The position numbers and the translations under genes are program-made. The notes under the pieces are model-generated. The model ran no database searches, was not told the DNA's origin, and worked only from the letters and a program-made list of their open reading frames with translations. From Planctomycetota bacterium (GTDB lineage Bacteria > Planctomycetota > GCA-002687715), in the NCBI GenBank assembly GCA_002683135.1, contig NYSS01000009.1, forward strand, positions 16,419 through 72,876: 56,458 nucleotides of DNA, given 5' to 3'. Positions 1 through 56,458 of the stretch are shown piece by piece; position 1 is the first letter of the stretch; each line of letters opens with the position of its first letter.

Positions 1-714
1 GCCAACCTTTACCTGGATTTTTGGCGACAGCTCGCCGCCGGGCTTGAGCAGGACCTGGCGTTCGCGGCGAGGCCGACGCTCGTAGCGGCGATGCGTGATC
101 GGGTCACCAAGAGCAACCTTGTTCGCGTGCTGCGTCCGGCCCGCGTGGCGCTGGCGTCCGAGCCTACGGGCCTTTCCTGGCGTGAGCCGGCCCAGGCGAT
201 CCGCTTGTTCTCGAACGAGCGCCTCGGCGTCAGTCCGGTCGTGAAGAGCTACCTCATCGCGCACGAGAAGCTCCTCAAGGCGAATTACCTAGACGCAGCT
301 CAGGCGTTCGAGGGTTTCAGCGAGCAGCATCCAGGGAGCCGTTTACTGGCCCTGTCCCGTTACCTGCAGGCTGAGAGCTATCGCCGCGTCGGGTTTGCGG
401 ACCACGCGCTTCGCGTGGCGAGCCAGCTTTCGTTCGGTCGACCGGCTCCAGTCATCCTGAACAACGACCCGCTCGGGACCCTCCTCTTTGTGGCTCGGCG
501 GTCCATCCCGCTCTCCGTGTTCGGGGACGGCGCCGTCGTGCCTCGCCCGGAGACTCGCGGTCTATTCCAGCCGTTCGCTGCGCCAGCCCCGTTGCAGTGG
601 TCTATTGAGGTGCGCGAGTTTGGGGCGTCCAGTAACCGCGGTGGGGGCATTCGGCTCGTGGTGCGTCCGACCCGGGGGCCCAGCGCCGAGCAGCGTCAGC
701 TACGCGACCGCTAG
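1..714 (+). CDS. TPR-like protein, 5' end outside the window
   Basis: The frame is open from base 1 with no stop before TAG at 712-714, so this is the C-terminal 237 residues of a longer protein. The first in-frame ATG (91) lies inside continuous coding sequence and is probably not the start. The middle part (about residues 85-145) has the helical, Ala/Leu/Tyr-rich pattern of tetratricopeptide repeats, with a 'DAAQAFEGFSEQHPGS' unit followed by 'ALSRYLQAESYRRVG'. The tail is Pro/Arg-rich and shows no motif I recognise. No function can be given. TPR units suggest protein-protein contacts. The next gene begins 246 bases downstream, and nothing ties the two together. Confidence 0.7.
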   Translation, partial: ANLYLDFWRQLAAGLEQDLAFAARPTLVAAMRDRVTKSNLVRVLRPARVALASEPTGLSWREPAQAIRLFSNERLGVSPVVKSYLIAHEKLLKANYLDAAQAFEGFSEQHPGSRLLALSRYLQAESYRRVGFADHALRVASQLSFGRPAPVILNNDPLGTLLFVARRSIPLSVFGDGAVVPRPETRGLFQPFAAPAPLQWSIEVREFGASSNRGGGIRLVVRPTRGPSAEQRQLRDR

Positions 715-960
715 CCCGCGACCGCTCGCTGGGGGGCGTGGCGAATCGTCGATGTGCTGTGGGTCTCTGAGCAAGCCGGTGCGCTGATCGTTGCCATCGC
801 CGACTTCCCCTCGCGGGCGTTTTTCCAAGGTTCCGGATCGTCAGCTCCGTGACCCAGATTGGAGGGGCGGACGAGGCGCTGAGCCCGGGAATTGGTGGGA
901 ACTTCGCGCTGGTGGACGCGTCTGACGAGGAGGCTCAAGCCCGAACCCTCGAGGAATAAC

Positions 961-3414
961 ATGCGCAAATCGCTGCTGATCATCACCTTCGGTCTCATCC
1001 TCGCTCCGGTGAGCCAGTCTCAGTTCATCTCCGAGATCCGGGTACCGGGCTCGCGGCTCGCGAGGCCTCACTTTCACCCCATAACGGTCGAGCAGCACAG
1101 GGTCTCGGCCACCATCACGGACGGGGTAGCCCGGACCACGGTGAGGCAGGTGTTTCGCAACCCGAACGGGATGCAGTTGGAGGGGATGTACATGTTCCCT
1201 CTGCCTGAGGACGCAGCGGTGAGCAACTTCTCCATGATGATGGGGGGAAAGATGGTCGCGGGTGAGGTCCTGGAAAGGGGCAAGGCCGCCTCGATCTACG
1301 AGGGGATCGTTCGCCGGCAGCAGGACCCGGCGCTGCTCGAGTACATGGGCAAGCGGCTGTTCCGGGCGCGGCTGTTCCCGATCCCTTCCCGGGGCGTCAG
1401 CGAGATCGAGCTCAGCTACGACCAGACGCTCATGCGTGACGGGCACACCGTCGAGTGGCGTTATCCGTACCGCACCCGTTCGGTGAGCGGCGCACCGGTG
1501 GGGCAGGCCTCCGTGCAGGTGAAGATCAACTCCACCGATCCGGTGTTGACCGTGTACTCACCGTCACACGAGGTCGACGTCGTCAAGAAGGGAGACCACG
1601 AAGCCGCCGTCAGCTACGAGTCCAATCAGGACCCGGGAGATCGCGACTTCGTCGTCGTATACGGATTGGCGAAGGATGGATCGGTCGGCGCGACCTTGTT
1701 TGCGCACGGCGAGGGAGAGGACACCGGTGCGTTCCTGTTGCTGATGGCTCCGTCGTCGGAACTCGAAAAGGGGCGCACGGTCGCGAAGGACGTGGTCTTC
1801 GTCGTCGACACCTCGGGGTCCATGTCCGGAGGCAAGATTGAACAGGTCAAGAAGGCGCTGAACTATTGCATCAACAGCATGGATGAGAAGGACCGATTCA
1901 GCATCGTTTCCTTTGCGACCGAGGCTTCGGCCTGGAAGGGCGGGCTTGTCCAGCCGACCAGGGAGAGCAGAGCGTCTGCGAAGGAGTTCGTCGCGAAGCT
2001 TCAGGCGCGTGGCGGCACCAACATCAACGACGCGCTGGTTCAGTCGTTCGGCATGAGCAAGGACAAGGACCGCCCCTTCATGGTCATCTTCATGACCGAC
2101 GGGGAGCCAACGGTCGGCGTCACCGATACCAACGGGATCCTCGGGAACGTCAAGGTGGCGAACAACGCGCTGACGCGCCTGTTCGTCTTCGGCGTCGGCG
2201 AGAATTTGAAGGTCGACCTGCTGGATCTCCTCGCTGAGCAGAACCACGGAGCGCGCGATTACGTCGGCAGCAAGGAGAACATCGAAGCTAAGGTGTCATC
2301 GTTCTTCGAGAAGGTCTCGAGCCCGGTGCTGTCGGACGTAAAGCTCGATTTCGCGGGGGTTGAGGTCAGCGAGCTGCATCCCAAGCGGTTGCCGGACCTA
2401 TTTCGGGGTTCGCAGTTGCTCGTCACCGGCCGTTTTCGCGGCGCCGGGCCGGGTGTCATCAAGCTGACAGGCAAGGTCGATGGAGAGGTGGTCGAGCACG
2501 TCTTCGAGCGCGCTTTCAACGACGGCAAGAGCAAGACATCGTTCGTGCCGCGGCTGTGGGCGGTCCGCAAGGTCGGCTACTTGATGGACCAGATTCGTCT
2601 GAACGGTGCGAACGACGAGCTCCAGAAGGAGGTCGTTCGCCTCGGCAAGAAATACGGCATCGTGACGCCATACACATCGTTCCTGGTGCTCGAGGACGCG
2701 GTGGCTGGTGCTCCAGTGCGCCCAGGGCGTGGAGGTGGAGGCGGTGCAGTGCGGAATCGCGGCGGTGCGGAGAGGCTCGGCGATCCCGCCGGGTTTGGCA
2801 CCATCAGCACTGGTCGGTTCGCGGGACTGCCTCCGAGCAGTCGGGCGTCCAAGGAGGCGAGGACTAATGGGGTGACCTTGACCCTCGATGCGCTGGGTTT
2901 GAGCGGGAATCTGAAGGACGGTCGCCAGGGTGGCAAGAAGAGCGGGGAGGGGAGCGCGCCAGGGAGCCAGCTCGGAGACCGGGACAAGGGCGAGGCCGAC
3001 GGGGTCCTGGGGGCGCGCGTCGACACACTCCATGCCAGACTCAACAAGCTCTACTTCACGGATGCGATCGCGCTCTCGACGGCGGTGAAGTCGCTGCGGG
3101 AGGCGCGTACCGCCGACGGCGAAGTCGCCGGCGGCCTCGTGCGTCGTGTCGGCAACCGAACCTTTCTCGTGCGGGCTGGGGTTACGTTGGAGAGCGCGAT
3201 CCTGGACTTGGAGCCCGCCGCGCTCTTGCGACGGCTCGTCCGGATCGAGGCGTTCTCGGCGGGGTACTTCGAGCTCCTCAAGAAGAACGGGATAGGTCGG
3301 GTGCTGGCGCTTGGGAACAGCCTGTTGTTCATCGATGGCGACCGGATTGTCCAGATCGTCCCGGCCGGCGCGCTCGAAAAGCCCAAGCCTGAAGTGGAGA
3401 AGCAGGACAAGTAG
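961..3414 (+). CDS. Secreted VIT/VWA domain protein
   Basis: This 817-residue protein starts at ATG 961, preceded by GAGGAATAAC. A signal peptide follows directly (hydrophobic core 'LLIITFGLILAP'), so I prefer this start to the longer frame from 892. Residues about 30-165 form a VIT (vault inter-alpha-trypsin) domain, with 'EGMYMFPLPEDAAVSNF' and 'RLFRARLFPIP'. A von Willebrand A domain follows with the MIDAS motif DTSGSMSGG near residue 283 and a 'MTDGEPTVG' segment. The stretch 'KKYGIVTPYTSFLVLE' is typical of this family. A Gly/Arg-rich linker near residues 585-600 leads to an unrecognised C-terminal region. The family is extracellular, probably metal-dependent in adhesion or complex formation; the specific role is unknown. 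Confidence 0.9.
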   Translation: MRKSLLIITFGLILAPVSQSQFISEIRVPGSRLARPHFHPITVEQHRVSATITDGVARTTVRQVFRNPNGMQLEGMYMFPLPEDAAVSNFSMMMGGKMVAGEVLERGKAASIYEGIVRRQQDPALLEYMGKRLFRARLFPIPSRGVSEIELSYDQTLMRDGHTVEWRYPYRTRSVSGAPVGQASVQVKINSTDPVLTVYSPSHEVDVVKKGDHEAAVSYESNQDPGDRDFVVVYGLAKDGSVGATLFAHGEGEDTGAFLLLMAPSSELEKGRTVAKDVVFVVDTSGSMSGGKIEQVKKALNYCINSMDEKDRFSIVSFATEASAWKGGLVQPTRESRASAKEFVAKLQARGGTNINDALVQSFGMSKDKDRPFMVIFMTDGEPTVGVTDTNGILGNVKVANNALTRLFVFGVGENLKVDLLDLLAEQNHGARDYVGSKENIEAKVSSFFEKVSSPVLSDVKLDFAGVEVSELHPKRLPDLFRGSQLLVTGRFRGAGPGVIKLTGKVDGEVVEHVFERAFNDGKSKTSFVPRLWAVRKVGYLMDQIRLNGANDELQKEVVRLGKKYGIVTPYTSFLVLEDAVAGAPVRPGRGGGGGAVRNRGGAERLGDPAGFGTISTGRFAGLPPSSRASKEARTNGVTLTLDALGLSGNLKDGRQGGKKSGEGSAPGSQLGDRDKGEADGVLGARVDTLHARLNKLYFTDAIALSTAVKSLREARTADGEVAGGLVRRVGNRTFLVRAGVTLESAILDLEPAALLRRLVRIEAFSAGYFELLKKNGIGRVLALGNSLLFIDGDRIVQIVPAGALEKPKPEVEKQDK

Positions 3415-3459
3415 GCCTGGGCTCTGGAGGGGGTACGGCAGACGCCATAGAATCCGTCC

Positions 3460-4857
3460 ATGCGCACTCTCTCCGGGTTCATCCTCGTGGCCTTGTTGTT
3501 CAGCGCCTTGGAGGCGCAGCAGATCGCCGGGACATATCGGCAAAACGACCTGACAGGCCTGGGCCACGCGGTCGAGAAGGATCCTGAAAACGCTGGGCTC
3601 CGACTTCGGTTGACCCAGGCGCTGCTGCGACGGGATAGCGAGTCGGCACATCCGGCCAAGGCGCAGCAGCGGCTTGATCAGGCGCACGCGCAGTTCCAGC
3701 GCATCCTCGAACTCAATCCACGCGCCATTGTCCCGCTGCGCGTGCTAGCGCTGGACAGCTACATGGGTAAGCGGTTTGAACAGACGGTGGACATCGGTCG
3801 GAAGTTGCTTGAGATCGCTCCCGAGGAGATGGAGGTCACCAGGATCCTGCTCAAGGCGTTGGCGCGCCTCGGCCGTTACGAGGAGGGGGCGGATCTCTTC
3901 ATTCAGTGGCTCAGGAGCGGGACGATGCCCTCGTTTGGAAGTGTCGCGGGGCTGGTGTCGGTCCTCTCGATCAACACCAAGTTCCGTGCGGCGCTGGACG
4001 TTCGATTTACCAAGGCCATCTCTGAGCGGCCTCGGGACGTCGATCTCTGCCTTCACCACGCGATATTTCTGTTGGAGACCGGCCGTTCGGAGAGCGCCTG
4101 GCGTGCAATGCACAGGGGCGAGGCGCTCGGCCTCTGCGATACGCGGACGGGGTCCCGTCATGCCTTCGCGCGGATGATGGGCTCGCGTGCCGCGGAGTTC
4201 ACGGATTCTCCGAGCGCGGTCGTTGGCTCGGATATCGGGGAGATGGCGCGATATCACGAGGGGCATCCGAAGCATGCCGGTCTCGCGATGCGTTACGGGC
4301 GCTTGCTCGATCTCGCTGGGAGCCGCGATCGGGCGCTGGTCGTGTACGCAAAGGTGTGCGAGTTGAATCCCGGCTACTGGGCGGCGCATTATCGAACGGG
4401 CAAGTTGTTGATGGAGGCCGGTCGCCACGCCGACGCAGCGTCGTGGTTTGCAAAGGCGAATGCGCTGCGCCCGCTCCACTTGCCGGGGCGCTTGAGCCAG
4501 GCGGTGGCGCTTATCCGCGCGGAGCGCGTAGCGGAGGCTGTCGGCCTGGTCATGCAGAGCGTGTCCACTCATGCTCCTGGGCCGAGCACCCGTGAGTTGT
4601 TGAAGCTGATGAAGGAGAAGAGCGCCCTGGTGGAGTTGGCGAAGATGCTGAAGGAATCGGTTCGCGCCAAGCCCGATCCGTTTGCTCAGGCGCATCTGGC
4701 GCTCACGCTGAAGGTGCTTGGCCGTGGCTCCGAGGCGCGGAGCGTCGCGCTCGCCGCTGAGCGTGGGGGACTTGGCGGCATAGATGGCTACCCGTCCATC
4801 ATCTTGTATGAGGTGTTCGACGAGCAGCACCCCGCCGCCCTCAGCGACAAAAAGTGA
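3460..4857 (+). CDS. Secreted TPR protein
   Basis: This is a 465-residue protein whose ATG opens a signal peptide (hydrophobic 'FILVALLFSALEAQ'). The rest is almost wholly helical, with repeated TPR-like units such as 'AQFQRILELNPRAIVPLRVL', 'VYAKVCELNPGYWAAHY' and 'ASWFAKANALRPLHLPG'. There is no catalytic motif. It begins 45 bases after the VIT/VWA gene on the same strand and may be co-transcribed with it. A role as a periplasmic scaffold or sensor is an inference from the fold alone. The Arg- and Ala-rich frames on the opposite strand are shadows. Confidence 0.85.
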   Translation: MRTLSGFILVALLFSALEAQQIAGTYRQNDLTGLGHAVEKDPENAGLRLRLTQALLRRDSESAHPAKAQQRLDQAHAQFQRILELNPRAIVPLRVLALDSYMGKRFEQTVDIGRKLLEIAPEEMEVTRILLKALARLGRYEEGADLFIQWLRSGTMPSFGSVAGLVSVLSINTKFRAALDVRFTKAISERPRDVDLCLHHAIFLLETGRSESAWRAMHRGEALGLCDTRTGSRHAFARMMGSRAAEFTDSPSAVVGSDIGEMARYHEGHPKHAGLAMRYGRLLDLAGSRDRALVVYAKVCELNPGYWAAHYRTGKLLMEAGRHADAASWFAKANALRPLHLPGRLSQAVALIRAERVAEAVGLVMQSVSTHAPGPSTRELLKLMKEKSALVELAKMLKESVRAKPDPFAQAHLALTLKVLGRGSEARSVALAAERGGLGGIDGYPSIILYEVFDEQHPAALSDKK

Positions 4858-4987
4858 GCGCGTGTCTCCGTCAGCAGGGCTCGCGTGCGAACAAACGCGT
4901 CAGAGGCGATGCGTGTGTGATCGTGGGGCGAGGCTGCCCCCCCCCAAGGAGTTCGGCGTTCGTGGATACATCCGCCGGTCGACCCAC

Positions 4988-5020
4988 AAAAAAACAACGG
5001 GTCCGCTTCCGCAAACCCGT
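4988..5020 (-). terminator. Intrinsic terminator after the CHAT/sigma/anti-sigma cassette
   Basis: Read on the minus strand, the arms ACGGGT (5020-5015) and ACCCGT (5002-4997) flank a 12-base loop. They are followed by TGTTTTTTT, complementary to the A run at 4988-4994. It lies 38 bases beyond the stop codon of the 5058-6128 gene. A stem followed by a U tract is the classical Rho-independent form. Confidence 0.7.
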
Positions 5021-5057
5021 CAGGCGTCCCGAGGTCTCTGCCTCGAAGTGCCGCTGA

Positions 5058-6128
5058 TCACTTGTTCCAGAGCAGGCGTGTGGTGATCTCGAGCGCGCGA
5101 CGGACTGCGGTGGTTCGCTGAGCGGTGGGGATGGCGCTCCACGCGCTCACCGCTTCGGCGTAGAAGCCGCGTCGAAGGAACAAATTGCCGAGCGCGTGGT
5201 GCCGTTGAGTGACGTCCGTCAACACCTCGGAGACCGTCAGGGCGACGGCCTGACATGAGCGCGCGATGTGGCGTTCGGCGATCATAAAGTCGGAGTGCGC
5301 TACGAGCCGTCGACCTGCACGGAGTTCGACTCCGTAACGTGTCCCAGGTTCAAGATCCGAAACCGTATCTGGCAGTTCGACCACGACGGACTCGCCGGCG
5401 TCGCCACCGGGCACCTCGTGACGGAACAGGGTGGTGTCCATGTCATCTGACCGGTAGAGCACCAGCATCAGGGGGCGGGCGCCGCGGCGGCACTCAATCG
5501 CAGGTCGCGCGGTCAACAAGAACCCGCGTACTCCGATCGCCGGCTCACGGTCTCCACGGACCTGCGCGGGCTCTTGGATTTCTCCGTCGCGTAGGGGTGC
5601 CCAGTCTCCACGCGTGCCGAGGTCGAGGTCGTGCAACGGGTCCTCGTCACCGTTGGCGAATCGGGCCAGCGCCAGTAGTTCACTGATCGCCGCGGTGGCC
5701 TGGCCGTCGTGTGGGTTCTGGAGCGTGCGCTCGAGCATTGTCATAGCGGCGGCAGCATCGCCGTCGGCCATGAGCCGACGGGCATCGCTTACCGGATCGC
5801 TTCCGTCGATCATGAGGGGGACGATGGCGAGCGCGACGATAACGGCTGCCGCGGCTACACCAGCCCAACGTGGGACGCGCCGCCGGCGCTCGCTGCGACA
5901 GGCAGCCTCCTCGAATGCGACGGCTTCGCGGAGCCCAGGGTCGGTGGACAGGGCGATCATGAAGGCGGCGCGCCGCCCGTGAAAAAGCTGTCCCCGGGCG
6001 TACGCCGCCACGTCATTGGCGTCGAATTCACACCCGTCGTCGCGGGACGCGGAGAGCCCCCCCTCTGCGAACTCCCTAGCCAGGTAGTCCGCGAGTCCGT
6101 CCCGATCAACGTTGCTGTCATTGAGCAT
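5058..6128 (-). CDS. Membrane-anchored anti-sigma-like protein with periplasmic TPR-like domain
   Basis: A 356-residue protein starting at an ATG. The first ~85 residues are predicted cytoplasmic and contain 'FDANDVAAYARGQLFHGRR', which resembles the short helical modules of anti-sigma proteins; I see no zinc-finger HxxxCxxC. One transmembrane helix spans about residues 88-107 after a basic stop-transfer cluster (RRRRVPR). The outer part has an Ala-rich repeat, a central beta-rich segment and a C-terminal TPR-like pair ('HALGNLFLRRGFYAEAVSAW'). It follows a sigma-factor gene on the same strand by 99 bases, the usual arrangement for a sigma/anti-sigma pair. Anti-sigma activity is inferred from topology and position, not from a recognised domain. 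Confidence 0.7.
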   Translation of the reverse strand: MLNDSNVDRDGLADYLAREFAEGGLSASRDDGCEFDANDVAAYARGQLFHGRRAAFMIALSTDPGLREAVAFEEAACRSERRRRVPRWAGVAAAAVIVALAIVPLMIDGSDPVSDARRLMADGDAAAAMTMLERTLQNPHDGQATAAISELLALARFANGDEDPLHDLDLGTRGDWAPLRDGEIQEPAQVRGDREPAIGVRGFLLTARPAIECRRGARPLMLVLYRSDDMDTTLFRHEVPGGDAGESVVVELPDTVSDLEPGTRYGVELRAGRRLVAHSDFMIAERHIARSCQAVALTVSEVLTDVTQRHHALGNLFLRRGFYAEAVSAWSAIPTAQRTTAVRRALEITTRLLWNK

Positions 6129-6227
6129 AAGGTGCTTGCTTTAAATGCTTTAAGCCCTTTTGGGCGCTTTTCCCTCAGGCGCTGCCGTTGCCTTCGTGAG
6201 TGCTTCTACGGGGGGCCACTGGGTGGA
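6129..6227 (-). promoter_or_regulatory. AT-rich leader between sigma and anti-sigma genes
   Basis: This spacer is far richer in A/T than its surroundings. On the minus strand it contains GCCC-AAAA-GGGC (about 6151-6162), a small hairpin, then AAAGCATTTAAAGCAAG just ahead of the anti-sigma ATG. It could hold an internal promoter or attenuator that sets the sigma/anti-sigma ratio. No clear -35/-10 pair can be fixed by eye. Confidence 0.3.
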
Positions 6228-7139
6228 TCATCCGGGCGGCTCAGGTTGCGATAAATCGGGCTCCGAGCCAGGTATGGGGTCACGGGCCCAGAGGGTTACG
6301 AGCTGGTCGATCAGCTGCTCCGATTCCTGTTCTTCGAGCCCGATGATCTCTCGGACGTGGCGGGTCACCGCTCGCAGGAACCGCTCCCGGACCTCCTTGT
6401 ACCAGCGGTTCATCTTGAAAGGGCTCACATCGAGTTCGGCGGCCAACTCGATCTGGGTCATTCGTTTCCTCGGCAGGACGTCCAGCATCCTCTGCTCGTC
6501 TCGATCGAGGCTGGCCATCGCGGTAGAAACGGCGCGCCGGAGGGCCTCCCCGAGCTCACTTTGCTGGACGATTTCGGGGGGGCCGGGCTCGCGGGACGCG
6601 GGCAGGAGGGCCTCGTTGGAGCCGTCTGCGTCTGCGGACAGCTGTGAGAGAGACGCCGGCTCCTTGCCCGAATGCCGTAGGTTGATCCGTTGGCGGAACA
6701 GGTTGAAGACGACCTGTCGGCCCCAGGCACCGATAGGTGCTGTGGCGCGGTAACTCGCGATCTTGCCGTCGATGAAAAAGGTCCCGAGGATGGACTCCCG
6801 AATCTCGTCCAGGAGGGCCCTTGGCGTCTGCCCGCTGAAGTGTGCGCGGACGCTCCGAAAGGCACGCTCGAGGAGCTGCTCAAATGTCGTCCATGCGGCG
6901 CCATGCCCCGCCATGAGTGCCTGCGATAGGTACACGTCTTGGAGCACGAGTCGATCCAGGATCGCTTGGAGCTCTACTGCCGTTTCCGGATCGACGGCGC
7001 GTTCAGCCGACAGGACCATGTCCACGATGCGGGTCAGCGCAGCTTCGGCGGCGTCCCGATCGATGCCGAGATCGCCGTACGCTTGGCGTCCCGCGTCGAG
7101 CACTGCGTCGACTTGTTGCGCATCAGGCGTTTGTCGCAC
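6228..7139 (-). CDS. Divergent sigma-70 family RNA polymerase sigma factor
   Basis: About 303 residues from GTG 7139, which lies two bases past the stop of the CHAT gene. A TTG at 7187 (319 residues, 46-base overlap) is possible, and neither start has a good ribosome site. The central part resembles sigma region 2 in a weak form ('APIGAWGRQVVFNLFRQRI'). Near residues 215-265 is a region-4 helix-turn-helix: 'LDRDEQRMLDVLPRKRMTQ' followed by 'IELAAELDVSPFKMNRWYK'. The linker between regions is long and acidic/polar, and a C-terminal extension follows region 4, so it is not a standard ECF factor. It lies between a secreted TPR-CHAT protein and an anti-sigma-like protein. Its likely job is to drive its own operon in response to a surface signal (inference). 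Confidence 0.75.
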   Translation of the reverse strand: MRQTPDAQQVDAVLDAGRQAYGDLGIDRDAAEAALTRIVDMVLSAERAVDPETAVELQAILDRLVLQDVYLSQALMAGHGAAWTTFEQLLERAFRSVRAHFSGQTPRALLDEIRESILGTFFIDGKIASYRATAPIGAWGRQVVFNLFRQRINLRHSGKEPASLSQLSADADGSNEALLPASREPGPPEIVQQSELGEALRRAVSTAMASLDRDEQRMLDVLPRKRMTQIELAAELDVSPFKMNRWYKEVRERFLRAVTRHVREIIGLEEQESEQLIDQLVTLWARDPIPGSEPDLSQPEPPG

Positions 7140-7141
7140 GC

Positions 7142-10100
7142 CTACGGGGTACCGACAACGAAGAAAGGTGCCCAGAAACCGGGCCAACTCGTTTTCGGCG
7201 ACCCTAGCAGAGCACGCTGAGCAGTCAGCAGGGCGCGCGCCGGCTGCTCGTGTTTGCTACCCATGCGGGCGTAAAGGAGCTGCATCAAGCGCGATGTCTT
7301 GTCGTCGACGATCTCGATGTTCGACGCCAAGACCCGCCTCGCCCCCGCGATGAGGAACGCCCGGGGCAACCCGATGAGCCCTTCGGGGCCAGCGGTCTTG
7401 CCATGGCCCGTTGCGCACGCGGACAGAACGACGAGATTGGTGTCGATGAGACGCATCCCCATGACATCGGCCGGCTTCAGCTCGGTTGGATCGCCGCCGG
7501 CCTCGTCCGGCGCCAGCAGGAGGGCCGCGACGCGGCCTCGGCGTGTGTGGGTCGCGATGTGCAAGGTGCCGAAGCGACCTGGTCGCTGGGCTTCCATGTG
7601 ACCACGGGTGGCGCGTGGGCCCACGAGGACCGTGGCGTTGTCAGAGAGCTCGGCGATGGCCTCGATTTCCGTGCGCGCGTGAGGAAGGGGCGTGAAGCTC
7701 TTGTGACCCAGGTCTGGATCGCCGACGAGCAGCACCGTGCGTTCGGGCTTTGCTGGGGGACGTTCCACTAACAGCGTCAGCGTTGCGAGGCTCGGCGCAA
7801 CGGTCAGGGCTTCCAGGCCGGGGCGGGCGGAGAGGAAGGGGACGTTGGACAGGTCGCGCCCGTCGGCGGGAGTCGCCACCGGCCGCTCGACGAGGGCGCC
7901 GAAGGGCAGCCCGTTCAGGACACCGTCCGGAACGATGACCAACTCGGTCGCGTCTCGCACGAGGTGGGAGACCGGTCCGATGAGTTCCCGCCACAAGCGA
8001 TGACCGAAATCCACCACCGCGCCGGCCTTGTACGCGTTGGGTTCGCCTTGGAGGTTGGAGAGCAGCGAGTAGACCTGGCGCTCGAGCCCCTTGCGATCGA
8101 GGGCCATTTCGTGGACTTCCGCGTGGTCGCCTCTGAGGCCGAACACATAGCAGCCTCGGCCCGTCAGCGAATAGACGAGGACCGTTCGCCCATCGACCAG
8201 GAGAGCGTCCAACCCATCACCGTCGAGCTTGCGCGGTCGTAGGAGTCCGATCTCCTCGTTTGCTCCGGTCCGCGCCACCATGCGTGCTTCCGCAGCAGCT
8301 ACGAGGGTCCGCAGGCTGCGTGCGCGGTTCTCCTCGAGGAACAGCAGCGCTTGTCTGGCACGCGCGGGCGACCCGTGGCGTTGGGCGGCCTTGAGGTGCA
8401 GGTAGGCCATCCGGTCGTGGATAGCTTCGAATCGGGCGGAGAGCCCGTCTGGTGCCCGCCAACGTAGACCTGCGCGGAGGCGACTCTCGAGCCGCGCGGC
8501 CTTGGTGTAGTGGTGGAGCGCTGTCTCGGGATCACCTGAGGCCTCTGCTGCGCGCGCGATAATGGCCTCCATGCTCGCGTCCACCTCGGCCCAGGCCAGC
8601 GCCCTGACAGCCCCGTCCGGACGGTCGAGGCTTTGGTGGTAAGTGCGCGCATCCTCCACCACCTCATGGGCGGCGCTGGTGTTCGTCGTCGCCAAAGAGA
8701 TCTCGAGGACGAGCTCGTATGCACGCAGCGTCTCCGCCGCTACCCGCAACGTGCCGAAACGGCCGCGGCCTTCCTTCTTGAGGTCGATGATCGCGTCGCC
8801 CAGTGCGTCGACCAGCGCTTGGGTCCGCTTCGGATCCCGTTGCGATTCGTCGAGGGCTCGCCACGCAGACTCGGCGCGCAGACGGCGCCCTTCACCTCGC
8901 AGGGCGGGCTGTGACTTGAGGAACGCGCCACCCTCGCGCAATGCGTCGTCGAGCCGTTCGAGAGCCTCGTTGGGCCGTCCGCAGCTCAGCAGGATGTCGG
9001 CGATGCCGAGATCCGACACGAACATCTGCCACCGCGGATTGACCCGCGCCGCTTTGGCGTACTCCCGTGCATCGAACGCAGCCTCCAGGGCCTCGTTTGC
9101 CTCACCGAGTTCCAGCAGGATGGCGCTCTTGAACCACAGCGCGCGCACCCGATCGACTGAGGTGGCGTCCTTGAGGACAGACCGGAGGGCGCGAGCGCAG
9201 GCATCCAGGGCGCCTTCGAGGTCGCCGTCCAGTTTGCGGACCAGAGCGTGTGCCAGAGCGTCGCGGCTCTGCAGCCGTGCGAGGTCGTTAGCTGGTACGC
9301 GTTCGCGGTCCAGGTCGGCGGTCGCGACCAGTGCTTTCCGCGCGTCGCCGATGCGACCGCGAAGGGCCTGACACGCTGCCTCATGCAGCCGGGCTTGCCA
9401 CTCGAGCCCTGGGTCTTGGCTCCGCGTGAGGGCTCGCTGCGCCGTACGGACGCCCGCCGCGTAGTCGCCGAGCGTCTCCTTGACCTGGGCCAGGAGGACC
9501 AACATTTGAGCGGCGTCGTCGTCAGCGACGCCGGGACGCTCCAGCGCCCGGTTTAGTATGTCGTGCCCCGATGACAGCTGCCCATTGGCGATCCGTACGA
9601 ACGCGACCTGGACGTACCAGGAACCTAGCTGGGCTCGTCGATCCGCCCGCAGGTCATCGGCTGGTAGGGCCGAGACGCCCTGCTCGATGGCAGGGATCAT
9701 GCGCTCGAGGGACGTGGCGGCGTCCTTTGCTGCCTGCAGGTACGAGCGGTTCTTGTAGTACTCGAGTTCGAGCGAGAGCAGGTCGGCCCGCAGCACGGGG
9801 TCGATGCCCTCCAGATCGACGCAGGCTCTCGCGGAGCGCAACGCGGCGCCGGCCTTCTCCGTTTCTCCGCCCCTCAGATAGGAGTGCGCGAGGTCGCGTT
9901 CGGCGATGAAGTATCGGACATCTCGGTCGAAGCCGTGCTTGGCGAGACAGGCGGCCAAGGCCTCGATATGACCTCGTGACGCCGCTCGACGGGTCACGGA
10001 GCGGCCAGAGCCGCCCTGATTGTCGAGCACCACGCGGACCGCATGGGCGAAACGGAGTAGATCGCGATCCTCGTGCTCACGGGAGAACCTCCGCATTTGC

Positions 10101-10621
10101 TCGACGATCCCGCGAACCTGCCTGAGGTTCGCGTCCACGCGGTCAGCCGGGAGCGGGGAGATGGCGCGGAACTTACCGAACTCGCTGTAGAACTTGGTGA
10201 AGAGACGAGCCCGCCGCTCCAGCGCCCGCTCCGAGAGGTTCAGGACCGTGCGTGTGTCGACCGACAGGGTGTCGTTACCGAGGATGCGCTCGGAGCGCGT
10301 CGCGAAGTCCCGGACGAGCGCCTCCGCGTCCCCGGCCACCAGGGTGTCGGGATTTCCGGTGCGATCGCTGACCGCTACTCGGAGCAGGCGCCTGAAGCCG
10401 TCGACGAGGGTGTGCCGACGAGCCTCGACGATGGTGTCGCGGTCCGCTGATTTAGCGGTAGCGAACCGCACCAGGTCGGGTTGCAAGGGTGGAAGCGGTG
10501 AGCCATCCGGGTGCTGTGCACGGACCCCTACCGTCAGCGCGAAGGTGGCGAGCAGCGCTATGGCGCCCGCGCGGCAGCGGGGTACGCACCGCGTGGGCTT
10601 GGGGGATACGGAGCCCTTCAT
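7142..10621 (-). CDS. Secreted TPR-CHAT caspase-like protein
   Basis: A 1159-residue protein. I chose ATG 10621 because it opens a signal peptide ('AGAIALLATFALTVGVRAQ'); the longer frame from 10789 adds Pro-rich non-coding-like sequence. Residues about 150-800 are a long array of TPR units. The C-terminal ~350 residues form a CHAT (caspase HetF-associated with TPRs) domain. It has 'LVIVPDGVLNGLPFGALV', His1025 in 'LHIATHTRRG', Cys1069 in 'LSACATGHGK' and the closing 'GFWAPFFVVG'. His and Cys are the catalytic pair of caspase-like peptidases, so the site looks intact. Some CHAT proteins are proven proteases (separase fold; Craspase TPR-CHAT). Export to the periplasm is predicted from the signal peptide. 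The sigma-factor gene begins two bases after its stop. Confidence 0.88.
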   Translation of the reverse strand: MKGSVSPKPTRCVPRCRAGAIALLATFALTVGVRAQHPDGSPLPPLQPDLVRFATAKSADRDTIVEARRHTLVDGFRRLLRVAVSDRTGNPDTLVAGDAEALVRDFATRSERILGNDTLSVDTRTVLNLSERALERRARLFTKFYSEFGKFRAISPLPADRVDANLRQVRGIVEQMRRFSREHEDRDLLRFAHAVRVVLDNQGGSGRSVTRRAASRGHIEALAACLAKHGFDRDVRYFIAERDLAHSYLRGGETEKAGAALRSARACVDLEGIDPVLRADLLSLELEYYKNRSYLQAAKDAATSLERMIPAIEQGVSALPADDLRADRRAQLGSWYVQVAFVRIANGQLSSGHDILNRALERPGVADDDAAQMLVLLAQVKETLGDYAAGVRTAQRALTRSQDPGLEWQARLHEAACQALRGRIGDARKALVATADLDRERVPANDLARLQSRDALAHALVRKLDGDLEGALDACARALRSVLKDATSVDRVRALWFKSAILLELGEANEALEAAFDAREYAKAARVNPRWQMFVSDLGIADILLSCGRPNEALERLDDALREGGAFLKSQPALRGEGRRLRAESAWRALDESQRDPKRTQALVDALGDAIIDLKKEGRGRFGTLRVAAETLRAYELVLEISLATTNTSAAHEVVEDARTYHQSLDRPDGAVRALAWAEVDASMEAIIARAAEASGDPETALHHYTKAARLESRLRAGLRWRAPDGLSARFEAIHDRMAYLHLKAAQRHGSPARARQALLFLEENRARSLRTLVAAAEARMVARTGANEEIGLLRPRKLDGDGLDALLVDGRTVLVYSLTGRGCYVFGLRGDHAEVHEMALDRKGLERQVYSLLSNLQGEPNAYKAGAVVDFGHRLWRELIGPVSHLVRDATELVIVPDGVLNGLPFGALVERPVATPADGRDLSNVPFLSARPGLEALTVAPSLATLTLLVERPPAKPERTVLLVGDPDLGHKSFTPLPHARTEIEAIAELSDNATVLVGPRATRGHMEAQRPGRFGTLHIATHTRRGRVAALLLAPDEAGGDPTELKPADVMGMRLIDTNLVVLSACATGHGKTAGPEGLIGLPRAFLIAGARRVLASNIEIVDDKTSRLMQLLYARMGSKHEQPARALLTAQRALLGSPKTSWPGFWAPFFVVGTP

Positions 10622-11142
10622 GTGATGATTCGGCAGGGGTGACGCACGGGGCCGCCGTGGCGGCACTGCGCATACGACGTGGCCGCCTCCGAATCGAGGC
10701 GGGAACCACGGCGGCACACCCGGCATCCATATTACTGGATCGGGGAGGTGAAAAATCAGCCCAATTGTATGCTGATAAGGGGTTTCCACGCATCGAACGG
10801 GCCCGTGTCGCTGGCTGCTGGCATCGGCCCCTCAGAGCTTGGCGCCATCGACATAAATTATTTATGTATAGTGGCTTATGGTCCTCGTTGACCTGTCCGG
10901 GGCCGTTGCTAAAGTTCAGCCTCAGCTACTGAAGGAAGCTCGTTGACCCAATTCACCGTTCCCTCCATCGCGCCCAGGCTCGTTCTCAGGGGGGGGCGTC
11001 GGCAGGGTCGAGCGCCTCGCCTGGGTGGGGCGCCTCTGCACTGGCGCGGGTCAGGGAGTGGCCCTTCGCGCCGGGGAGGTGGACTCCGGGAGCCGTGGCG
11101 GGAGCGTGGTTCGGAGCCCTTTCGATTCCCGAGGATCGTCCC
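10622..11142. promoter_or_regulatory. Divergent intergenic region with AT-rich inverted repeats
   Basis: This 521-base gap separates the CHAT cassette (leftward) from the cytochrome/aldolase pair (rightward), so it must carry promoters for both. I see no convincing gene. Two inverted repeats stand out in AT-rich patches: ATCAGC (10755-10760) with GCTGAT (10771-10776), and ACATAAA (10851-10857) with TTTATGT (10861-10867). The second is followed by TATAGT (10867-10872), a possible -10 box without an obvious -35. Either repeat could be an operator. The rest shows nothing I can name. Confidence 0.35.
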
Positions 11143-12195
11143 ATGCGCGTAGCCCTGCTTGTTTCCGTCTTCGGTTGCTGCATCCCCTTCTCACTCGTGG
11201 GTTGGGATTCCCAAGTCCCTGCGAGTCCGTCGTCGGTAGAGGGTCAGACGGGAGACTGTCGCTTGCAGGAGGAGATCCCGCCTGAGCGCAAGAACCTCAA
11301 GAGGTTGAACAACGACTGCAAGAAGTGCCATGCGGACATCCACGCGGAATGGACGCTTACGCAGCACGCCAAGAGCTGGACCGATCCGGTCTTCCAGGCG
11401 GAGATCAGCAAGCTCGAAGACAAGGGCGCGAGTTGCGCTCGCTGTCACGCGCCGCGGGCCCTGTGGCACAAGGAGATGGGCGAGATTCCGGTGGCGCGGG
11501 ACAAGGACCGGGACCTCGGCGTGAACTGCGTCACGTGTCACATGTTGGGCAATATCTACTTCGGTCCGTTCGACAGCCAGGGGCATGGCGGCGTCGAGGG
11601 TGAGCCCGTCTATCGTGAGTCCACCATGTGCTTCTCGTGCCACGGCCAACCGGAGGCGCGCAGGGAGCACGATCAGATGACCAGCTACCTCGAAGGCAAG
11701 GCGTGGTCCAAGGATGGCAAGACCTGCCAGACCTGCCATATGCCCATGGTCGAGCGGAAGCTGGTGACCAAGAAGAGCCTCAAGATGAAGTTCCTGATCG
11801 GCGTCCAGCCGGTTCGGATGCACAGCTTTACGGGCGCTCGTCGCGGCGAGATCGTCAAGGGGTGCGCGGATCTCGAGGTCGTGTTCGAAGGCGAGAAGGT
11901 CGTCGCGTCCATAACCCCCAGGACTGGGCACAGTCTCCCTTGCACCACCCATCGCGAGGTCGTGTTGACCGTGGTGCAAAGCGATGGTGCCGGCCAGGAG
12001 CTCTCGAGGCAGACCAAGAAATACACCTTCCCAGATGGTGAGGCTCTCCCGCCCAGCGGGACGACGGCGGTCGCGTTCGCGGCTGCGGTCGGGGCGAAGA
12101 AGGTCCGCGCCACCCTCGTCCAGGTGATGACCAAGACAGAGGGGCGCCCGCAAGACATCAGGCAGCCCATTCAAGAGGCGGAGACACAGAGATGA
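11143..12195 (+). CDS. Secreted five-haem cytochrome c (c554-like)
   Basis: A 350-residue protein. ATG 11143 is preceded by GAGGATCGTCCC and opens a signal peptide. Five CXXCH haem-c sites lie at residues 59-63 (CKKCH), 98-102 (CARCH), 129-133 (CVTCH), 163-167 (CFSCH) and 195-199 (CQTCH). His residues outside these motifs (as in 'TLTQHAKSW') could be distal ligands. The N-terminal two-thirds resembles the cytochrome c554 type of multihaem protein; the C-terminal third is beta-rich and haem-free. It acts outside the cytoplasmic membrane in electron transfer; partner and redox reaction are unknown. Its TGA overlaps the ATG of the aldolase gene (ATGA), so the two are translationally coupled. Confidence 0.9.
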
Positions 12196-13241
12196 TCAAC
12201 CAGATCGAGGGCGTCCTCGGTGACCACCGGAGCCTGTTGACCCACGAGTGCAAGACGATCGCGCGCGATCGCCTGCACCTGCCGGGGCCAGATTTCATTG
12301 ACCGCGTCGTGAAAGAAACCGATCGGACCGCGGCTGTCATGCGCAACCTCGGTCTACTGTTCGGCAGTGGGCGGCTCGCGGGGACGGGCTATGTCAGCAT
12401 CCTGCCGGTGGATCAGGGTATCGAGCATTCGGCGGGTGCGTCTTTCGCGCCAAACCCGGATTTCTTCGACCCGTCCGCTATCTGTGAACTCGCGATAGAG
12501 GGTGGCTGTAACGCAGTCGCGACGACGTACGGGGTGCTGGCGTCGGTGGCGCGGCGCTACGCCCACAAGATCCCGTTCATCCTCAAGATCAATCACAACG
12601 AATTACTGACCCATCCGAGCACGTTCGACCAGGTGCCGTACGCTTCCGTGAAGCAGGCGTTCGACATGGGGTGCGTCGGTGTCGGTGCGACGATTTACTG
12701 GGGTTCCGACGAGGCGACGCGCCAACTGCAGGAGACGCAGGAGCTCTTCGAGACCGCGCACGACCTCGGGATGTTCACGGTCCTGTGGTGTTATCTGCGC
12801 AGCCCCGGCTTCAAGAAGGACGGTGTCGATTACCACGCCGCTGCGGATTTGACGGGACAGGCGAATCACCTCGGCGTCACGATCGGTGCAGACATCATCA
12901 AGCAGAAGATGCCGGAGAATAACGGGGGCTACCCCGCCGTCGGCTTTGGCAAGACCCACAAGAAGGTCTACGACGAGTTGAGCACGGACAACCCAATCGA
13001 CTTGACGCGATACCAGGTCGCGAATTGCTACATGGGCCGCGTCGGGTTGATCAACTCGGGAGGCGCATCGGGGGACAACGACCTGCAGCAGGCGGTCATG
13101 ACCGCCGTCGTCAACAAGCGCGCGGGTGGTACCGGGCTGATTTCCGGCCGAAAGGCGTTCCAGAAGCCCCAGGCCGACGGCATCAAGCTCCTCAACGCTA
13201 TCCAGGACGTCTACCTCTGCGAGGACGTCACCATCGCCTGA
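12192..13241 (+). CDS. fbaB: Class I fructose-bisphosphate aldolase (FbaB/DhnA type)
   Basis: A 349-residue enzyme, the same length as E. coli FbaB. It cleaves fructose 1,6-bisphosphate to dihydroxyacetone phosphate and glyceraldehyde 3-phosphate (and the reverse in gluconeogenesis) through a lysine Schiff base, without metal. Supporting segments are '[19 protein letters not shown]', '[10 protein letters not shown]', '[20 protein letters not shown]' followed by [11 protein letters not shown] (Schiff-base lysine in IIKQK, residues 235-239), and '[12 protein letters not shown]' for phosphate binding. It is cytoplasmic. The start overlaps the stop of the upstream secreted cytochrome gene by four bases, an odd pairing of an exported redox protein and a glycolytic enzyme. 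Confidence 0.93.
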
Positions 13242-13370
13242 TTCTCGCTCCTTTGGCTGAGATGCCGGGGGACGCGGGCAATGCGGTGATTTAGGCTGAA
13301 AGGGACCCACCCTCGCTTGGTTAGGTGTCTACGGAGCTTCTCCACGCGTCTGTCAGTTCGAGATCCCACC

Positions 13371-14768
13371 ATGCACAGAACCCTCCTCGCCGTCACGTGT
13401 CTCGCCGCGCTGGCTTGTGCTCAGGCCCCCACGTTGCCGCCCGGTATCGCGTGGCAGCCCGATTGGGACGGCGCGCTGAAGCTGGCCGCAGCGCAGGACA
13501 AGCCGCTGATGGTGGCGTTCGTCCTGAAGGGAGAGACCGCCAACGAGCAGGTCATGCGCGGGCACTTCAAGGACAGCAAGCTCATCGCGCTCAGCCGTCA
13601 CTTCGTCTGCGTCGTCGCGTGCCCGGGTCTCAAGGAGAAGCAGAAGGGCGTCCGTTTCGACGGGACCAGGGGGGATGTCAGCGTTGATCTTGGATCCGTA
13701 TCTCCCGCCGAGATCGCGCGTACCGAGAGGGATGCGCGGACGCGACTCCTCGAGGCGTCGAAGGTCTCGTGCCCCCAATTCGTGTTCGTGGCGCCGGACG
13801 GCAAGACGATCTTGCTCCGCCACGTGTGGATGCTGCCCAAGTCGGAGTTGCGCCAGAAGATGGAGATGGCGCTCGCCTTCCATCGCCCGGACGGCGCGAG
13901 TGATGCGGTGAAGGAGCACCGGGATCGGGTGTTGGAGTTCCTCGTCAAGGCTAAGGACAAGGACAAGGCGATTCGCCGTCCAGCGTTGACGTTTCTGGCG
14001 ACGCTTGATGATCCTCGAATCGGCACGTTTCTCGTCAAGCGCACTCAACGTGACGTCCCCAGCGCGCAGCGCCACGAGGCCATCTTCACCATGGGCGTGC
14101 GGGCGAACGCCAAGGTCTTGGCGCGGCTCCATGAGCTCTTGAAGGCGAGGGACCTGCAGACCCGCGTTCACGCGGCGGTGGCGATCGGCAAGATCGGGAT
14201 GGCGGACAGCATCTCCCACCTGGAGAAGGGGCTCAAGCGCGAGAAGCAGGATCGGGTACGTTCCCATCTGCTGCGCGCGCTCGTCGCGACCTGCGAGGAT
14301 GCCAAGATCCTCGAGAGGAACCTGGCCTCGGTCATGAAGCGCCGCGCCGAGTTGGACCTCGTCGTCGCGCTCTACCTCGTGAGTAACCTCGACGCGACCG
14401 CCGCCCTCAAGAAGGCGGTGAAGGCCCTCCTGACCAACAGCAACAAGAACGTCCGAACCGCGGCGTTCGTGGCCGTGGGTAGCCTCATGCTCTCGGAGTA
14501 CGGGAAGTCCCTCAAGCGCCGCTTGCCGGGGGAGAAGGGCATGCCCAAGTCCGCTTGCGAGTGGGCCCTGTCGGCGCTGGGGGGGCCGGACTACGAGGCC
14601 GAAGAGGACCCTGAGTCGTACGTCTACGACCTGCTGCCGGACAACAACCTCTACGAGGGTGATCTGGAGGCCCTGGTCGACGAGAACGGGCGCAGGCGAG
14701 GCGGCGGGCGAGGCGGGCGGTCCGGCGGTGGCCGTTCGGGCGGCCGCAGCGGTCGCCGCGGCCGTTGA
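13371..14768 (+). CDS. Exported thioredoxin-like/HEAT protein with Arg-Gly-rich tail
   Basis: A 465-residue protein from ATG 13371, which opens a signal peptide ('LLAVTCLAALACAQ'). Residues about 25-160 resemble the thioredoxin-like domain found at the N-terminus of many planctomycete secreted proteins ('WDGALKLAAAQDKPLMVAF', 'FVCVVACPG', 'CPQFVFVAPDG'). There is no CXXC redox pair, so oxidoreductase activity is unlikely. Residues about 190-400 are HEAT-like helical repeats ('ARLHELLKARDLQTRVHAAV'). The last ~30 residues are almost only Arg, Gly and Ser. The function is unknown; binding of protein partners or polyanions is a guess from the repeats and the basic tail. Confidence 0.85.
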   Translation: MHRTLLAVTCLAALACAQAPTLPPGIAWQPDWDGALKLAAAQDKPLMVAFVLKGETANEQVMRGHFKDSKLIALSRHFVCVVACPGLKEKQKGVRFDGTRGDVSVDLGSVSPAEIARTERDARTRLLEASKVSCPQFVFVAPDGKTILLRHVWMLPKSELRQKMEMALAFHRPDGASDAVKEHRDRVLEFLVKAKDKDKAIRRPALTFLATLDDPRIGTFLVKRTQRDVPSAQRHEAIFTMGVRANAKVLARLHELLKARDLQTRVHAAVAIGKIGMADSISHLEKGLKREKQDRVRSHLLRALVATCEDAKILERNLASVMKRRAELDLVVALYLVSNLDATAALKKAVKALLTNSNKNVRTAAFVAVGSLMLSEYGKSLKRRLPGEKGMPKSACEWALSALGGPDYEAEEDPESYVYDLLPDNNLYEGDLEALVDENGRRRGGGRGGRSGGGRSGGRSGRRGR

Positions 14769-14860
14769 CGGCTACGCCGGGGGCCTGAAGAGTTCCACGG
14801 GTTCGGGCCAGCCAGCGTTCCGCGCCACGGCGGCGGAGTTGTTGCGCGGCTCCCCGTTTC

Positions 14861-15511
14861 CTACAGCCAGAAGACCCACTGGGCGGCGGTCATGCAGGCG
14901 GTCAAGGACACGCCGCCGGGTGCGGTTGGGTCTGCTACGGCGGCCTGCACTGCGAAGTGGTATTCCGCGCCGCCGTTGGTCACGGTGTTGATCGTGCCGG
15001 TGCCGGAGAGCGGGAATGTACCGCCCGCGCCGAGGCTGGCGGCCGGGGCCGTTCCCCACAGACCGTCGAGGATGATCTGCATGTTCGGTGTCAGGTGCAG
15101 CGTGCCCAGCGGCGTCGGGGAAGACGCGAGCAGGAGCGGCCCCGTCATGCAGGGAGCCCCGGCGAATCCGCCGCAAAAGAAGCTCCCGGGCATGATCTCG
15201 ACGGCGACCGTGATGGCGCTGCCAGGAGCGCCGTTGACTTGCCCGGCCAGGTTCCAGCTCCCCACGACGGGGAACGTGGTCGACCCGAAGGACCGGTGGC
15301 ATACGGTCGTCGATGGGCTGCCCGCGGCCAGGATGGAGAGGTTGGCCGAGGGGATATTCCCTGGGGCCTGAAACGTCCCACTCACGGTCAGGGCAGCGGC
15401 TGCGGTGTTGTGCTGAGTGCCCTGCGTAGGGAAGACCGCGGTCGGCGTGATCTGAGCGTGGACCGGGAGCGCTACGGCGAACAGGCATGCGAGAAGGGAG
15501 CGGGACCTCAT
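14861..15511 (-). CDS. Small secreted protein of unknown function
   Basis: A 216-residue protein beginning with a signal peptide ('SLLACLFAVALPVHAQ'). GGAG lies about ten bases before the ATG. The mature part is rich in Gly, Ala, Thr and Ser with short beta-strand-like segments and four Cys, which suggests an extracellular beta-sandwich. I recognise no family, and no enzymatic motif is visible. It converges with the thioredoxin-like/HEAT gene, leaving 92 bases between the stops, and no partner gene is adjacent. Confidence 0.7.
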   Translation of the reverse strand: MRSRSLLACLFAVALPVHAQITPTAVFPTQGTQHNTAAAALTVSGTFQAPGNIPSANLSILAAGSPSTTVCHRSFGSTTFPVVGSWNLAGQVNGAPGSAITVAVEIMPGSFFCGGFAGAPCMTGPLLLASSPTPLGTLHLTPNMQIILDGLWGTAPAASLGAGGTFPLSGTGTINTVTNGGAEYHFAVQAAVADPTAPGGVSLTACMTAAQWVFWL

Positions 15512-15607
15512 CTTGGCTGTCTCCGACGGTATGCGGGGGAACTACCGAGTGTAGCGACTTGCCAAGCCGATGATCACGCGGATAAACGGCTCTCCAGCAA
15601 TAAAGGA

Positions 15608-15637
15608 GGGGGGCTGCAGTTGTTCCTGCAGCCCCCC
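15608..15637. terminator. Strong GC hairpin between the secreted-protein gene and the tRNA
   Basis: GGGGGGCTGCAG (15608-15619) and CTGCAGCCCCCC (15626-15637) form a perfect 12-base stem with loop TTGTTC. Read leftward it is followed by TCCTTTATT, which is moderately T-rich, so it may stop transcripts moving toward 15511. No gene that it would obviously terminate lies to its right on the minus strand. The rest of the 15512-15875 gap shows no gene. Confidence 0.5.
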
Positions 15638-15837
15638 TCGGGGGAGTATGGTCCGATGTCCCGGGTCAGGCGTAGTAGGGAAGGGAATGGAAGTCTTTCA
15701 CGATCGGGTGGGCGAGACACCGGACGCGGACGACCAGAAGCCGTAAGGCCTCTGAGTTACGTCCTCTTTGCTTTTGATATATCGATCGTCTACGCGAGTG
15801 ACATTACAGGTGTTCTCGCGCCGCTTTGCGCCGCTTC

Positions 15838-15866
15838 TTGACCGGCCCGTAACCCACTGGTATCAC
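15838..15866 (+). promoter_or_regulatory. Sigma-70-type promoter of the tRNA gene
   Basis: TTGACC (15838-15843) matches the -35 consensus in five of six bases. It is followed by a spacer of exactly 17 bases and TATCAC (15861-15866) as -10. The implied start point near 15872-15874 lies just before the first tRNA base at 15876. Confidence 0.65.
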
Positions 15867-15875
15867 GACGGTCCT

Positions 15876-15949
15876 GGCGGTGTAGCTCAGCTGGTTAGAG
15901 CGGAGGATTCATAAACCTCAGGTCGATGGTTCAAGTCCATCCACCGCTA
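15876..15949 (+). tRNA. tRNA with anticodon CAU (elongator Met, or Ile2)
   Basis: This 74-base sequence folds as a complete cloverleaf. The acceptor GGCGGTG pairs with CACCGCT, with a G1-U72 wobble. The rest is the D-arm GCTC/GAGC, anticodon arm GAGGA-TTCATAA-ACCTC, a five-base variable loop, T-arm GATGG-TTCAAGT-CCATC and discriminator A73. Anticodon CAT is at 15910-15912. The initiator is excluded because it has a C1xA72 mismatch and a GGG/CCC anticodon stem. The G2-C71 and C3-G70 pairs favour elongator tRNA-Met over lysidine-modified tRNA-Ile, but the choice is not certain. The 31/39 position is an A-A mismatch. CCA is not encoded. Confidence 0.9.
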
Positions 15950-15956
15950 CTCTCTG

Positions 15957-15982
15957 CAGGTCACGGCGGCCGCCGTGACCTG
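15957..15982. repeat. Perfect 26-base palindrome behind the tRNA
   Basis: CAGGTCACGGCGG (15957-15969) is followed at once by its reverse complement (15970-15982), seven bases after the last tRNA base. The transcript would form a very stable hairpin, plausibly a 3' stop or processing signal, although no T run follows on either strand. A dimeric protein-binding site is the other possibility. Confidence 0.5.
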
Positions 15983-16056
15983 GTTCGCCGGGCCGTGCCG
16001 CTCTGGTCGGCGCGCTGCCCAGGACTCTGCTGGCGGCGGGCGTGTACGCTGCGCGG

Positions 16057-18294
16057 ATGATCCGCACGACAACGCTCCTGGTCCTATGCGCCCTCTCCGC
16101 CGTCGTCGCCGTCGCGCAGGGCAGCCGCGCCGACTACGAGCGCGCAGATCGCCTGAGGCGGGGCTGGCAGGACAAGACATATCGCGTCCGTATCCAGCCG
16201 ACCTGGTTCGCCGAAGGGACGCGCTTCTGGTACCGGAACCGACTCCCGGGTGGGACATCTGAATTCATCGTTGTCGACGCTTCGTCGGGGAAGCGCGCTC
16301 CGGCGTTCGATCACGGGCGCCTCGCGGGCGTACTGGCCGAGATGGCGGGGAAGACATGCGAAGGTAGCAAGCTGCCGTTCGAGAGGATCGCGTTCGAGGA
16401 CGGGATGCTCTCGTTCAATGCATTCAGCCGGAAGTGGCGGTGTGCGCTCGCCGACTACACCCTCACCAATGTGGGGGCCGCGCCGTCGGAGCGACCGAAT
16501 CGAAGAGGGCGCAACGAGCGACGGAATCGCGGTCGCCGTGGGCGGACGGGTGGCGGCGGCACCGCGCGATCGCCGGACGGCCGGTGGCGCGTGCGTGTTC
16601 AGGATCACGACCTCTGGGTCACCGAGGCGGACTCGTCGGAGCCGCGGCGGCTCACCAACGATGGGACTGAGGCGCGGCCGTGGGCGTTCCTCTCGTGGTC
16701 GCCCGATTCAAAGACGGGGCTGGTCTGCCGCGTCGAACCCGGCGCCCCGGGGGACCTGCTCAACGTTGAGACGTCGAAGAAGCACGGTGAGCCCGCGACG
16801 ATGCGTCGCCGCTCCTACGCTCGCCCTGGCGACAAGATGACGACGCGGGAACTCCACCTGTTGAAGGTCGAAGGGTGGGAGCAGCTCGCCGTCGAGGCAG
16901 ACCTCATCGACTTTCGGTCGGTGCGGGTCCGGTGGCGCGCGGACGGCGGTTCGTTTACCTACGACAAGCGAGATCGGGGGCACCAGCGGGATCGGGTGAT
17001 CGAGGTCAATGCGGCGACGGGCAAGACGCGGACGATCATTGACGAGCGCTCCCAGACCTTCATCGACCACTACCACAAGGCATGGTCTCGGTATCTAGAC
17101 GATACGGGTGAGATCCTGTGGGCGTCGGAGCGCGACGGCTGGAATCACATTTACCTGTATGACGCGTCGACCGGTCGCGTGAAGAACCGGGTCACCACGG
17201 GGCAGTGGCTTGTCCGGTCGGTGATCGATGTCGACGTGACGAAGCGCCAGCTCTGGTTCCAGGCGTGCGGGGTCGTCCCTGGGGAGGACCCGTACCACGT
17301 CCATCACATGCGGGTGAATTTTGACGGGACCGGGCTTGTTCGTCTCACCGATGGCGACGGGACTCACAGCGTGAGCTACTCGCCGGACAAGAAGTACATC
17401 GTCGACACGTATTCGCGGGTTGACCTGCCGCCGGTGTCGGAGCTGCGTCGGACCTCCAATGGCTCCCTGGTGTGCGTGCTCGAGCGGGCGGAGATCTCCG
17501 AGCTCGAGGCGGCCGGATGGCGGCCGCCCGAGCCGTTCGTCGCCAAGGGCCGGGACGGCCAGACGGATATCTGGGGCATTATCGTGCGTCCGACGAACTT
17601 CGACGCGGCGAAGCGCTACCCAGTGATCGAGTACATCTACGCCGGGCCCCACGACTCACACGTACCCAAGAGCTTCTCCGCGTATCGCTCCATACACGCC
17701 GTCGCCGAGCTGGGGTTCGTGGTCGTACAAATAGACGGCATGGGGACGAACAACCGCAGCAAGGCGTTCCTGGATGTCTGCTGGAAGAACATCGGTGACG
17801 CCGGGTTCCCCGATCGCAAGCTGTGGATCAAGGCGGCCGCGAAAAAATACCCTTACCTGGACACGACGAAGGTCGGGATCTACGGGACGTCGGCGGGCGG
17901 TCAGAATGCGCTCGGGGCGCTCCTGTTCCATGGGGACTTCTACAAGGCGGCGGTCGCGTCGTGTGGCTGCCATGACAACCGTATCGACAAGGCGTCATGG
18001 AACGAGCAGTGGATGGGTTACCCGGTGGGCCCCCACTACGCGGAGCAGTCCAACGTCACCCAGGCGGGGCGGCTGACGGGGCGGCTGCTGCTCATCGTCG
18101 GAGAGCTCGACACGAACGTGCCGCCGGAGTCGACCTTCCAGGTCGTTGATGCCTTGATCAAGGCGGACAAGGACTTCGACCTCATCGTGGTCCCGGGCGC
18201 CGGGCACTCGAGCGGCGGTCGTTACGGGGAGCGCCGACGCCGCGACTTCTTCGTCCGCCATCTGCTCGGCAAGGAGCCACGATGGGAACCCTAG
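16057..18294 (+). CDS. Secreted S9 family (DPP IV-like) serine peptidase
   Basis: A 745-residue protein. ATG 16057 opens a signal peptide ('LLVLCALSAVVAVAQ'), so it is chosen over GTG 16042. The N-terminal ~480 residues are a DPP IV-type beta-propeller ('PDGRWRVRVQDHDLWV', 'WASERDGWNHIYLYD'). The C-terminal alpha/beta-hydrolase domain carries Ser612 in GTSAGGQ, Asp685 in 'GELDTNVPP' and His717 in 'PGAGHSSGG', a complete triad. It should remove dipeptides or cleave short peptides in the periplasm or outside. An Arg/Gly-rich insert (about residues 145-170) interrupts the propeller. The end overlaps the next gene by 13 bases, implying co-translation. Confidence 0.92.
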   Translation: MIRTTTLLVLCALSAVVAVAQGSRADYERADRLRRGWQDKTYRVRIQPTWFAEGTRFWYRNRLPGGTSEFIVVDASSGKRAPAFDHGRLAGVLAEMAGKTCEGSKLPFERIAFEDGMLSFNAFSRKWRCALADYTLTNVGAAPSERPNRRGRNERRNRGRRGRTGGGGTARSPDGRWRVRVQDHDLWVTEADSSEPRRLTNDGTEARPWAFLSWSPDSKTGLVCRVEPGAPGDLLNVETSKKHGEPATMRRRSYARPGDKMTTRELHLLKVEGWEQLAVEADLIDFRSVRVRWRADGGSFTYDKRDRGHQRDRVIEVNAATGKTRTIIDERSQTFIDHYHKAWSRYLDDTGEILWASERDGWNHIYLYDASTGRVKNRVTTGQWLVRSVIDVDVTKRQLWFQACGVVPGEDPYHVHHMRVNFDGTGLVRLTDGDGTHSVSYSPDKKYIVDTYSRVDLPPVSELRRTSNGSLVCVLERAEISELEAAGWRPPEPFVAKGRDGQTDIWGIIVRPTNFDAAKRYPVIEYIYAGPHDSHVPKSFSAYRSIHAVAELGFVVVQIDGMGTNNRSKAFLDVCWKNIGDAGFPDRKLWIKAAAKKYPYLDTTKVGIYGTSAGGQNALGALLFHGDFYKAAVASCGCHDNRIDKASWNEQWMGYPVGPHYAEQSNVTQAGRLTGRLLLIVGELDTNVPPESTFQVVDALIKADKDFDLIVVPGAGHSSGGRYGERRRRDFFVRHLLGKEPRWEP

Positions 18295-18899
18295 GGGGAA
18301 ACCGTGAGCTGTTCGCCCTCCTCCTGATCGCCTGCGCGGCGCTCCTCGTCTCCGGCCTCGACCCGTTCGATCGCGCCACCTGGCTCATGGAGGTGGCCCC
18401 CGTCATCGTGGGGGTCCCGATCCTGATGGCGACGTTCGCTCGCTTTCGTTTGACCCTGCTGCTCTACCGGCTCTTTTTCGTCCACTCCCTCATCCTCATC
18501 GTGGGCGGCCACTACACCTACGCGGAGGTCCCCGCAGGGTTCTGGTTCCAGGATCTCTTTGATCTCTCGCGAAATCACTACGACCGGCTGGGGCATCTGG
18601 CCCAGGGATTCGTGCCGGCCATCCTCGCGCGCGAGCTCCTCATCCGGACGTCCCAACTCAGGCCCGGGCGCTGGCTTTTTTTTCTCTGCCTATCCGTGAG
18701 CCTGGCTTTCAGCGCCTTTTACGAGCTCATTGAGTGGTGGGCGGCTGTGGCCTTGGGCGCCACGGCCGAGGCGTTCCTGGGAACGCAGGGTGATGTGTGG
18801 GACTCGCAGTGGGACATGTGTCTGGCGCTCTGCGGTGCGGCCCTGTCCCTCTCCTTGCTGGGGGCCCTCCACGATCGAGCGTTGAATCGTCTGGCGTGA
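18282..18899 (+). CDS. YjdF/DUF2238-like integral membrane protein
   Basis: A 205-residue protein with about six hydrophobic helices. The conserved family segments are visible: 'LIVGGHYTYAEVP', 'RNHYDRLGHLAQGFVPA', 'FYELIEWWAAV' and 'GTQGDVWDSQWDM'. Together these mark the DUF2238 (YjdF) family, whose biochemical function is unknown. It sits in the cytoplasmic membrane, with conserved His, Glu and Asp residues that could bind a metal or lipid headgroup. Its ATG lies inside the last codons of the S9 peptidase gene, so expression is probably coupled. Confidence 0.9.
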   Translation: MGTLGGNRELFALLLIACAALLVSGLDPFDRATWLMEVAPVIVGVPILMATFARFRLTLLLYRLFFVHSLILIVGGHYTYAEVPAGFWFQDLFDLSRNHYDRLGHLAQGFVPAILARELLIRTSQLRPGRWLFFLCLSVSLAFSAFYELIEWWAAVALGATAEAFLGTQGDVWDSQWDMCLALCGAALSLSLLGALHDRALNRLA

Positions 18900-18970
18900 C
18901 GAGCTTCGGGTAAACCGGCAGATTGACTGAGATCGGTCAACGCTCTCAGCGTCCAGGCAGGAGCGATGGG

Positions 18971-19846
18971 CTATTGAATGACCGACCAGTTCCAGATCTG
19001 GTCGATGATGGCCTGCGCTTCCTTGCGCTTGCCGCCGTCAATCAGCGCGAGCGCCTTGCCCGCATCGATACTGATCGCCTGGGCTGTCTCCACCTCTGAT
19101 GCGTCGGCATCAGGGCGCGCGGCGGTGTCACCGAGCCACGCGCGGAATCGTGCAATCTGCTCGGGCCATGCCAGGTCGATTTCCTGGGACAGGTCGTAGA
19201 GGAACACGCAAAAGGAACTGTCGGGGTCCGCGCCGTTCATCTTCGCGTCGGCCTTGGCACGCGCCATCATCGCCGCGCGTACAGCGTGGTATTGCGTGCG
19301 GAAATTTCTCTTGGCAACCAGCGCCTCGATTTGCCTCGTCACCTCTCCTGTGCGTTCTTCGTTCTTGAATGCGAGATGGGTGTTGCGCTGGCTGACGAGC
19401 TGGGCGAGCTTCTGGTCGTCAGACGCCATACCCGCGACCGCGCTGCTGACCACTGACAGGTAGCACTGGCGTGTACGCAGGCGCGCCGCTTGAAGAAAGC
19501 GGCCCCCAGCCCTCGCGGCATTCTCCATCTCCTCCATTCGCGCGATCCGTCGCTGTCCGAACATGCGCGCGTCACGGGGGATCTTGATGGACTGGGTGTG
19601 GGCCGCTGCACCGGCCGTCGTCGGATTGGCCGACTTGATGCGCTGGAGACCGAGCTCCGCCTGTGCGGCGTGCCGCCCTCTTGGCGCCTTCTTTAGGTAC
19701 GCATCGTAGAGGGCCCGCGCTTCTTCGTGGCTCTTCTCCCGATGTTCGAGGTAGTAGGCCTTGAAGAAGGCCATGTCGATCTCAGGTGTCTGCGCGGTTG
19801 ACAAGCAGGCGAACGTGAGGAGGCAGATCAGTGTTCGGATAGCCAT
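18971..19846 (-). CDS. Secreted helical protein of unknown function
   Basis: A 291-residue protein. ATG 19846 opens a signal peptide ('LICLLTFACLSTAQ'); the 52 extra residues of the longer frame look non-coding. It begins with a TPR-like pair ('AFFKAYYLEHREKSHEEARA') followed by long charged helices. I recognise no catalytic motif or family. It diverges from gdhA across 154 bases and converges with the YjdF-like gene across 71 bases. A role in periplasmic protein contacts is a guess. Confidence 0.75.
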   Translation of the reverse strand: MAIRTLICLLTFACLSTAQTPEIDMAFFKAYYLEHREKSHEEARALYDAYLKKAPRGRHAAQAELGLQRIKSANPTTAGAAAHTQSIKIPRDARMFGQRRIARMEEMENAARAGGRFLQAARLRTRQCYLSVVSSAVAGMASDDQKLAQLVSQRNTHLAFKNEERTGEVTRQIEALVAKRNFRTQYHAVRAAMMARAKADAKMNGADPDSSFCVFLYDLSQEIDLAWPEQIARFRAWLGDTAARPDADASEVETAQAISIDAGKALALIDGGKRKEAQAIIDQIWNWSVIQ

Positions 19847-20000
19847 GTCCGGATCATAGCCTGCCGGAGGAACGGCGCCGAGATTGGCGGGACAAGGATG
19901 GGGACGAATGGTCCGCCGGTCGGTACCATGGGCACGTCGCCGCGCGCGGGCTGGGGAATCGGTAGCGCCCGGAATCTCTATCGTCAGAGAGCTGGAAACC

Positions 20001-21362
20001 ATGTCTGAATACGTGTCAGCGTTGATGGATCAAGTGAAGGCCAAGAACCCCGTTGAGCCGGAGTTCCACCAGGCCGTGTCCGAAGTCGCGGAATCCCTCT
20101 CGCTCGTTTTGGATAGGCATCCGGAGTATCGGACCGCGAAGATCCTCGAGCGGATCATCGAGCCTGAGCGCGTGATCATGTTCCGTGTGCCCTGGTCTGA
20201 CGATCGGGGCCAGGCCCAGATCAACCGTGGCTTTCGGATCGAGATGAACAGCGCGATCGGTCCGTACAAGGGTGGCTTGCGGTTCCATCCGTCGGTCAAC
20301 CTGGGGATCCTGAAGTTCCTCGCTTTCGAGCAGGTCTTCAAAAACTCCCTGACCACGCTGCCCATGGGCGGCGGCAAGGGTGGCTCGGATTTCGATCCGA
20401 AGGGGAAGAGTGACAACGAGGTCATGAGGTTCTGTCAGAGCTTCATGTCCGAGTTGTTCCGCCATATCGGTCCGAACACGGACGTGCCAGCCGGAGACAT
20501 CGGCGTCGGTGGGAGAGAGGTCGGGTTTCTGTTCGGGCAGTACAAGCGGCTGGCGAATGAGTTCACTGGTGTCCTGACCGGCAAGGGGCTGAACTGGGGC
20601 GGCTCGCTGATCCGTCCGGAGGCGACGGGCTATGGGGCGGTCTATTTCGCTGCCGAGATGCTCGCCACCAAGAACGACTCGCTGGACGGCAAGACGTGCC
20701 TGGTGTCAGGCTCAGGCAACGTGGCGCAGTACACGTGCGAGAAGCTGATCGAGCTGGGGGCCACGCCAGTGACCCTGTCCGATTCCAGTGGCTACGTGCT
20801 CGACGAGGAAGGGATCGATCGGGAGAAGCTGGCGTTCGTCATGGACTTGAAGAACGTTCGAAGAGGACGCATTTCCGAATACGCTGAGAAATTCCCGGCG
20901 GCCGTTTACACGGCGGCCGACCGTGGCCTCGATCACAACCCGCTCTGGTCGCATCGGGCGGATTGCGCGTTTCCCAGCGCGACGCAGAACGAGATCAACG
21001 CTAACGACGCCAAGGCCATGCTTGAAAACGGTGTGACCGTCGTCAGCGAAGGAGCCAACATGCCGACCGACACCGCCGGCGTGGAGCTGTTCCTCGATGC
21101 TGGGATCCTGTTCGGTCCAGGGAAGGCTGCGAACGCGGGCGGCGTCGCCACCAGCGGGCTCGAAATGTCCCAGAACAGCCTCCGCCTGAACTGGACACGG
21201 GAAGAGGTCGACGGGCACCTGCGGCGCATCATGAAGGATGTCCACTCCTCCTGCGTCGCTGCGTGTGAGCGTTTCGATCGCAAGGGGAACTACGTCGACG
21301 GCGCGAACATCGCGGGGTTCTTGAAGGTCGCTGACGCGATGTTGGACCAAGGAGTCGTTTGA
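20001..21362 (+). CDS. gdhA: NADP-type glutamate dehydrogenase
   Basis: A 453-residue enzyme (E. coli GdhA is 447). ATG 20001 gives the usual N-terminus; the longer frame from 19884 adds Arg-rich junk. It interconverts 2-oxoglutarate plus ammonia and glutamate with NAD(P)H, in the cytoplasm, normally as a hexamer. Visible signatures are 'GPYKGGLRFHPSVNLGILKF' with substrate lysine K90, K114 in 'EQVFKNSL', catalytic K126 in 'LPMGGGKGGSDFDPKG', the Rossmann motif GSGNVAQY, and 'AKAANAGGVATSGLEMSQNS'. Length and the last motif fit the small hexameric biosynthetic class, which is usually NADP-specific. It is coupled by a TTGA overlap to the PEP/pyruvate-binding gene. Confidence 0.95.
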   Translation: MSEYVSALMDQVKAKNPVEPEFHQAVSEVAESLSLVLDRHPEYRTAKILERIIEPERVIMFRVPWSDDRGQAQINRGFRIEMNSAIGPYKGGLRFHPSVNLGILKFLAFEQVFKNSLTTLPMGGGKGGSDFDPKGKSDNEVMRFCQSFMSELFRHIGPNTDVPAGDIGVGGREVGFLFGQYKRLANEFTGVLTGKGLNWGGSLIRPEATGYGAVYFAAEMLATKNDSLDGKTCLVSGSGNVAQYTCEKLIELGATPVTLSDSSGYVLDEEGIDREKLAFVMDLKNVRRGRISEYAEKFPAAVYTAADRGLDHNPLWSHRADCAFPSATQNEINANDAKAMLENGVTVVSEGANMPTDTAGVELFLDAGILFGPGKAANAGGVATSGLEMSQNSLRLNWTREEVDGHLRRIMKDVHSSCVAACERFDRKGNYVDGANIAGFLKVADAMLDQGVV

Positions 21363-24358
21363 TCGAGGAGTCGGACCGCAGCATCGTCTACCGTCGGCGC
21401 ATCGGCTACCAGGACCTGATGCGCCACCGAGTGCAGAACATTCTGCTGGTCTCGACCCTCTACGACTCCTTCATCCTCGCGGAAGACGGGCAACTCCACA
21501 AAGCGATCCTCCACGAGTTCATTGAACTCAACCTCTCGAACAATCCTGCTATTACCTGGGTTTCGAGCGGCCCGGAGGCGGTCGAGCTTGCCCACGGTGA
21601 CCTGCGCTTCGACCTGGTCATCACGTCGCTGTATGTCGGCGACATGGACGCGCTCGAGCTCGCCCGCCTCATCAATGATGGGGAGCGGCCTCGGACCCCT
21701 GTCGTTCTGCTGACCTACAACAACCGTGAGTTGACGGCGTTTCGATCGCGCCACGACATCCGCCCCATCGACAAGATCTTTCTTTGGCAGGGGGATGTCC
21801 GCATTCTCCTGGCGATCGTCAAGTTCGTGGAGGATCGACTTAACGCCGCCTATGACATCGGCGTCGCTGGGGTGCCGGCGATCCTGTTGGTCGAGGATAA
21901 CGTCCGGTACTACTCCTCGTTCTTGCCGGCGATTTACACCCAGCTCGTGGTCCACCTGCAGCAAGTGCTGTCCGAGGCGCTGAACATGTCGCAGAAGTTG
22001 CTGCGCATGCGTGCGAGACCGAAGGTGCTGCTCTGTGAGACCTACGAGGAGGCATGGGACTGGTTCTCGCGCTACGCGGATGGGATTATTGGTGTCATCT
22101 CGGACATTGAATTTCCCTGGAAGGGCGCCCTGCACCCGCAGGCCGGGCTCGAGCTCGCCCGACGCATTCGCGACGTCCGTGATGATCTCCCCATGGTGTT
22201 GCAGTCGAGCATCGAATCAAACAAAGGTCTGGCTGATTCGCTCAATGCGGAGTTCTTGCTGAAGGGCGCGCCGAATCTGGTGCACGAGATCCGGCGTCTT
22301 ATCCGTAACCACCTCGGCTTTGGAGACTTCATCTTCAAGATGGATGACGGGAGCGAGGTCGTCCGCGCCAGTGATTTGCGAGAGATGATCTGGCGACTGG
22401 GCGAAGTCCCGATCGAGAGCATTCGGTTTCACGCCAGGCGCCACGATTTTTCGAGTTGGTTGAAGGCGAGAGGGGACTTCGCGCTCGCCCAGCGATTGCG
22501 TCCTCGGACCGTGGCGGAGTATCCGGACGACGCTGGCTTGCGAGATGCACTGATCACGGTGTTCAGTGATTATCGGCGAGAGCGTGACCGGATCGTGGTG
22601 GCGGACTTCGACCGTGGCCGCCTCGACTCGGCTGTGAGTGTCTCACGCATCGGCGGCGGATCGCTCGGCGGCAAGGCCCGGGGGCTCGCGTTTGCCAACA
22701 GACTGATCGCTGATTACGAGGTCGCTGCTCAGTTCCCCGACATCGACGTCCTGGTCCCTGAATCGGTGGTCATCGGCACCGAGGTGTTTGAGCGGTTCAT
22801 GGAGCAAGCAGACCTGCGCGACTTCGCGCTGCGCATCGATGTGTCGGACAGGGACGTCCTGGCGCGCTTCGAATCGGCGGATTTCCCTGAAGACGTTCGC
22901 GGTGACCTGGCGGCCTTCCTGGGTGAGGCCAGGTACCCCCTCGCGGTCCGTTCCTCGAGCCTGTTGGAGGACTCGCCGCACCAGCCGTTCGCCGGCATCT
23001 ATGAGACGTACATGCTGGCCAACAACCACGCGAACCTCGAGGTTCGACTGGCGCTGCTCGTCTCCGGCGTTAAGCGCGTGTGGGCATCGACGTTCTTGCA
23101 GAAGGCGAAGGAATTTCTTCCCATGACGCCCTACCACCTGGAGGAGGAGCGCATGGCGGTGATCGTGCAGCGTATCGTCGGCACCCAGCACGACGACCGC
23201 TACTATCCGTCGTTCGCCGGCGTCGCGCGTTCACACAATTTCTACCCGGCCCCACCTCAGGAACCGGAGGACGGGATCGCCGCCGTCGCGCTGGGTATGG
23301 GCAAGACCGTGGTCGAAGGCGGTAGCTGTATTCGCTTCAGCCCCAGATATCCTCGGGCCATCGTCGATCTCTCGGACGTCGCCTCGGCGTTGGAGACGAC
23401 GCAGCGGCAGTTCTTTGCCCTCGACCTCAACGCGAACGGTGAGGACGCAACGTCGTTTCGCGAGGCGGACCTGAAGAGCTTTGGCTTGGAGGCTGCGGAG
23501 AGCGATGGGACGCTCCCGCCGGTCGGGGCCACGTACGACGCCGACAACAAGATGGTCTACGACGGCATCGCTCGGCAGGGTGTCCGGCTCGTGACGTTCG
23601 CCGGGGTCCTGAAGCACGGCGCATTTCCGCTTGCCAAGTTGCTCGACGTCCTCCTCCGGATCGGATCGGATGCCTGCAGCGGACCGGTGGAGATCGAGTT
23701 CGCGGTCAAATTGTCCACGACTCCCGAGTCACGCCCTGAGTTCGGCTTCTTGCAGATGCGCCCCCTCGTCATTTCGGGCGAACTGGAGGCTATAGAGATC
23801 GGAGAGGTTGCGGATTCGGATTGTGTCTGCCGTAGCTCTTGTGTGCTGGGCAATGGCCGCGTCGGTGACCTCAAGGATATCGTCGTCGTCGATAGAAAGA
23901 CGTACGACCGCAGCCGCAGCCGGGAGGTCGCCGCTGAGGTCTCTCGCATCAACGCGGCCATGCTTCGAGATGGGATCCAGTACGTACTCGTCGGCGTCGG
24001 GCGCTGGGGTTCAGCGGATCCGTTCCTCGGTATCCCGGTGAGTTGGAACCAGATCGCGGGTGCCCGCGTGATCGTCGAGGCAGGCTTCGAGGATCTCGCG
24101 GTGAGCCCCTCTCAGGGTACGCATTTCTTCCAGAACCTCGCCTCGTGCGATGTCGGCTACTTCACCATCAATCCGGAGGCGGGGGAGGGGCTGGTCGACT
24201 GGGACTGGCTCCGCCTCCAAGATCCGGTCCACGAGGCTCCGATGGTGCGCCACGTCCGCTTGGCCGAGCCGCTCGTCGTCAAGATGGACGGGCAGCGCGG
24301 TGAGGGTGTCATCCTGAAGCCGAACGGTGACCGGGAGCGCTTGCGGTCGCAGGATTGA
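21359..24358 (+). CDS. REC-REC-PEP/pyruvate-binding (PPDK_N) protein
   Basis: A 999-residue protein. The start is TTG 21359, with AAGGAG a few bases upstream and a four-base overlap with the gdhA stop; ATG 21419 is the alternative. Residues about 15-140 look like a receiver fold without a phospho-Asp (the strand reads 'LVITSLY'). A second receiver at about 175-300 has 'LLVEDNVRYY' and a candidate phospho-Asp249 in 'VISDIEFP'. From about 430 comes the ATP-grasp PEP/pyruvate-binding domain of PEP synthase/PPDK: 'GGGSLGGKARGLAFANRL', 'LAVRSSSLLEDS', 'FAGIYETYM'. The phosphohistidine and TIM-barrel domains of real PEP synthase are absent, so it should not make PEP. A nucleotide-dependent regulator or phosphotransferase is more likely (inference). 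Confidence 0.85.
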   Translation: MIEESDRSIVYRRRIGYQDLMRHRVQNILLVSTLYDSFILAEDGQLHKAILHEFIELNLSNNPAITWVSSGPEAVELAHGDLRFDLVITSLYVGDMDALELARLINDGERPRTPVVLLTYNNRELTAFRSRHDIRPIDKIFLWQGDVRILLAIVKFVEDRLNAAYDIGVAGVPAILLVEDNVRYYSSFLPAIYTQLVVHLQQVLSEALNMSQKLLRMRARPKVLLCETYEEAWDWFSRYADGIIGVISDIEFPWKGALHPQAGLELARRIRDVRDDLPMVLQSSIESNKGLADSLNAEFLLKGAPNLVHEIRRLIRNHLGFGDFIFKMDDGSEVVRASDLREMIWRLGEVPIESIRFHARRHDFSSWLKARGDFALAQRLRPRTVAEYPDDAGLRDALITVFSDYRRERDRIVVADFDRGRLDSAVSVSRIGGGSLGGKARGLAFANRLIADYEVAAQFPDIDVLVPESVVIGTEVFERFMEQADLRDFALRIDVSDRDVLARFESADFPEDVRGDLAAFLGEARYPLAVRSSSLLEDSPHQPFAGIYETYMLANNHANLEVRLALLVSGVKRVWASTFLQKAKEFLPMTPYHLEEERMAVIVQRIVGTQHDDRYYPSFAGVARSHNFYPAPPQEPEDGIAAVALGMGKTVVEGGSCIRFSPRYPRAIVDLSDVASALETTQRQFFALDLNANGEDATSFREADLKSFGLEAAESDGTLPPVGATYDADNKMVYDGIARQGVRLVTFAGVLKHGAFPLAKLLDVLLRIGSDACSGPVEIEFAVKLSTTPESRPEFGFLQMRPLVISGELEAIEIGEVADSDCVCRSSCVLGNGRVGDLKDIVVVDRKTYDRSRSREVAAEVSRINAAMLRDGIQYVLVGVGRWGSADPFLGIPVSWNQIAGARVIVEAGFEDLAVSPSQGTHFFQNLASCDVGYFTINPEAGEGLVDWDWLRLQDPVHEAPMVRHVRLAEPLVVKMDGQRGEGVILKPNGDRERLRSQD

Positions 24359-24379
24359 ACTCCGCACGGGGCGGGGCGA

Positions 24380-24979
24380 TCAGAGATCCGAGATCGCGTC
24401 TCGGAACGTGGAGAGCAGCGCTTCTAAGCGACGGCGCAGCTTGGCGGAGACTCGCGCCCCTGCCACCTCGAGGACACGTCCGAAGTACCAGCATTGCCGT
24501 TCAGGGCCGGCTGTGAATCGGTCGAGTGATCGTGGTCCGTGCTCGAGCAGGTCGTCAGTGATGGTGCCGAGGTTGTGGACCTTGTCGCAAAAGGCGATGA
24601 GAACGCTGCGAGGGTCGGCTGTCGCGAGGTGCGTGAGGTAGGAGTCCTTACGCTCCTGCCACGTTGGTTTGGGGCCACCGGAGGCGCCGTCTTCGGATGC
24701 GATGGTGTCGGAGCAGTCGACGACCATGCGTGCCACCGCGGGCCCGAAGCGACGCTCCAACTCGGACACGGTGACCTCGGGACAATCCTCCAGGGTGTCG
24801 TGGAGGAGGGCTGCCGCTGCCTGGTCAATGTCCCCACCATGTTCGAGAACGAGTCCGGATACCTGGAGTAGGTGGCTGACGTAGGGGATTTCCGTTCCCT
24901 TGCGGACCTGGGCTGCGTGGTGCTCGATCGCGAAGCGGCAGGCTTCGGTGAGCCGTTCCTGATCCGGAGGATTCAGCAT
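24380..24979 (-). CDS. Small HD-domain (p)ppGpp-hydrolase-like protein
   Basis: A 199-residue protein from ATG 24979. The HD metal site is clear: His21 in 'EHHAAQVRKG', His36 in 'YVSHLLQV', His60-Asp61 in 'ALLHDTLED', and a later Asp in 'IAFCDKVHN'. This spacing matches the hydrolase half of RelA/SpoT and the single-domain MESH1/SAH enzymes, which remove pyrophosphate from ppGpp using Mn2+. The synthetase and regulatory domains are lacking. The length fits a stand-alone alarmone hydrolase, though other nucleotides are possible. It is transcribed away from hemF; its ATG shares the palindrome CATG (24977-24980) with a possible upstream hemF start. Confidence 0.85.
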   Translation of the reverse strand: MLNPPDQERLTEACRFAIEHHAAQVRKGTEIPYVSHLLQVSGLVLEHGGDIDQAAAALLHDTLEDCPEVTVSELERRFGPAVARMVVDCSDTIASEDGASGGPKPTWQERKDSYLTHLATADPRSVLIAFCDKVHNLGTITDDLLEHGPRSLDRFTAGPERQCWYFGRVLEVAGARVSAKLRRRLEALLSTFRDAISDL

Positions 24980-25028
24980 GGGGGCGATGTTACTTGAGTC
25001 CACCCGTCTCGTGAGCCAACCTGACGGC

Positions 25029-25758
25029 ATGACGCTGCCTGACGTAGACCCCGTGAGGGCCTATCTCGCAGATCTGCAGGGGCGGATCTGCGCGGGGCTG
25101 GAGGCGCTCGACGGAACCGCCACCTTCAGCAACGAGGCACACCGGACGGCCACGAGCCTGAACCACCCCCGTGTCCTCGAGGACGGTCCGGTGATCGAAA
25201 AAGCGGCGGTCAACTTCACCAACTCGCGGGGTGACGGGTTGCCGGTCGCTGCGACGGATCGCAAGCCCGAGCTCGCCGGAGTCCCGTTCGAGGCATGCTC
25301 CCTGTCCCTCATCGTGCATCCGTTGAACCCCTATGCTCCTACGACCCACATGAACCTCCGCTTCTTCGTGGCCCGTCCCTCGGGGGGGGAGCCGATTTGG
25401 TGGTTCGGTGGCGGATTCGACCTGACCCCGTACTACGGCTTCGAAGAGGACTGCGTTCACTCGCAGCGTGGGTGACGCCTTCCTGAACGCTTACGTTCCC
25501 ATCGTGCTGAGGAGGTGCGAGATGCAGTACGGCGATCGTGAGCGAGACTTCCAGGCCTACAGGAGAGGCCGATACGCCGAATTCAACCTCGCATGGGATC
25601 GTGGTACACGCTACGGATTGCAGAGCGGTGGGCGGATCGAGTCAATCCTGGCGTCGCTGCCTCCCCAGGTCGTGTGGCGCTACGATTGGCATCCGCCGGC
25701 GGGGTCGGCTGAAGCCGCGCTCTACGAGGACTTCCTGCCTCCGCGCGACTGGGTGTAG
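25029..25758 (+). pseudogene. hemF: hemF, coproporphyrinogen III oxidase, with internal deletion and frameshift
   Basis: The family is oxygen-dependent and converts coproporphyrinogen III to protoporphyrinogen IX. The start at 25029 aligns with E. coli HemF. The first part (to about 25465) matches well up to '[19 protein letters not shown]'. The frame then runs into TGA at 25473-25475. The C-terminal part continues in the next frame from about 25460 ('[14 protein letters not shown]', '[20 protein letters not shown]', 'ESILASLPP') to TAG at 25756-25758. About 60-70 residues are missing between them, including the conserved 'RGIGGLFFDD' region. The loss is not a multiple of three, so no full enzyme can be made from this copy. 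A collapsed assembly could give the same picture. Confidence 0.88.
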
Positions 25759-25769
25759 CCTGAGAGGGC

Positions 25770-28730
25770 ATGCTAGAACTCTCCTCCCGTCGACGTTCGC
25801 TCGCCCTCGTCCTGTTCCTGTTCTCGGGGTTCAGCGGGCTCGTCTATCAGGTCGTGTGGGCGCGTCAGTTCGCCCTGGTGCTGGGCACCACGACCTACGC
25901 GATCGCGTCTGTTCTGGCCGTGTTCATGGGTGGGCTCGCGCTCGGGAGTTGGATTTTTGGGCGCATCGCCGACCGTCGTCCGGTGAGCGGTCTCCGCCTG
26001 TACGGCTGGCTCGAGATAGTCATCGGGGGGTGGGCGTTGGCACTCCCGTTCCTGATCCGCTTGTGTGATGACGTCTACCGGGCGGCGTGGCCGTCCGTGG
26101 AAGGTTCGTTCGCGGCCCAGCTAGGGCTGCGAATCGGCCTCGTATTCCTCGTCCTGCTGGTACCCACGACCTGCATGGGCGGGACGCTTCCGGTCCTCTC
26201 TCTCTACCTCGTCCGGTCGCTGAAACGCTCCGGCGCCACCATCGGTTCGCTCTACGCGGTCAACACCGTTGGCGCTGTCGCGGGATGTCTGGTCACGGGA
26301 TTCTTTCTGATCGAGTGGCTCGGGTTGTCCGCGACGCTGATGCTCGCTGCGTTCATCAATCTCGCGGTCGGGGTCCTCGCCTTGACCAAGGGGCGCGGTG
26401 ATGTGCACGTGGCCGTGGAGGAAGAGGAGGTCGGGGATGCGGGGGACTCGGGGGCTCCCGTGAGCCCGACACAGATGCGTCTCGCGCTGATCGTCTTCGC
26501 GATCTCCGGGTTCGCGGCGCTGTCGCTCGAGGTCCTGTGGACTCGCAGCCTCATGTTCTGGGTCCACATCGACACGTGGGCTTTCACCGCGATGCTCAGC
26601 GCGTTCTTGACCGGGATCGCGCTGGGCAGCTTTGTCATGGCGCGGCTGCTGTCACGGGTCAGGCGCCCGTTGCTCGCGTTGGGTCTGCTGGAGGCGCTGA
26701 TCGGCGTGTCCGCCGCCGCGACGGTGCCGCTCCTGGGCGCGCTCTCCGGCGCATTCGAGGCAGGCACTGACACGGACACATTCGGCACGGGTTTGACCTC
26801 ACACATCATGCAGAAGCTCGGCCAATGCTTCTTCGTGATGCTCGCTCCGACGGTCCTGATGGGCGCCGCATTCCCGCTGGTCAGTCACATCTATGTGCAG
26901 GCGCACAGGAAGGTCGGGGAGGGGACGGGGACCCTGTATGCGTTGAACACGGTCGGGGCCATCGTCGGTTCACTGGCGGCGGGCTTCATCCTCATCCCTG
27001 TCGTGGGCATCCAGCAGAGCATCCTGTTGGTCGCCGCAGTCTATGGCGTGCTTGGTGTGGTGGTGCTCTGGCACGCCACCTCCACGAGGAGGCGACCGTT
27101 CGCGGCTGGCGTCAGCCTCCTGGTTCCGGTGACCTGTGTGCTCTGCGCCGTGATGTGGGACGCGCCCGATCTGGTCACACGCGGGCCGTGGGCTGCGCGT
27201 GAGGATATCGGCGAGTTCGAGATCCGCTACTACAACGAGGGGCCCGACGCGACGCTGGCCGTCGTCGAGAAGCAGGCGAACGCGGTCCGTCTCCTCACCA
27301 TCAACGGCGTGACGACGGCCATCGACAACTACATGGACATGCAGGTGCACCGGATGCTGTCGCATCTGCCGTTGCTGATTCACGAAGATCCGAAGACCGT
27401 ACTCGTGGTCGGTTTCGGGATGGGATCGACGGCGTGGGGATGCCTGCAGCATCCCGTCGATCGTGTGGACGTCGTCGAACTGTTGCGCGCCGAGAAGAAG
27501 GCCGCGCCGTTCTTCGAGCACGTCAATCATGGCGTCATCGACCAGCCCCGACTGAACTTCATTGTCGCTGACGGCCGCAACTACATCCTGGCGTCGCGCA
27601 AGAAGTATGACGTCATCTCCTTCAACGCGATTCACCCGCGGTTCTCGTCCAATCTCTACACCAAGGACTTCTACGAGTTATGCAGCCAGCGCCTGAACCC
27701 CGGGGGGATCGTCTGCGCGTGGATGACGCAGAACGCCTTGACGGGCGCCGAGTGGGACATGCTCTGTCGCAGTATGACGGAGGTGTATCCCCACGTATCG
27801 CTCTGGTACTGCAACCCTGAGCATTATTGCCTGTTGGCGTCGGATCGACCCATGCGAGTCGATTGGGAGACGTTCGTCGAGCGCATGGAACGACCGGGGG
27901 TCCTGGCGGATCTGGCCGAATCCCATCTGGATGACGCTCGCGCGCTGGTGACGCGCTTTCTCATGGGCGATGGGGTGCTCAAGCGCCATCTCGGTGACGG
28001 GCCTGTCAACACGGACGACAAGCCGTTGATCGAGTTCGGACGTGAGGTGGAGGCGGATGAAAGAGGGGTCGTTCTGCGCATCCTGGAGGCGCGTCGACCT
28101 GTGGACGAGGTGCTCGTCGCCGGGACTATCTCCGATGAAGACGCCAGCAGCCTCACGGGATACGCGGTCGCCGCCGGAGAAATGATGCTGGGGCAGACGG
28201 AGTTCTGGTATCCGCGGCGTCCGTACGAAGACCGTCTCCGCTTTCGCCGGGCGCTCGCCCTCGCGCCGGACAGCGAAGACCTCCGCTTCAACATGAAGGC
28301 GTCGTCCACCGCGCTTGCGAACGCGCGCCGCGTGCTGCGGGAGAGCCCGCAGAACGACTACGCGCTGCGCGATCTGGCCCGCATCCTCATGGAGCGGGGA
28401 GACCTGGAGGCGGCCTACGACGCGGTCTTATCTGCCAACGGCCTGCGAGGAGACAGCGGGGATGGGGTCTATCTCCAGGGTCTGCTGGAGTTGCTGCGCG
28501 GTGACCCGCACAAGAGCGTCACGACGCTCGAGCCGTTCATCCGAGCGAACTGGGACGTCTCCGCGGCGCCGCCCCTGCTGTTCAGTCAGGCGTTGCACGC
28601 CTATGCCACGGCTCGCGAGCGGATCGGTCGGCCTCGCCCGGAGATGCGGCAGCGGGCGAACGAGGTGGTCCCGTGCAGTCGCGAGCTCTTTGACCTGATG
28701 TGCTCGTCGGCCCTCGGCGACCGGCGTTAG
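25770..28730 (+). CDS. Membrane spermidine-synthase-like fusion with C-terminal TPR-like region
   Basis: A 986-residue protein. Residues 1-490 contain about a dozen membrane helices with two copies of the signature 'SGFSGLVYQVVWARQ' / 'SGFAALSLEVLWTRS', each followed by a GGxLPxxS-type or 'MGAAFPL' segment. Residues about 500-760 are a spermidine-synthase-type Rossmann methyltransferase-like domain ('TVLVVGFGMGSTAWG', 'VDVVEL', 'VADGRNYILASRKKYDVIS'). The tail (about 840-950) has TPR-like helices. Many bacteria have such 'fused MFS/spermidine synthase' proteins of unproven activity. The usual Asp/Glu residues for polyamine binding are not obvious, so polyamine synthesis should not be assumed. 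It begins 11 bases after the hemF remnant. Confidence 0.88.
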   Translation: MLELSSRRRSLALVLFLFSGFSGLVYQVVWARQFALVLGTTTYAIASVLAVFMGGLALGSWIFGRIADRRPVSGLRLYGWLEIVIGGWALALPFLIRLCDDVYRAAWPSVEGSFAAQLGLRIGLVFLVLLVPTTCMGGTLPVLSLYLVRSLKRSGATIGSLYAVNTVGAVAGCLVTGFFLIEWLGLSATLMLAAFINLAVGVLALTKGRGDVHVAVEEEEVGDAGDSGAPVSPTQMRLALIVFAISGFAALSLEVLWTRSLMFWVHIDTWAFTAMLSAFLTGIALGSFVMARLLSRVRRPLLALGLLEALIGVSAAATVPLLGALSGAFEAGTDTDTFGTGLTSHIMQKLGQCFFVMLAPTVLMGAAFPLVSHIYVQAHRKVGEGTGTLYALNTVGAIVGSLAAGFILIPVVGIQQSILLVAAVYGVLGVVVLWHATSTRRRPFAAGVSLLVPVTCVLCAVMWDAPDLVTRGPWAAREDIGEFEIRYYNEGPDATLAVVEKQANAVRLLTINGVTTAIDNYMDMQVHRMLSHLPLLIHEDPKTVLVVGFGMGSTAWGCLQHPVDRVDVVELLRAEKKAAPFFEHVNHGVIDQPRLNFIVADGRNYILASRKKYDVISFNAIHPRFSSNLYTKDFYELCSQRLNPGGIVCAWMTQNALTGAEWDMLCRSMTEVYPHVSLWYCNPEHYCLLASDRPMRVDWETFVERMERPGVLADLAESHLDDARALVTRFLMGDGVLKRHLGDGPVNTDDKPLIEFGREVEADERGVVLRILEARRPVDEVLVAGTISDEDASSLTGYAVAAGEMMLGQTEFWYPRRPYEDRLRFRRALALAPDSEDLRFNMKASSTALANARRVLRESPQNDYALRDLARILMERGDLEAAYDAVLSANGLRGDSGDGVYLQGLLELLRGDPHKSVTTLEPFIRANWDVSAAPPLLFSQALHAYATARERIGRPRPEMRQRANEVVPCSRELFDLMCSSALGDRR

Positions 28731-28740
28731 GGCACGTGGA

Positions 28741-30138
28741 TCAGAAGCGTAGATAGGTGATCTTGGGTGGTTTCGCGGACTCGTCGAGCCCCAGCGTGCA
28801 GGTCACCAGCGCCCCCTGCTCGAACCTGAAGATCACTTCGGCGAGCCCGGGTTGCTTGGCGACTCGTACACCCACGACGGACTCGCACTTCCCGTGCTTC
28901 TGGTGAAGACCGGAGAAGACGTTGCTGATCACCGATGCGGGGATTTGTTCGAGGAAACGTTGGCTGAACTTGCTGCCCAGGCCCTGGCTCGGCTTGGCGA
29001 CGAAGTGGGGGACCAGGGACTTGGCCGTAGCTTCGAATGCTGGAGAGAGCGTGCGTAGCTTCTTGAGCGCGGCCTTGAGCAGCTCCATCCCCACGTCGTC
29101 GACGCTGCGCCCACAGTTGGTGAGGACGACGGCGCCGATCTTCCAGCGGGAGGAGAAGCCGACCCAGCTGCGGAACCCGGCCATGCCGCCGTTGTGCCAG
29201 ATGATGTCGCCGGATTCCCGCGCGTGGTCGACGATCCACCCGAGACCGGTGGCCTTGGTCCAGCCGTCCCAGATCCGCTGGGGCTTATGGAGCTCGGTGA
29301 GACTTCCCCCCGAGATCGGCGTCGCGTCCGCTTCGCCCGCGTGGAGGTTGAGAGAGATGAACCGAGCGAGGTCGGTGACCGTGCTCACGACGGCGCCCGC
29401 ACCCTCGAGGCAGCCCAGGTTCCAATACGCGGCTCGGGCGGTCGTGTCGTCCGCCGCGTAGGGCGCGGCCAGGCCGCTTCGGCTCGCGTTATTGAGGCCG
29501 ATGTGCGTCGAGGACAGACCCGCTGGTTGCAGCACGTATTTCGTCAGCGCCTGTCCGTAGGTCATTCCTGCGGCCCGTCCGAGGGCGTGTCCGAGGAGCC
29601 CCATGCCGAGATTCGAGTAGGCCGCCGAGGCGCCCGTCGGGTAGTCGAGCTTGGTCTCGGCCAGGCCGTCATACAGCTGTGTGGTCGCGTAGCCGTTCCA
29701 GGGGTCGGCCTCGGTCCCCGTCATGTTGACCGGGTTGCGGGGTAGGCCTGAGCCGTGCGTGGCCAGATGCCGCAGCGTGATGTGCCGAGCGCCGCGCGGG
29801 TCCTGCGGCATCTTCACCTTGGGCGGCAGGTACTTGCTGACGGGATCGTCAAGGCGGACCAGCCCCTTGTCACGGAGCTGCACGAGCAGGGTGGTGGTGA
29901 AGACCTTGCTGACCGAGCCGATCCGGTAGAGGGTGGCCTGGGTGGCGCGGCGGTTGGACGCGCGATCGGAGAAGCCGTGGACGGCGGTGAAAGCGATGCG
30001 GTCCCCCTGCACGACGGCGGCGGCGAGGCTCGGGTAGCCACCGACATCGAAGCGCTCTCGGATGAGATCCCCGAGGGGGTCTGTGGTTTGCTGACCGCAG
30101 AGCGAACAAGCGAGGACGAGGATAGCGAGGTGCCGCAT
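28741..30138 (-). CDS. Exported beta-lactamase-fold serine hydrolase
   Basis: A 465-residue protein with a signal peptide ('ILVLACSLCG'). The class C beta-lactamase/D,D-peptidase signature is complete: Ser75-x-x-Lys78 in 'YRIGSVSKVFTT', Tyr174-Ser-Asn176, and HNGG at 315-318 in place of KTG. In this family HxG marks esterases and peptidases more often than true beta-lactamases, so the substrate may be an ester, a D-amino-acid peptide or peptidoglycan. The C-terminal ~110 residues form a separate beta-rich domain. It is the last of a minus-strand series starting at 35285, with a 95-base gap after the dehydrogenase gene. Confidence 0.9.
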   Translation of the reverse strand: MRHLAILVLACSLCGQQTTDPLGDLIRERFDVGGYPSLAAAVVQGDRIAFTAVHGFSDRASNRRATQATLYRIGSVSKVFTTTLLVQLRDKGLVRLDDPVSKYLPPKVKMPQDPRGARHITLRHLATHGSGLPRNPVNMTGTEADPWNGYATTQLYDGLAETKLDYPTGASAAYSNLGMGLLGHALGRAAGMTYGQALTKYVLQPAGLSSTHIGLNNASRSGLAAPYAADDTTARAAYWNLGCLEGAGAVVSTVTDLARFISLNLHAGEADATPISGGSLTELHKPQRIWDGWTKATGLGWIVDHARESGDIIWHNGGMAGFRSWVGFSSRWKIGAVVLTNCGRSVDDVGMELLKAALKKLRTLSPAFEATAKSLVPHFVAKPSQGLGSKFSQRFLEQIPASVISNVFSGLHQKHGKCESVVGVRVAKQPGLAEVIFRFEQGALVTCTLGLDESAKPPKITYLRF

Positions 30139-30233
30139 GCGGGCTCCGATTCTGTTCTACACGGGGATGAGAGCGATACCGTAGCTCATCGCGGCGGCGA
30201 GAGAACCCAGGGCCACCGCGGTGCGGTCCTCGG

Positions 30234-32702
30234 TTACTTGACGCGCTTCAACTCGTCGGCGGACCAGGCAGAGGTGCGGTCTCCGAGCGCCTTCCGTTCG
30301 CGGGTGACGAGGTCCACGCTCACGGGATCGGCTTCGTGTCCGAAGGAGCGCCGGATGAAGGTCAGGATCCCTGCGACCTCCTGGTCGGAGAACGTGGGTA
30401 ACCCCGGCATCTGCAGGTCGTAGGCCTTACCCCGGACCTGGATGGGGCCGGCGACTCCGTTGACCAGGATGCGCACGAGTCGTGACGGCGGACCCGTGAC
30501 CCACTCCGCGCCGCGCAACGGAGGCGCGAGGGAGTCCATGCCCGCTCCGTTTGCCTGGTGGCAGCCACGGCACACGAGACCGTAGAACTGGCGGCCGATT
30601 TCGAAGAGCGCCTTCTCACGGGCGTCGAGGGGACGCAGCTTCAACTGCTCCCAGTCCGCCTTGCCCGGCCAGGTCGTAAACGAAGCGATGCGATCGGGGA
30701 GCTTGGAAGACGGGGCGACGTCGAGTCGCAGCGCCCGCGGCTTCTTGGAGATGATGCCGTCCACGATGGAGCGGCGTTGCCATGAGGCGGTGGTCTCCGC
30801 CATCGCCAGGTCGATCAGACGTCGTATGCGCGGTCCGTTTCCTTCGGTGATGACGCACGCAGCGAGGCTCTTCACGAGAGCCTTGCGCCCCGCGCCGTGC
30901 TTCGCCCAGGCGCTGGTGGCAGATAGCCGTTCGAGGAACTCCAGCTCGCGGCGCCATAGTCCGGACACCGCGGCGTCCCGTTCGGATCGAGTGTCGCAGC
31001 TCTGTCTGAGGACGCGCTCCATGGCGCGTTCGGCGTCGTCGCCGCCGAGGGTGCCAAGGGTGTGCAGCAACTGGCGCCGCAGCGCCCGTTCGGGCGGGTT
31101 GGAGAGACCCAGGACGCGTTCGCGAACCGCACCCGTCGACCCGAGGTTCTCGGCGAGTCGCAGCCCCTGTGCCTGGACCTTGGGGTCGGGGTCGGCGATG
31201 GCTGCGAGCACGGAGGTCGCGTCCAGAGCGCCGATGCCTTCCAGGGTCCACAGCCCGTGGAGCCGACCGATCCCGGCGCTCCGGTCGCGCGCGAGGTCGC
31301 GCAGTTTTGGGACGGTGTTTTTTGGGCGACGTTCCACCAGCAGGCGCTGCGCCGTGTCTCGCCACCAACCGTTGGGGTGCGTGAGCGCGCCGACGAGCGC
31401 GTCGGGAGAAGCTGAATTCAGTCGCGGTGGCTCGGGCCGCTTGAACCCGTCCGGGACGACCCGCCAGATCCGTCCGCGCCCGAGGGGCTTGTCGAGCCCT
31501 CGCTTGATGATCTGCTTGCGCAGGTACGTGGTGACGTACAGGCGGTGCTGGAGGATGCCGCGGTACATGTCGACGATCCACAGACACCCATCGGGTCCGG
31601 TGTACAGATTGACCGGACGGAACCGCTCGTCGGTTGAAGCGAGGAACTCGAATCCTTCGTGTGCGTTGGTGGCTGTCACGGATCCGTTGCTCGGGTCTTC
31701 GCTGAGTCGCTTGCGCTTGACGAGGTTTCCGGATGGCTCGCATACGAACGCGTCGCCGTAGACATCACTGCCATAGGCGTCGCCTCGGAAGACGGTCGGC
31801 CCGCACGCAGCCGTCACCCTCGCGAGGGTCCCGTCCTTGCGGAGCACGCCCGGTCGATAGCCTCGGTTGACCCCCGGATTGATCCGCGCGGGCCATGTCG
31901 TCTGATCTCGGGCGACGGTCAGGTTGGTGCCCCAGGCGTTTCCGAGGTTGGGGTTTCTGACCGCGTAGCTCGGCGGGTATGCGTTACCGCGAAGCAGGTT
32001 CGAATTCTGGTTGAAGAACAGACGGCCCCAGTCGTCTTGTGACAGGCCCCACTGGCCTCCGCTGGCCGTCGGCTCTTGGACCCACCCGACGTCGCGCCGG
32101 CGAAACCGACCGCCGTGAGCGGCGAGGTAGATCCAGTTGTCGAGGCCACGAATCAGTCCGTTCGGAGCGTGTTCCAGGTTGCGCAGACCACCGAATCCGT
32201 AAGAGACGACCGCGTCCTCATCCCACTCTAGATCGCCGTCCGTGTCGCGGAACCAGCGTAGGTATGGTGGCTCGATGAACAGGGCTCCGTCCCGGTGGAT
32301 CGCGATGGCCCGCGGGAGCCGCAGGTCGTCGGCGAATTCGGTGCGCTTGTCCATGCGGCCGTCCCCGTCCGTGTCCTCGAGAACGGCGATGACACCGCTG
32401 CGGGCGTGCTCGCCCGTGCCGTCCACGTTCGGCATGAACGCGCGCATCTCGACCACCCAGACGCGGCCGTCGCCGTCGAAGGCCATGGCTATCGGGTCTT
32501 CGACCAGCGGCTCGGCGGCGACCAGCTCCAGCTTGAATCCGGGCGCGAGGCGGAAGCTCTTCAGCGCGTCGGCAGGGGAGAGCACGGGCGCCGGTGGGAT
32601 ATCCCAGTCCTTTGGCGGATCGGGTTGCTTCTCGCCTCGTTTGTCACCCGCTTGGGCGCAGATGGACGCGGATAGCAGGATGCAGCAGATCGCCTTACGC
32701 AT
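30234..32702 (-). CDS. PVC-type membrane-bound dehydrogenase with HEAT and cytochrome c domains
   Basis: An 822-residue protein starting with a signal peptide. Residues about 45-420 form a PVC-type soluble-glucose-dehydrogenase-like beta-propeller ('FRLAPGFKLELVAAEPLVED', 'AFDGDGRVWVVEMRAFMP'). It has EF-hand-like calcium loops 'DTDGDGRMDK' and 'DTDGDLEWDE'. HEAT-like repeats occupy about 440-640. A cytochrome c domain near 690-790 carries one haem site, CRGCH, and a downstream Met in 'LQMPGLPTFSD' as possible axial ligand. The family is thought to oxidise sugars or alcohols and pass electrons to the attached haem; substrate and cofactor are not established. It starts nine bases after the VWA-HEAT gene, so they are one operon. 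Confidence 0.92.
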   Translation of the reverse strand: MRKAICCILLSASICAQAGDKRGEKQPDPPKDWDIPPAPVLSPADALKSFRLAPGFKLELVAAEPLVEDPIAMAFDGDGRVWVVEMRAFMPNVDGTGEHARSGVIAVLEDTDGDGRMDKRTEFADDLRLPRAIAIHRDGALFIEPPYLRWFRDTDGDLEWDEDAVVSYGFGGLRNLEHAPNGLIRGLDNWIYLAAHGGRFRRRDVGWVQEPTASGGQWGLSQDDWGRLFFNQNSNLLRGNAYPPSYAVRNPNLGNAWGTNLTVARDQTTWPARINPGVNRGYRPGVLRKDGTLARVTAACGPTVFRGDAYGSDVYGDAFVCEPSGNLVKRKRLSEDPSNGSVTATNAHEGFEFLASTDERFRPVNLYTGPDGCLWIVDMYRGILQHRLYVTTYLRKQIIKRGLDKPLGRGRIWRVVPDGFKRPEPPRLNSASPDALVGALTHPNGWWRDTAQRLLVERRPKNTVPKLRDLARDRSAGIGRLHGLWTLEGIGALDATSVLAAIADPDPKVQAQGLRLAENLGSTGAVRERVLGLSNPPERALRRQLLHTLGTLGGDDAERAMERVLRQSCDTRSERDAAVSGLWRRELEFLERLSATSAWAKHGAGRKALVKSLAACVITEGNGPRIRRLIDLAMAETTASWQRRSIVDGIISKKPRALRLDVAPSSKLPDRIASFTTWPGKADWEQLKLRPLDAREKALFEIGRQFYGLVCRGCHQANGAGMDSLAPPLRGAEWVTGPPSRLVRILVNGVAGPIQVRGKAYDLQMPGLPTFSDQEVAGILTFIRRSFGHEADPVSVDLVTRERKALGDRTSAWSADELKRVK

Positions 32703-32711
32703 GGGTAGAGA

Positions 32712-34322
32712 CTACTTCGTCACGTGGACGAATTCGCCGTCGTTCTCCCCGGCGAGGCGTCGCAGGAAGCCGGCGTTGATGGCGCGCCCGAGGCCGACGC
32801 AGTGCACCGCGATGCGTCGCAGGTCGTTCAACGCGCGGATCTCACGGAGGATGTCCCCCGTGGCTTGGATCCGACCCGCGCTGGGAGAGCCATCGGAGAG
32901 CAGGAAGATGGTGTCCACGGCGCTCTGGTAGTGCCGGTCGAACGAGCCGCGTCCGGCGAACCCGAAGCCCTTCTCGAGGCCACCGAAGAGGTCTGTGGCA
33001 CCCAGGGGACCCTTCTCGAGGAGCCACTGACGGATGGCCTTCTTGCTCTTCTGGTTGGCCGGGACCATCTTGTCCTTCCAGATCGTCACGCCGCTCTCGA
33101 ACAGGATGACGTTGAAGGTGCCGCCCTTCGGGAGGGAGTCGATCGACTTGAGCAGCTCGGTGACGGCCCCGTCCACCTTGCGTGTGCCGCCGACCTTCGC
33201 GGGGCCGTTGCCGCCCGGGCCTCCAGGTCCGCGTCCACCGAGGGGGCCGGACATGCTGCCGCTGAAGTCGATGACGTAGACGATGTGTTTGGAGCGCGTG
33301 TTGATCCCGTAAAAGCCGGTCCCTGCTTGGTGGCGCGCGCCCCGTTTCGCGACCGGCGCGCGTTTCTTGGGCAGCGGTGGCGCGTTCGCGATTTCGGTCG
33401 GTTGGGCCAGAGCGTCACCGTTCTTGCCGATCCACTCACGCCACAGGTGAACGTTGTCGTGGAAGTTCTGTCCCGTGATCTTGCGCAGCGCGCTGACCGC
33501 GTCGGTGACCAGGCGCCCGTCTTCTCCTTCGAGGGCGTCGCAGAGGGACTCCGCGGCCTCGGACCCGCCCACCTTGCGGAGGATGCGGATGGCTTGTGCC
33601 CGGACCTGCCAGGAGTCGTCCTTGAGACGCGCGACCGCTGGCCGGAGCGCGCGGAGCCCGCCGCGCTCTTCGATGGCCCGGAGCGCGGCGACGCGGGTCG
33701 GGGCTTCACGGTGGCGGGTCTCCCGCTCGACCGCCGCGACCATCTCCGGCAGATCCACCCAGACCATGATGCGGAGAACGTCAGCCTTGTCCTCGATTTC
33801 CTTGGCGCGTCGGTACGCCGTGGTGACGGCGCTGATAGCGCTGCGCTTGTGAGCCTCGGAGCAGCGGGAGACGGTCCAGCCGACCGCTTTGCGGAGGGTC
33901 ACTCCGATTCCGGAATCCAGCTCGATGATGCGTCGGTGTTCCTTGCACTGGGCCTCCACGGCGGCGAGCTCGGCCTTCGCCCGTTCCCACTGCTTCCTGC
34001 CGATCCTCCCGGAGGTGAGGAGTTGACGGAGTCGTGATTCCTCGCGTCGCAGGGACCCGCGCTTGACGGTGGCCTCAGCCCAGGTAGATCGCGCTTCGGT
34101 CAGCTTGTCGGTGACATCGCGGATGACCGTCAGCAGGTAGCGCACGGTCTCTGGATGGGCGTGTGTGCTGATGTCCTCGATCGCCTTGGTGCGGACCTTC
34201 TGGTCGTTCGAGGCAAAGCCCGTCTCGAATGCATCCTTCTGCTGTGCGAATGACTGGGCGGAGACGGAGGCACCGCAGAGGGCGAGGGCGAGCAGGGCGC
34301 AGGTTGTGCGGATGGCTGCCAT
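32712..34322 (-). CDS. Exported HEAT-VWA protein with Gly-rich insert after the MIDAS motif
   Basis: A 536-residue protein with a signal peptide ('ALLALALCGASVSAQ'). Residues about 30-310 are helical with HEAT repeats ('ALRPAVARLKDDSWQVRAQA'). The C-terminal von Willebrand A domain has the metal site DFSGSMSG at about residue 352, then 'FNVILFESGV' and 'IFLLSDGSPSAGRI'. A Gly/Pro-rich stretch of some 20 residues is inserted straight after the MIDAS motif, where VWA domains normally go into their first helix. Its ATG directly abuts the stop of the DUF6807 gene (TAAATG). Protein binding on the cell surface or in the periplasm is the likely role. Confidence 0.9.
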   Translation of the reverse strand: MAAIRTTCALLALALCGASVSAQSFAQQKDAFETGFASNDQKVRTKAIEDISTHAHPETVRYLLTVIRDVTDKLTEARSTWAEATVKRGSLRREESRLRQLLTSGRIGRKQWERAKAELAAVEAQCKEHRRIIELDSGIGVTLRKAVGWTVSRCSEAHKRSAISAVTTAYRRAKEIEDKADVLRIMVWVDLPEMVAAVERETRHREAPTRVAALRAIEERGGLRALRPAVARLKDDSWQVRAQAIRILRKVGGSEAAESLCDALEGEDGRLVTDAVSALRKITGQNFHDNVHLWREWIGKNGDALAQPTEIANAPPLPKKRAPVAKRGARHQAGTGFYGINTRSKHIVYVIDFSGSMSGPLGGRGPGGPGGNGPAKVGGTRKVDGAVTELLKSIDSLPKGGTFNVILFESGVTIWKDKMVPANQKSKKAIRQWLLEKGPLGATDLFGGLEKGFGFAGRGSFDRHYQSAVDTIFLLSDGSPSAGRIQATGDILREIRALNDLRRIAVHCVGLGRAINAGFLRRLAGENDGEFVHVTK

Positions 34323-35285
34323 TTATTTCTTTCCAGGCTTACCGGAGGACGCCCCCCAGGCTTGATGTCGGGCGCCGATCTTCGCGGACTCGGCGTCACC
34401 ACGATGCATGACGAGGCGCCACCGGAACGTGACGCTGCCATTGTCCGCGACCACAAAGTCCCCCTTCGGTTGCTTCTTGCCTTCGAAGGCGCGGGTGCCA
34501 AACGGATTCGCAGCGCACAGCCCGTATGCGCGTGCATGCCACCAGGTCGGGTAGCGGGGGTTGGCGGGGTGATCCATGATGGCGATCCCGACGGTCTCGC
34601 CGTCGACCTCGCCGTAGTAGTCGATCCATGCGGCGCGCTTGCCCCAGACCCCCTTGCCGGTCTTGCCGGTGGCGGAGAGGACCTCCCCCTTGGCGACGCT
34701 GCCTTCCAGGCGCAGGGCCGGGTGCATGCGAACGCCCAAGGTGCCTTCCTTGGTGTCTCCGAAACGCAGGGGGCCGTTCGAGGCGATCACGCGCACGGTC
34801 CAGTCGATCCACCGTGTGTCCTTGTCGGCGCCGAACGCGAGCGTCGTCTCGTCCCGGGCCATCTGCTTGCCGTCAGGGCCCAGCCAGCGCTGATGCACCC
34901 TGATCTGTCCGGTCGTCTTGGGGTCCCCGATCCAATGGGTGATCTCGATGCGTCCCCCGTGGGTCTTGCTTTGGGGATGCCAGAAGTCGACCCCGTTGAC
35001 GTCGCCGTGCCCGAACCAGATCCCGGTGTGATGGGGGTGGTCCTTCTTCTCGCCGCCGGTGGCTTCGCCGAGGGGCCAGCTGCGCGTCACGGTCCTGTTG
35101 CCCGGCGCGACGACGGGCCACAGGCACGGGCGCTTGATGTCACCGAAGACGTAAGCGGTGAACGGTTCGCCATCGACGGTGACGCGGACGCGTCCGTCCT
35201 CTCGCGTGCACTTGACGGACGCCGCCTGACTGGCGCAGGGGCTCGCCATGGCGAAGAGGAGGAAGACGATTTGGAACCGGTACAT
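34323..35285 (-). CDS. Exported DUF6807 (PmoA-like) protein
   Basis: A 320-residue protein with a signal peptide ('IVFLLFAMASPCASQ'). The family is recognised by 'PFTAYVFGDIKRPCLWPVV', 'DHPHHTGIWFGHGDVNGVDF' and 'MDHPANPRYPTWWHARAYG'. It is common in planctomycetes and often sits near carbohydrate-handling genes. The clustered His residues (HPHH, GHGD) suggest a metal or sugar site, but no activity is proven. It is first in the series running to 28741. A 7+2+7 inverted repeat lies immediately before its ATG and no clear Shine-Dalgarno is visible. Confidence 0.9.
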   Translation of the reverse strand: MYRFQIVFLLFAMASPCASQAASVKCTREDGRVRVTVDGEPFTAYVFGDIKRPCLWPVVAPGNRTVTRSWPLGEATGGEKKDHPHHTGIWFGHGDVNGVDFWHPQSKTHGGRIEITHWIGDPKTTGQIRVHQRWLGPDGKQMARDETTLAFGADKDTRWIDWTVRVIASNGPLRFGDTKEGTLGVRMHPALRLEGSVAKGEVLSATGKTGKGVWGKRAAWIDYYGEVDGETVGIAIMDHPANPRYPTWWHARAYGLCAANPFGTRAFEGKKQPKGDFVVADNGSVTFRWRLVMHRGDAESAKIGARHQAWGASSGKPGKK

Positions 35286-35292
35286 GGACGCT

Positions 35293-35308
35293 GGCCGATG
35301 GATCGGCC
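35293..35308 (-). promoter_or_regulatory. Inverted repeat in the leader of the DUF6807 operon
   Basis: GGCCGAT (35293-35299) and ATCGGCC (35302-35308) are perfect inverted arms with a two-base centre. They end seven bases upstream of the DUF6807 start codon, where the ribosome site should be. It could be an operator or, after slight opening of the loop, an RNA hairpin limiting translation. Confidence 0.35.
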
Positions 35309-35534
35309 GGAGGTCAGCAGGGCGCGCGTGAGCGAAGCCATGATACCCAATCCAGGGGAATAGAAGAAATGCCTGCTCAGGGCATGCGCTGGGGGCACCC
35401 GAGCCTCACCTGAGCGATGAGACGGGGCGACCACCGCGTGGAGTTGGACGAGCCCGGGCTATGATGCTCGTCCCGGTGCGGGGGCGCGCCGGCGCGAAGC
35501 GCGGCGCTGACCGCTCACGGCTCGAGGAGGATGG

Positions 35535-37106
35535 ATGGCGCAGCGTTGGATATGCGTTTTGGTGTTCGTGGTCTCAGCGCTCGGGGCGCAGTCACGGACG
35601 CTTCGCCAGGCCACCGAGCACCTCGAGGTCGGTCGCTACCGGGCCGCCCTGGATGCGTTCGACAAGCTGCGTGGCAGGGAGCGGGCGAATCCAGATGTCG
35701 CGCGCCTGCGCTTGCGTGCGTGGCGCGGCCTGGGTGCGTTCGACGAGGTGGTTGACGTGGGACAACGGTGGCTGCGTGACCATCCGGAGGATGGGGAGGT
35801 CATGGTGTGGGTCGCCGGGGCGATGCTCGAAGCCGCCACCGAAGAGCATCGTCGGCCGCTCAGGGCCATGGGGCTTCGCGAGGCGGCCATGGCCCAGGTG
35901 GATTTGGCATTGCGGCGCAACCCGGGGGACGCGGCCGCCTTTGAGCTGAAGTGCGTCGCGCTCGCGAATCTCGGCAAGACCGACGACGCGCTCGCCCTGG
36001 CCGTGGGGCAGGTCAAGAAGCGTCCCTCAGATGTTGCGTTTCGGCTTATTCATGCGCGGGTGCTGACCTGGCTGGGCAAGACCGGAGACGCCGTCGGTGT
36101 CCTGAACGAGGCGGCGGTGGCCTTCCCCGACGCCGCGTCCGTGCGGATCGAGCGGTGCGCCGTTCACGTCGGTGGGAACCAGAGAAACGAGGCGGTCCGC
36201 GCGCTTCGCGAGGCGGTGACTCGCGAGGATTGCACCGAGGACGACCGCCGGAATGCCGGGGAATACGTGTGGCTGGTCGCCGGGCGCCATCACTTGTGGG
36301 ATGAAGGACTCTCGCTCTGTGATGCCTGGGTCAAGGCGCACCCGGATCATGGACGCGCGCACTGGTGGAAGGGCTACATGCTGGAGCGTGCTGGCAGGAG
36401 CGACGAAGCGATCGCTGCGTACCGCGCGGCGCGGAAGGTGGGCGGCGAGAAGCTCCCGGAGGCCGCGTACCATCTCGGGATCCTGGTCGGCTTCCGGGGG
36501 GAGTTCGACGAGTGTCTGAAGCTCTTGGGGGAGGCCATCCGTCTCAACGTCTCGGTTCGCGAAGGCACCCGCGCCCCGGAGGACGCCTTGGTCACCCTCG
36601 GCGGTGTCTACGTCAACGCCCGCAACTTCGAACAGGCCGCGAAGGTGCTCGCTGTCGGCGGCCCCTTTCTTCAGCATGCGTTCGAGCTCCATCAAAACCT
36701 CGGGTTTTGCCTTCGGGAGCTCGGTGGTCAGCAGTCCGCCAAGAAGAAGAACGCGCTCGCTCGAAAGTCGTGGAAGCGATCCGTTGAGGCCTATGAGCGC
36801 GCGTGTGCAGCTGTGCGTGACGCCGACGCCCCATCCACCAAGAAGGCCCAGATCCTGAACGACACGGGCCTGATGTACCACTACCACCTGAACCAGGTCG
36901 CGAAGGGCATCACGTACTACACAGAGGCCCTTTCTCTGGACCCTGATTACATCGACGCCATCGAGAACATGGGCGTCGCCAGGTTCAAGCAGAGGAAGTG
37001 GAAGGAGGCGGTGACCTGGTTCGACAAGGTGCTCGTTCGCTCTCCGGGCCGGGCGACGTCGCTCAAGCTCAAGGGGCTGGCGCAGGCTGCGCTGAACAGG
37101 CGTTAG
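35535..37106 (+). CDS. Secreted TPR protein
   Basis: A 523-residue protein. ATG 35535 follows a strong GAGGAGG site and opens a signal peptide ('ICVLVFVVSALGAQ'). At least eight TPR units are visible, such as 'ATEHLEVGRYRAALDAFDKL', 'DEAIAAYRAARKVGGEKLPE', 'KGITYYTEALSLDPDYIDA' and 'KEAVTWFDKVLVRSPGRA'. There is no enzyme motif. It is divergent from the DUF6807 operon, with 249 bases between, and convergent with the PhoD-like gene. The function is unknown beyond protein binding. Confidence 0.88.
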   Translation: MAQRWICVLVFVVSALGAQSRTLRQATEHLEVGRYRAALDAFDKLRGRERANPDVARLRLRAWRGLGAFDEVVDVGQRWLRDHPEDGEVMVWVAGAMLEAATEEHRRPLRAMGLREAAMAQVDLALRRNPGDAAAFELKCVALANLGKTDDALALAVGQVKKRPSDVAFRLIHARVLTWLGKTGDAVGVLNEAAVAFPDAASVRIERCAVHVGGNQRNEAVRALREAVTREDCTEDDRRNAGEYVWLVAGRHHLWDEGLSLCDAWVKAHPDHGRAHWWKGYMLERAGRSDEAIAAYRAARKVGGEKLPEAAYHLGILVGFRGEFDECLKLLGEAIRLNVSVREGTRAPEDALVTLGGVYVNARNFEQAAKVLAVGGPFLQHAFELHQNLGFCLRELGGQQSAKKKNALARKSWKRSVEAYERACAAVRDADAPSTKKAQILNDTGLMYHYHLNQVAKGITYYTEALSLDPDYIDAIENMGVARFKQRKWKEAVTWFDKVLVRSPGRATSLKLKGLAQAALNRR

Positions 37107-37174
37107 GCGAGGATCACCAACGGGTCGGGCCGTTCGTTCGTCCTTGTCTCATCCGACGGTAGGCCCCGACGCCT

Positions 37175-38446
37175 CTAACGTGTTCGTAACTCGGAGGCCT
37201 TCAGCGGAACGGCGAACAGCACCTTGTCCTCGTGGTTCCTCACTTCAGCGAGCAACGTCGGATCGTCTCGGGTGCCATCGATCGTGACGAGCAAGAAGGT
37301 GTGCTGCTCGGCGGCGTCGTGTAGCAGCCCCGGATGCGGCACCTTGGCCGTTACGATGATGGTGTTCGCGAGAGGGGAGCTGATGAGCTCGGTGAGGGGG
37401 TAGCCCTTCGGCGAGATGGGTGGGTGTCGTAGGGCCCGGGAGCGGTGGATATCGCCGCCCACGAGGACCACCCCGGGGATGTGGTTGTCGCCGATGAAGC
37501 GCCACAACGCGTCCCGCTCTGATTTCCAGTTGGCCCAGTGGTCGCGCTTGAGAGGGCGCACCGACCCATTCCAGATCATCCCCGATGCGAGCACCTTGAA
37601 CGTCGCATCGGAGCGCTTGAGGCCCTCGGTGACCCAGCGCCACTGGGCGGCGCCGAGAAGGCTCTTCTTCGACGGGTCAGCGGGCGACGGTTCGGTGTTC
37701 GCCCACCAGCGGGTGTCGAGGACCCACACCTCGGCCGGTCCCCAGCGGAATGACGTGTAAATCCCCGACTCGCCATCGCCGAACGAGGCGTGAGCGTGGT
37801 GTTCGACGAACGCCTGTCGCGAGCGCTCCTTGCCAGGGACCCGCCCGTCCGTGTCGTTCTTGCCGAAGTCATGGTCGTCCCAGGTCGCCCAGGTCGGGGT
37901 GTCACTGAAGACGGAGCGGGTATCTGGGACCGAGAAGAACTCGCGATACCGCGTCCGCTGCACGGCCAGGTCGGTGGTGTCGATGTATGGGGTGTCGCCG
38001 AGGATGACCATGGTGTCGGGGGAGTGGGAATCGATGGTCTTCCAGATGGGTTGGTCTTTGAAACGCTTGTGATTCGCGCACGAGCCGAACGCGAGTCGGA
38101 CACGGTGCTTCAATCCGGAGGGAGCCGTCTGGAACGCGCGCTCCGTGGTCCCCGCCTCGCCGCAATCGAGGCGATACCGGTATGTGGAGTTCGGGGTGAG
38201 CCCGACCGCGTGGAAGATGTACGAGCCGTCTGCCTCACTCCGGGTGACCGTGCACGCTTCGCCATTCGACTTGGTGACGGAGAACGTGAACGTCGTCGAC
38301 GGAGGGCGTGCCCAGATCCGCGCTGACGTGGTGTCGACGTGTCCGATGACCGGTCCGCTCACGGGTTGAGCCGTCTGGCCTCGAATGGCGCCGGAGTATC
38401 CGCAGCCGAACAGGAGGGTGGCGGCGAGTAGGAGTGGGGCTTTCAC
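37175..38446 (-). CDS. PhoD-like alkaline phosphatase/phosphodiesterase, probable lipoprotein
   Basis: A 423-residue protein. The signal sequence ends in the lipobox LFGC (Cys15). A fibronectin-like N-terminal domain (about 30-115, 'TTSARIWARPP', 'TPNSTYRYRLDCG') precedes a PhoD-type metallophosphatase domain. That domain has 'LAFGSCANH', 'MVILGDTPYIDTTD', 'WATWDDHDFGKND' and 'VVLVGGDIHRSRA', which together give the metal ligands. PhoD enzymes hydrolyse phosphate mono- and diesters outside the membrane with Ca2+/Fe3+. It would help scavenge phosphate, though no Pho-box could be picked out by eye. It converges with the TPR gene at 37106. Confidence 0.9.
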   Translation of the reverse strand: MKAPLLLAATLLFGCGYSGAIRGQTAQPVSGPVIGHVDTTSARIWARPPSTTFTFSVTKSNGEACTVTRSEADGSYIFHAVGLTPNSTYRYRLDCGEAGTTERAFQTAPSGLKHRVRLAFGSCANHKRFKDQPIWKTIDSHSPDTMVILGDTPYIDTTDLAVQRTRYREFFSVPDTRSVFSDTPTWATWDDHDFGKNDTDGRVPGKERSRQAFVEHHAHASFGDGESGIYTSFRWGPAEVWVLDTRWWANTEPSPADPSKKSLLGAAQWRWVTEGLKRSDATFKVLASGMIWNGSVRPLKRDHWANWKSERDALWRFIGDNHIPGVVLVGGDIHRSRALRHPPISPKGYPLTELISSPLANTIIVTAKVPHPGLLHDAAEQHTFLLVTIDGTRDDPTLLAEVRNHEDKVLFAVPLKASELRTR

Positions 38447-38510
38447 GTGAGCACGGTAATAGAAACGGCCCGAAAGCCGAAGCCGGGCGTCATGGGGGTG
38501 TGAGAAACGC

Positions 38511-38548
38511 AGCGAGGGGGAGCGCGTAGTTCGCCGCTCCCCCTCGCT
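38511..38548 (-). terminator. Long GC stem after the small gene at 38574
   Basis: AGCGAGGGGGAGCG (38511-38524) and CGCTCCCCCTCGCT (38535-38548) form a perfect 14-base stem with a 10-base loop. It starts 26 bases downstream of the minus-strand stop at 38574. GCGTTTCTC follows on that strand, a weak T tract. It fits a terminator separating the small gene from the PhoD-like gene, and supports the small gene being expressed. Confidence 0.6.
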
Positions 38549-38573
38549 TTCGAGGCGTGAATCAGGGCAAGGT

Positions 38574-38798
38574 TCAGCTGCCCTTCGTGCCCTTCTTGGT
38601 TTGCCCTGCGGTGAACCCGGTCACCTTGTAACGGGTGTTCTTGAGGGCCTTCGTGACCGCGGCTTTGGTGATGGTGTCGGCTGCGGTTGCGAGGATCTTC
38701 ACCTGCTTGGTGTCCCCGAAGGGCATCACCGCCTGGACGTCGGCGACCCCAATCCTAATGTGCCGACTCGCGCCGAATATTGCTGCGGCGCCGTACAT
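38574..38798 (-). CDS. Small basic protein, possibly a ferredoxin-like (HMA-type) fold
   Basis: A 74-residue ORF from ATG 38798. The order strand ('QVKILAT'), helix ('TKAAVTKALKNT'), strand ('YKVTGF') resembles the second half of heavy-metal-associated domains. The metal-binding CxxC is absent, and the N-terminus shows no signal peptide. The C-terminus is Lys/Gly/Thr-rich. A strong hairpin just downstream argues for a real transcript. In-frame sequence continues upstream to a stop at 38871-38873 without a good start, so the N-terminus could be degraded. It may be a remnant. No function is assigned. Confidence 0.45.
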   Translation of the reverse strand: MYGAAAIFGASRHIRIGVADVQAVMPFGDTKQVKILATAADTITKAAVTKALKNTRYKVTGFTAGQTKKGTKGS

Positions 38799-38929
38799 AT
38801 TCCGGGGGAAAGGCAGGGAACCGGAGCGAAACGTCGGACAGGGCTGAATGCGTCCCGCTCCGAAGCCCGATTAGAACAACGGGGCGCCTGACCGTCGAGC
38901 GCTCTGTCTCCAGAGGGGAGCCCGCTTTC

Positions 38930-40870
38930 TTGGCTAGGCGTAAGTCATCGCCCGACTTCGAGCGGCTCGTGCTGCGACTCGTACGCAACGAGCACGTCCA
39001 GGGCCTCGTCGACCTTATGCTCGACGAGGAGACCCCGGCGGCCTACCAAAAGTCCTCGCTCGAGGGGCTGATCGATATCGACTCCGTCGAGGCCTGGGAC
39101 GCGGTCTGCGAGCTCGTCGCCCACCACGAGGGCCACGTGGTTGAGTTGGTGATCGACGTGCTCGGGCACAAGCCCGCCGCGGGGGCTCTCCGCGCCCTCG
39201 GCGAGTGCCTGGGTAACCCCCATCCTTTCGTTCGGAGCGAGGCCGTTCGTGCGATCAGCCGACACGTGGACCCACAGAGCTTGGCGCTCCTGTTGCGCGG
39301 CTCGCGCGATCCCGAGCCGGCCATCGGTCGTATGGCTGGAAGGTCGCTCGTCAGCAAGCTCGAGCGGGCCCCCGCGTCCATCGCCGAGATCCGGACGAGC
39401 ACCGCCGAGGGCATCGTCGCGCTGCTCGACGTTCACGGGACGATGGAGTACCTCTCCGACGTCTACCCCGAACCTCTGCGGATCGTCGCCGCGAGACGCC
39501 TCGGGGAGATCGGCGGTGACGAGGCTACGGGTGCCCTGGTTAGCTTGGTGGAGGCGCTGCGTGGCCCCGTAAGCGACGCGTGTTGGGGTGCGCTCGAGGT
39601 CTGCCACGCGGTGTCCGATCAGGTCGTTGTCCCGCTGTTGGCGCATTCGGATGCGGAGGTGCGCGCGCGATCGATAGCCATTTACGGGAGATGTACCGAC
39701 GCCACCGCGGCGGAGCTGTTGTCGGGGCTCGCCGGTGATCCCGATTCGGATGTGCGCATCGCGTCACTGAACGCGCTCTTCCATGTCCTTGAGGCGGCTG
39801 CGCGTCCGCATCTCGACAGAGCCTTGGACGACGCGGAAGCAGAGGTCCGTCTGCGGGCGGTCGAGTTGCTGTGCGCGCTTCCGGACACCACGGGCGTGCT
39901 GCAGCGGGTAGTCAGCAGCGAGGACGGCTTGATCAAGCGGAAGGCGCTGACCGCGCTCGCGAACAGAGGAGTCGTGACGCGCGCCCTGGTCATGGACTAC
40001 ACGGAGTTCTTGCTGGAAGGCGCCAGCGTGACCGATCTGTCGGATCGGGAGTACCTGAACGGCCTCGGTGCGGCGGCGAAGGTCCTGGGGCAGGAGAGCG
40101 TACCGGAGGGCCTGGTCGCCCTCACCGCTCTGGTTCGTTCAGTCATCAAGCGACTCCGCCGCGGCGCTGTCGAAGGGATCATGGCCTACGCCCCTGCGGA
40201 TCGGGCGGACTCGCTGTTCTCTCTCGCTGACTCGTACGACATGGACGTCTTGAAGAGCGTCGCGTTCGGGCTTCATGAGGGCTCGGACCCACGCGCGATC
40301 GTTCCACTTATTCGCACCTCGTATGAATCCAAGGGGCGGTCTCAGCTCCGCGCGCACGCGCTCTTGAAGGACTACGAGCAGGTGTCGGAGCTTGACTTCC
40401 TCGTGGCGCTCTTGAAGAGCCGGTGGGCGTCGGTGCGCCGGTACGGAGCGGAGCGGCTGTCCGTCATCCACGACTCCCGCTCGATCCCTCCGCTGTTGGA
40501 AGCCAGTCGGGACGACGACGTCGAGGTTCAGCTCGCCGTTTTTGAGGCGCTCGCGTCCTTCGCGACCGAGAGCGAGGAGGTCGTGGAACGGATGCTCGAG
40601 GCGCTCTCCTATGGAGATATCAGCGTGCGCCAGAAGGCCTGCGAGGCGTTGGGGGAGGCGCGCTGCAAGGCGGCGATCCCCCACCTCATCAAGGCCCTCT
40701 ACAACTTCTTTTTGCGCCCGCGAGCGAGCGAGGCGCTGAAACGGATCGGTGATCGCAAGGGCTACCTGGCCCTGAAGCGCATCGAGCGGCGGGAGAGCCT
40801 GTTCCCCAAGAAGCCAAAGGACGCGCTCGAGGATGAGCGGCGGAGAAAGCGGGCGGCGCTGGACGCCTAG
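38930..40870 (+). CDS. HEAT-repeat protein
   Basis: About 646 residues from TTG 38930, which is preceded by GAGGGGAG at a nine-base distance. The frame stays open to 38780, but that part is Arg/Ser-rich and overlaps the small minus-strand gene. The protein is a nearly continuous array of HEAT/PBS-lyase-like repeats, for example 'LVSLVEALRGPVSDACWGAL', 'PLLAHSDAEVRARSIAIYGR' and 'LLKSRWASVRRYGAERL'. No signal peptide or membrane segment is visible, so it is probably cytoplasmic, unlike most repeat proteins in this window. It lies upstream of the PilB-like ATPase gene with 169 bases and a possible terminator between. A scaffold role is inferred. Confidence 0.8.
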   Translation: MARRKSSPDFERLVLRLVRNEHVQGLVDLMLDEETPAAYQKSSLEGLIDIDSVEAWDAVCELVAHHEGHVVELVIDVLGHKPAAGALRALGECLGNPHPFVRSEAVRAISRHVDPQSLALLLRGSRDPEPAIGRMAGRSLVSKLERAPASIAEIRTSTAEGIVALLDVHGTMEYLSDVYPEPLRIVAARRLGEIGGDEATGALVSLVEALRGPVSDACWGALEVCHAVSDQVVVPLLAHSDAEVRARSIAIYGRCTDATAAELLSGLAGDPDSDVRIASLNALFHVLEAAARPHLDRALDDAEAEVRLRAVELLCALPDTTGVLQRVVSSEDGLIKRKALTALANRGVVTRALVMDYTEFLLEGASVTDLSDREYLNGLGAAAKVLGQESVPEGLVALTALVRSVIKRLRRGAVEGIMAYAPADRADSLFSLADSYDMDVLKSVAFGLHEGSDPRAIVPLIRTSYESKGRSQLRAHALLKDYEQVSELDFLVALLKSRWASVRRYGAERLSVIHDSRSIPPLLEASRDDDVEVQLAVFEALASFATESEEVVERMLEALSYGDISVRQKACEALGEARCKAAIPHLIKALYNFFLRPRASEALKRIGDRKGYLALKRIERRESLFPKKPKDALEDERRRKRAALDA

Positions 40871-40876
40871 GGGGGA

Positions 40877-40898
40877 CGGACGGCCCCGGTCCGGTTTT
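40877..40898 (+). terminator. Possible terminator of the HEAT-repeat gene
   Basis: CGGAC (40877-40881) pairs with GTCCG (40889-40893) across a seven-base GC loop and is followed by GTTTT. It lies six bases after the HEAT gene stop. The stem is short. Confidence 0.4.
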
Positions 40899-41039
40899 CA
40901 AACCCACCCGCGCGCGCGCCTTTCACGGGAGTGAGGATTCGTCGACGGGCTGCCGATAAATCCAGGGGAGTCCGAGATGGCTGCGCGGACCGTTCGCGCA
41001 TGGGTACAGCGTCCTCGAGAGGGGAATGGGAGAAGCTGG

Positions 41040-42788
41040 ATGTCTGACGTCGGTCAGGTCCTTATCGATGCCGACCTGGTCAGTGATGACCAGGTGAAGC
41101 AAGCCCGGAGCAAGGGCGGCGATCTCGCCGGTGCCCTGGTGAGCGACGGCGTCGTCGATGAGGCAGATCTCGTGCGTACTCTGGCGAGTCAGCACGGGTT
41201 GGATGTCGCCGATACGGCTTCCCTGCGGCCTGATCCCTCACTTGTCCCGCTGGTGCCCCGCAAGCTCTCGGAGGCCACGTCTTGTGTGCCGTTAGAGAAG
41301 GTCGGGCCGGCGCTTCATGTGGGCACCACCGATCCGGGTAATGCCCGCGCGGTGGATCGGATCAAGCGATCGTCCGGCCTGTCGGTCAAGCTGTTCGTGA
41401 TTGGTCCCGAGGAACTCGATCGTGTGCAGGCTGAACTCTACGGCGCGGGTGCCGGCGGGCGCGCTGCGCAGCATGCTCCGCGAAGGGAGAAGGACCCGCT
41501 CGCCTCTGCCCCCTCACCGAAGGAACTGGATCAGGTGCTCAAGCACGCCGTCCAGGAGGCGAGCCCGGATGACGTGGACGACGGTTCCCCTCGTCTCGAG
41601 AAGCTGGAGGTCCGGGATCTCGATCCGCCGGTCGTCCGGATCATCAACGGGCTGCTCCTCAGGGCCCTGCAGATGGGGGTCTCCGACCTGCATATCGAGC
41701 CGCTGGAGGATGGGCTTCGCGTCCGCTTTCGCGTCGACGGGTGCTTGCAGGAGATCATGACTCTCCCGAACGAAATGAAGAGCAGCGTCTCAAGCTGCTT
41801 GAAGATCATGTCCAACATGGACATCGCCGAGAAGCGGGTGCCTCAGGACGGGGGCATCAAGCTGGCCCTCGACGACGGTGAGTCAATCGACTTCCGCGTC
41901 TCGTCCCTGCCCAACCTCTACGGAGAGAAGATCGTGCTGCGCGTCCTCGGTACGAGTGATTTGCGCGCGAGCGTCGACGAATTGGGTTTCGAGGGGCGCA
42001 ACCTGGAGCAGGTGCGTGACGCTGTGGCGAACCCCTACGGGATGATCCTCGTCACCGGTCCCACAGGTTCGGGGAAGACGACCACGCTCTACACGATTCT
42101 GAATCAGATCAATGATCCGAACGTGAACATCGTCACGGCAGAGGACCCGGTCGAGTATCGGCTCAACGGCATCACCCAGGTGAACGTTCGCCCGACATCG
42201 GGGCTGACGTTCGACGCGGCGTTGCGCTCGTTCTTGCGCCAGGACCCGGATGTCATCCTGGTGGGAGAGATGCGCGATTACGAGACGGCGGCGATCGCAA
42301 CCAAGGCAGCCCTGACGGGGCACCTCGTGCTGTCGACGCTGCACACCAACGACGCGCCCAGCACGATCGTTCGTCTCGTGGACATGGGCATGGAGCCGTA
42401 TCTCGTGGCGTCGGCGGTCAAGCTGGTCATCGCGCAGCGGCTGCTGCGCCGTATCTGCACGGAGTGCAAGGTCGACGTGGACCTCTCGGAACTCGAGAAG
42501 TCGGACCTCGACCAGACCACGCTGGCGTCCGTTGAGTATCTGGCGCGCGGGGCGGGCTGCGAGGCCTGCGGCGGCGTTGGCTACAAGGGCCGCATCCCGG
42601 CGTTCGAGGTGTTGAGCGTGAAGTCTCCGGACATGAAACGGGCGATCACGGAGGGCGGCACCGAGGTCCAGGTCGGTCAGATCGCGCGTCGGGAGGGCAT
42701 GCTCAGCCTCGGCGATTGCGCTATCGAATTCGTCAACAAGGGCTTGACGACCCTCGAAGAGGCGGCGCGGATCATCATGGCAGACTGA
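41040..42788 (+). CDS. PilB/GspE-type secretion ATPase
   Basis: A 582-residue protein. ATG 41040 gives the usual 'MSDVGQVLIDADLVSDDQV' opening of the MshE-like N-terminal domain. ATG 40977, with its own GGGGAG site, is an alternative adding 21 residues. The hexameric ATPase core has Walker A GPTGSGKTT (340-348), the Asp box 'AEDPVEYRLNGI', Walker B 'GEMRDYETA' (near 409) and the His box 'TGHLVLSTLHTNDA'. Four Cys (473, 476, 507, 510) form the zinc site of this family. It powers pilus assembly or type II secretion at the inner membrane. The pilin, PilC/GspF and secretin genes are not nearby, so the complex it serves is unknown. Confidence 0.93.
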   Translation: MSDVGQVLIDADLVSDDQVKQARSKGGDLAGALVSDGVVDEADLVRTLASQHGLDVADTASLRPDPSLVPLVPRKLSEATSCVPLEKVGPALHVGTTDPGNARAVDRIKRSSGLSVKLFVIGPEELDRVQAELYGAGAGGRAAQHAPRREKDPLASAPSPKELDQVLKHAVQEASPDDVDDGSPRLEKLEVRDLDPPVVRIINGLLLRALQMGVSDLHIEPLEDGLRVRFRVDGCLQEIMTLPNEMKSSVSSCLKIMSNMDIAEKRVPQDGGIKLALDDGESIDFRVSSLPNLYGEKIVLRVLGTSDLRASVDELGFEGRNLEQVRDAVANPYGMILVTGPTGSGKTTTLYTILNQINDPNVNIVTAEDPVEYRLNGITQVNVRPTSGLTFDAALRSFLRQDPDVILVGEMRDYETAAIATKAALTGHLVLSTLHTNDAPSTIVRLVDMGMEPYLVASAVKLVIAQRLLRRICTECKVDVDLSELEKSDLDQTTLASVEYLARGAGCEACGGVGYKGRIPAFEVLSVKSPDMKRAITEGGTEVQVGQIARREGMLSLGDCAIEFVNKGLTTLEEAARIIMAD

Positions 42789-42808
42789 TCGGCGCGCGGC
42801 GTCAGCGT

Positions 42809-43729
42809 CTATTTCTTCGCTAACGCGCTCCGGGTCTTCTCGAGGAGGCTTTTCGTGAGCTTGATCCCTTCCTCCTCGGTCTTCTGGTCGCCCTCGTACT
42901 CGATGCCGATCCAGCCTTTGTAGCCGGCGCTCAGGACCAGCTTCACCATCTTCATGTAGTCGGTCCGGACCTCGTCACCGGAGGCGTTGAACTCGTGGGA
43001 CTTGGCGCTTACGGCCTTCGCGTATGGCATGAGCTCGGCGACGCCCTTGTAGCGGTCATACCACTTGCCTCCGCCGAGGTCGAAGTTGCCGAAGTCCGGG
43101 AGCGTGCCACAGCGCTCGTGCCCGACGGTCTTCATGACCTCCGCGAGCCACTTGCCGTTGGAAGACAGGCCGCCGTGATTCTCCACGATCACGTTGAGCT
43201 CTTGCTTGGCCCCCAGCTCCGTGAGCCGCCCGAGGCCGTCCGCGGCGCGCTCCCGCTGCTCCTCCCAAGACCCACTGGATTGGGCGTTCACTCGGATGGA
43301 GTGACAGCCCAGCGCGCTCGCTGCGTCAAGCCACTTGCGGTGGTTGTCGATGGCGGTCGCGCGCTTCTTCTCGTCCGGGTCGCCGAGGGCCCCTTCCCCA
43401 TCGCACATGATGAGCAGGCTCTTCACGCCCTGGTCCTTGGCGCGCCTCTTCATTTCCCCCAGGTACTTGGCGTTCTTGGCCTTGTCCTTGAAGAACGAAT
43501 TGACGTACTCGATGGCTTCGATCCCGAAGCCCTTCTTTGCGACCATGGCGAAGTCGAGGTTGTCGACCTTCCCCGCGCGCAGGGCCCGATGCAGGGACCA
43601 CTGGGCGAGTGATATCTCGAACAACGGTTCGTTGTCGGAGGGGAGGTCGAAGCGCGCCGCCGCGACTGCGGCGACGGGCACCGCGGCGGTGGCCGCGAGG
43701 AAGTGGCGCCGATCGAGTTGGGTGGTCAT
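42809..43729 (-). CDS. Tat-exported sugar phosphate isomerase/epimerase-like TIM barrel
   Basis: A 306-residue protein. ATG 43729 (AGGA site upstream) opens a twin-arginine signal, '[19 protein letters not shown]'. The rest is an AP-endonuclease-2-type TIM barrel ('[12 protein letters not shown]', '[14 protein letters not shown]', '[19 protein letters not shown]', '[10 protein letters not shown]'). Glu and His residues at strand ends are suitable for a divalent metal. The family isomerises sugars or hydroxypyruvate-like compounds; many planctomycete members are exported and lack a known substrate. It ends 20 bases from the convergent PilB-like gene. The upstream gene on the same strand stops at 43740, ten bases before this start codon, so the two are probably co-transcribed. 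Confidence 0.9.
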
Positions 43730-43739
43730 GGAGCGAATC

Positions 43740-44633
43740 CTAACCCATGGGGCCGTCGCCCACGCCCGATGTCCGGCGGACAATCCGGGCGAGCGCAGAC
43801 ATGTCTTCATCGCCGTGTCCCTGCGCGATGAGGGCATCTTCCAGGGCTGCGACGTAGGCCGCGATTGGCAGCACGGCGCCGTCGTTGCGGGCCGTGTCGA
43901 GCGCGATCCCGAGGTCCTTGCGGTGGAGCCGGACCCGAAACCCCAGGGGATAGCTGTCTTGGATCATGTTGCCGGCTCGGTTCGTGAGGACCCACGACCC
44001 GGCGGCACCACCGGCGATGGCTTCGACGACCCGGGTTGGATCGACGCCGGCCTTACGGGCGAGGACCACCCCCTCGGCGACGGCTTGGTAGGTGCCTGAG
44101 ATCACGACCTGGTTGACGGCCTTGGTGACCTGGCCAGCGCCGACGGGCCCGACGTGGGTCACCGAGCCCCCGATGACCTCGAGGACGCTTCGCGCGCGGG
44201 TCACGTCTTCGTCTTTGCCGCCGCACATGACGGCGAGCGTGCCCTTGATGGCCCCTTCCGAGCCCCCCGAGACCGGCGCATCCACGTACCCGACGCCGCG
44301 CTCGGCGAACACCTCAGCGAGGCGCTGCGTCGCCGCTGGAGAGATCGTCGAGCAGTCGATGACGAGCCCCCCGTCCGCGATTCCGTCCGCCACCCCGTCG
44401 TCACCCACCAGCACGGCCTCGACATCCGGGGTGTCGGAGACGCAGACGAGGACGATGCCGGCGGCGGCCGCCGCGGCGGGGGAGTCGGCGCGGGTGGCCC
44501 CCTGGGCAGCGAGGGCCTCCTCGCGGCTGCGCGTGCGGTTGTGGACCACCACGTTCCAGCCTGCTTCGAGGAGGTTGTTGGCCATTGGGGCGCCCATCGT
44601 CCCGAGGCCGATGACAGCAACGGTCTTGCTCAT
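43740..44633 (-). CDS. 3-hydroxyisobutyrate dehydrogenase family enzyme
   Basis: A 297-residue enzyme, normal for the beta-hydroxyacid dehydrogenase family. The open frame extends to 45287, but the nucleotide-binding N-terminus starts at ATG 44633 with '[20 protein letters not shown]' (Rossmann GxGxxG). Further marks are '[13 protein letters not shown]' and the catalytic lysine in '[11 protein letters not shown]'. It oxidises a 3-hydroxyacid such as 3-hydroxyisobutyrate, tartronate semialdehyde or a relative with NAD(P)+, in the cytoplasm; the substrate cannot be told from sequence alone. It lies ten bases upstream of the sugar-isomerase-like gene and is divergent from the esterase gene by only 27 bases. 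Confidence 0.92.
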
Positions 44634-44660
44634 GATGCCGGAGGCTAACACCATGGGGGT

Positions 44661-45353
44661 ATGACGGTGGAACGTGGAAGCGTGTCGGTGTTCTGGGAAG
44701 CCGGGTGGCGCTTGGACATCCCGGATAGGGAAGCCCCCCCGACCGGGTGGCCGCTGCTCGTCGGGCTGCACGGTTTCGGTGATGACGGCGCCCGGCTCGC
44801 GGAGCGCCTGGGGGGCCTGGGCGATGCCCCATACGCGCGCCTGTGGCTCGATGGCCCGTTTCCTGTCGAGATGCGCGAGGACGGTGTCCGTCGCATCGGC
44901 CGCGCGTGGTACCAGTACGACGGGGACCAGGGGCGATTCACGACGGCGCTGGACCGCTGCTCCGCGTTTGTCCTGGAGGCGGTCGCCGCGGTCGCCGAGG
45001 GCCAGCCGATTGATCCGTCTCGGGCGGTGGTGCTTGGATACAGCATGGGGGGCTATGTCGCCGGCTGGACCGGATTCCACGCTCGCGATCGCTGGCGGGG
45101 TGTGGTCGCGCTGGCCTCCCGGATCAAGGCAGAGGCGCTCGACCTCACCGGCGCGGTCGGGCAGCGGGTCCTGGTCTTCCATGGCGCCCGGGACCGGTTC
45201 ATCCCCGTGGAGCGCGCTCAGGAATCGGCGGAGCTGCTGCGCTCCGGTGGCGCGACGGTGACGTTTGAAACGTGGGACGGCGGGCATGGCTTGCGCCCTG
45301 AGGTCGCTCCCCGAGTCGACGTGTTCGTGCGGGACGTCCTCGGCGCCGACTGA
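44661..45353 (+). CDS. Alpha/beta-hydrolase of the carboxylesterase/phospholipase type
   Basis: A 230-residue cytoplasmic protein. The oxyanion segment 'LLVGLHGFGDDG', nucleophile GYSMGG, acid 'FHGARDRFIPV' and His in 'WDGGHGL' form a complete catalytic triad. This layout matches the small carboxylesterase/lysophospholipase (YpfH/EstB-like) family, which cleaves short-chain esters. It has its own promoter region of at most 27 bases shared with the divergent dehydrogenase gene, and is followed 51 bases later by the O-methyltransferase gene on the same strand. The natural substrate is unknown. Confidence 0.9.
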   Translation: MTVERGSVSVFWEAGWRLDIPDREAPPTGWPLLVGLHGFGDDGARLAERLGGLGDAPYARLWLDGPFPVEMREDGVRRIGRAWYQYDGDQGRFTTALDRCSAFVLEAVAAVAEGQPIDPSRAVVLGYSMGGYVAGWTGFHARDRWRGVVALASRIKAEALDLTGAVGQRVLVFHGARDRFIPVERAQESAELLRSGGATVTFETWDGGHGLRPEVAPRVDVFVRDVLGAD

Positions 45354-45404
45354 TTACGGAGTTCTCCGATGTCGCCGGGGCGGGGCGTTCGGTACCCTGG
45401 CGAC

Positions 45405-46055
45405 ATGTCGGTCGAACAAGGACTCATCACCGCCCAGCACTATCGCTATATCGCCGAGCGGGCCCAGCGCGAGGACAGCTTCCTAGAGGCGTTGCGCCGG
45501 GATGCGCTGGCGGCCGGTATCCCAGCCATCAGCATCGGCCCGATCCAGGCGGCCTTCATCCAGATCTTGCTCCGCACCGCGGGCGCGAAGGAGGTCGTCG
45601 AGGTCGGCACCCTGGCGGGTTACTCGGCGATCGCGATGGCGCGGGCGTTGCCGGACGATGGCCGCGTGCGCACCATCGACATCGAACCGAAGCACGCGCG
45701 CTTCGCCGAGGACAAGGTCGCAGCTTCGGACGTCCCGGGCAAGGTCGAGGTCCACGTGGGCGCGGGCGTCGACGTGCTGAAGACCTTCGACGATGATTCG
45801 GCGGACGCCGCGTTTATCGATGCGGACAAGGGCGGTTATCCCGCGTACTTAGAGGAGTGCGTTCGCATCGTGCGCAAGGGCGGCCTGATCATGGTGGACA
45901 ACGCGTTTGGGTTCGGCCAGATCCTCTACGACGCGCCGACCGATCCCGAGGTGGCCGCCGTGCGGGCCTTCAACGACGCCCTCGGGGAGGACGAGCGGGT
46001 CGACGGGATGATCGTCCCGTTCGGCGACGGAATGTGGGTCGGGGCCTTGCGGTGA
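45405..46055 (+). CDS. Class I SAM-dependent O-methyltransferase (COMT-like)
   Basis: A 216-residue enzyme from ATG 45405; an upstream ATG at 45369 adds twelve poorly conserved residues. Motif I 'VVEVGTLAGYSAIAMARALP' binds S-adenosylmethionine. 'RTIDIEPKHARFAE' binds the ribose. 'AAFIDADKGGYPAYLEEC' and 'GGLIMVDNAF' carry the Asp residues that hold the divalent metal in cation-dependent catechol/caffeoyl-CoA methyltransferases. The acceptor is probably a catechol-like hydroxyl but is not known. The stop overlaps the GTG start of the M64-type peptidase (GTGA), so both are made from one message. Confidence 0.9.
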   Translation: MSVEQGLITAQHYRYIAERAQREDSFLEALRRDALAAGIPAISIGPIQAAFIQILLRTAGAKEVVEVGTLAGYSAIAMARALPDDGRVRTIDIEPKHARFAEDKVAASDVPGKVEVHVGAGVDVLKTFDDDSADAAFIDADKGGYPAYLEECVRIVRKGGLIMVDNAFGFGQILYDAPTDPEVAAVRAFNDALGEDERVDGMIVPFGDGMWVGALR

Positions 46056-47374
46056 GCGCCCTTCTTTTTTCACTCATGGCGGCAGCGCTGTCGCCGGGAT
46101 CGGGATTTGAGGAGCACTTCACCGGCGGCACCCTGAGGGTCGACCTGCTGCATCGTGGCAACGCGCACGGTGCGTCGTTCAGCGTGGCGCGGGTGGTCAG
46201 TGAGGTCGCCTGGAGCGGTCCCCGGCACACGGGCGTGGGCCCGTTGGGGCTCGGGCCTGCGCGGTATCGGATCGTCGATCCGTCCTCTTCGAAAGACCTC
46301 TACGGGCGTGGTTACGCCACCGTGTTTCTGGAGTGGATCACGACGGCGGAGGGCAAGGGCGCGCCGCGGACGTTCGAGGAATCGGTGCGGATCCCCGAGC
46401 CCCGTCGCCCCATCGAGCTGGCGCTCGATGTCCGCGAAGCGGCCGGCTGGCGCGAGGTGTTTCGCTTGGGGATCGATCCACGCGCGTCGTCGGTCGATCG
46501 ATCGGGGCCTCGCAAGGTCGGTCGGGTCGCCTCCGTGGGCCCCTCCGGTGACCCGACCTCCCGCCTCGACATCTTGTTGCTCGGTGATGGCTATCGCGCG
46601 GGGGAGCGGGCGAAGTTCAACGCGGTGTGCGCGGAGGCGAGGGGTTGGCTGCTCGCGGTCGATCCCTTCAAGTCACGGGCGGACGGGATCAACTTCTGGT
46701 CGTTGCATGTCCCGTCGCCGAGGTCCGGCATATCGGATTTCGCCGAGGTGGAGGCGGTGCGGGACAACGCCTTCGGGTTTCACTACCACGCGTTCGGCCT
46801 GCCGCGGTACGTGATCACGTACGAGGATCGTCGCCTCCGAGAGGCGGCGGCCCAGGTGCCGTACGACGCCGTCATCATCCTGTTAAACCAGGAACGTTAC
46901 GGGGGCGGGGGGATCTACAACCTCTGGTCGACGTGCGCCGCACACAACGGGCTTGCGCCTTACCTCCTGGTGCACGAATTCGGGCACAACCTCGCGGCCC
47001 TCGCCGACGAGTACTACACGTCGGCGGTGGCCTATGAGGACGTCAATCCACCGGAGGTCGAGCCGTGGGAGCCGAACATCACGGCCCTACACGATCCCGC
47101 GCGCCTCAAATGGAAGGACCTCGTCAAACGCCGGGTGCCGATCCCGACCCCGTGGAGCCAGGACGAGTACGACGCCGCTGACGGCAAGACCCGCCCGCGC
47201 CTGCTCGCGATCGAGCGCTACCGCGGCAGGGTCGGCGCCTTCGAGGGCGGTGGGTATCGGGCAAAAGGCATCTATCGCCCCGAGATCGACTGCATCATGT
47301 TCAGCCGCGGCGCTCCCACGTTCTGCGCCGTCTGCGAGCGTCATCTCGCCCGCGTGATCGATTCCTACAAGTGA
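46052..47374 (+). CDS. Secreted M64 (IgA peptidase-type) zinc metallopeptidase
   Basis: A 440-residue protein. GTG 46052 overlaps the methyltransferase stop and opens a short signal sequence ('SALLFSLMAAALS'); ATG 46076 would remove most of it. The zinc motif HEFGHNLAALADE (about residues 308-320) matches the M64 family pattern. The segment 'DILLLGDGYRAGERAKFNAV' and the later 'CAVCERHLARVI' are also typical. The N-terminal ~150 residues are a beta-rich domain as in the peptidase M64 N-terminal module. It should act outside the membrane on protein substrates. The name comes from a clostridial IgA protease; most homologues have unknown targets. Confidence 0.9.
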   Translation: MSALLFSLMAAALSPGSGFEEHFTGGTLRVDLLHRGNAHGASFSVARVVSEVAWSGPRHTGVGPLGLGPARYRIVDPSSSKDLYGRGYATVFLEWITTAEGKGAPRTFEESVRIPEPRRPIELALDVREAAGWREVFRLGIDPRASSVDRSGPRKVGRVASVGPSGDPTSRLDILLLGDGYRAGERAKFNAVCAEARGWLLAVDPFKSRADGINFWSLHVPSPRSGISDFAEVEAVRDNAFGFHYHAFGLPRYVITYEDRRLREAAAQVPYDAVIILLNQERYGGGGIYNLWSTCAAHNGLAPYLLVHEFGHNLAALADEYYTSAVAYEDVNPPEVEPWEPNITALHDPARLKWKDLVKRRVPIPTPWSQDEYDAADGKTRPRLLAIERYRGRVGAFEGGGYRAKGIYRPEIDCIMFSRGAPTFCAVCERHLARVIDSYK

Positions 47375-47483
47375 CCCCCTCGGTGGTGGGACGCCGGTCG
47401 TCGAGGGTTGAGGGGCGGGCGCCCTGGGTGAGCGTACGGATCATGATCGTGGCCGTATGATGGCGCCGTTCGCGGAGGAACCG

Positions 47484-49145
47484 ATGTACGACAAATGCAC
47501 GCTCTGGATTCTCGCCTGCCTCACGCTTTCCGGTTGCACGGCTTCGCAAGCCGGCGAGGCTCCGGGGACGGTCATGGAGAAGAAGATGGCGCAGTTCGCC
47601 CCCGCGGTCATCACCGCTGATGTCTCCGGGCTGCCGGATTCAGAGCGGCGTGCGCTCGACGCGATCATCGCCGCGGCACGCTACCTGGACCCGGTTTTCC
47701 TCCGCCAGGCGTACGCGAAGAACCCCGACATCCTGGCTCGACTCGAAGCCGACCGTCGCCCTGATGCCGCGCTCCGGCTCCAGTATTTCTGGATGATGAA
47801 GGGGCCCTGGGATCGTCAGGATCACTGGCGCCCCTTCGCCACGACCGTCGCGCGGCCGAAGGGGGCTGGCTATTACCCGACCGGCATGACCAAGCGGGAG
47901 TTCGAGCGGGCGTGTTCTAAGTCCACCGAAGCCAAGGCGGCGCTCCAGAACCTGTTCACCGTCGTGCGCCGTGACGACGACGGGGGGCTGATGGCAGCGC
48001 CCTACTCCCAGGTATACGCCCAGTGGCTGGAGCCGTCCGCCGGGTTGCTGCGGCGGGCCGCCGACCTGACCGATAACGTCACCCTGGCGACGTTCCTCCG
48101 CTCGCGAGCGCAGGCGTTCCTCGATGACGACTACTACCAGTCGGACAAGGACTGGATGGACCTCGACTCCAGCGTCGAGGTCACCATGGGGCCGTACGAG
48201 GTCTACGAAGATGAGCTGTTCGGCTACAAGGCGGCGTTCGAGGTGTTCGTCACGGTGACCGACGCCGACGCGTCTGCTGAGCTCTCGCGCTACAAGGCAG
48301 GGCTCTCTGGTTGGGAGAAGGTCCTGCCCTATCCGGACGAGTTCAAGCCTACGCGCGGTCGGGAGAGCCCGATCCGGGTCGTCGACCTCGTCTACGCCGC
48401 CGGCGACGCGCGTACGTCGGTTCAGACCATCGCCTTCAACCTCCCGAACGATGAGCGCGTCCGCAAGGAGAAGGGCGCGAAGAAGGTCCTGATGCGAAAC
48501 GTGATCAAGGCGAAGTTCGACATGATCATGCGGCCCCTGGCCGAGCGGGCGCTCGTCGCATCGCAGCTTCCCCAGCTCTCAGCCGACGCCTTCTTCAACC
48601 AGACGCTGTTCCACGAGCTATCCCACAGCCTCGGGCCGGCGTACGTGAAGCGTGACGGACAAGAGGTAGAGGTGCGCATGATCCTGGGCGGCGATTACTC
48701 GGCCATCGAGGAATGCAAGGCCGATGTCATGGGCGCCTTTCTCGTGCAGCATGAGATCGAGAAGGGGACCTTTCCGAAGGCGTTCCGTGAGCAGCACCTG
48801 GTCAGCTATTTCATCGGCCTGTTCCGATCGGTCCGGTTCGGCATCTCCGAGGCGCACGGCAAGGGGGCCGCGGTCCAGATCAACTACTTCATGGAGAACG
48901 GCGCCGCGAGGTGGGATCCATCCAGCGAACGCCTGACCGTCGATCCTGAGCGACTCGAGGCGGCCGTCGCGATGCTCCTGAATCGGATCCTCGTGCTGCA
49001 GGCGCAGGGAGACGTGAAGGCTGGCAAGGAGCTGCTCGCTACCTACGGCGTCAACTCGGCGGTCATCGACGGTGTGCTCGCGCAGCTCGACGGCGTTCCT
49101 GTCGACTTGCGTCCGATCTACCCCTTGGCCGGGGAGCGAGAGTAA
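47484..49145 (+). CDS. M49 (dipeptidyl peptidase III)-like lipoprotein with pentapeptide HELSH
   Basis: A 553-residue protein. ATG 47484 follows a strong GGAGGAA site and opens a lipoprotein signal ending LSGC (Cys18). Zinc ligands are visible as HELSH (377-381) and EECKAD (409-414). M49 enzymes classically carry the hexapeptide HELLGH and EECRAE; some bacterial members have a pentapeptide HExxH, and this protein belongs to that type. M49 enzymes release dipeptides from the N-terminus of short peptides. Here the enzyme would sit on the outer side of the membrane, unlike cytosolic DPP III. It converges with the aminotransferase gene, with only three bases between stops. Confidence 0.88.
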   Translation: MYDKCTLWILACLTLSGCTASQAGEAPGTVMEKKMAQFAPAVITADVSGLPDSERRALDAIIAAARYLDPVFLRQAYAKNPDILARLEADRRPDAALRLQYFWMMKGPWDRQDHWRPFATTVARPKGAGYYPTGMTKREFERACSKSTEAKAALQNLFTVVRRDDDGGLMAAPYSQVYAQWLEPSAGLLRRAADLTDNVTLATFLRSRAQAFLDDDYYQSDKDWMDLDSSVEVTMGPYEVYEDELFGYKAAFEVFVTVTDADASAELSRYKAGLSGWEKVLPYPDEFKPTRGRESPIRVVDLVYAAGDARTSVQTIAFNLPNDERVRKEKGAKKVLMRNVIKAKFDMIMRPLAERALVASQLPQLSADAFFNQTLFHELSHSLGPAYVKRDGQEVEVRMILGGDYSAIEECKADVMGAFLVQHEIEKGTFPKAFREQHLVSYFIGLFRSVRFGISEAHGKGAAVQINYFMENGAARWDPSSERLTVDPERLEAAVAMLLNRILVLQAQGDVKAGKELLATYGVNSAVIDGVLAQLDGVPVDLRPIYPLAGERE

Positions 49146-49148
49146 GCG

Positions 49149-50309
49149 TCAACCGAGCCGTCGTCCGACCTCCTCGAGGATCGTGTCTTCCACCGCGAAC
49201 TGGAACCGGAGCTCCGGTCGCGGGCGCTCGGCGTAGAAGATCGTCGCCGGTATGGCGGCGATGCGGGCCTCGTCAAGGAGTCGGAAGCACGCGTCCTCAG
49301 GATCTGTGTCGGCGCCCCACCGGTCGGTGTAGTCAGCCATCACGTAGTAGGAGCCCTCGGGCTCCCTGACCTGGAATCCACCGGAGCGCAGGGCGTCGCA
49401 CAGCAGCCTCCGGCGCACTGAGTACCCGTCCCGTAGCTCGGTGTAGTACGTCTCCGGGAGCTCCGCGAGCGCTGCTGCGGCGGCGTGTTGCAGCGGGCGT
49501 GATGCGCAGACGGCGAGGACGTCGAAGACGGGCCCGATGGCGCCGGAGAGGGCCTTTGGCGCCGCGAGCCAGCCCAGCCTCCAGCCGGTGATGGAGTACG
49601 CCTTGGAGAGCCCGGAGATGGTGATGGTGCGTTCGTAGAGCCCTGGCCGCGTGGCCGGGGGGACGTGCTCTCGCCCGTCGTAGACGAGGTCTTCGTAGAT
49701 CTCGTCGGTGACGATGTACGCCGGCGAGGTGTCGAGCAGCGCGGCGAGCCGATCCAGCTCATCGGTGGTCCACACCTTCCCCAAGGGGTTGGATGGGGTG
49801 TTGAGGACAATGAGTCGCGTGCGGTCGCAGAGCGCGCCCTCCAGCTTGTCCCACTGGATGCCGCCGTCACCGAGGGATAGTGGAATGGAGCGGACCGTCG
49901 CGCCCGCGAGCAGGGCGCCGGTGTAGTGGTAGGGGTAGAAGGGCTCGAACAGGATGACCTCATCGCCGGGATCGATGAGGGTCATCAACGTAGACGTGTA
50001 GGCCATGCTCGAGCCCACGGTGACGACGACCTCGTCCATCTCGTAGCTGAGGTCGTAGCGTTCCCGCATGCGACGGATAATCTGCTCTCGGAGAGGCTTG
50101 ATGCCGGCGAAGTTGGTGTAGGTGGCGCGGTCCTCTGTCAGCGAGCGGATGGCGGCGTCCCGAAGGGCCCCGGGCATCTCCAGGTCGCAGACACCCTGGC
50201 CCAGATTGATGCCGTCGTCGAACGCGTTCACCTTGAGCGTCAGCGCGCGCAGGATCGAGGCCTCACGCAGGTGGTTCGTCCGGCGCGAGAGGGAGGCGAG
50301 GTCGGTCAT
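49149..50309 (-). CDS. Class I/II pyridoxal-phosphate aminotransferase
   Basis: A 386-residue enzyme from ATG 50309; the longer frame adds 23 unlike residues. It shows the AspC/AAT-I fold: 'INLGQGVCDLEMP', 'VGSSMAYTSTLMTLIDPGDE', 'LNTPSNPLGKVWTTDEL', 'IVTDEIYEDLVYDG' and the cofactor lysine in 'SGLSKAYSITGWRLGW'. The Arg that binds the substrate carboxylate is in the C-terminal 'RPELRFQFA'. It transfers an amino group between an amino acid and a 2-oxoacid in the cytoplasm; the amino acid cannot be specified. It is divergent from the Tat-leader ORF and the 2-oxoacid dehydrogenase gene. Confidence 0.92.
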   Translation of the reverse strand: MTDLASLSRRTNHLREASILRALTLKVNAFDDGINLGQGVCDLEMPGALRDAAIRSLTEDRATYTNFAGIKPLREQIIRRMRERYDLSYEMDEVVVTVGSSMAYTSTLMTLIDPGDEVILFEPFYPYHYTGALLAGATVRSIPLSLGDGGIQWDKLEGALCDRTRLIVLNTPSNPLGKVWTTDELDRLAALLDTSPAYIVTDEIYEDLVYDGREHVPPATRPGLYERTITISGLSKAYSITGWRLGWLAAPKALSGAIGPVFDVLAVCASRPLQHAAAAALAELPETYYTELRDGYSVRRRLLCDALRSGGFQVREPEGSYYVMADYTDRWGADTDPEDACFRLLDEARIAAIPATIFYAERPRPELRFQFAVEDTILEEVGRRLG

Positions 50310-50370
50310 GCGAGCATCGTACGCAGGGGGGCCGCGCGTGTGGTCTAATGACATCAGTGGGAGGACGCAC

Positions 50371-50466
50371 ATGACCACTCGCCGCCGCTTTCTTCAGTCC
50401 GCCCTCGCAGGGGGAGTCCTGGCGGCGCCGCTGGCGGCGCTCACGGACGACGCGTTGCGGGCCTGA
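50371..50466 (+). CDS. 31-residue ORF consisting only of a Tat signal peptide
   Basis: ATG 50371 follows a strong GGGAGGA site. The product begins with TTRRRFLQ, a good twin-arginine motif, then a hydrophobic Ala/Leu/Gly core and 'ALTDDALRA', and stops at TGA 50464-50466. No mature protein follows in this frame, and the dehydrogenase gene starts 18 bases later in another frame. It could be the remnant of an exported protein whose body was deleted, or a translated leader. The ribosome site argues that it is translated. Confidence 0.6.
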   Translation: MTTRRRFLQSALAGGVLAAPLAALTDDALRA

Positions 50467-50484
50467 TCATGCAGCAGAGATCCC

Positions 50485-52752
50485 ATGGCCGTTGACCGCA
50501 GCACCATCGTCGATCAGAACTTGCTGGATCTCCTGGAGGCCTGGGAGGATCGCGGCGGATCTCGTCTTCGCCTCGACGAGGCGGTCGGCGCCGGGACGGA
50601 CCTGACGGGCCGCACCGCTCTCGAGTTGTTGGAGTCTCAGTTCGTCGCCCGTCATCTGGATCTGGAGGCGCGTGCGCTGAAGCGCCGGAACGAGGGGTAC
50701 TACACGATCGGGAGTTGCGGTCACGAGGGGAACGTGGTCCTCGGCCGGCTCCTGCGCGCGACGGATCCGACGTTTCTTCATTATCGCAGCGGCGCGCTCA
50801 TGGCTGAGCGGGCCCGGCACGTCCCCGGGACCACGCCGATCTTCGACGTCTTGTTGTCTTTGGTGGCGTCGTCGCAGGACCCTGTGTCGGGGGGCCGTCA
50901 CAAGGTGTTCGGTAGCCGACGGCTTTGGGTGCCGCCCCAGACGAGCACCATCGCGTCGCACCTGCCGAAGGCGGTCGGGTGCGCGTTCGCGCTGCATCGC
51001 GCCCACAAGATTGGCTTCGCCGCCGATGTCCCCGCAGACGGCCTGGTGGCGTGCACGTTCGGGGACGCGACGGTGAATCACTCGGTGGCCCAGGGTGCCT
51101 TCAACGCGGCGTCCTGGACGGCCTTCCAGAGGTTGCCGATGCCCCTGCTGTTTGTCTGCGAGGACAACCACATCGGCATCTCGGTGCGGACCCCGGACAA
51201 CTGGATCTCTGACCGTTTCCGTGGCTATCCCCAGCTCGGGTACTTTCACGGCGATGGCACGGACCTGGTCTCCGCGTGGAACGCGGCGCGGGCCGCCGTT
51301 GCGTACGTGCGGGAGCGACGGAGGCCGGCGTTCTTGCACTTAGAGGTGGTGCGGCTCCTCGGCCACGCGGGCTCTGACGTGGAGACGGAATACCGGCCGC
51401 GCCAGGAGATCGAGGCCAACGAGCGCCTCGACCCTCTGCTGCGTTCGGTGGCCCTGGTCCTCGATGCGGGGATCGCCACGGTTGACGAGGTCCGGTCGTT
51501 GTACGAGGAGATTCGATCCCGCGTACAAGCTGGTGCTAGAGAGGTCGTGTCGCGGCCCCGTCTTCGCTCCGCTGACGAGGTGACCGCGTCGCTCGCGCCG
51601 TATGCGCCCGATGCCGTGCGTACGGAGGCGGAGCGGGCGCCCGCGCACGAGGCGCGGATCGAGCTGTTCGGATCTGAGAAGGCGCTCCCGGAGTCATCGG
51701 ATCGCCCGCGCCACCTGGCCGTCCAGCTCAATCGTGCGTTGACCGACGCGCTCGCTCAGTTTCCGGAGATGCTCGTGTTCGGCGAGGACGTGGGTCGCAA
51801 GGGCGGGGTGTATCACGTCACCACTGGCCTCACGGAGAGGGCCGGGGTCAGTCGCGTGTTCAATACGTTGCTCGACGAGACTACCATCCTAGGCCTGAGT
51901 CTCGGCGCGGGACACCTCGGGTTGCTCCCCGTCCCCGAGATCCAATACCTCGCGTATTACCACAACGCCGAGGATCAACTCCGCGGCGAGGCATGCTCCC
52001 TGCAGTTCTTCAGCGACGGTCAGTTTCGCAACCCCATGGTCGTTCGCATCGCCTCGTTCGGATATCAGAAGGGGTTCGGTGGGCACTTCCACAACGACAC
52101 CAGCATCGCGGTCCTCAGGGACCTGCCAGGGCTCGTGATCGCCTCGCCGTCTCGTCCAGATGACGCCGTCCGGATGCTGCGGACGTGTCTCGCGAAGGCG
52201 AGGGTCGACGGCAGCGTCGTTTGTTTTCTCGAGCCTATCGCGCTGTACATGACCAAGGACCTCCATGAACCCGGGGACGGGGCATGGGCGACGCCCTATC
52301 CGCCGCCGGGGCAGGCCGCTGCCTTTGGGGAGGGGCGGGTGGACCTCGTCGGCGAGGGCTCGGATTTGACGATCGTCACCTACGCGAACGGCGTGTTCTT
52401 GTCCTTGCGGGCCGCGAAGCGGCTCTATGAGGAGCATGGGGTGCGCGCGCGTGTGGTCGACCTGATGTGGCTGGCCCCGCTGGACGAGGAGCTCATCCTT
52501 GAGCACGTGCGCGCGACTGGCCGAGTTCTTGTGGTCGACGAGGGTCGCCGCACAGGCGGGGTGAACGAGGCGATCCTGGCGCTGCTCGCTGACCGTCTCT
52601 GTGACGATATGCCGCGGACCGGCCGTGTCTGCGGGGAGGACACCTTCACCCCGCTCGGCCCCGCTGCGAACGAGGTGCTGCCGACCGAAGACAAGATCAT
52701 CGACGGCGGCCTCGCGCTGGTGCTCCCGGCGAACAAGGAGGTGGACGGATGA
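50485..52752 (+). CDS. 2-oxoacid dehydrogenase E1, alpha-beta fusion
   Basis: A 755-residue protein joining both E1 subunits, as in branched-chain or pyruvate-type dehydrogenases. The alpha half (about 50-370) has 'YYTIGSCGHEGNVVLG' and the thiamine-diphosphate motif region GDATVNHSVAQGAFNAA. The beta half (from about 405) has 'MLVFGEDVGRKGGVYHVTTG', 'PEIQYLAYYHNAEDQLRGEA' and 'GGHFHNDTSI'. E1 decarboxylates the 2-oxoacid and loads the acyl group on lipoyl-E2. The alpha domain most resembles 2-oxoisovalerate (branched-chain) E1, but the substrate is not certain. E2 and E3 are not nearby. An ATGA overlap couples it to a FabD-like gene, hinting that its acyl product feeds acyl-chain building (inference). 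Confidence 0.9.
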   Translation: MAVDRSTIVDQNLLDLLEAWEDRGGSRLRLDEAVGAGTDLTGRTALELLESQFVARHLDLEARALKRRNEGYYTIGSCGHEGNVVLGRLLRATDPTFLHYRSGALMAERARHVPGTTPIFDVLLSLVASSQDPVSGGRHKVFGSRRLWVPPQTSTIASHLPKAVGCAFALHRAHKIGFAADVPADGLVACTFGDATVNHSVAQGAFNAASWTAFQRLPMPLLFVCEDNHIGISVRTPDNWISDRFRGYPQLGYFHGDGTDLVSAWNAARAAVAYVRERRRPAFLHLEVVRLLGHAGSDVETEYRPRQEIEANERLDPLLRSVALVLDAGIATVDEVRSLYEEIRSRVQAGAREVVSRPRLRSADEVTASLAPYAPDAVRTEAERAPAHEARIELFGSEKALPESSDRPRHLAVQLNRALTDALAQFPEMLVFGEDVGRKGGVYHVTTGLTERAGVSRVFNTLLDETTILGLSLGAGHLGLLPVPEIQYLAYYHNAEDQLRGEACSLQFFSDGQFRNPMVVRIASFGYQKGFGGHFHNDTSIAVLRDLPGLVIASPSRPDDAVRMLRTCLAKARVDGSVVCFLEPIALYMTKDLHEPGDGAWATPYPPPGQAAAFGEGRVDLVGEGSDLTIVTYANGVFLSLRAAKRLYEEHGVRARVVDLMWLAPLDEELILEHVRATGRVLVVDEGRRTGGVNEAILALLADRLCDDMPRTGRVCGEDTFTPLGPAANEVLPTEDKIIDGGLALVLPANKEVDG

Positions 52753-53801
52753 GGCGCGTGGCCCTCATCTGCCCGGGACGCGGGACGTACACGCGCTCCG
52801 AGCTCGGGATTCTGACTCGCGCTGACCGTCCCGATCCGTCAGGTTTGCGAAGGGACTTGGTCGCCCGTGCTGATCGCTGGAGGGACCGTATCGGTAGGAC
52901 CTCAATCTCCGATCTCGACGGCGCCGACCGTTTCGGATCCGTTCACCTCAAGGGCGAGAACGCCGCTGCGCTGATCTACACGGCGGGAGCGGTTGACGTA
53001 GCTAGTCTGGCAAAGGACCTCGAGGTGGTCTGTGTTTGTGGGAACAGCATGGGCTGGTACACGGCGCTGCACGCGGGGGGGGTCTTCGGGTTCGATGACG
53101 GCCTGCGGCTCGCCGACACCATGGGTGGGTTCCAGGTGGAGGACGGGGTCGTCGGTGGGCAGGTCATCGTGTCGATCGTTGACGACGAGTGGCGTAAGGA
53201 CCCGGTGCTGGCGAATGCGGTGGACGGCGCGGTCCAGCAGGTGTCGCGCGATGGTCACAGGGCGTTCCCGTCCATCGAACTGGGCGGCTATCGCGTCCTC
53301 GCCGGCGATCCTGACGGGGTGCGGTTGCTGCTGCAGTCGTTGCCGAAGCGTCAGGTGGGGGAGCGGGAATATCCGTTCCAACTCCTCGGGCACTCGGCGT
53401 TCCATACGCCCCTGATGGAGCCCACGTCGCGACGTGCGTACGAGGCGCTCGCCGATCTTGAGTGGCGCTCACCGTCGGTCAGCGTCATCGATGGCCGGGG
53501 CCACGTCTTTCGCCCGCTGACCACCGCCCCGGATCAACTCCGCGACTACACGTTGGGTCACCAGGTCACACAGGCGTATGACTTTACGACGTCCCTCCGA
53601 GTGGCCTTGCGCGAATTCGCGCCGGACGCGTTGGTCCTCCTCGGCCCAGGGGACACGCTCGGAGGAGCGATCGGGATGACCCTCGTGGAGGAGGGGTGGG
53701 CGGGGATCCGCTCCAAGGCCGACTTCGTGGCCCGCCAGAAGAGCCAGGATCCCATCGTCTTTGCGATGGGCCGGCCAGAGCAGCGCGCCGCGGTGGTTTG
53801 A
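52749..53801 (+). CDS. FabD-like (malonyl/acyl-CoA:ACP) acyltransferase
   Basis: A 350-residue protein of the acyltransferase fold. The nucleophile elbow reads GNSMGW with Ser100 in place of the usual GHSLG(E/G), so the residue before Ser is Asn and the following Glu/Gly is Trp. 'DDGLRLADTMGG' sits where FabD has its substrate Arg helix. The second catalytic His appears in 'GHSAFHTPLME'. FabD moves a malonyl group from CoA to acyl-carrier protein; the altered elbow may mean another acyl group. The gene overlaps the E1 fusion stop by four bases. No ACP or ketosynthase gene lies in the window. Confidence 0.82.
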   Translation: MRRVALICPGRGTYTRSELGILTRADRPDPSGLRRDLVARADRWRDRIGRTSISDLDGADRFGSVHLKGENAAALIYTAGAVDVASLAKDLEVVCVCGNSMGWYTALHAGGVFGFDDGLRLADTMGGFQVEDGVVGGQVIVSIVDDEWRKDPVLANAVDGAVQQVSRDGHRAFPSIELGGYRVLAGDPDGVRLLLQSLPKRQVGEREYPFQLLGHSAFHTPLMEPTSRRAYEALADLEWRSPSVSVIDGRGHVFRPLTTAPDQLRDYTLGHQVTQAYDFTTSLRVALREFAPDALVLLGPGDTLGGAIGMTLVEEGWAGIRSKADFVARQKSQDPIVFAMGRPEQRAAVV

Positions 53802-53837
53802 CCTCCGCGCTGGAAAATCCCTTTACAATCGGCCCCC

Positions 53838-56458
53838 ATGCTCAGAGCCTTGGCCGTTGTTGTGTTGCTGGTCCCCTCCGCGTTCGCACAGAACTCGCGA
53901 GACGGGGAGTTGTTGTTGTCGGATCACGCGTGCACCCGGTGCCACCAGGCAGCATCCGAGGTTGATGAGCGGCTTAGCCCGAAGGTCGCCCCCCGCCTCG
54001 GGGCGGTGGGCGCCCGAGTGACGCCCCAGTACCTCCGCAAGTACCTGCTGGACCCACACGGGACGAAGCCGGGAACGACCATGCCGGACGTTCTCGCCAA
54101 TGTCGACGACGATGCCCGGCGCACGCGGGCGGTGGAGGGACTCGTCCACTACCTCGTGTCGCTCGGTGGCCCGATTGATCAGGGGCCGGTGGTGGTCTCG
54201 CCGTCGAAGCTCGAGCGCGGACGACAGCTCTTCCACGAGGTCGGTTGCGTCGGTTGCCACGCCCCGAAGGAGGAAGCGTGGGAGCTGAAGTACCCGCACT
54301 GGGAGCTGTCGAAGATCTCTGATGAGGAGCGAGAGTTTCACGCGCAGGCGGGCGATCCGTTCGTTCAGCCGGGGACGCTGCCGCCACCGGACGTGCCGTT
54401 CCCCGATCTCGCGATGAAGACGACGGTGTCCGCGCTCACGGAGTTCCTGATGAACCCGTTGCACGTGCGCCCGTCCGGCCGCATGCCGTCGCTGGCGCTG
54501 AGCGAAGCGGACGCGACGGCGCTCTCGTACTACCTCCTCAAGGGGCAGCAGGGGACGAAGCGGGAGGCTGTGTCCGGGCTCTATTACGAGTACTTCGAAT
54601 ACAAAAACGCCTCCCCTGAGCCGCGGATGGACGGGCTCGAACCCAAGCGCACCGGCCCCATTCATGATCTGGGCAAGCTCCCCAAGCATCGTGGCAACGA
54701 ATTCGGGTTCCGCTACACGGGTTTCGTCGAGATCCCGGAGGACGGTTCCTGGACCTTCTTCACGCGGTCCGATGACGGCTCCCGCCTCTACATCGACGGG
54801 AAGCTCGTCGTGAAGAACGACGGCAGCCACCCGATGATTGAGAAGTCCGGCGACCTGGATCTCACCGCGGGCCGTCACGCCATCGAGGTGCGCATGTTCG
54901 AGGGCAGCGGCGGCGAGGGGCTCGAGGTGCGCTGGGAGTCGGCTGAGTGCGGCGTCAAGAAGGCCGTCATACCGGCCTCCCGGTTGTCGCACGAATCGCT
55001 GGCATACCGCCCCGTCGGTGTCGAGAAGTTCACCCCTGACGCGCGCCAGACCGAGGTCGGCAAGATGTTGTTCGGCATGGTGGGCTGCACGTCCTGCCAC
55101 ACGCTCGACGAGAAGGCCATCGATCTGACGCCGACGCTCAAGGCGCCCGCCTTGGAGACCCTCGCGGGCAAGTCCGGCGGTTGCCTCTCCGCCAAGCCCG
55201 ACGGGAAATCCCCCTCTGTCGAACTCACTGATGCGGAGCGCAAGGCGCTCGTGGCGGTCCTCGGTGAGCCCGCCGCGCTGGCTAAGCCGAGATCCGCGGC
55301 GGAACAAGTTGATGCCACCATGCATCGCTTCAATTGCTACTCCTGTCACCGCCGCTCCGGGACGGGAGGGACGCATCCCTTGCGTAAGGAGTACTTCAAG
55401 CTCCTTGAAGTCGTGGACGTGGACGAGAGCGGGCGATTGCCCCCCGATCTCTCCGGCGTCGGCCGCAAGTTGCACAAGGAGTGGCTGCGGGCCACCCTCG
55501 TTGACGGAAAGCGGGTGCATCAGCACATGGCCGCTCGCATGCCCGACTTCGGTCGGGTCAACGTCGAGCATCTCGTGGACGCGTTCCATGAGGCCGACCC
55601 GCAGACGGCTGCGGTGCCCGAGCCCAAGTTCGCGATGGCCCGGGCAGAGCTCGGCCGCAAGCTCGTGGGGATCGACGGTGGCCTCGGTTGCATTCGATGT
55701 CACCAATTTTGCGGAGAGGATTCGCTGGGGATCCCGGCGGTCGACCTCGCGCCGATGACGCAGCGTTTGCGCTGGCCGTGGTTCAAGGACCTGATGCTGG
55801 ATCCGAACGCCGTCAACATGGACACCCGAATGCCGCAGTTCTGGGATAAGGGAAAGAGCACGGCGGCGGGGATCCTGGACGGTGATCCTGAGGCCCAGAT
55901 CGAGGCCATGTGGACTTACCTCACGTTGGGTTCTTCCATGCCGATTCCGGATGGGCTGAAGGCCAAGCCCGGCACCTACGATCTGATGCCGGGCACGGCG
56001 CCCGTGCAGATCGGTGTGTTCATGCGAGGGGTCAGCCCCCGCACCGTCGTCATCGGGCACAAGGAGCGAATCCACTTCGCCTTCGACGTTCAGAATTCAC
56101 GCCTGGCCAAGGCCTGGCGTGGGCAGTTCTTCAATGCCAAGGGGACCTGGCACGCGCGCGCCGGGGCGCTCGAGTCGCCGGCCTCCAACGACGTAATCGA
56201 CATGCCTCCAGGCGCGGCGTTTGCGTTCCTTGACAATCCGAACGCCCCTTGGCCGACGCAGAGCGGGGCCGATCTCGGCTATCGGGTGCTCGGCCGTGTC
56301 CTCGGAGAGGATCGCATCCCGAGGTTCCGGTATCGGCTCGGAGATTGCGTGATCGAGGAGCGCTCCGAGCCCATCCTGAGCGATCGCGGTGGCGGCATGC
56401 GTCGTCGGTTCCGCGTCACCACTGACAAGGTCACGTCACCGCTGTGGCTGCGCGCGGC
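53838..56458 (+). CDS. PA14 domain multihaem cytochrome c protein, 3' end outside the window
   Basis: The frame opens at ATG 53838 with a signal peptide ('LAVVVLLVPSAFAQ') and runs to the end of the window without a stop (873 residues visible). Five CXXCH haem sites are present: CTRCH near residue 35, CVGCH near 138, and CTSCH, CYSCH and CIRCH between about 419 and 620. A PA14 carbohydrate-binding-type domain lies at about 250-380 ('YTGFVEIPEDGSWTFFTRSD', 'DGSRLYIDGKLVV'). This mixture is typical of planctomycete periplasmic cytochromes presumed to act on or near polysaccharide. The long antisense frame over it (53823-56075) is a shadow. Confidence 0.92.
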   Translation, partial: MLRALAVVVLLVPSAFAQNSRDGELLLSDHACTRCHQAASEVDERLSPKVAPRLGAVGARVTPQYLRKYLLDPHGTKPGTTMPDVLANVDDDARRTRAVEGLVHYLVSLGGPIDQGPVVVSPSKLERGRQLFHEVGCVGCHAPKEEAWELKYPHWELSKISDEEREFHAQAGDPFVQPGTLPPPDVPFPDLAMKTTVSALTEFLMNPLHVRPSGRMPSLALSEADATALSYYLLKGQQGTKREAVSGLYYEYFEYKNASPEPRMDGLEPKRTGPIHDLGKLPKHRGNEFGFRYTGFVEIPEDGSWTFFTRSDDGSRLYIDGKLVVKNDGSHPMIEKSGDLDLTAGRHAIEVRMFEGSGGEGLEVRWESAECGVKKAVIPASRLSHESLAYRPVGVEKFTPDARQTEVGKMLFGMVGCTSCHTLDEKAIDLTPTLKAPALETLAGKSGGCLSAKPDGKSPSVELTDAERKALVAVLGEPAALAKPRSAAEQVDATMHRFNCYSCHRRSGTGGTHPLRKEYFKLLEVVDVDESGRLPPDLSGVGRKLHKEWLRATLVDGKRVHQHMAARMPDFGRVNVEHLVDAFHEADPQTAAVPEPKFAMARAELGRKLVGIDGGLGCIRCHQFCGEDSLGIPAVDLAPMTQRLRWPWFKDLMLDPNAVNMDTRMPQFWDKGKSTAAGILDGDPEAQIEAMWTYLTLGSSMPIPDGLKAKPGTYDLMPGTAPVQIGVFMRGVSPRTVVIGHKERIHFAFDVQNSRLAKAWRGQFFNAKGTWHARAGALESPASNDVIDMPPGAAFAFLDNPNAPWPTQSGADLGYRVLGRVLGEDRIPRFRYRLGDCVIEERSEPILSDRGGGMRRRFRVTTDKVTSPLWLRA

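Follow-up and report, generated by a model that had tools for sequence, protein, structure and literature searches.

The window, which is the whole stretch of planctomycete DNA analysed here (56,458 nucleotides), contains three minus-strand genes encoding a TPR-CHAT protein, an ECF-like sigma factor and a membrane protein with a single helix (Table 1). The sequence-only reading had described the trio as tightly packed and closed by an intrinsic terminator, and both descriptions hold. Open reading frames were found at the expected places, with 2 bases between the CHAT stop and the sigma start and a gap of 99 bases before the third gene. Of four matches to the terminator pattern, only one is located at the operon end, and it folds with -19.4 kcal/mol (z = -2.9). 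The window's genome encodes one strong CHAT domain only, that of the first gene.

Table 1. Features of the CHAT-sigma-anti-sigma locus in the window, and promoter-like sites at related loci
Feature	Position	Strand	Details
TPR-CHAT gene	7142..10621	minus	ATG 10621, stop 7144-7142; 1159 aa, predicted exported
Signal-peptide-like N-terminus	10514..10621	minus	residues 1-36; MKGSVSPKPTRCVPRCRAGAIALLATFALTVGVRAQ; hydrophobic core, ...VRAQ
TPR-like helical superhelix	8267..9919	minus	residues about 235-785; helix pairs in model, TPR_12/TPR_8 matches
CHAT domain	7151..8008	minus	residues 872-1157; Pfam PF12770
His1025 codon, predicted catalytic	7547..7549	minus	kept in 23/23 readable cassette CHATs
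Cys1069 codon, predicted catalytic	7415..7417	minus	kept in 23/23 readable cassette CHATs
ECF-like sigma gene	6228..7139	minus	GTG 7139, stop 6230-6228; 303 aa, N-terminal extension
Single-helix membrane anti-sigma gene (predicted)	5058..6128	minus	ATG 6128, stop 5060-5058; 356 aa
Inner anti-sigma domain, zinc-less	5904..6032	minus	residues 33-75; aligned with Hx3CxxC domains
Transmembrane helix	5808..5864	minus	residues 89-107; KD hydropathy 2.65
Outer FN3/Ig-like beta-sandwich	5283..5540	minus	residues 197-282; model strands mostly pLDDT 80-90
Outer C-terminal TPR-like helices	5067..5273	minus	residues 286-354; model
Intrinsic terminator	4988..5022	minus	12-pair stem 5022-4995 + T7
GGGGTCAATTC-N14-17-GTCNYC sites	L105 8559, 10356; L110 7983, 9751; L029 8692(-)		variants in L106, L108, L113

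The CHAT domain belongs to Pfam family PF12770, whose cut-off of 24 bits it exceeds with 169 (E = 1.6e-49). The His/Cys pair, previously reported as intact, is indeed present and, in the structure model, H1025 and C1069 sit where two neighbouring strands end, as the caspase fold has them. Family match and dyad together make the protein a predicted clan CD protease. Two structure models of moderate confidence were obtained (pLDDT 68.7 and 70.7), the latter being the AlphaFold2 model of the TPR-CHAT protein from a four-sequence input, in which a TPR superhelix (TPR_12 match, 3e-5) is followed by a caspase-type fold. Its fold matches found by Foldseek comprise separase, DdvA (4e-11) and the TPR-CHAT of Craspase/Csx29 (1.9e-7). 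The N-terminus looks like the signal peptide that had been proposed, as judged from hydropathy and from comparison with relatives: similar N-termini are found in L007-L010 and in nearly all complete or readable cassette CHATs, the exceptions being L113 (ambiguous), L115 (cut) and L121 (a membrane helix instead).

The sigma gene product matches TIGR03001 (5e-13) and TIGR02937 (6e-7), and the corresponding family profile matches and spans solved ECF sigma structures. The label "divergent" given to it earlier is right, because both TIGR matches fall below their curated cut-offs. TIGR03001 is the best match and lies far under its cut-off, and membership of that family was therefore rejected.

The third gene product, searched alone against family models, gave no significant match. 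The profile of the window-clade proteins, on the other hand, aligns with the anti-sigma factors of the other cassettes both in the inner part (probability 97.3, E 1.7e-11) and, separately, in the outer part (97.4, E 1.2e-11), these E-values being one-template values. Several of the aligned proteins are of the zinc-finger (ZAS) type and members of zf-HC2; the Hx3CxxC motif is present in L028, L111, L112, L114, L116, L117 and L121. In the window protein the alignment shows the Cys positions replaced and the motif absent, which places it outside the ZAS subgroup. The single strong helix agrees with the one membrane helix previously noticed, and since six K/R residues precede it and two follow, an N-in topology is favoured. 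Homology, helix and charge bias thus point to a membrane anti-sigma plan, with a cytoplasmic anti-sigma domain and one membrane helix, and the earlier assignment of this gene as an anti-sigma is borne out as far as homology to a family with zinc-finger anti-sigmas can tell.

The outer domain had been called TPR-like, which is correct only in part: the model contains helices at residues 112-158 and again at the C-terminus, with a beta-sandwich between them. The best Foldseek matches of this domain reach only E about 2e-3. The plan is shared: a short inner domain, one helix, an FN3-like sandwich and C-terminal TPR-like helices with a conserved A-H-x-A-x-R-x-G/L-x-x-E-A motif recur across the 28 anti-sigmas compared (the L122 sequence being cut by a contig end). 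The family profile (A7) matches RslA (3hug, 1.4e-4), MtxA (4.8e-4), FN3 (1e-3) and, weakly, the N-terminal anti-sigma domain of DdvA (8rlz, E 0.03). DUF928, a candidate for the identity of the outer domain, was rejected: PF06051 has no match in the window's own genome, and among 20 family members a single one matches it, at E 1.7e-3.

Conservation of the CHAT-sigma-anti-sigma order in relatives had been set beforehand as a test of joint function. The sigma protein was found in 4 of the 6 species of the window's family, one in each of its four genera, and the order is the same in all four (G000, G003, G005, G002), in a syntenic place. The test is thus passed, and the proposed refutation by lack of synteny fails. 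In the window, L007 and L009 the neighbours of the trio are VIT-VWA and TPR genes at one end, cytochrome and aldolase genes at the other; the aldolase is presumed from our own reading, while the other window flanks were named by family match. The expression "self-contained cassette" must not imply mobility, because the relatives have the same flanking genes. Synteny at this level is vertical inheritance in one place, and the order within the family is therefore weak evidence of joint function. As a separate observation, an ordinary ECF sigma gene and a zinc-finger anti-sigma gene lie upstream of the VIT-VWA gene (961-3411), at L123 5169-7130 (G000:C49) and continuing into window positions 1-714.

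With a profile built from seven sigmas (A4), 392 planctomycete genomes were searched, which brought up 20 further loci, mostly from other planctomycete families. In 16 of them (L104-L118, L121) the sigma gene has a TPR-CHAT gene as its neighbour; the others are L103 (on a short contig), L119, L120 and L122. With a span of 13 kb, 1.0 such locus was expected (P about 6e-19, the loci being treated as independent although they are homologous), in a set whose genomes carry from 0 to 42 CHAT genes. Counted per genome, CHAT-linked sigmas occur in 11 of 14 (P about 4e-14, independence again assumed). In the reverse control, 20 CHAT-anchored loci with about 27 CHAT open reading frames yielded a single cassette (L135), and CHAT abundance therefore does not explain the linkage. 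CHAT is not required by every sigma of the wider family, because L027, L030, L119, L120 and L122 go without it, L119 also lacking a clear anti-sigma. At L027 (2821-7261) the CHAT-less sigma/anti-sigma pair adjoins a gene for a secreted protein with a HEYGH metalloprotease-like motif and no Pfam match. As to occurrence beyond the Planctomycetota, a single scan of GTDB genomes, made with conserved peptides, gave family relatives only, and no such sigma lies beside the CHAT genes at the four plasmid matches inspected.

Rearrangements are better evidence than these P values, because the loci are not independent and the profile was built from CHAT-linked sigmas. The CHAT gene is found upstream on the same strand, divergent, downstream of the anti-sigma gene, convergent or fused, and at least 8 changes of arrangement are required on the sigma tree of the CHAT-linked loci. 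In L028 one sigma/anti-sigma pair is flanked by two CHATs. The deep node uniting the window clade with the rest of the sigma tree is weak (31/56), and the cassette CHATs cluster, yet do not form one clade on the CHAT tree (6 changes vs 16.7 in shuffles); for these reasons CHAT may have been recruited to sigma pairs repeatedly. The natural fusion is found in L121 (G109:C39), where a 1696-residue open reading frame directly 3' of the sigma gene runs from an anti-sigma domain (zf-HC2 38-67, at its cut-off) through a membrane helix (94-112), the family outer domain and TPRs to a CHAT domain (1362-1688, E 5e-42). If the helix is as predicted, this CHAT would be on the outer side.

The closest known system is DdvS/DdvA of Myxococcus xanthus, in which, as in the window, an ECF sigma and a membrane anti-sigma go with a CHAT domain whose His and Cys are retained. 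DdvS is active once DdvA has been inactivated (PMC4374960), and a review describes one sigma/anti-sigma pair of this sort as the driver of a type III-B CRISPR system (PMC8156234). DdvA, whose structures (PDB 8rot, 8rw5, 8rlz) carry the title "transmembrane anti-sigma factor DdvA" and the molecule name "CHAT domain-containing protein", is the solved structure closest in sequence (E 1.6e-11) and also a fold match. We take the type III-B pair of that review to be DdvS/DdvA. In DdvA the CHAT lies within the anti-sigma chain, an arrangement found in L121, whereas in the window the TPR-CHAT is a separate protein bearing a predicted signal peptide and the anti-sigma has an FN3-like outer domain of its own and no zinc motif.

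The second relative is the type III-E Csx29/Csx30/CASP-sigma system, which likewise unites a TPR-CHAT, a sigma inhibitor and an ECF sigma in one locus. Csx29 cleaves Csx30, the inhibitor of CASP-sigma, and the cut relieves inhibition; unlike what is proposed for the window, Csx29 is activated by Cas7-11 and target RNA, which makes the system cytoplasmic, and Csx30 was soluble when purified (PMC10028731). The window differs by predicted export and a membrane anti-sigma. No cas genes were noticed among the neighbours when the loci were read, and the Cas10 palm is absent from G000 and from 8 of 9 other cassette genomes, a result uninformative on type III-E, which itself lacks Cas10. A dedicated protease for a dedicated anti-sigma is also found in the CalpL/CalpT/CalpS system of type III CRISPR, where CalpL cleaves the anti-sigma CalpT (PMC11417357), although there the protease is of the Lon type, the signal is cyclic oligoadenylate and the process is intracellular. 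Neighbourhoods of EACC/caspase genes with an ECF sigma and DUF1822 resemble the window in linking a caspase-fold protease to an ECF sigma and a TPR protein; they have other caspase-fold and partner domains and were described as immunity or conflict systems, not envelope signalling (PMC8195603). In the RseA/DegS/RseP and RsiW-type proteolytic pathways the anti-sigma has, as in the window, a single helix and an outer domain, but the cassette contains no DegS-type protease and the CHAT would make the first cut. The inner domain of RseA is also zinc-less. The combination of CHAT and sigma inhibitor is thus already known in two forms, DdvA and Csx29/Csx30, and the window system is a split, exported variant of the DdvA-type design, less new than the sequence-only reading supposed. 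A limited literature search gave no description of a membrane anti-sigma paired with a TPR-CHAT that is exported as a separate protein.

Promoter-like motifs offer a partial view of regulation. In the eight f59 genomes, GGGGTCAATTC-N14-17-GTCNYC occurs five times, every time at a cassette, three sites being ahead of the sigma gene and two ahead of a neighbouring beta-lactamase-family lipoprotein gene; since the pattern was derived from its own sites, the informative part is that there are no other sites and none in the reversed control. The ECF consensus GGAAC-N-GTC was not found ahead of the window's CHAT gene, and the window's own clade yielded no established promoter motif. A conserved TTTTnACCTCCC...ATCC-GTAnnAT sequence (TTTT-ACCTCCC block) precedes the CHAT gene in the window (10754-10720, minus strand), in L007 (10360, minus) and partly in L009 (6887, plus) and is a possible promoter of the window clade, to be taken only as a lead. 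The cassette neighbours include secreted hydrolases and lipoproteins.

It is very probable that the trio works as a single surface-signalling unit. The full explanation, in which an exported TPR-CHAT cuts the anti-sigma and so frees the sigma, is given a probability of about 0.5. The one-helix anti-sigma would use its cytoplasmic domain to tether the ECF-like sigma to the inner membrane. The exported TPR-CHAT would act on the outer FN3-like and helical domain of the anti-sigma; from hydropathy only, CHAT and this domain are predicted to face the same compartment. Recognition of a signal or of the anti-sigma by the TPRs would activate the CHAT, the activated CHAT would make the first cut, general proteases (RseP-type M50, ClpXP) would complete the breakdown, and the released sigma would transcribe a small local regulon. 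Sigma binding, cleavage and signal are steps that we infer. The window's genome encodes M50 proteases of the RseP type, so CHAT would replace the first cut at most. CHAT may be the first-site protease of the anti-sigma, at slightly less than even odds.

The main rival to cleavage by CHAT, and one that keeps a substantial minority of the probability, regards the TPR-CHAT as a sensor that does not cut or cuts only itself: it would dock on the outer domain, and a change of shape or complex would open the anti-sigma to envelope proteases, the window being DdvA as two polypeptides. The CHAT inside the anti-sigma chain in DdvA and in the L121 fusion fits such docking, as do the encoded RseP-type proteases and the existence of CHAT-less anti-sigmas, for which other release routes can work; the retention of His and Cys in 23/23 cassettes despite great divergence goes beyond the needs of a pure scaffold. 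It is improbable that CHAT is instead a target of the sigma, exported as a protease for other proteins and linked for regulation only. Divergent CHAT/sigma pairs do have a common intergenic region with a promoter-like motif, and there are the secreted hydrolases and lipoproteins nearby, but the L121 fusion has CHAT in the anti-sigma protein, the f59 motif faces the sigma and lipoprotein genes rather than CHAT, and CHAT is the first gene of the window operon. An inherited or chance neighbourhood without joint function, to which the synteny of the whole region within the window's family would lend itself, is hardly credible given the 16 of 20 further loci, the linkage kept through repeated rearrangement and the fusion.

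The trio recurs across the phylum in many orders and in one fused form, and bacteria may therefore control sigmas via CHAT outside the inner membrane. We tentatively propose, well short of even odds, an extracytoplasmic caspase-type signalling in which exported TPR-CHATs would be dedicated first-site proteases in many planctomycetes, the CRISPR-associated Csx29/Csx30/CASP-sigma and the fused DdvA being relatives of this more general design. If the proposed reading of the window is true, caspase-like CHAT proteins exert control over transcription from the outer side of the inner membrane, and both DdvA and the CHAT protease that RNA activates in type III-E CRISPR are linked to a wider, non-CRISPR family. 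The natural split and fused forms would then provide a set for testing the role of CHAT in DdvA.

CHAT genes were also seen in other contexts. From 18 to 42 of them are present in G106, G164, G244, G189, G121, G067 and G026, mostly without a sigma neighbour, which amounts to an expansion, and in CHAT-rich planctomycete genomes they are sometimes in tandem, with five consecutive genes in L146. On a Stanieria plasmid (L131, 3256-8597) a CHAT gene lies beside a DUF1822 gene, which fits the published caspase/ECF/DUF1822 theme, and on a Caballeronia plasmid (L130, 3513-7663) a TPR-CHAT gene lies beside a two-partner secretion (FhaC-type) pair and a filamentous haemagglutinin gene.
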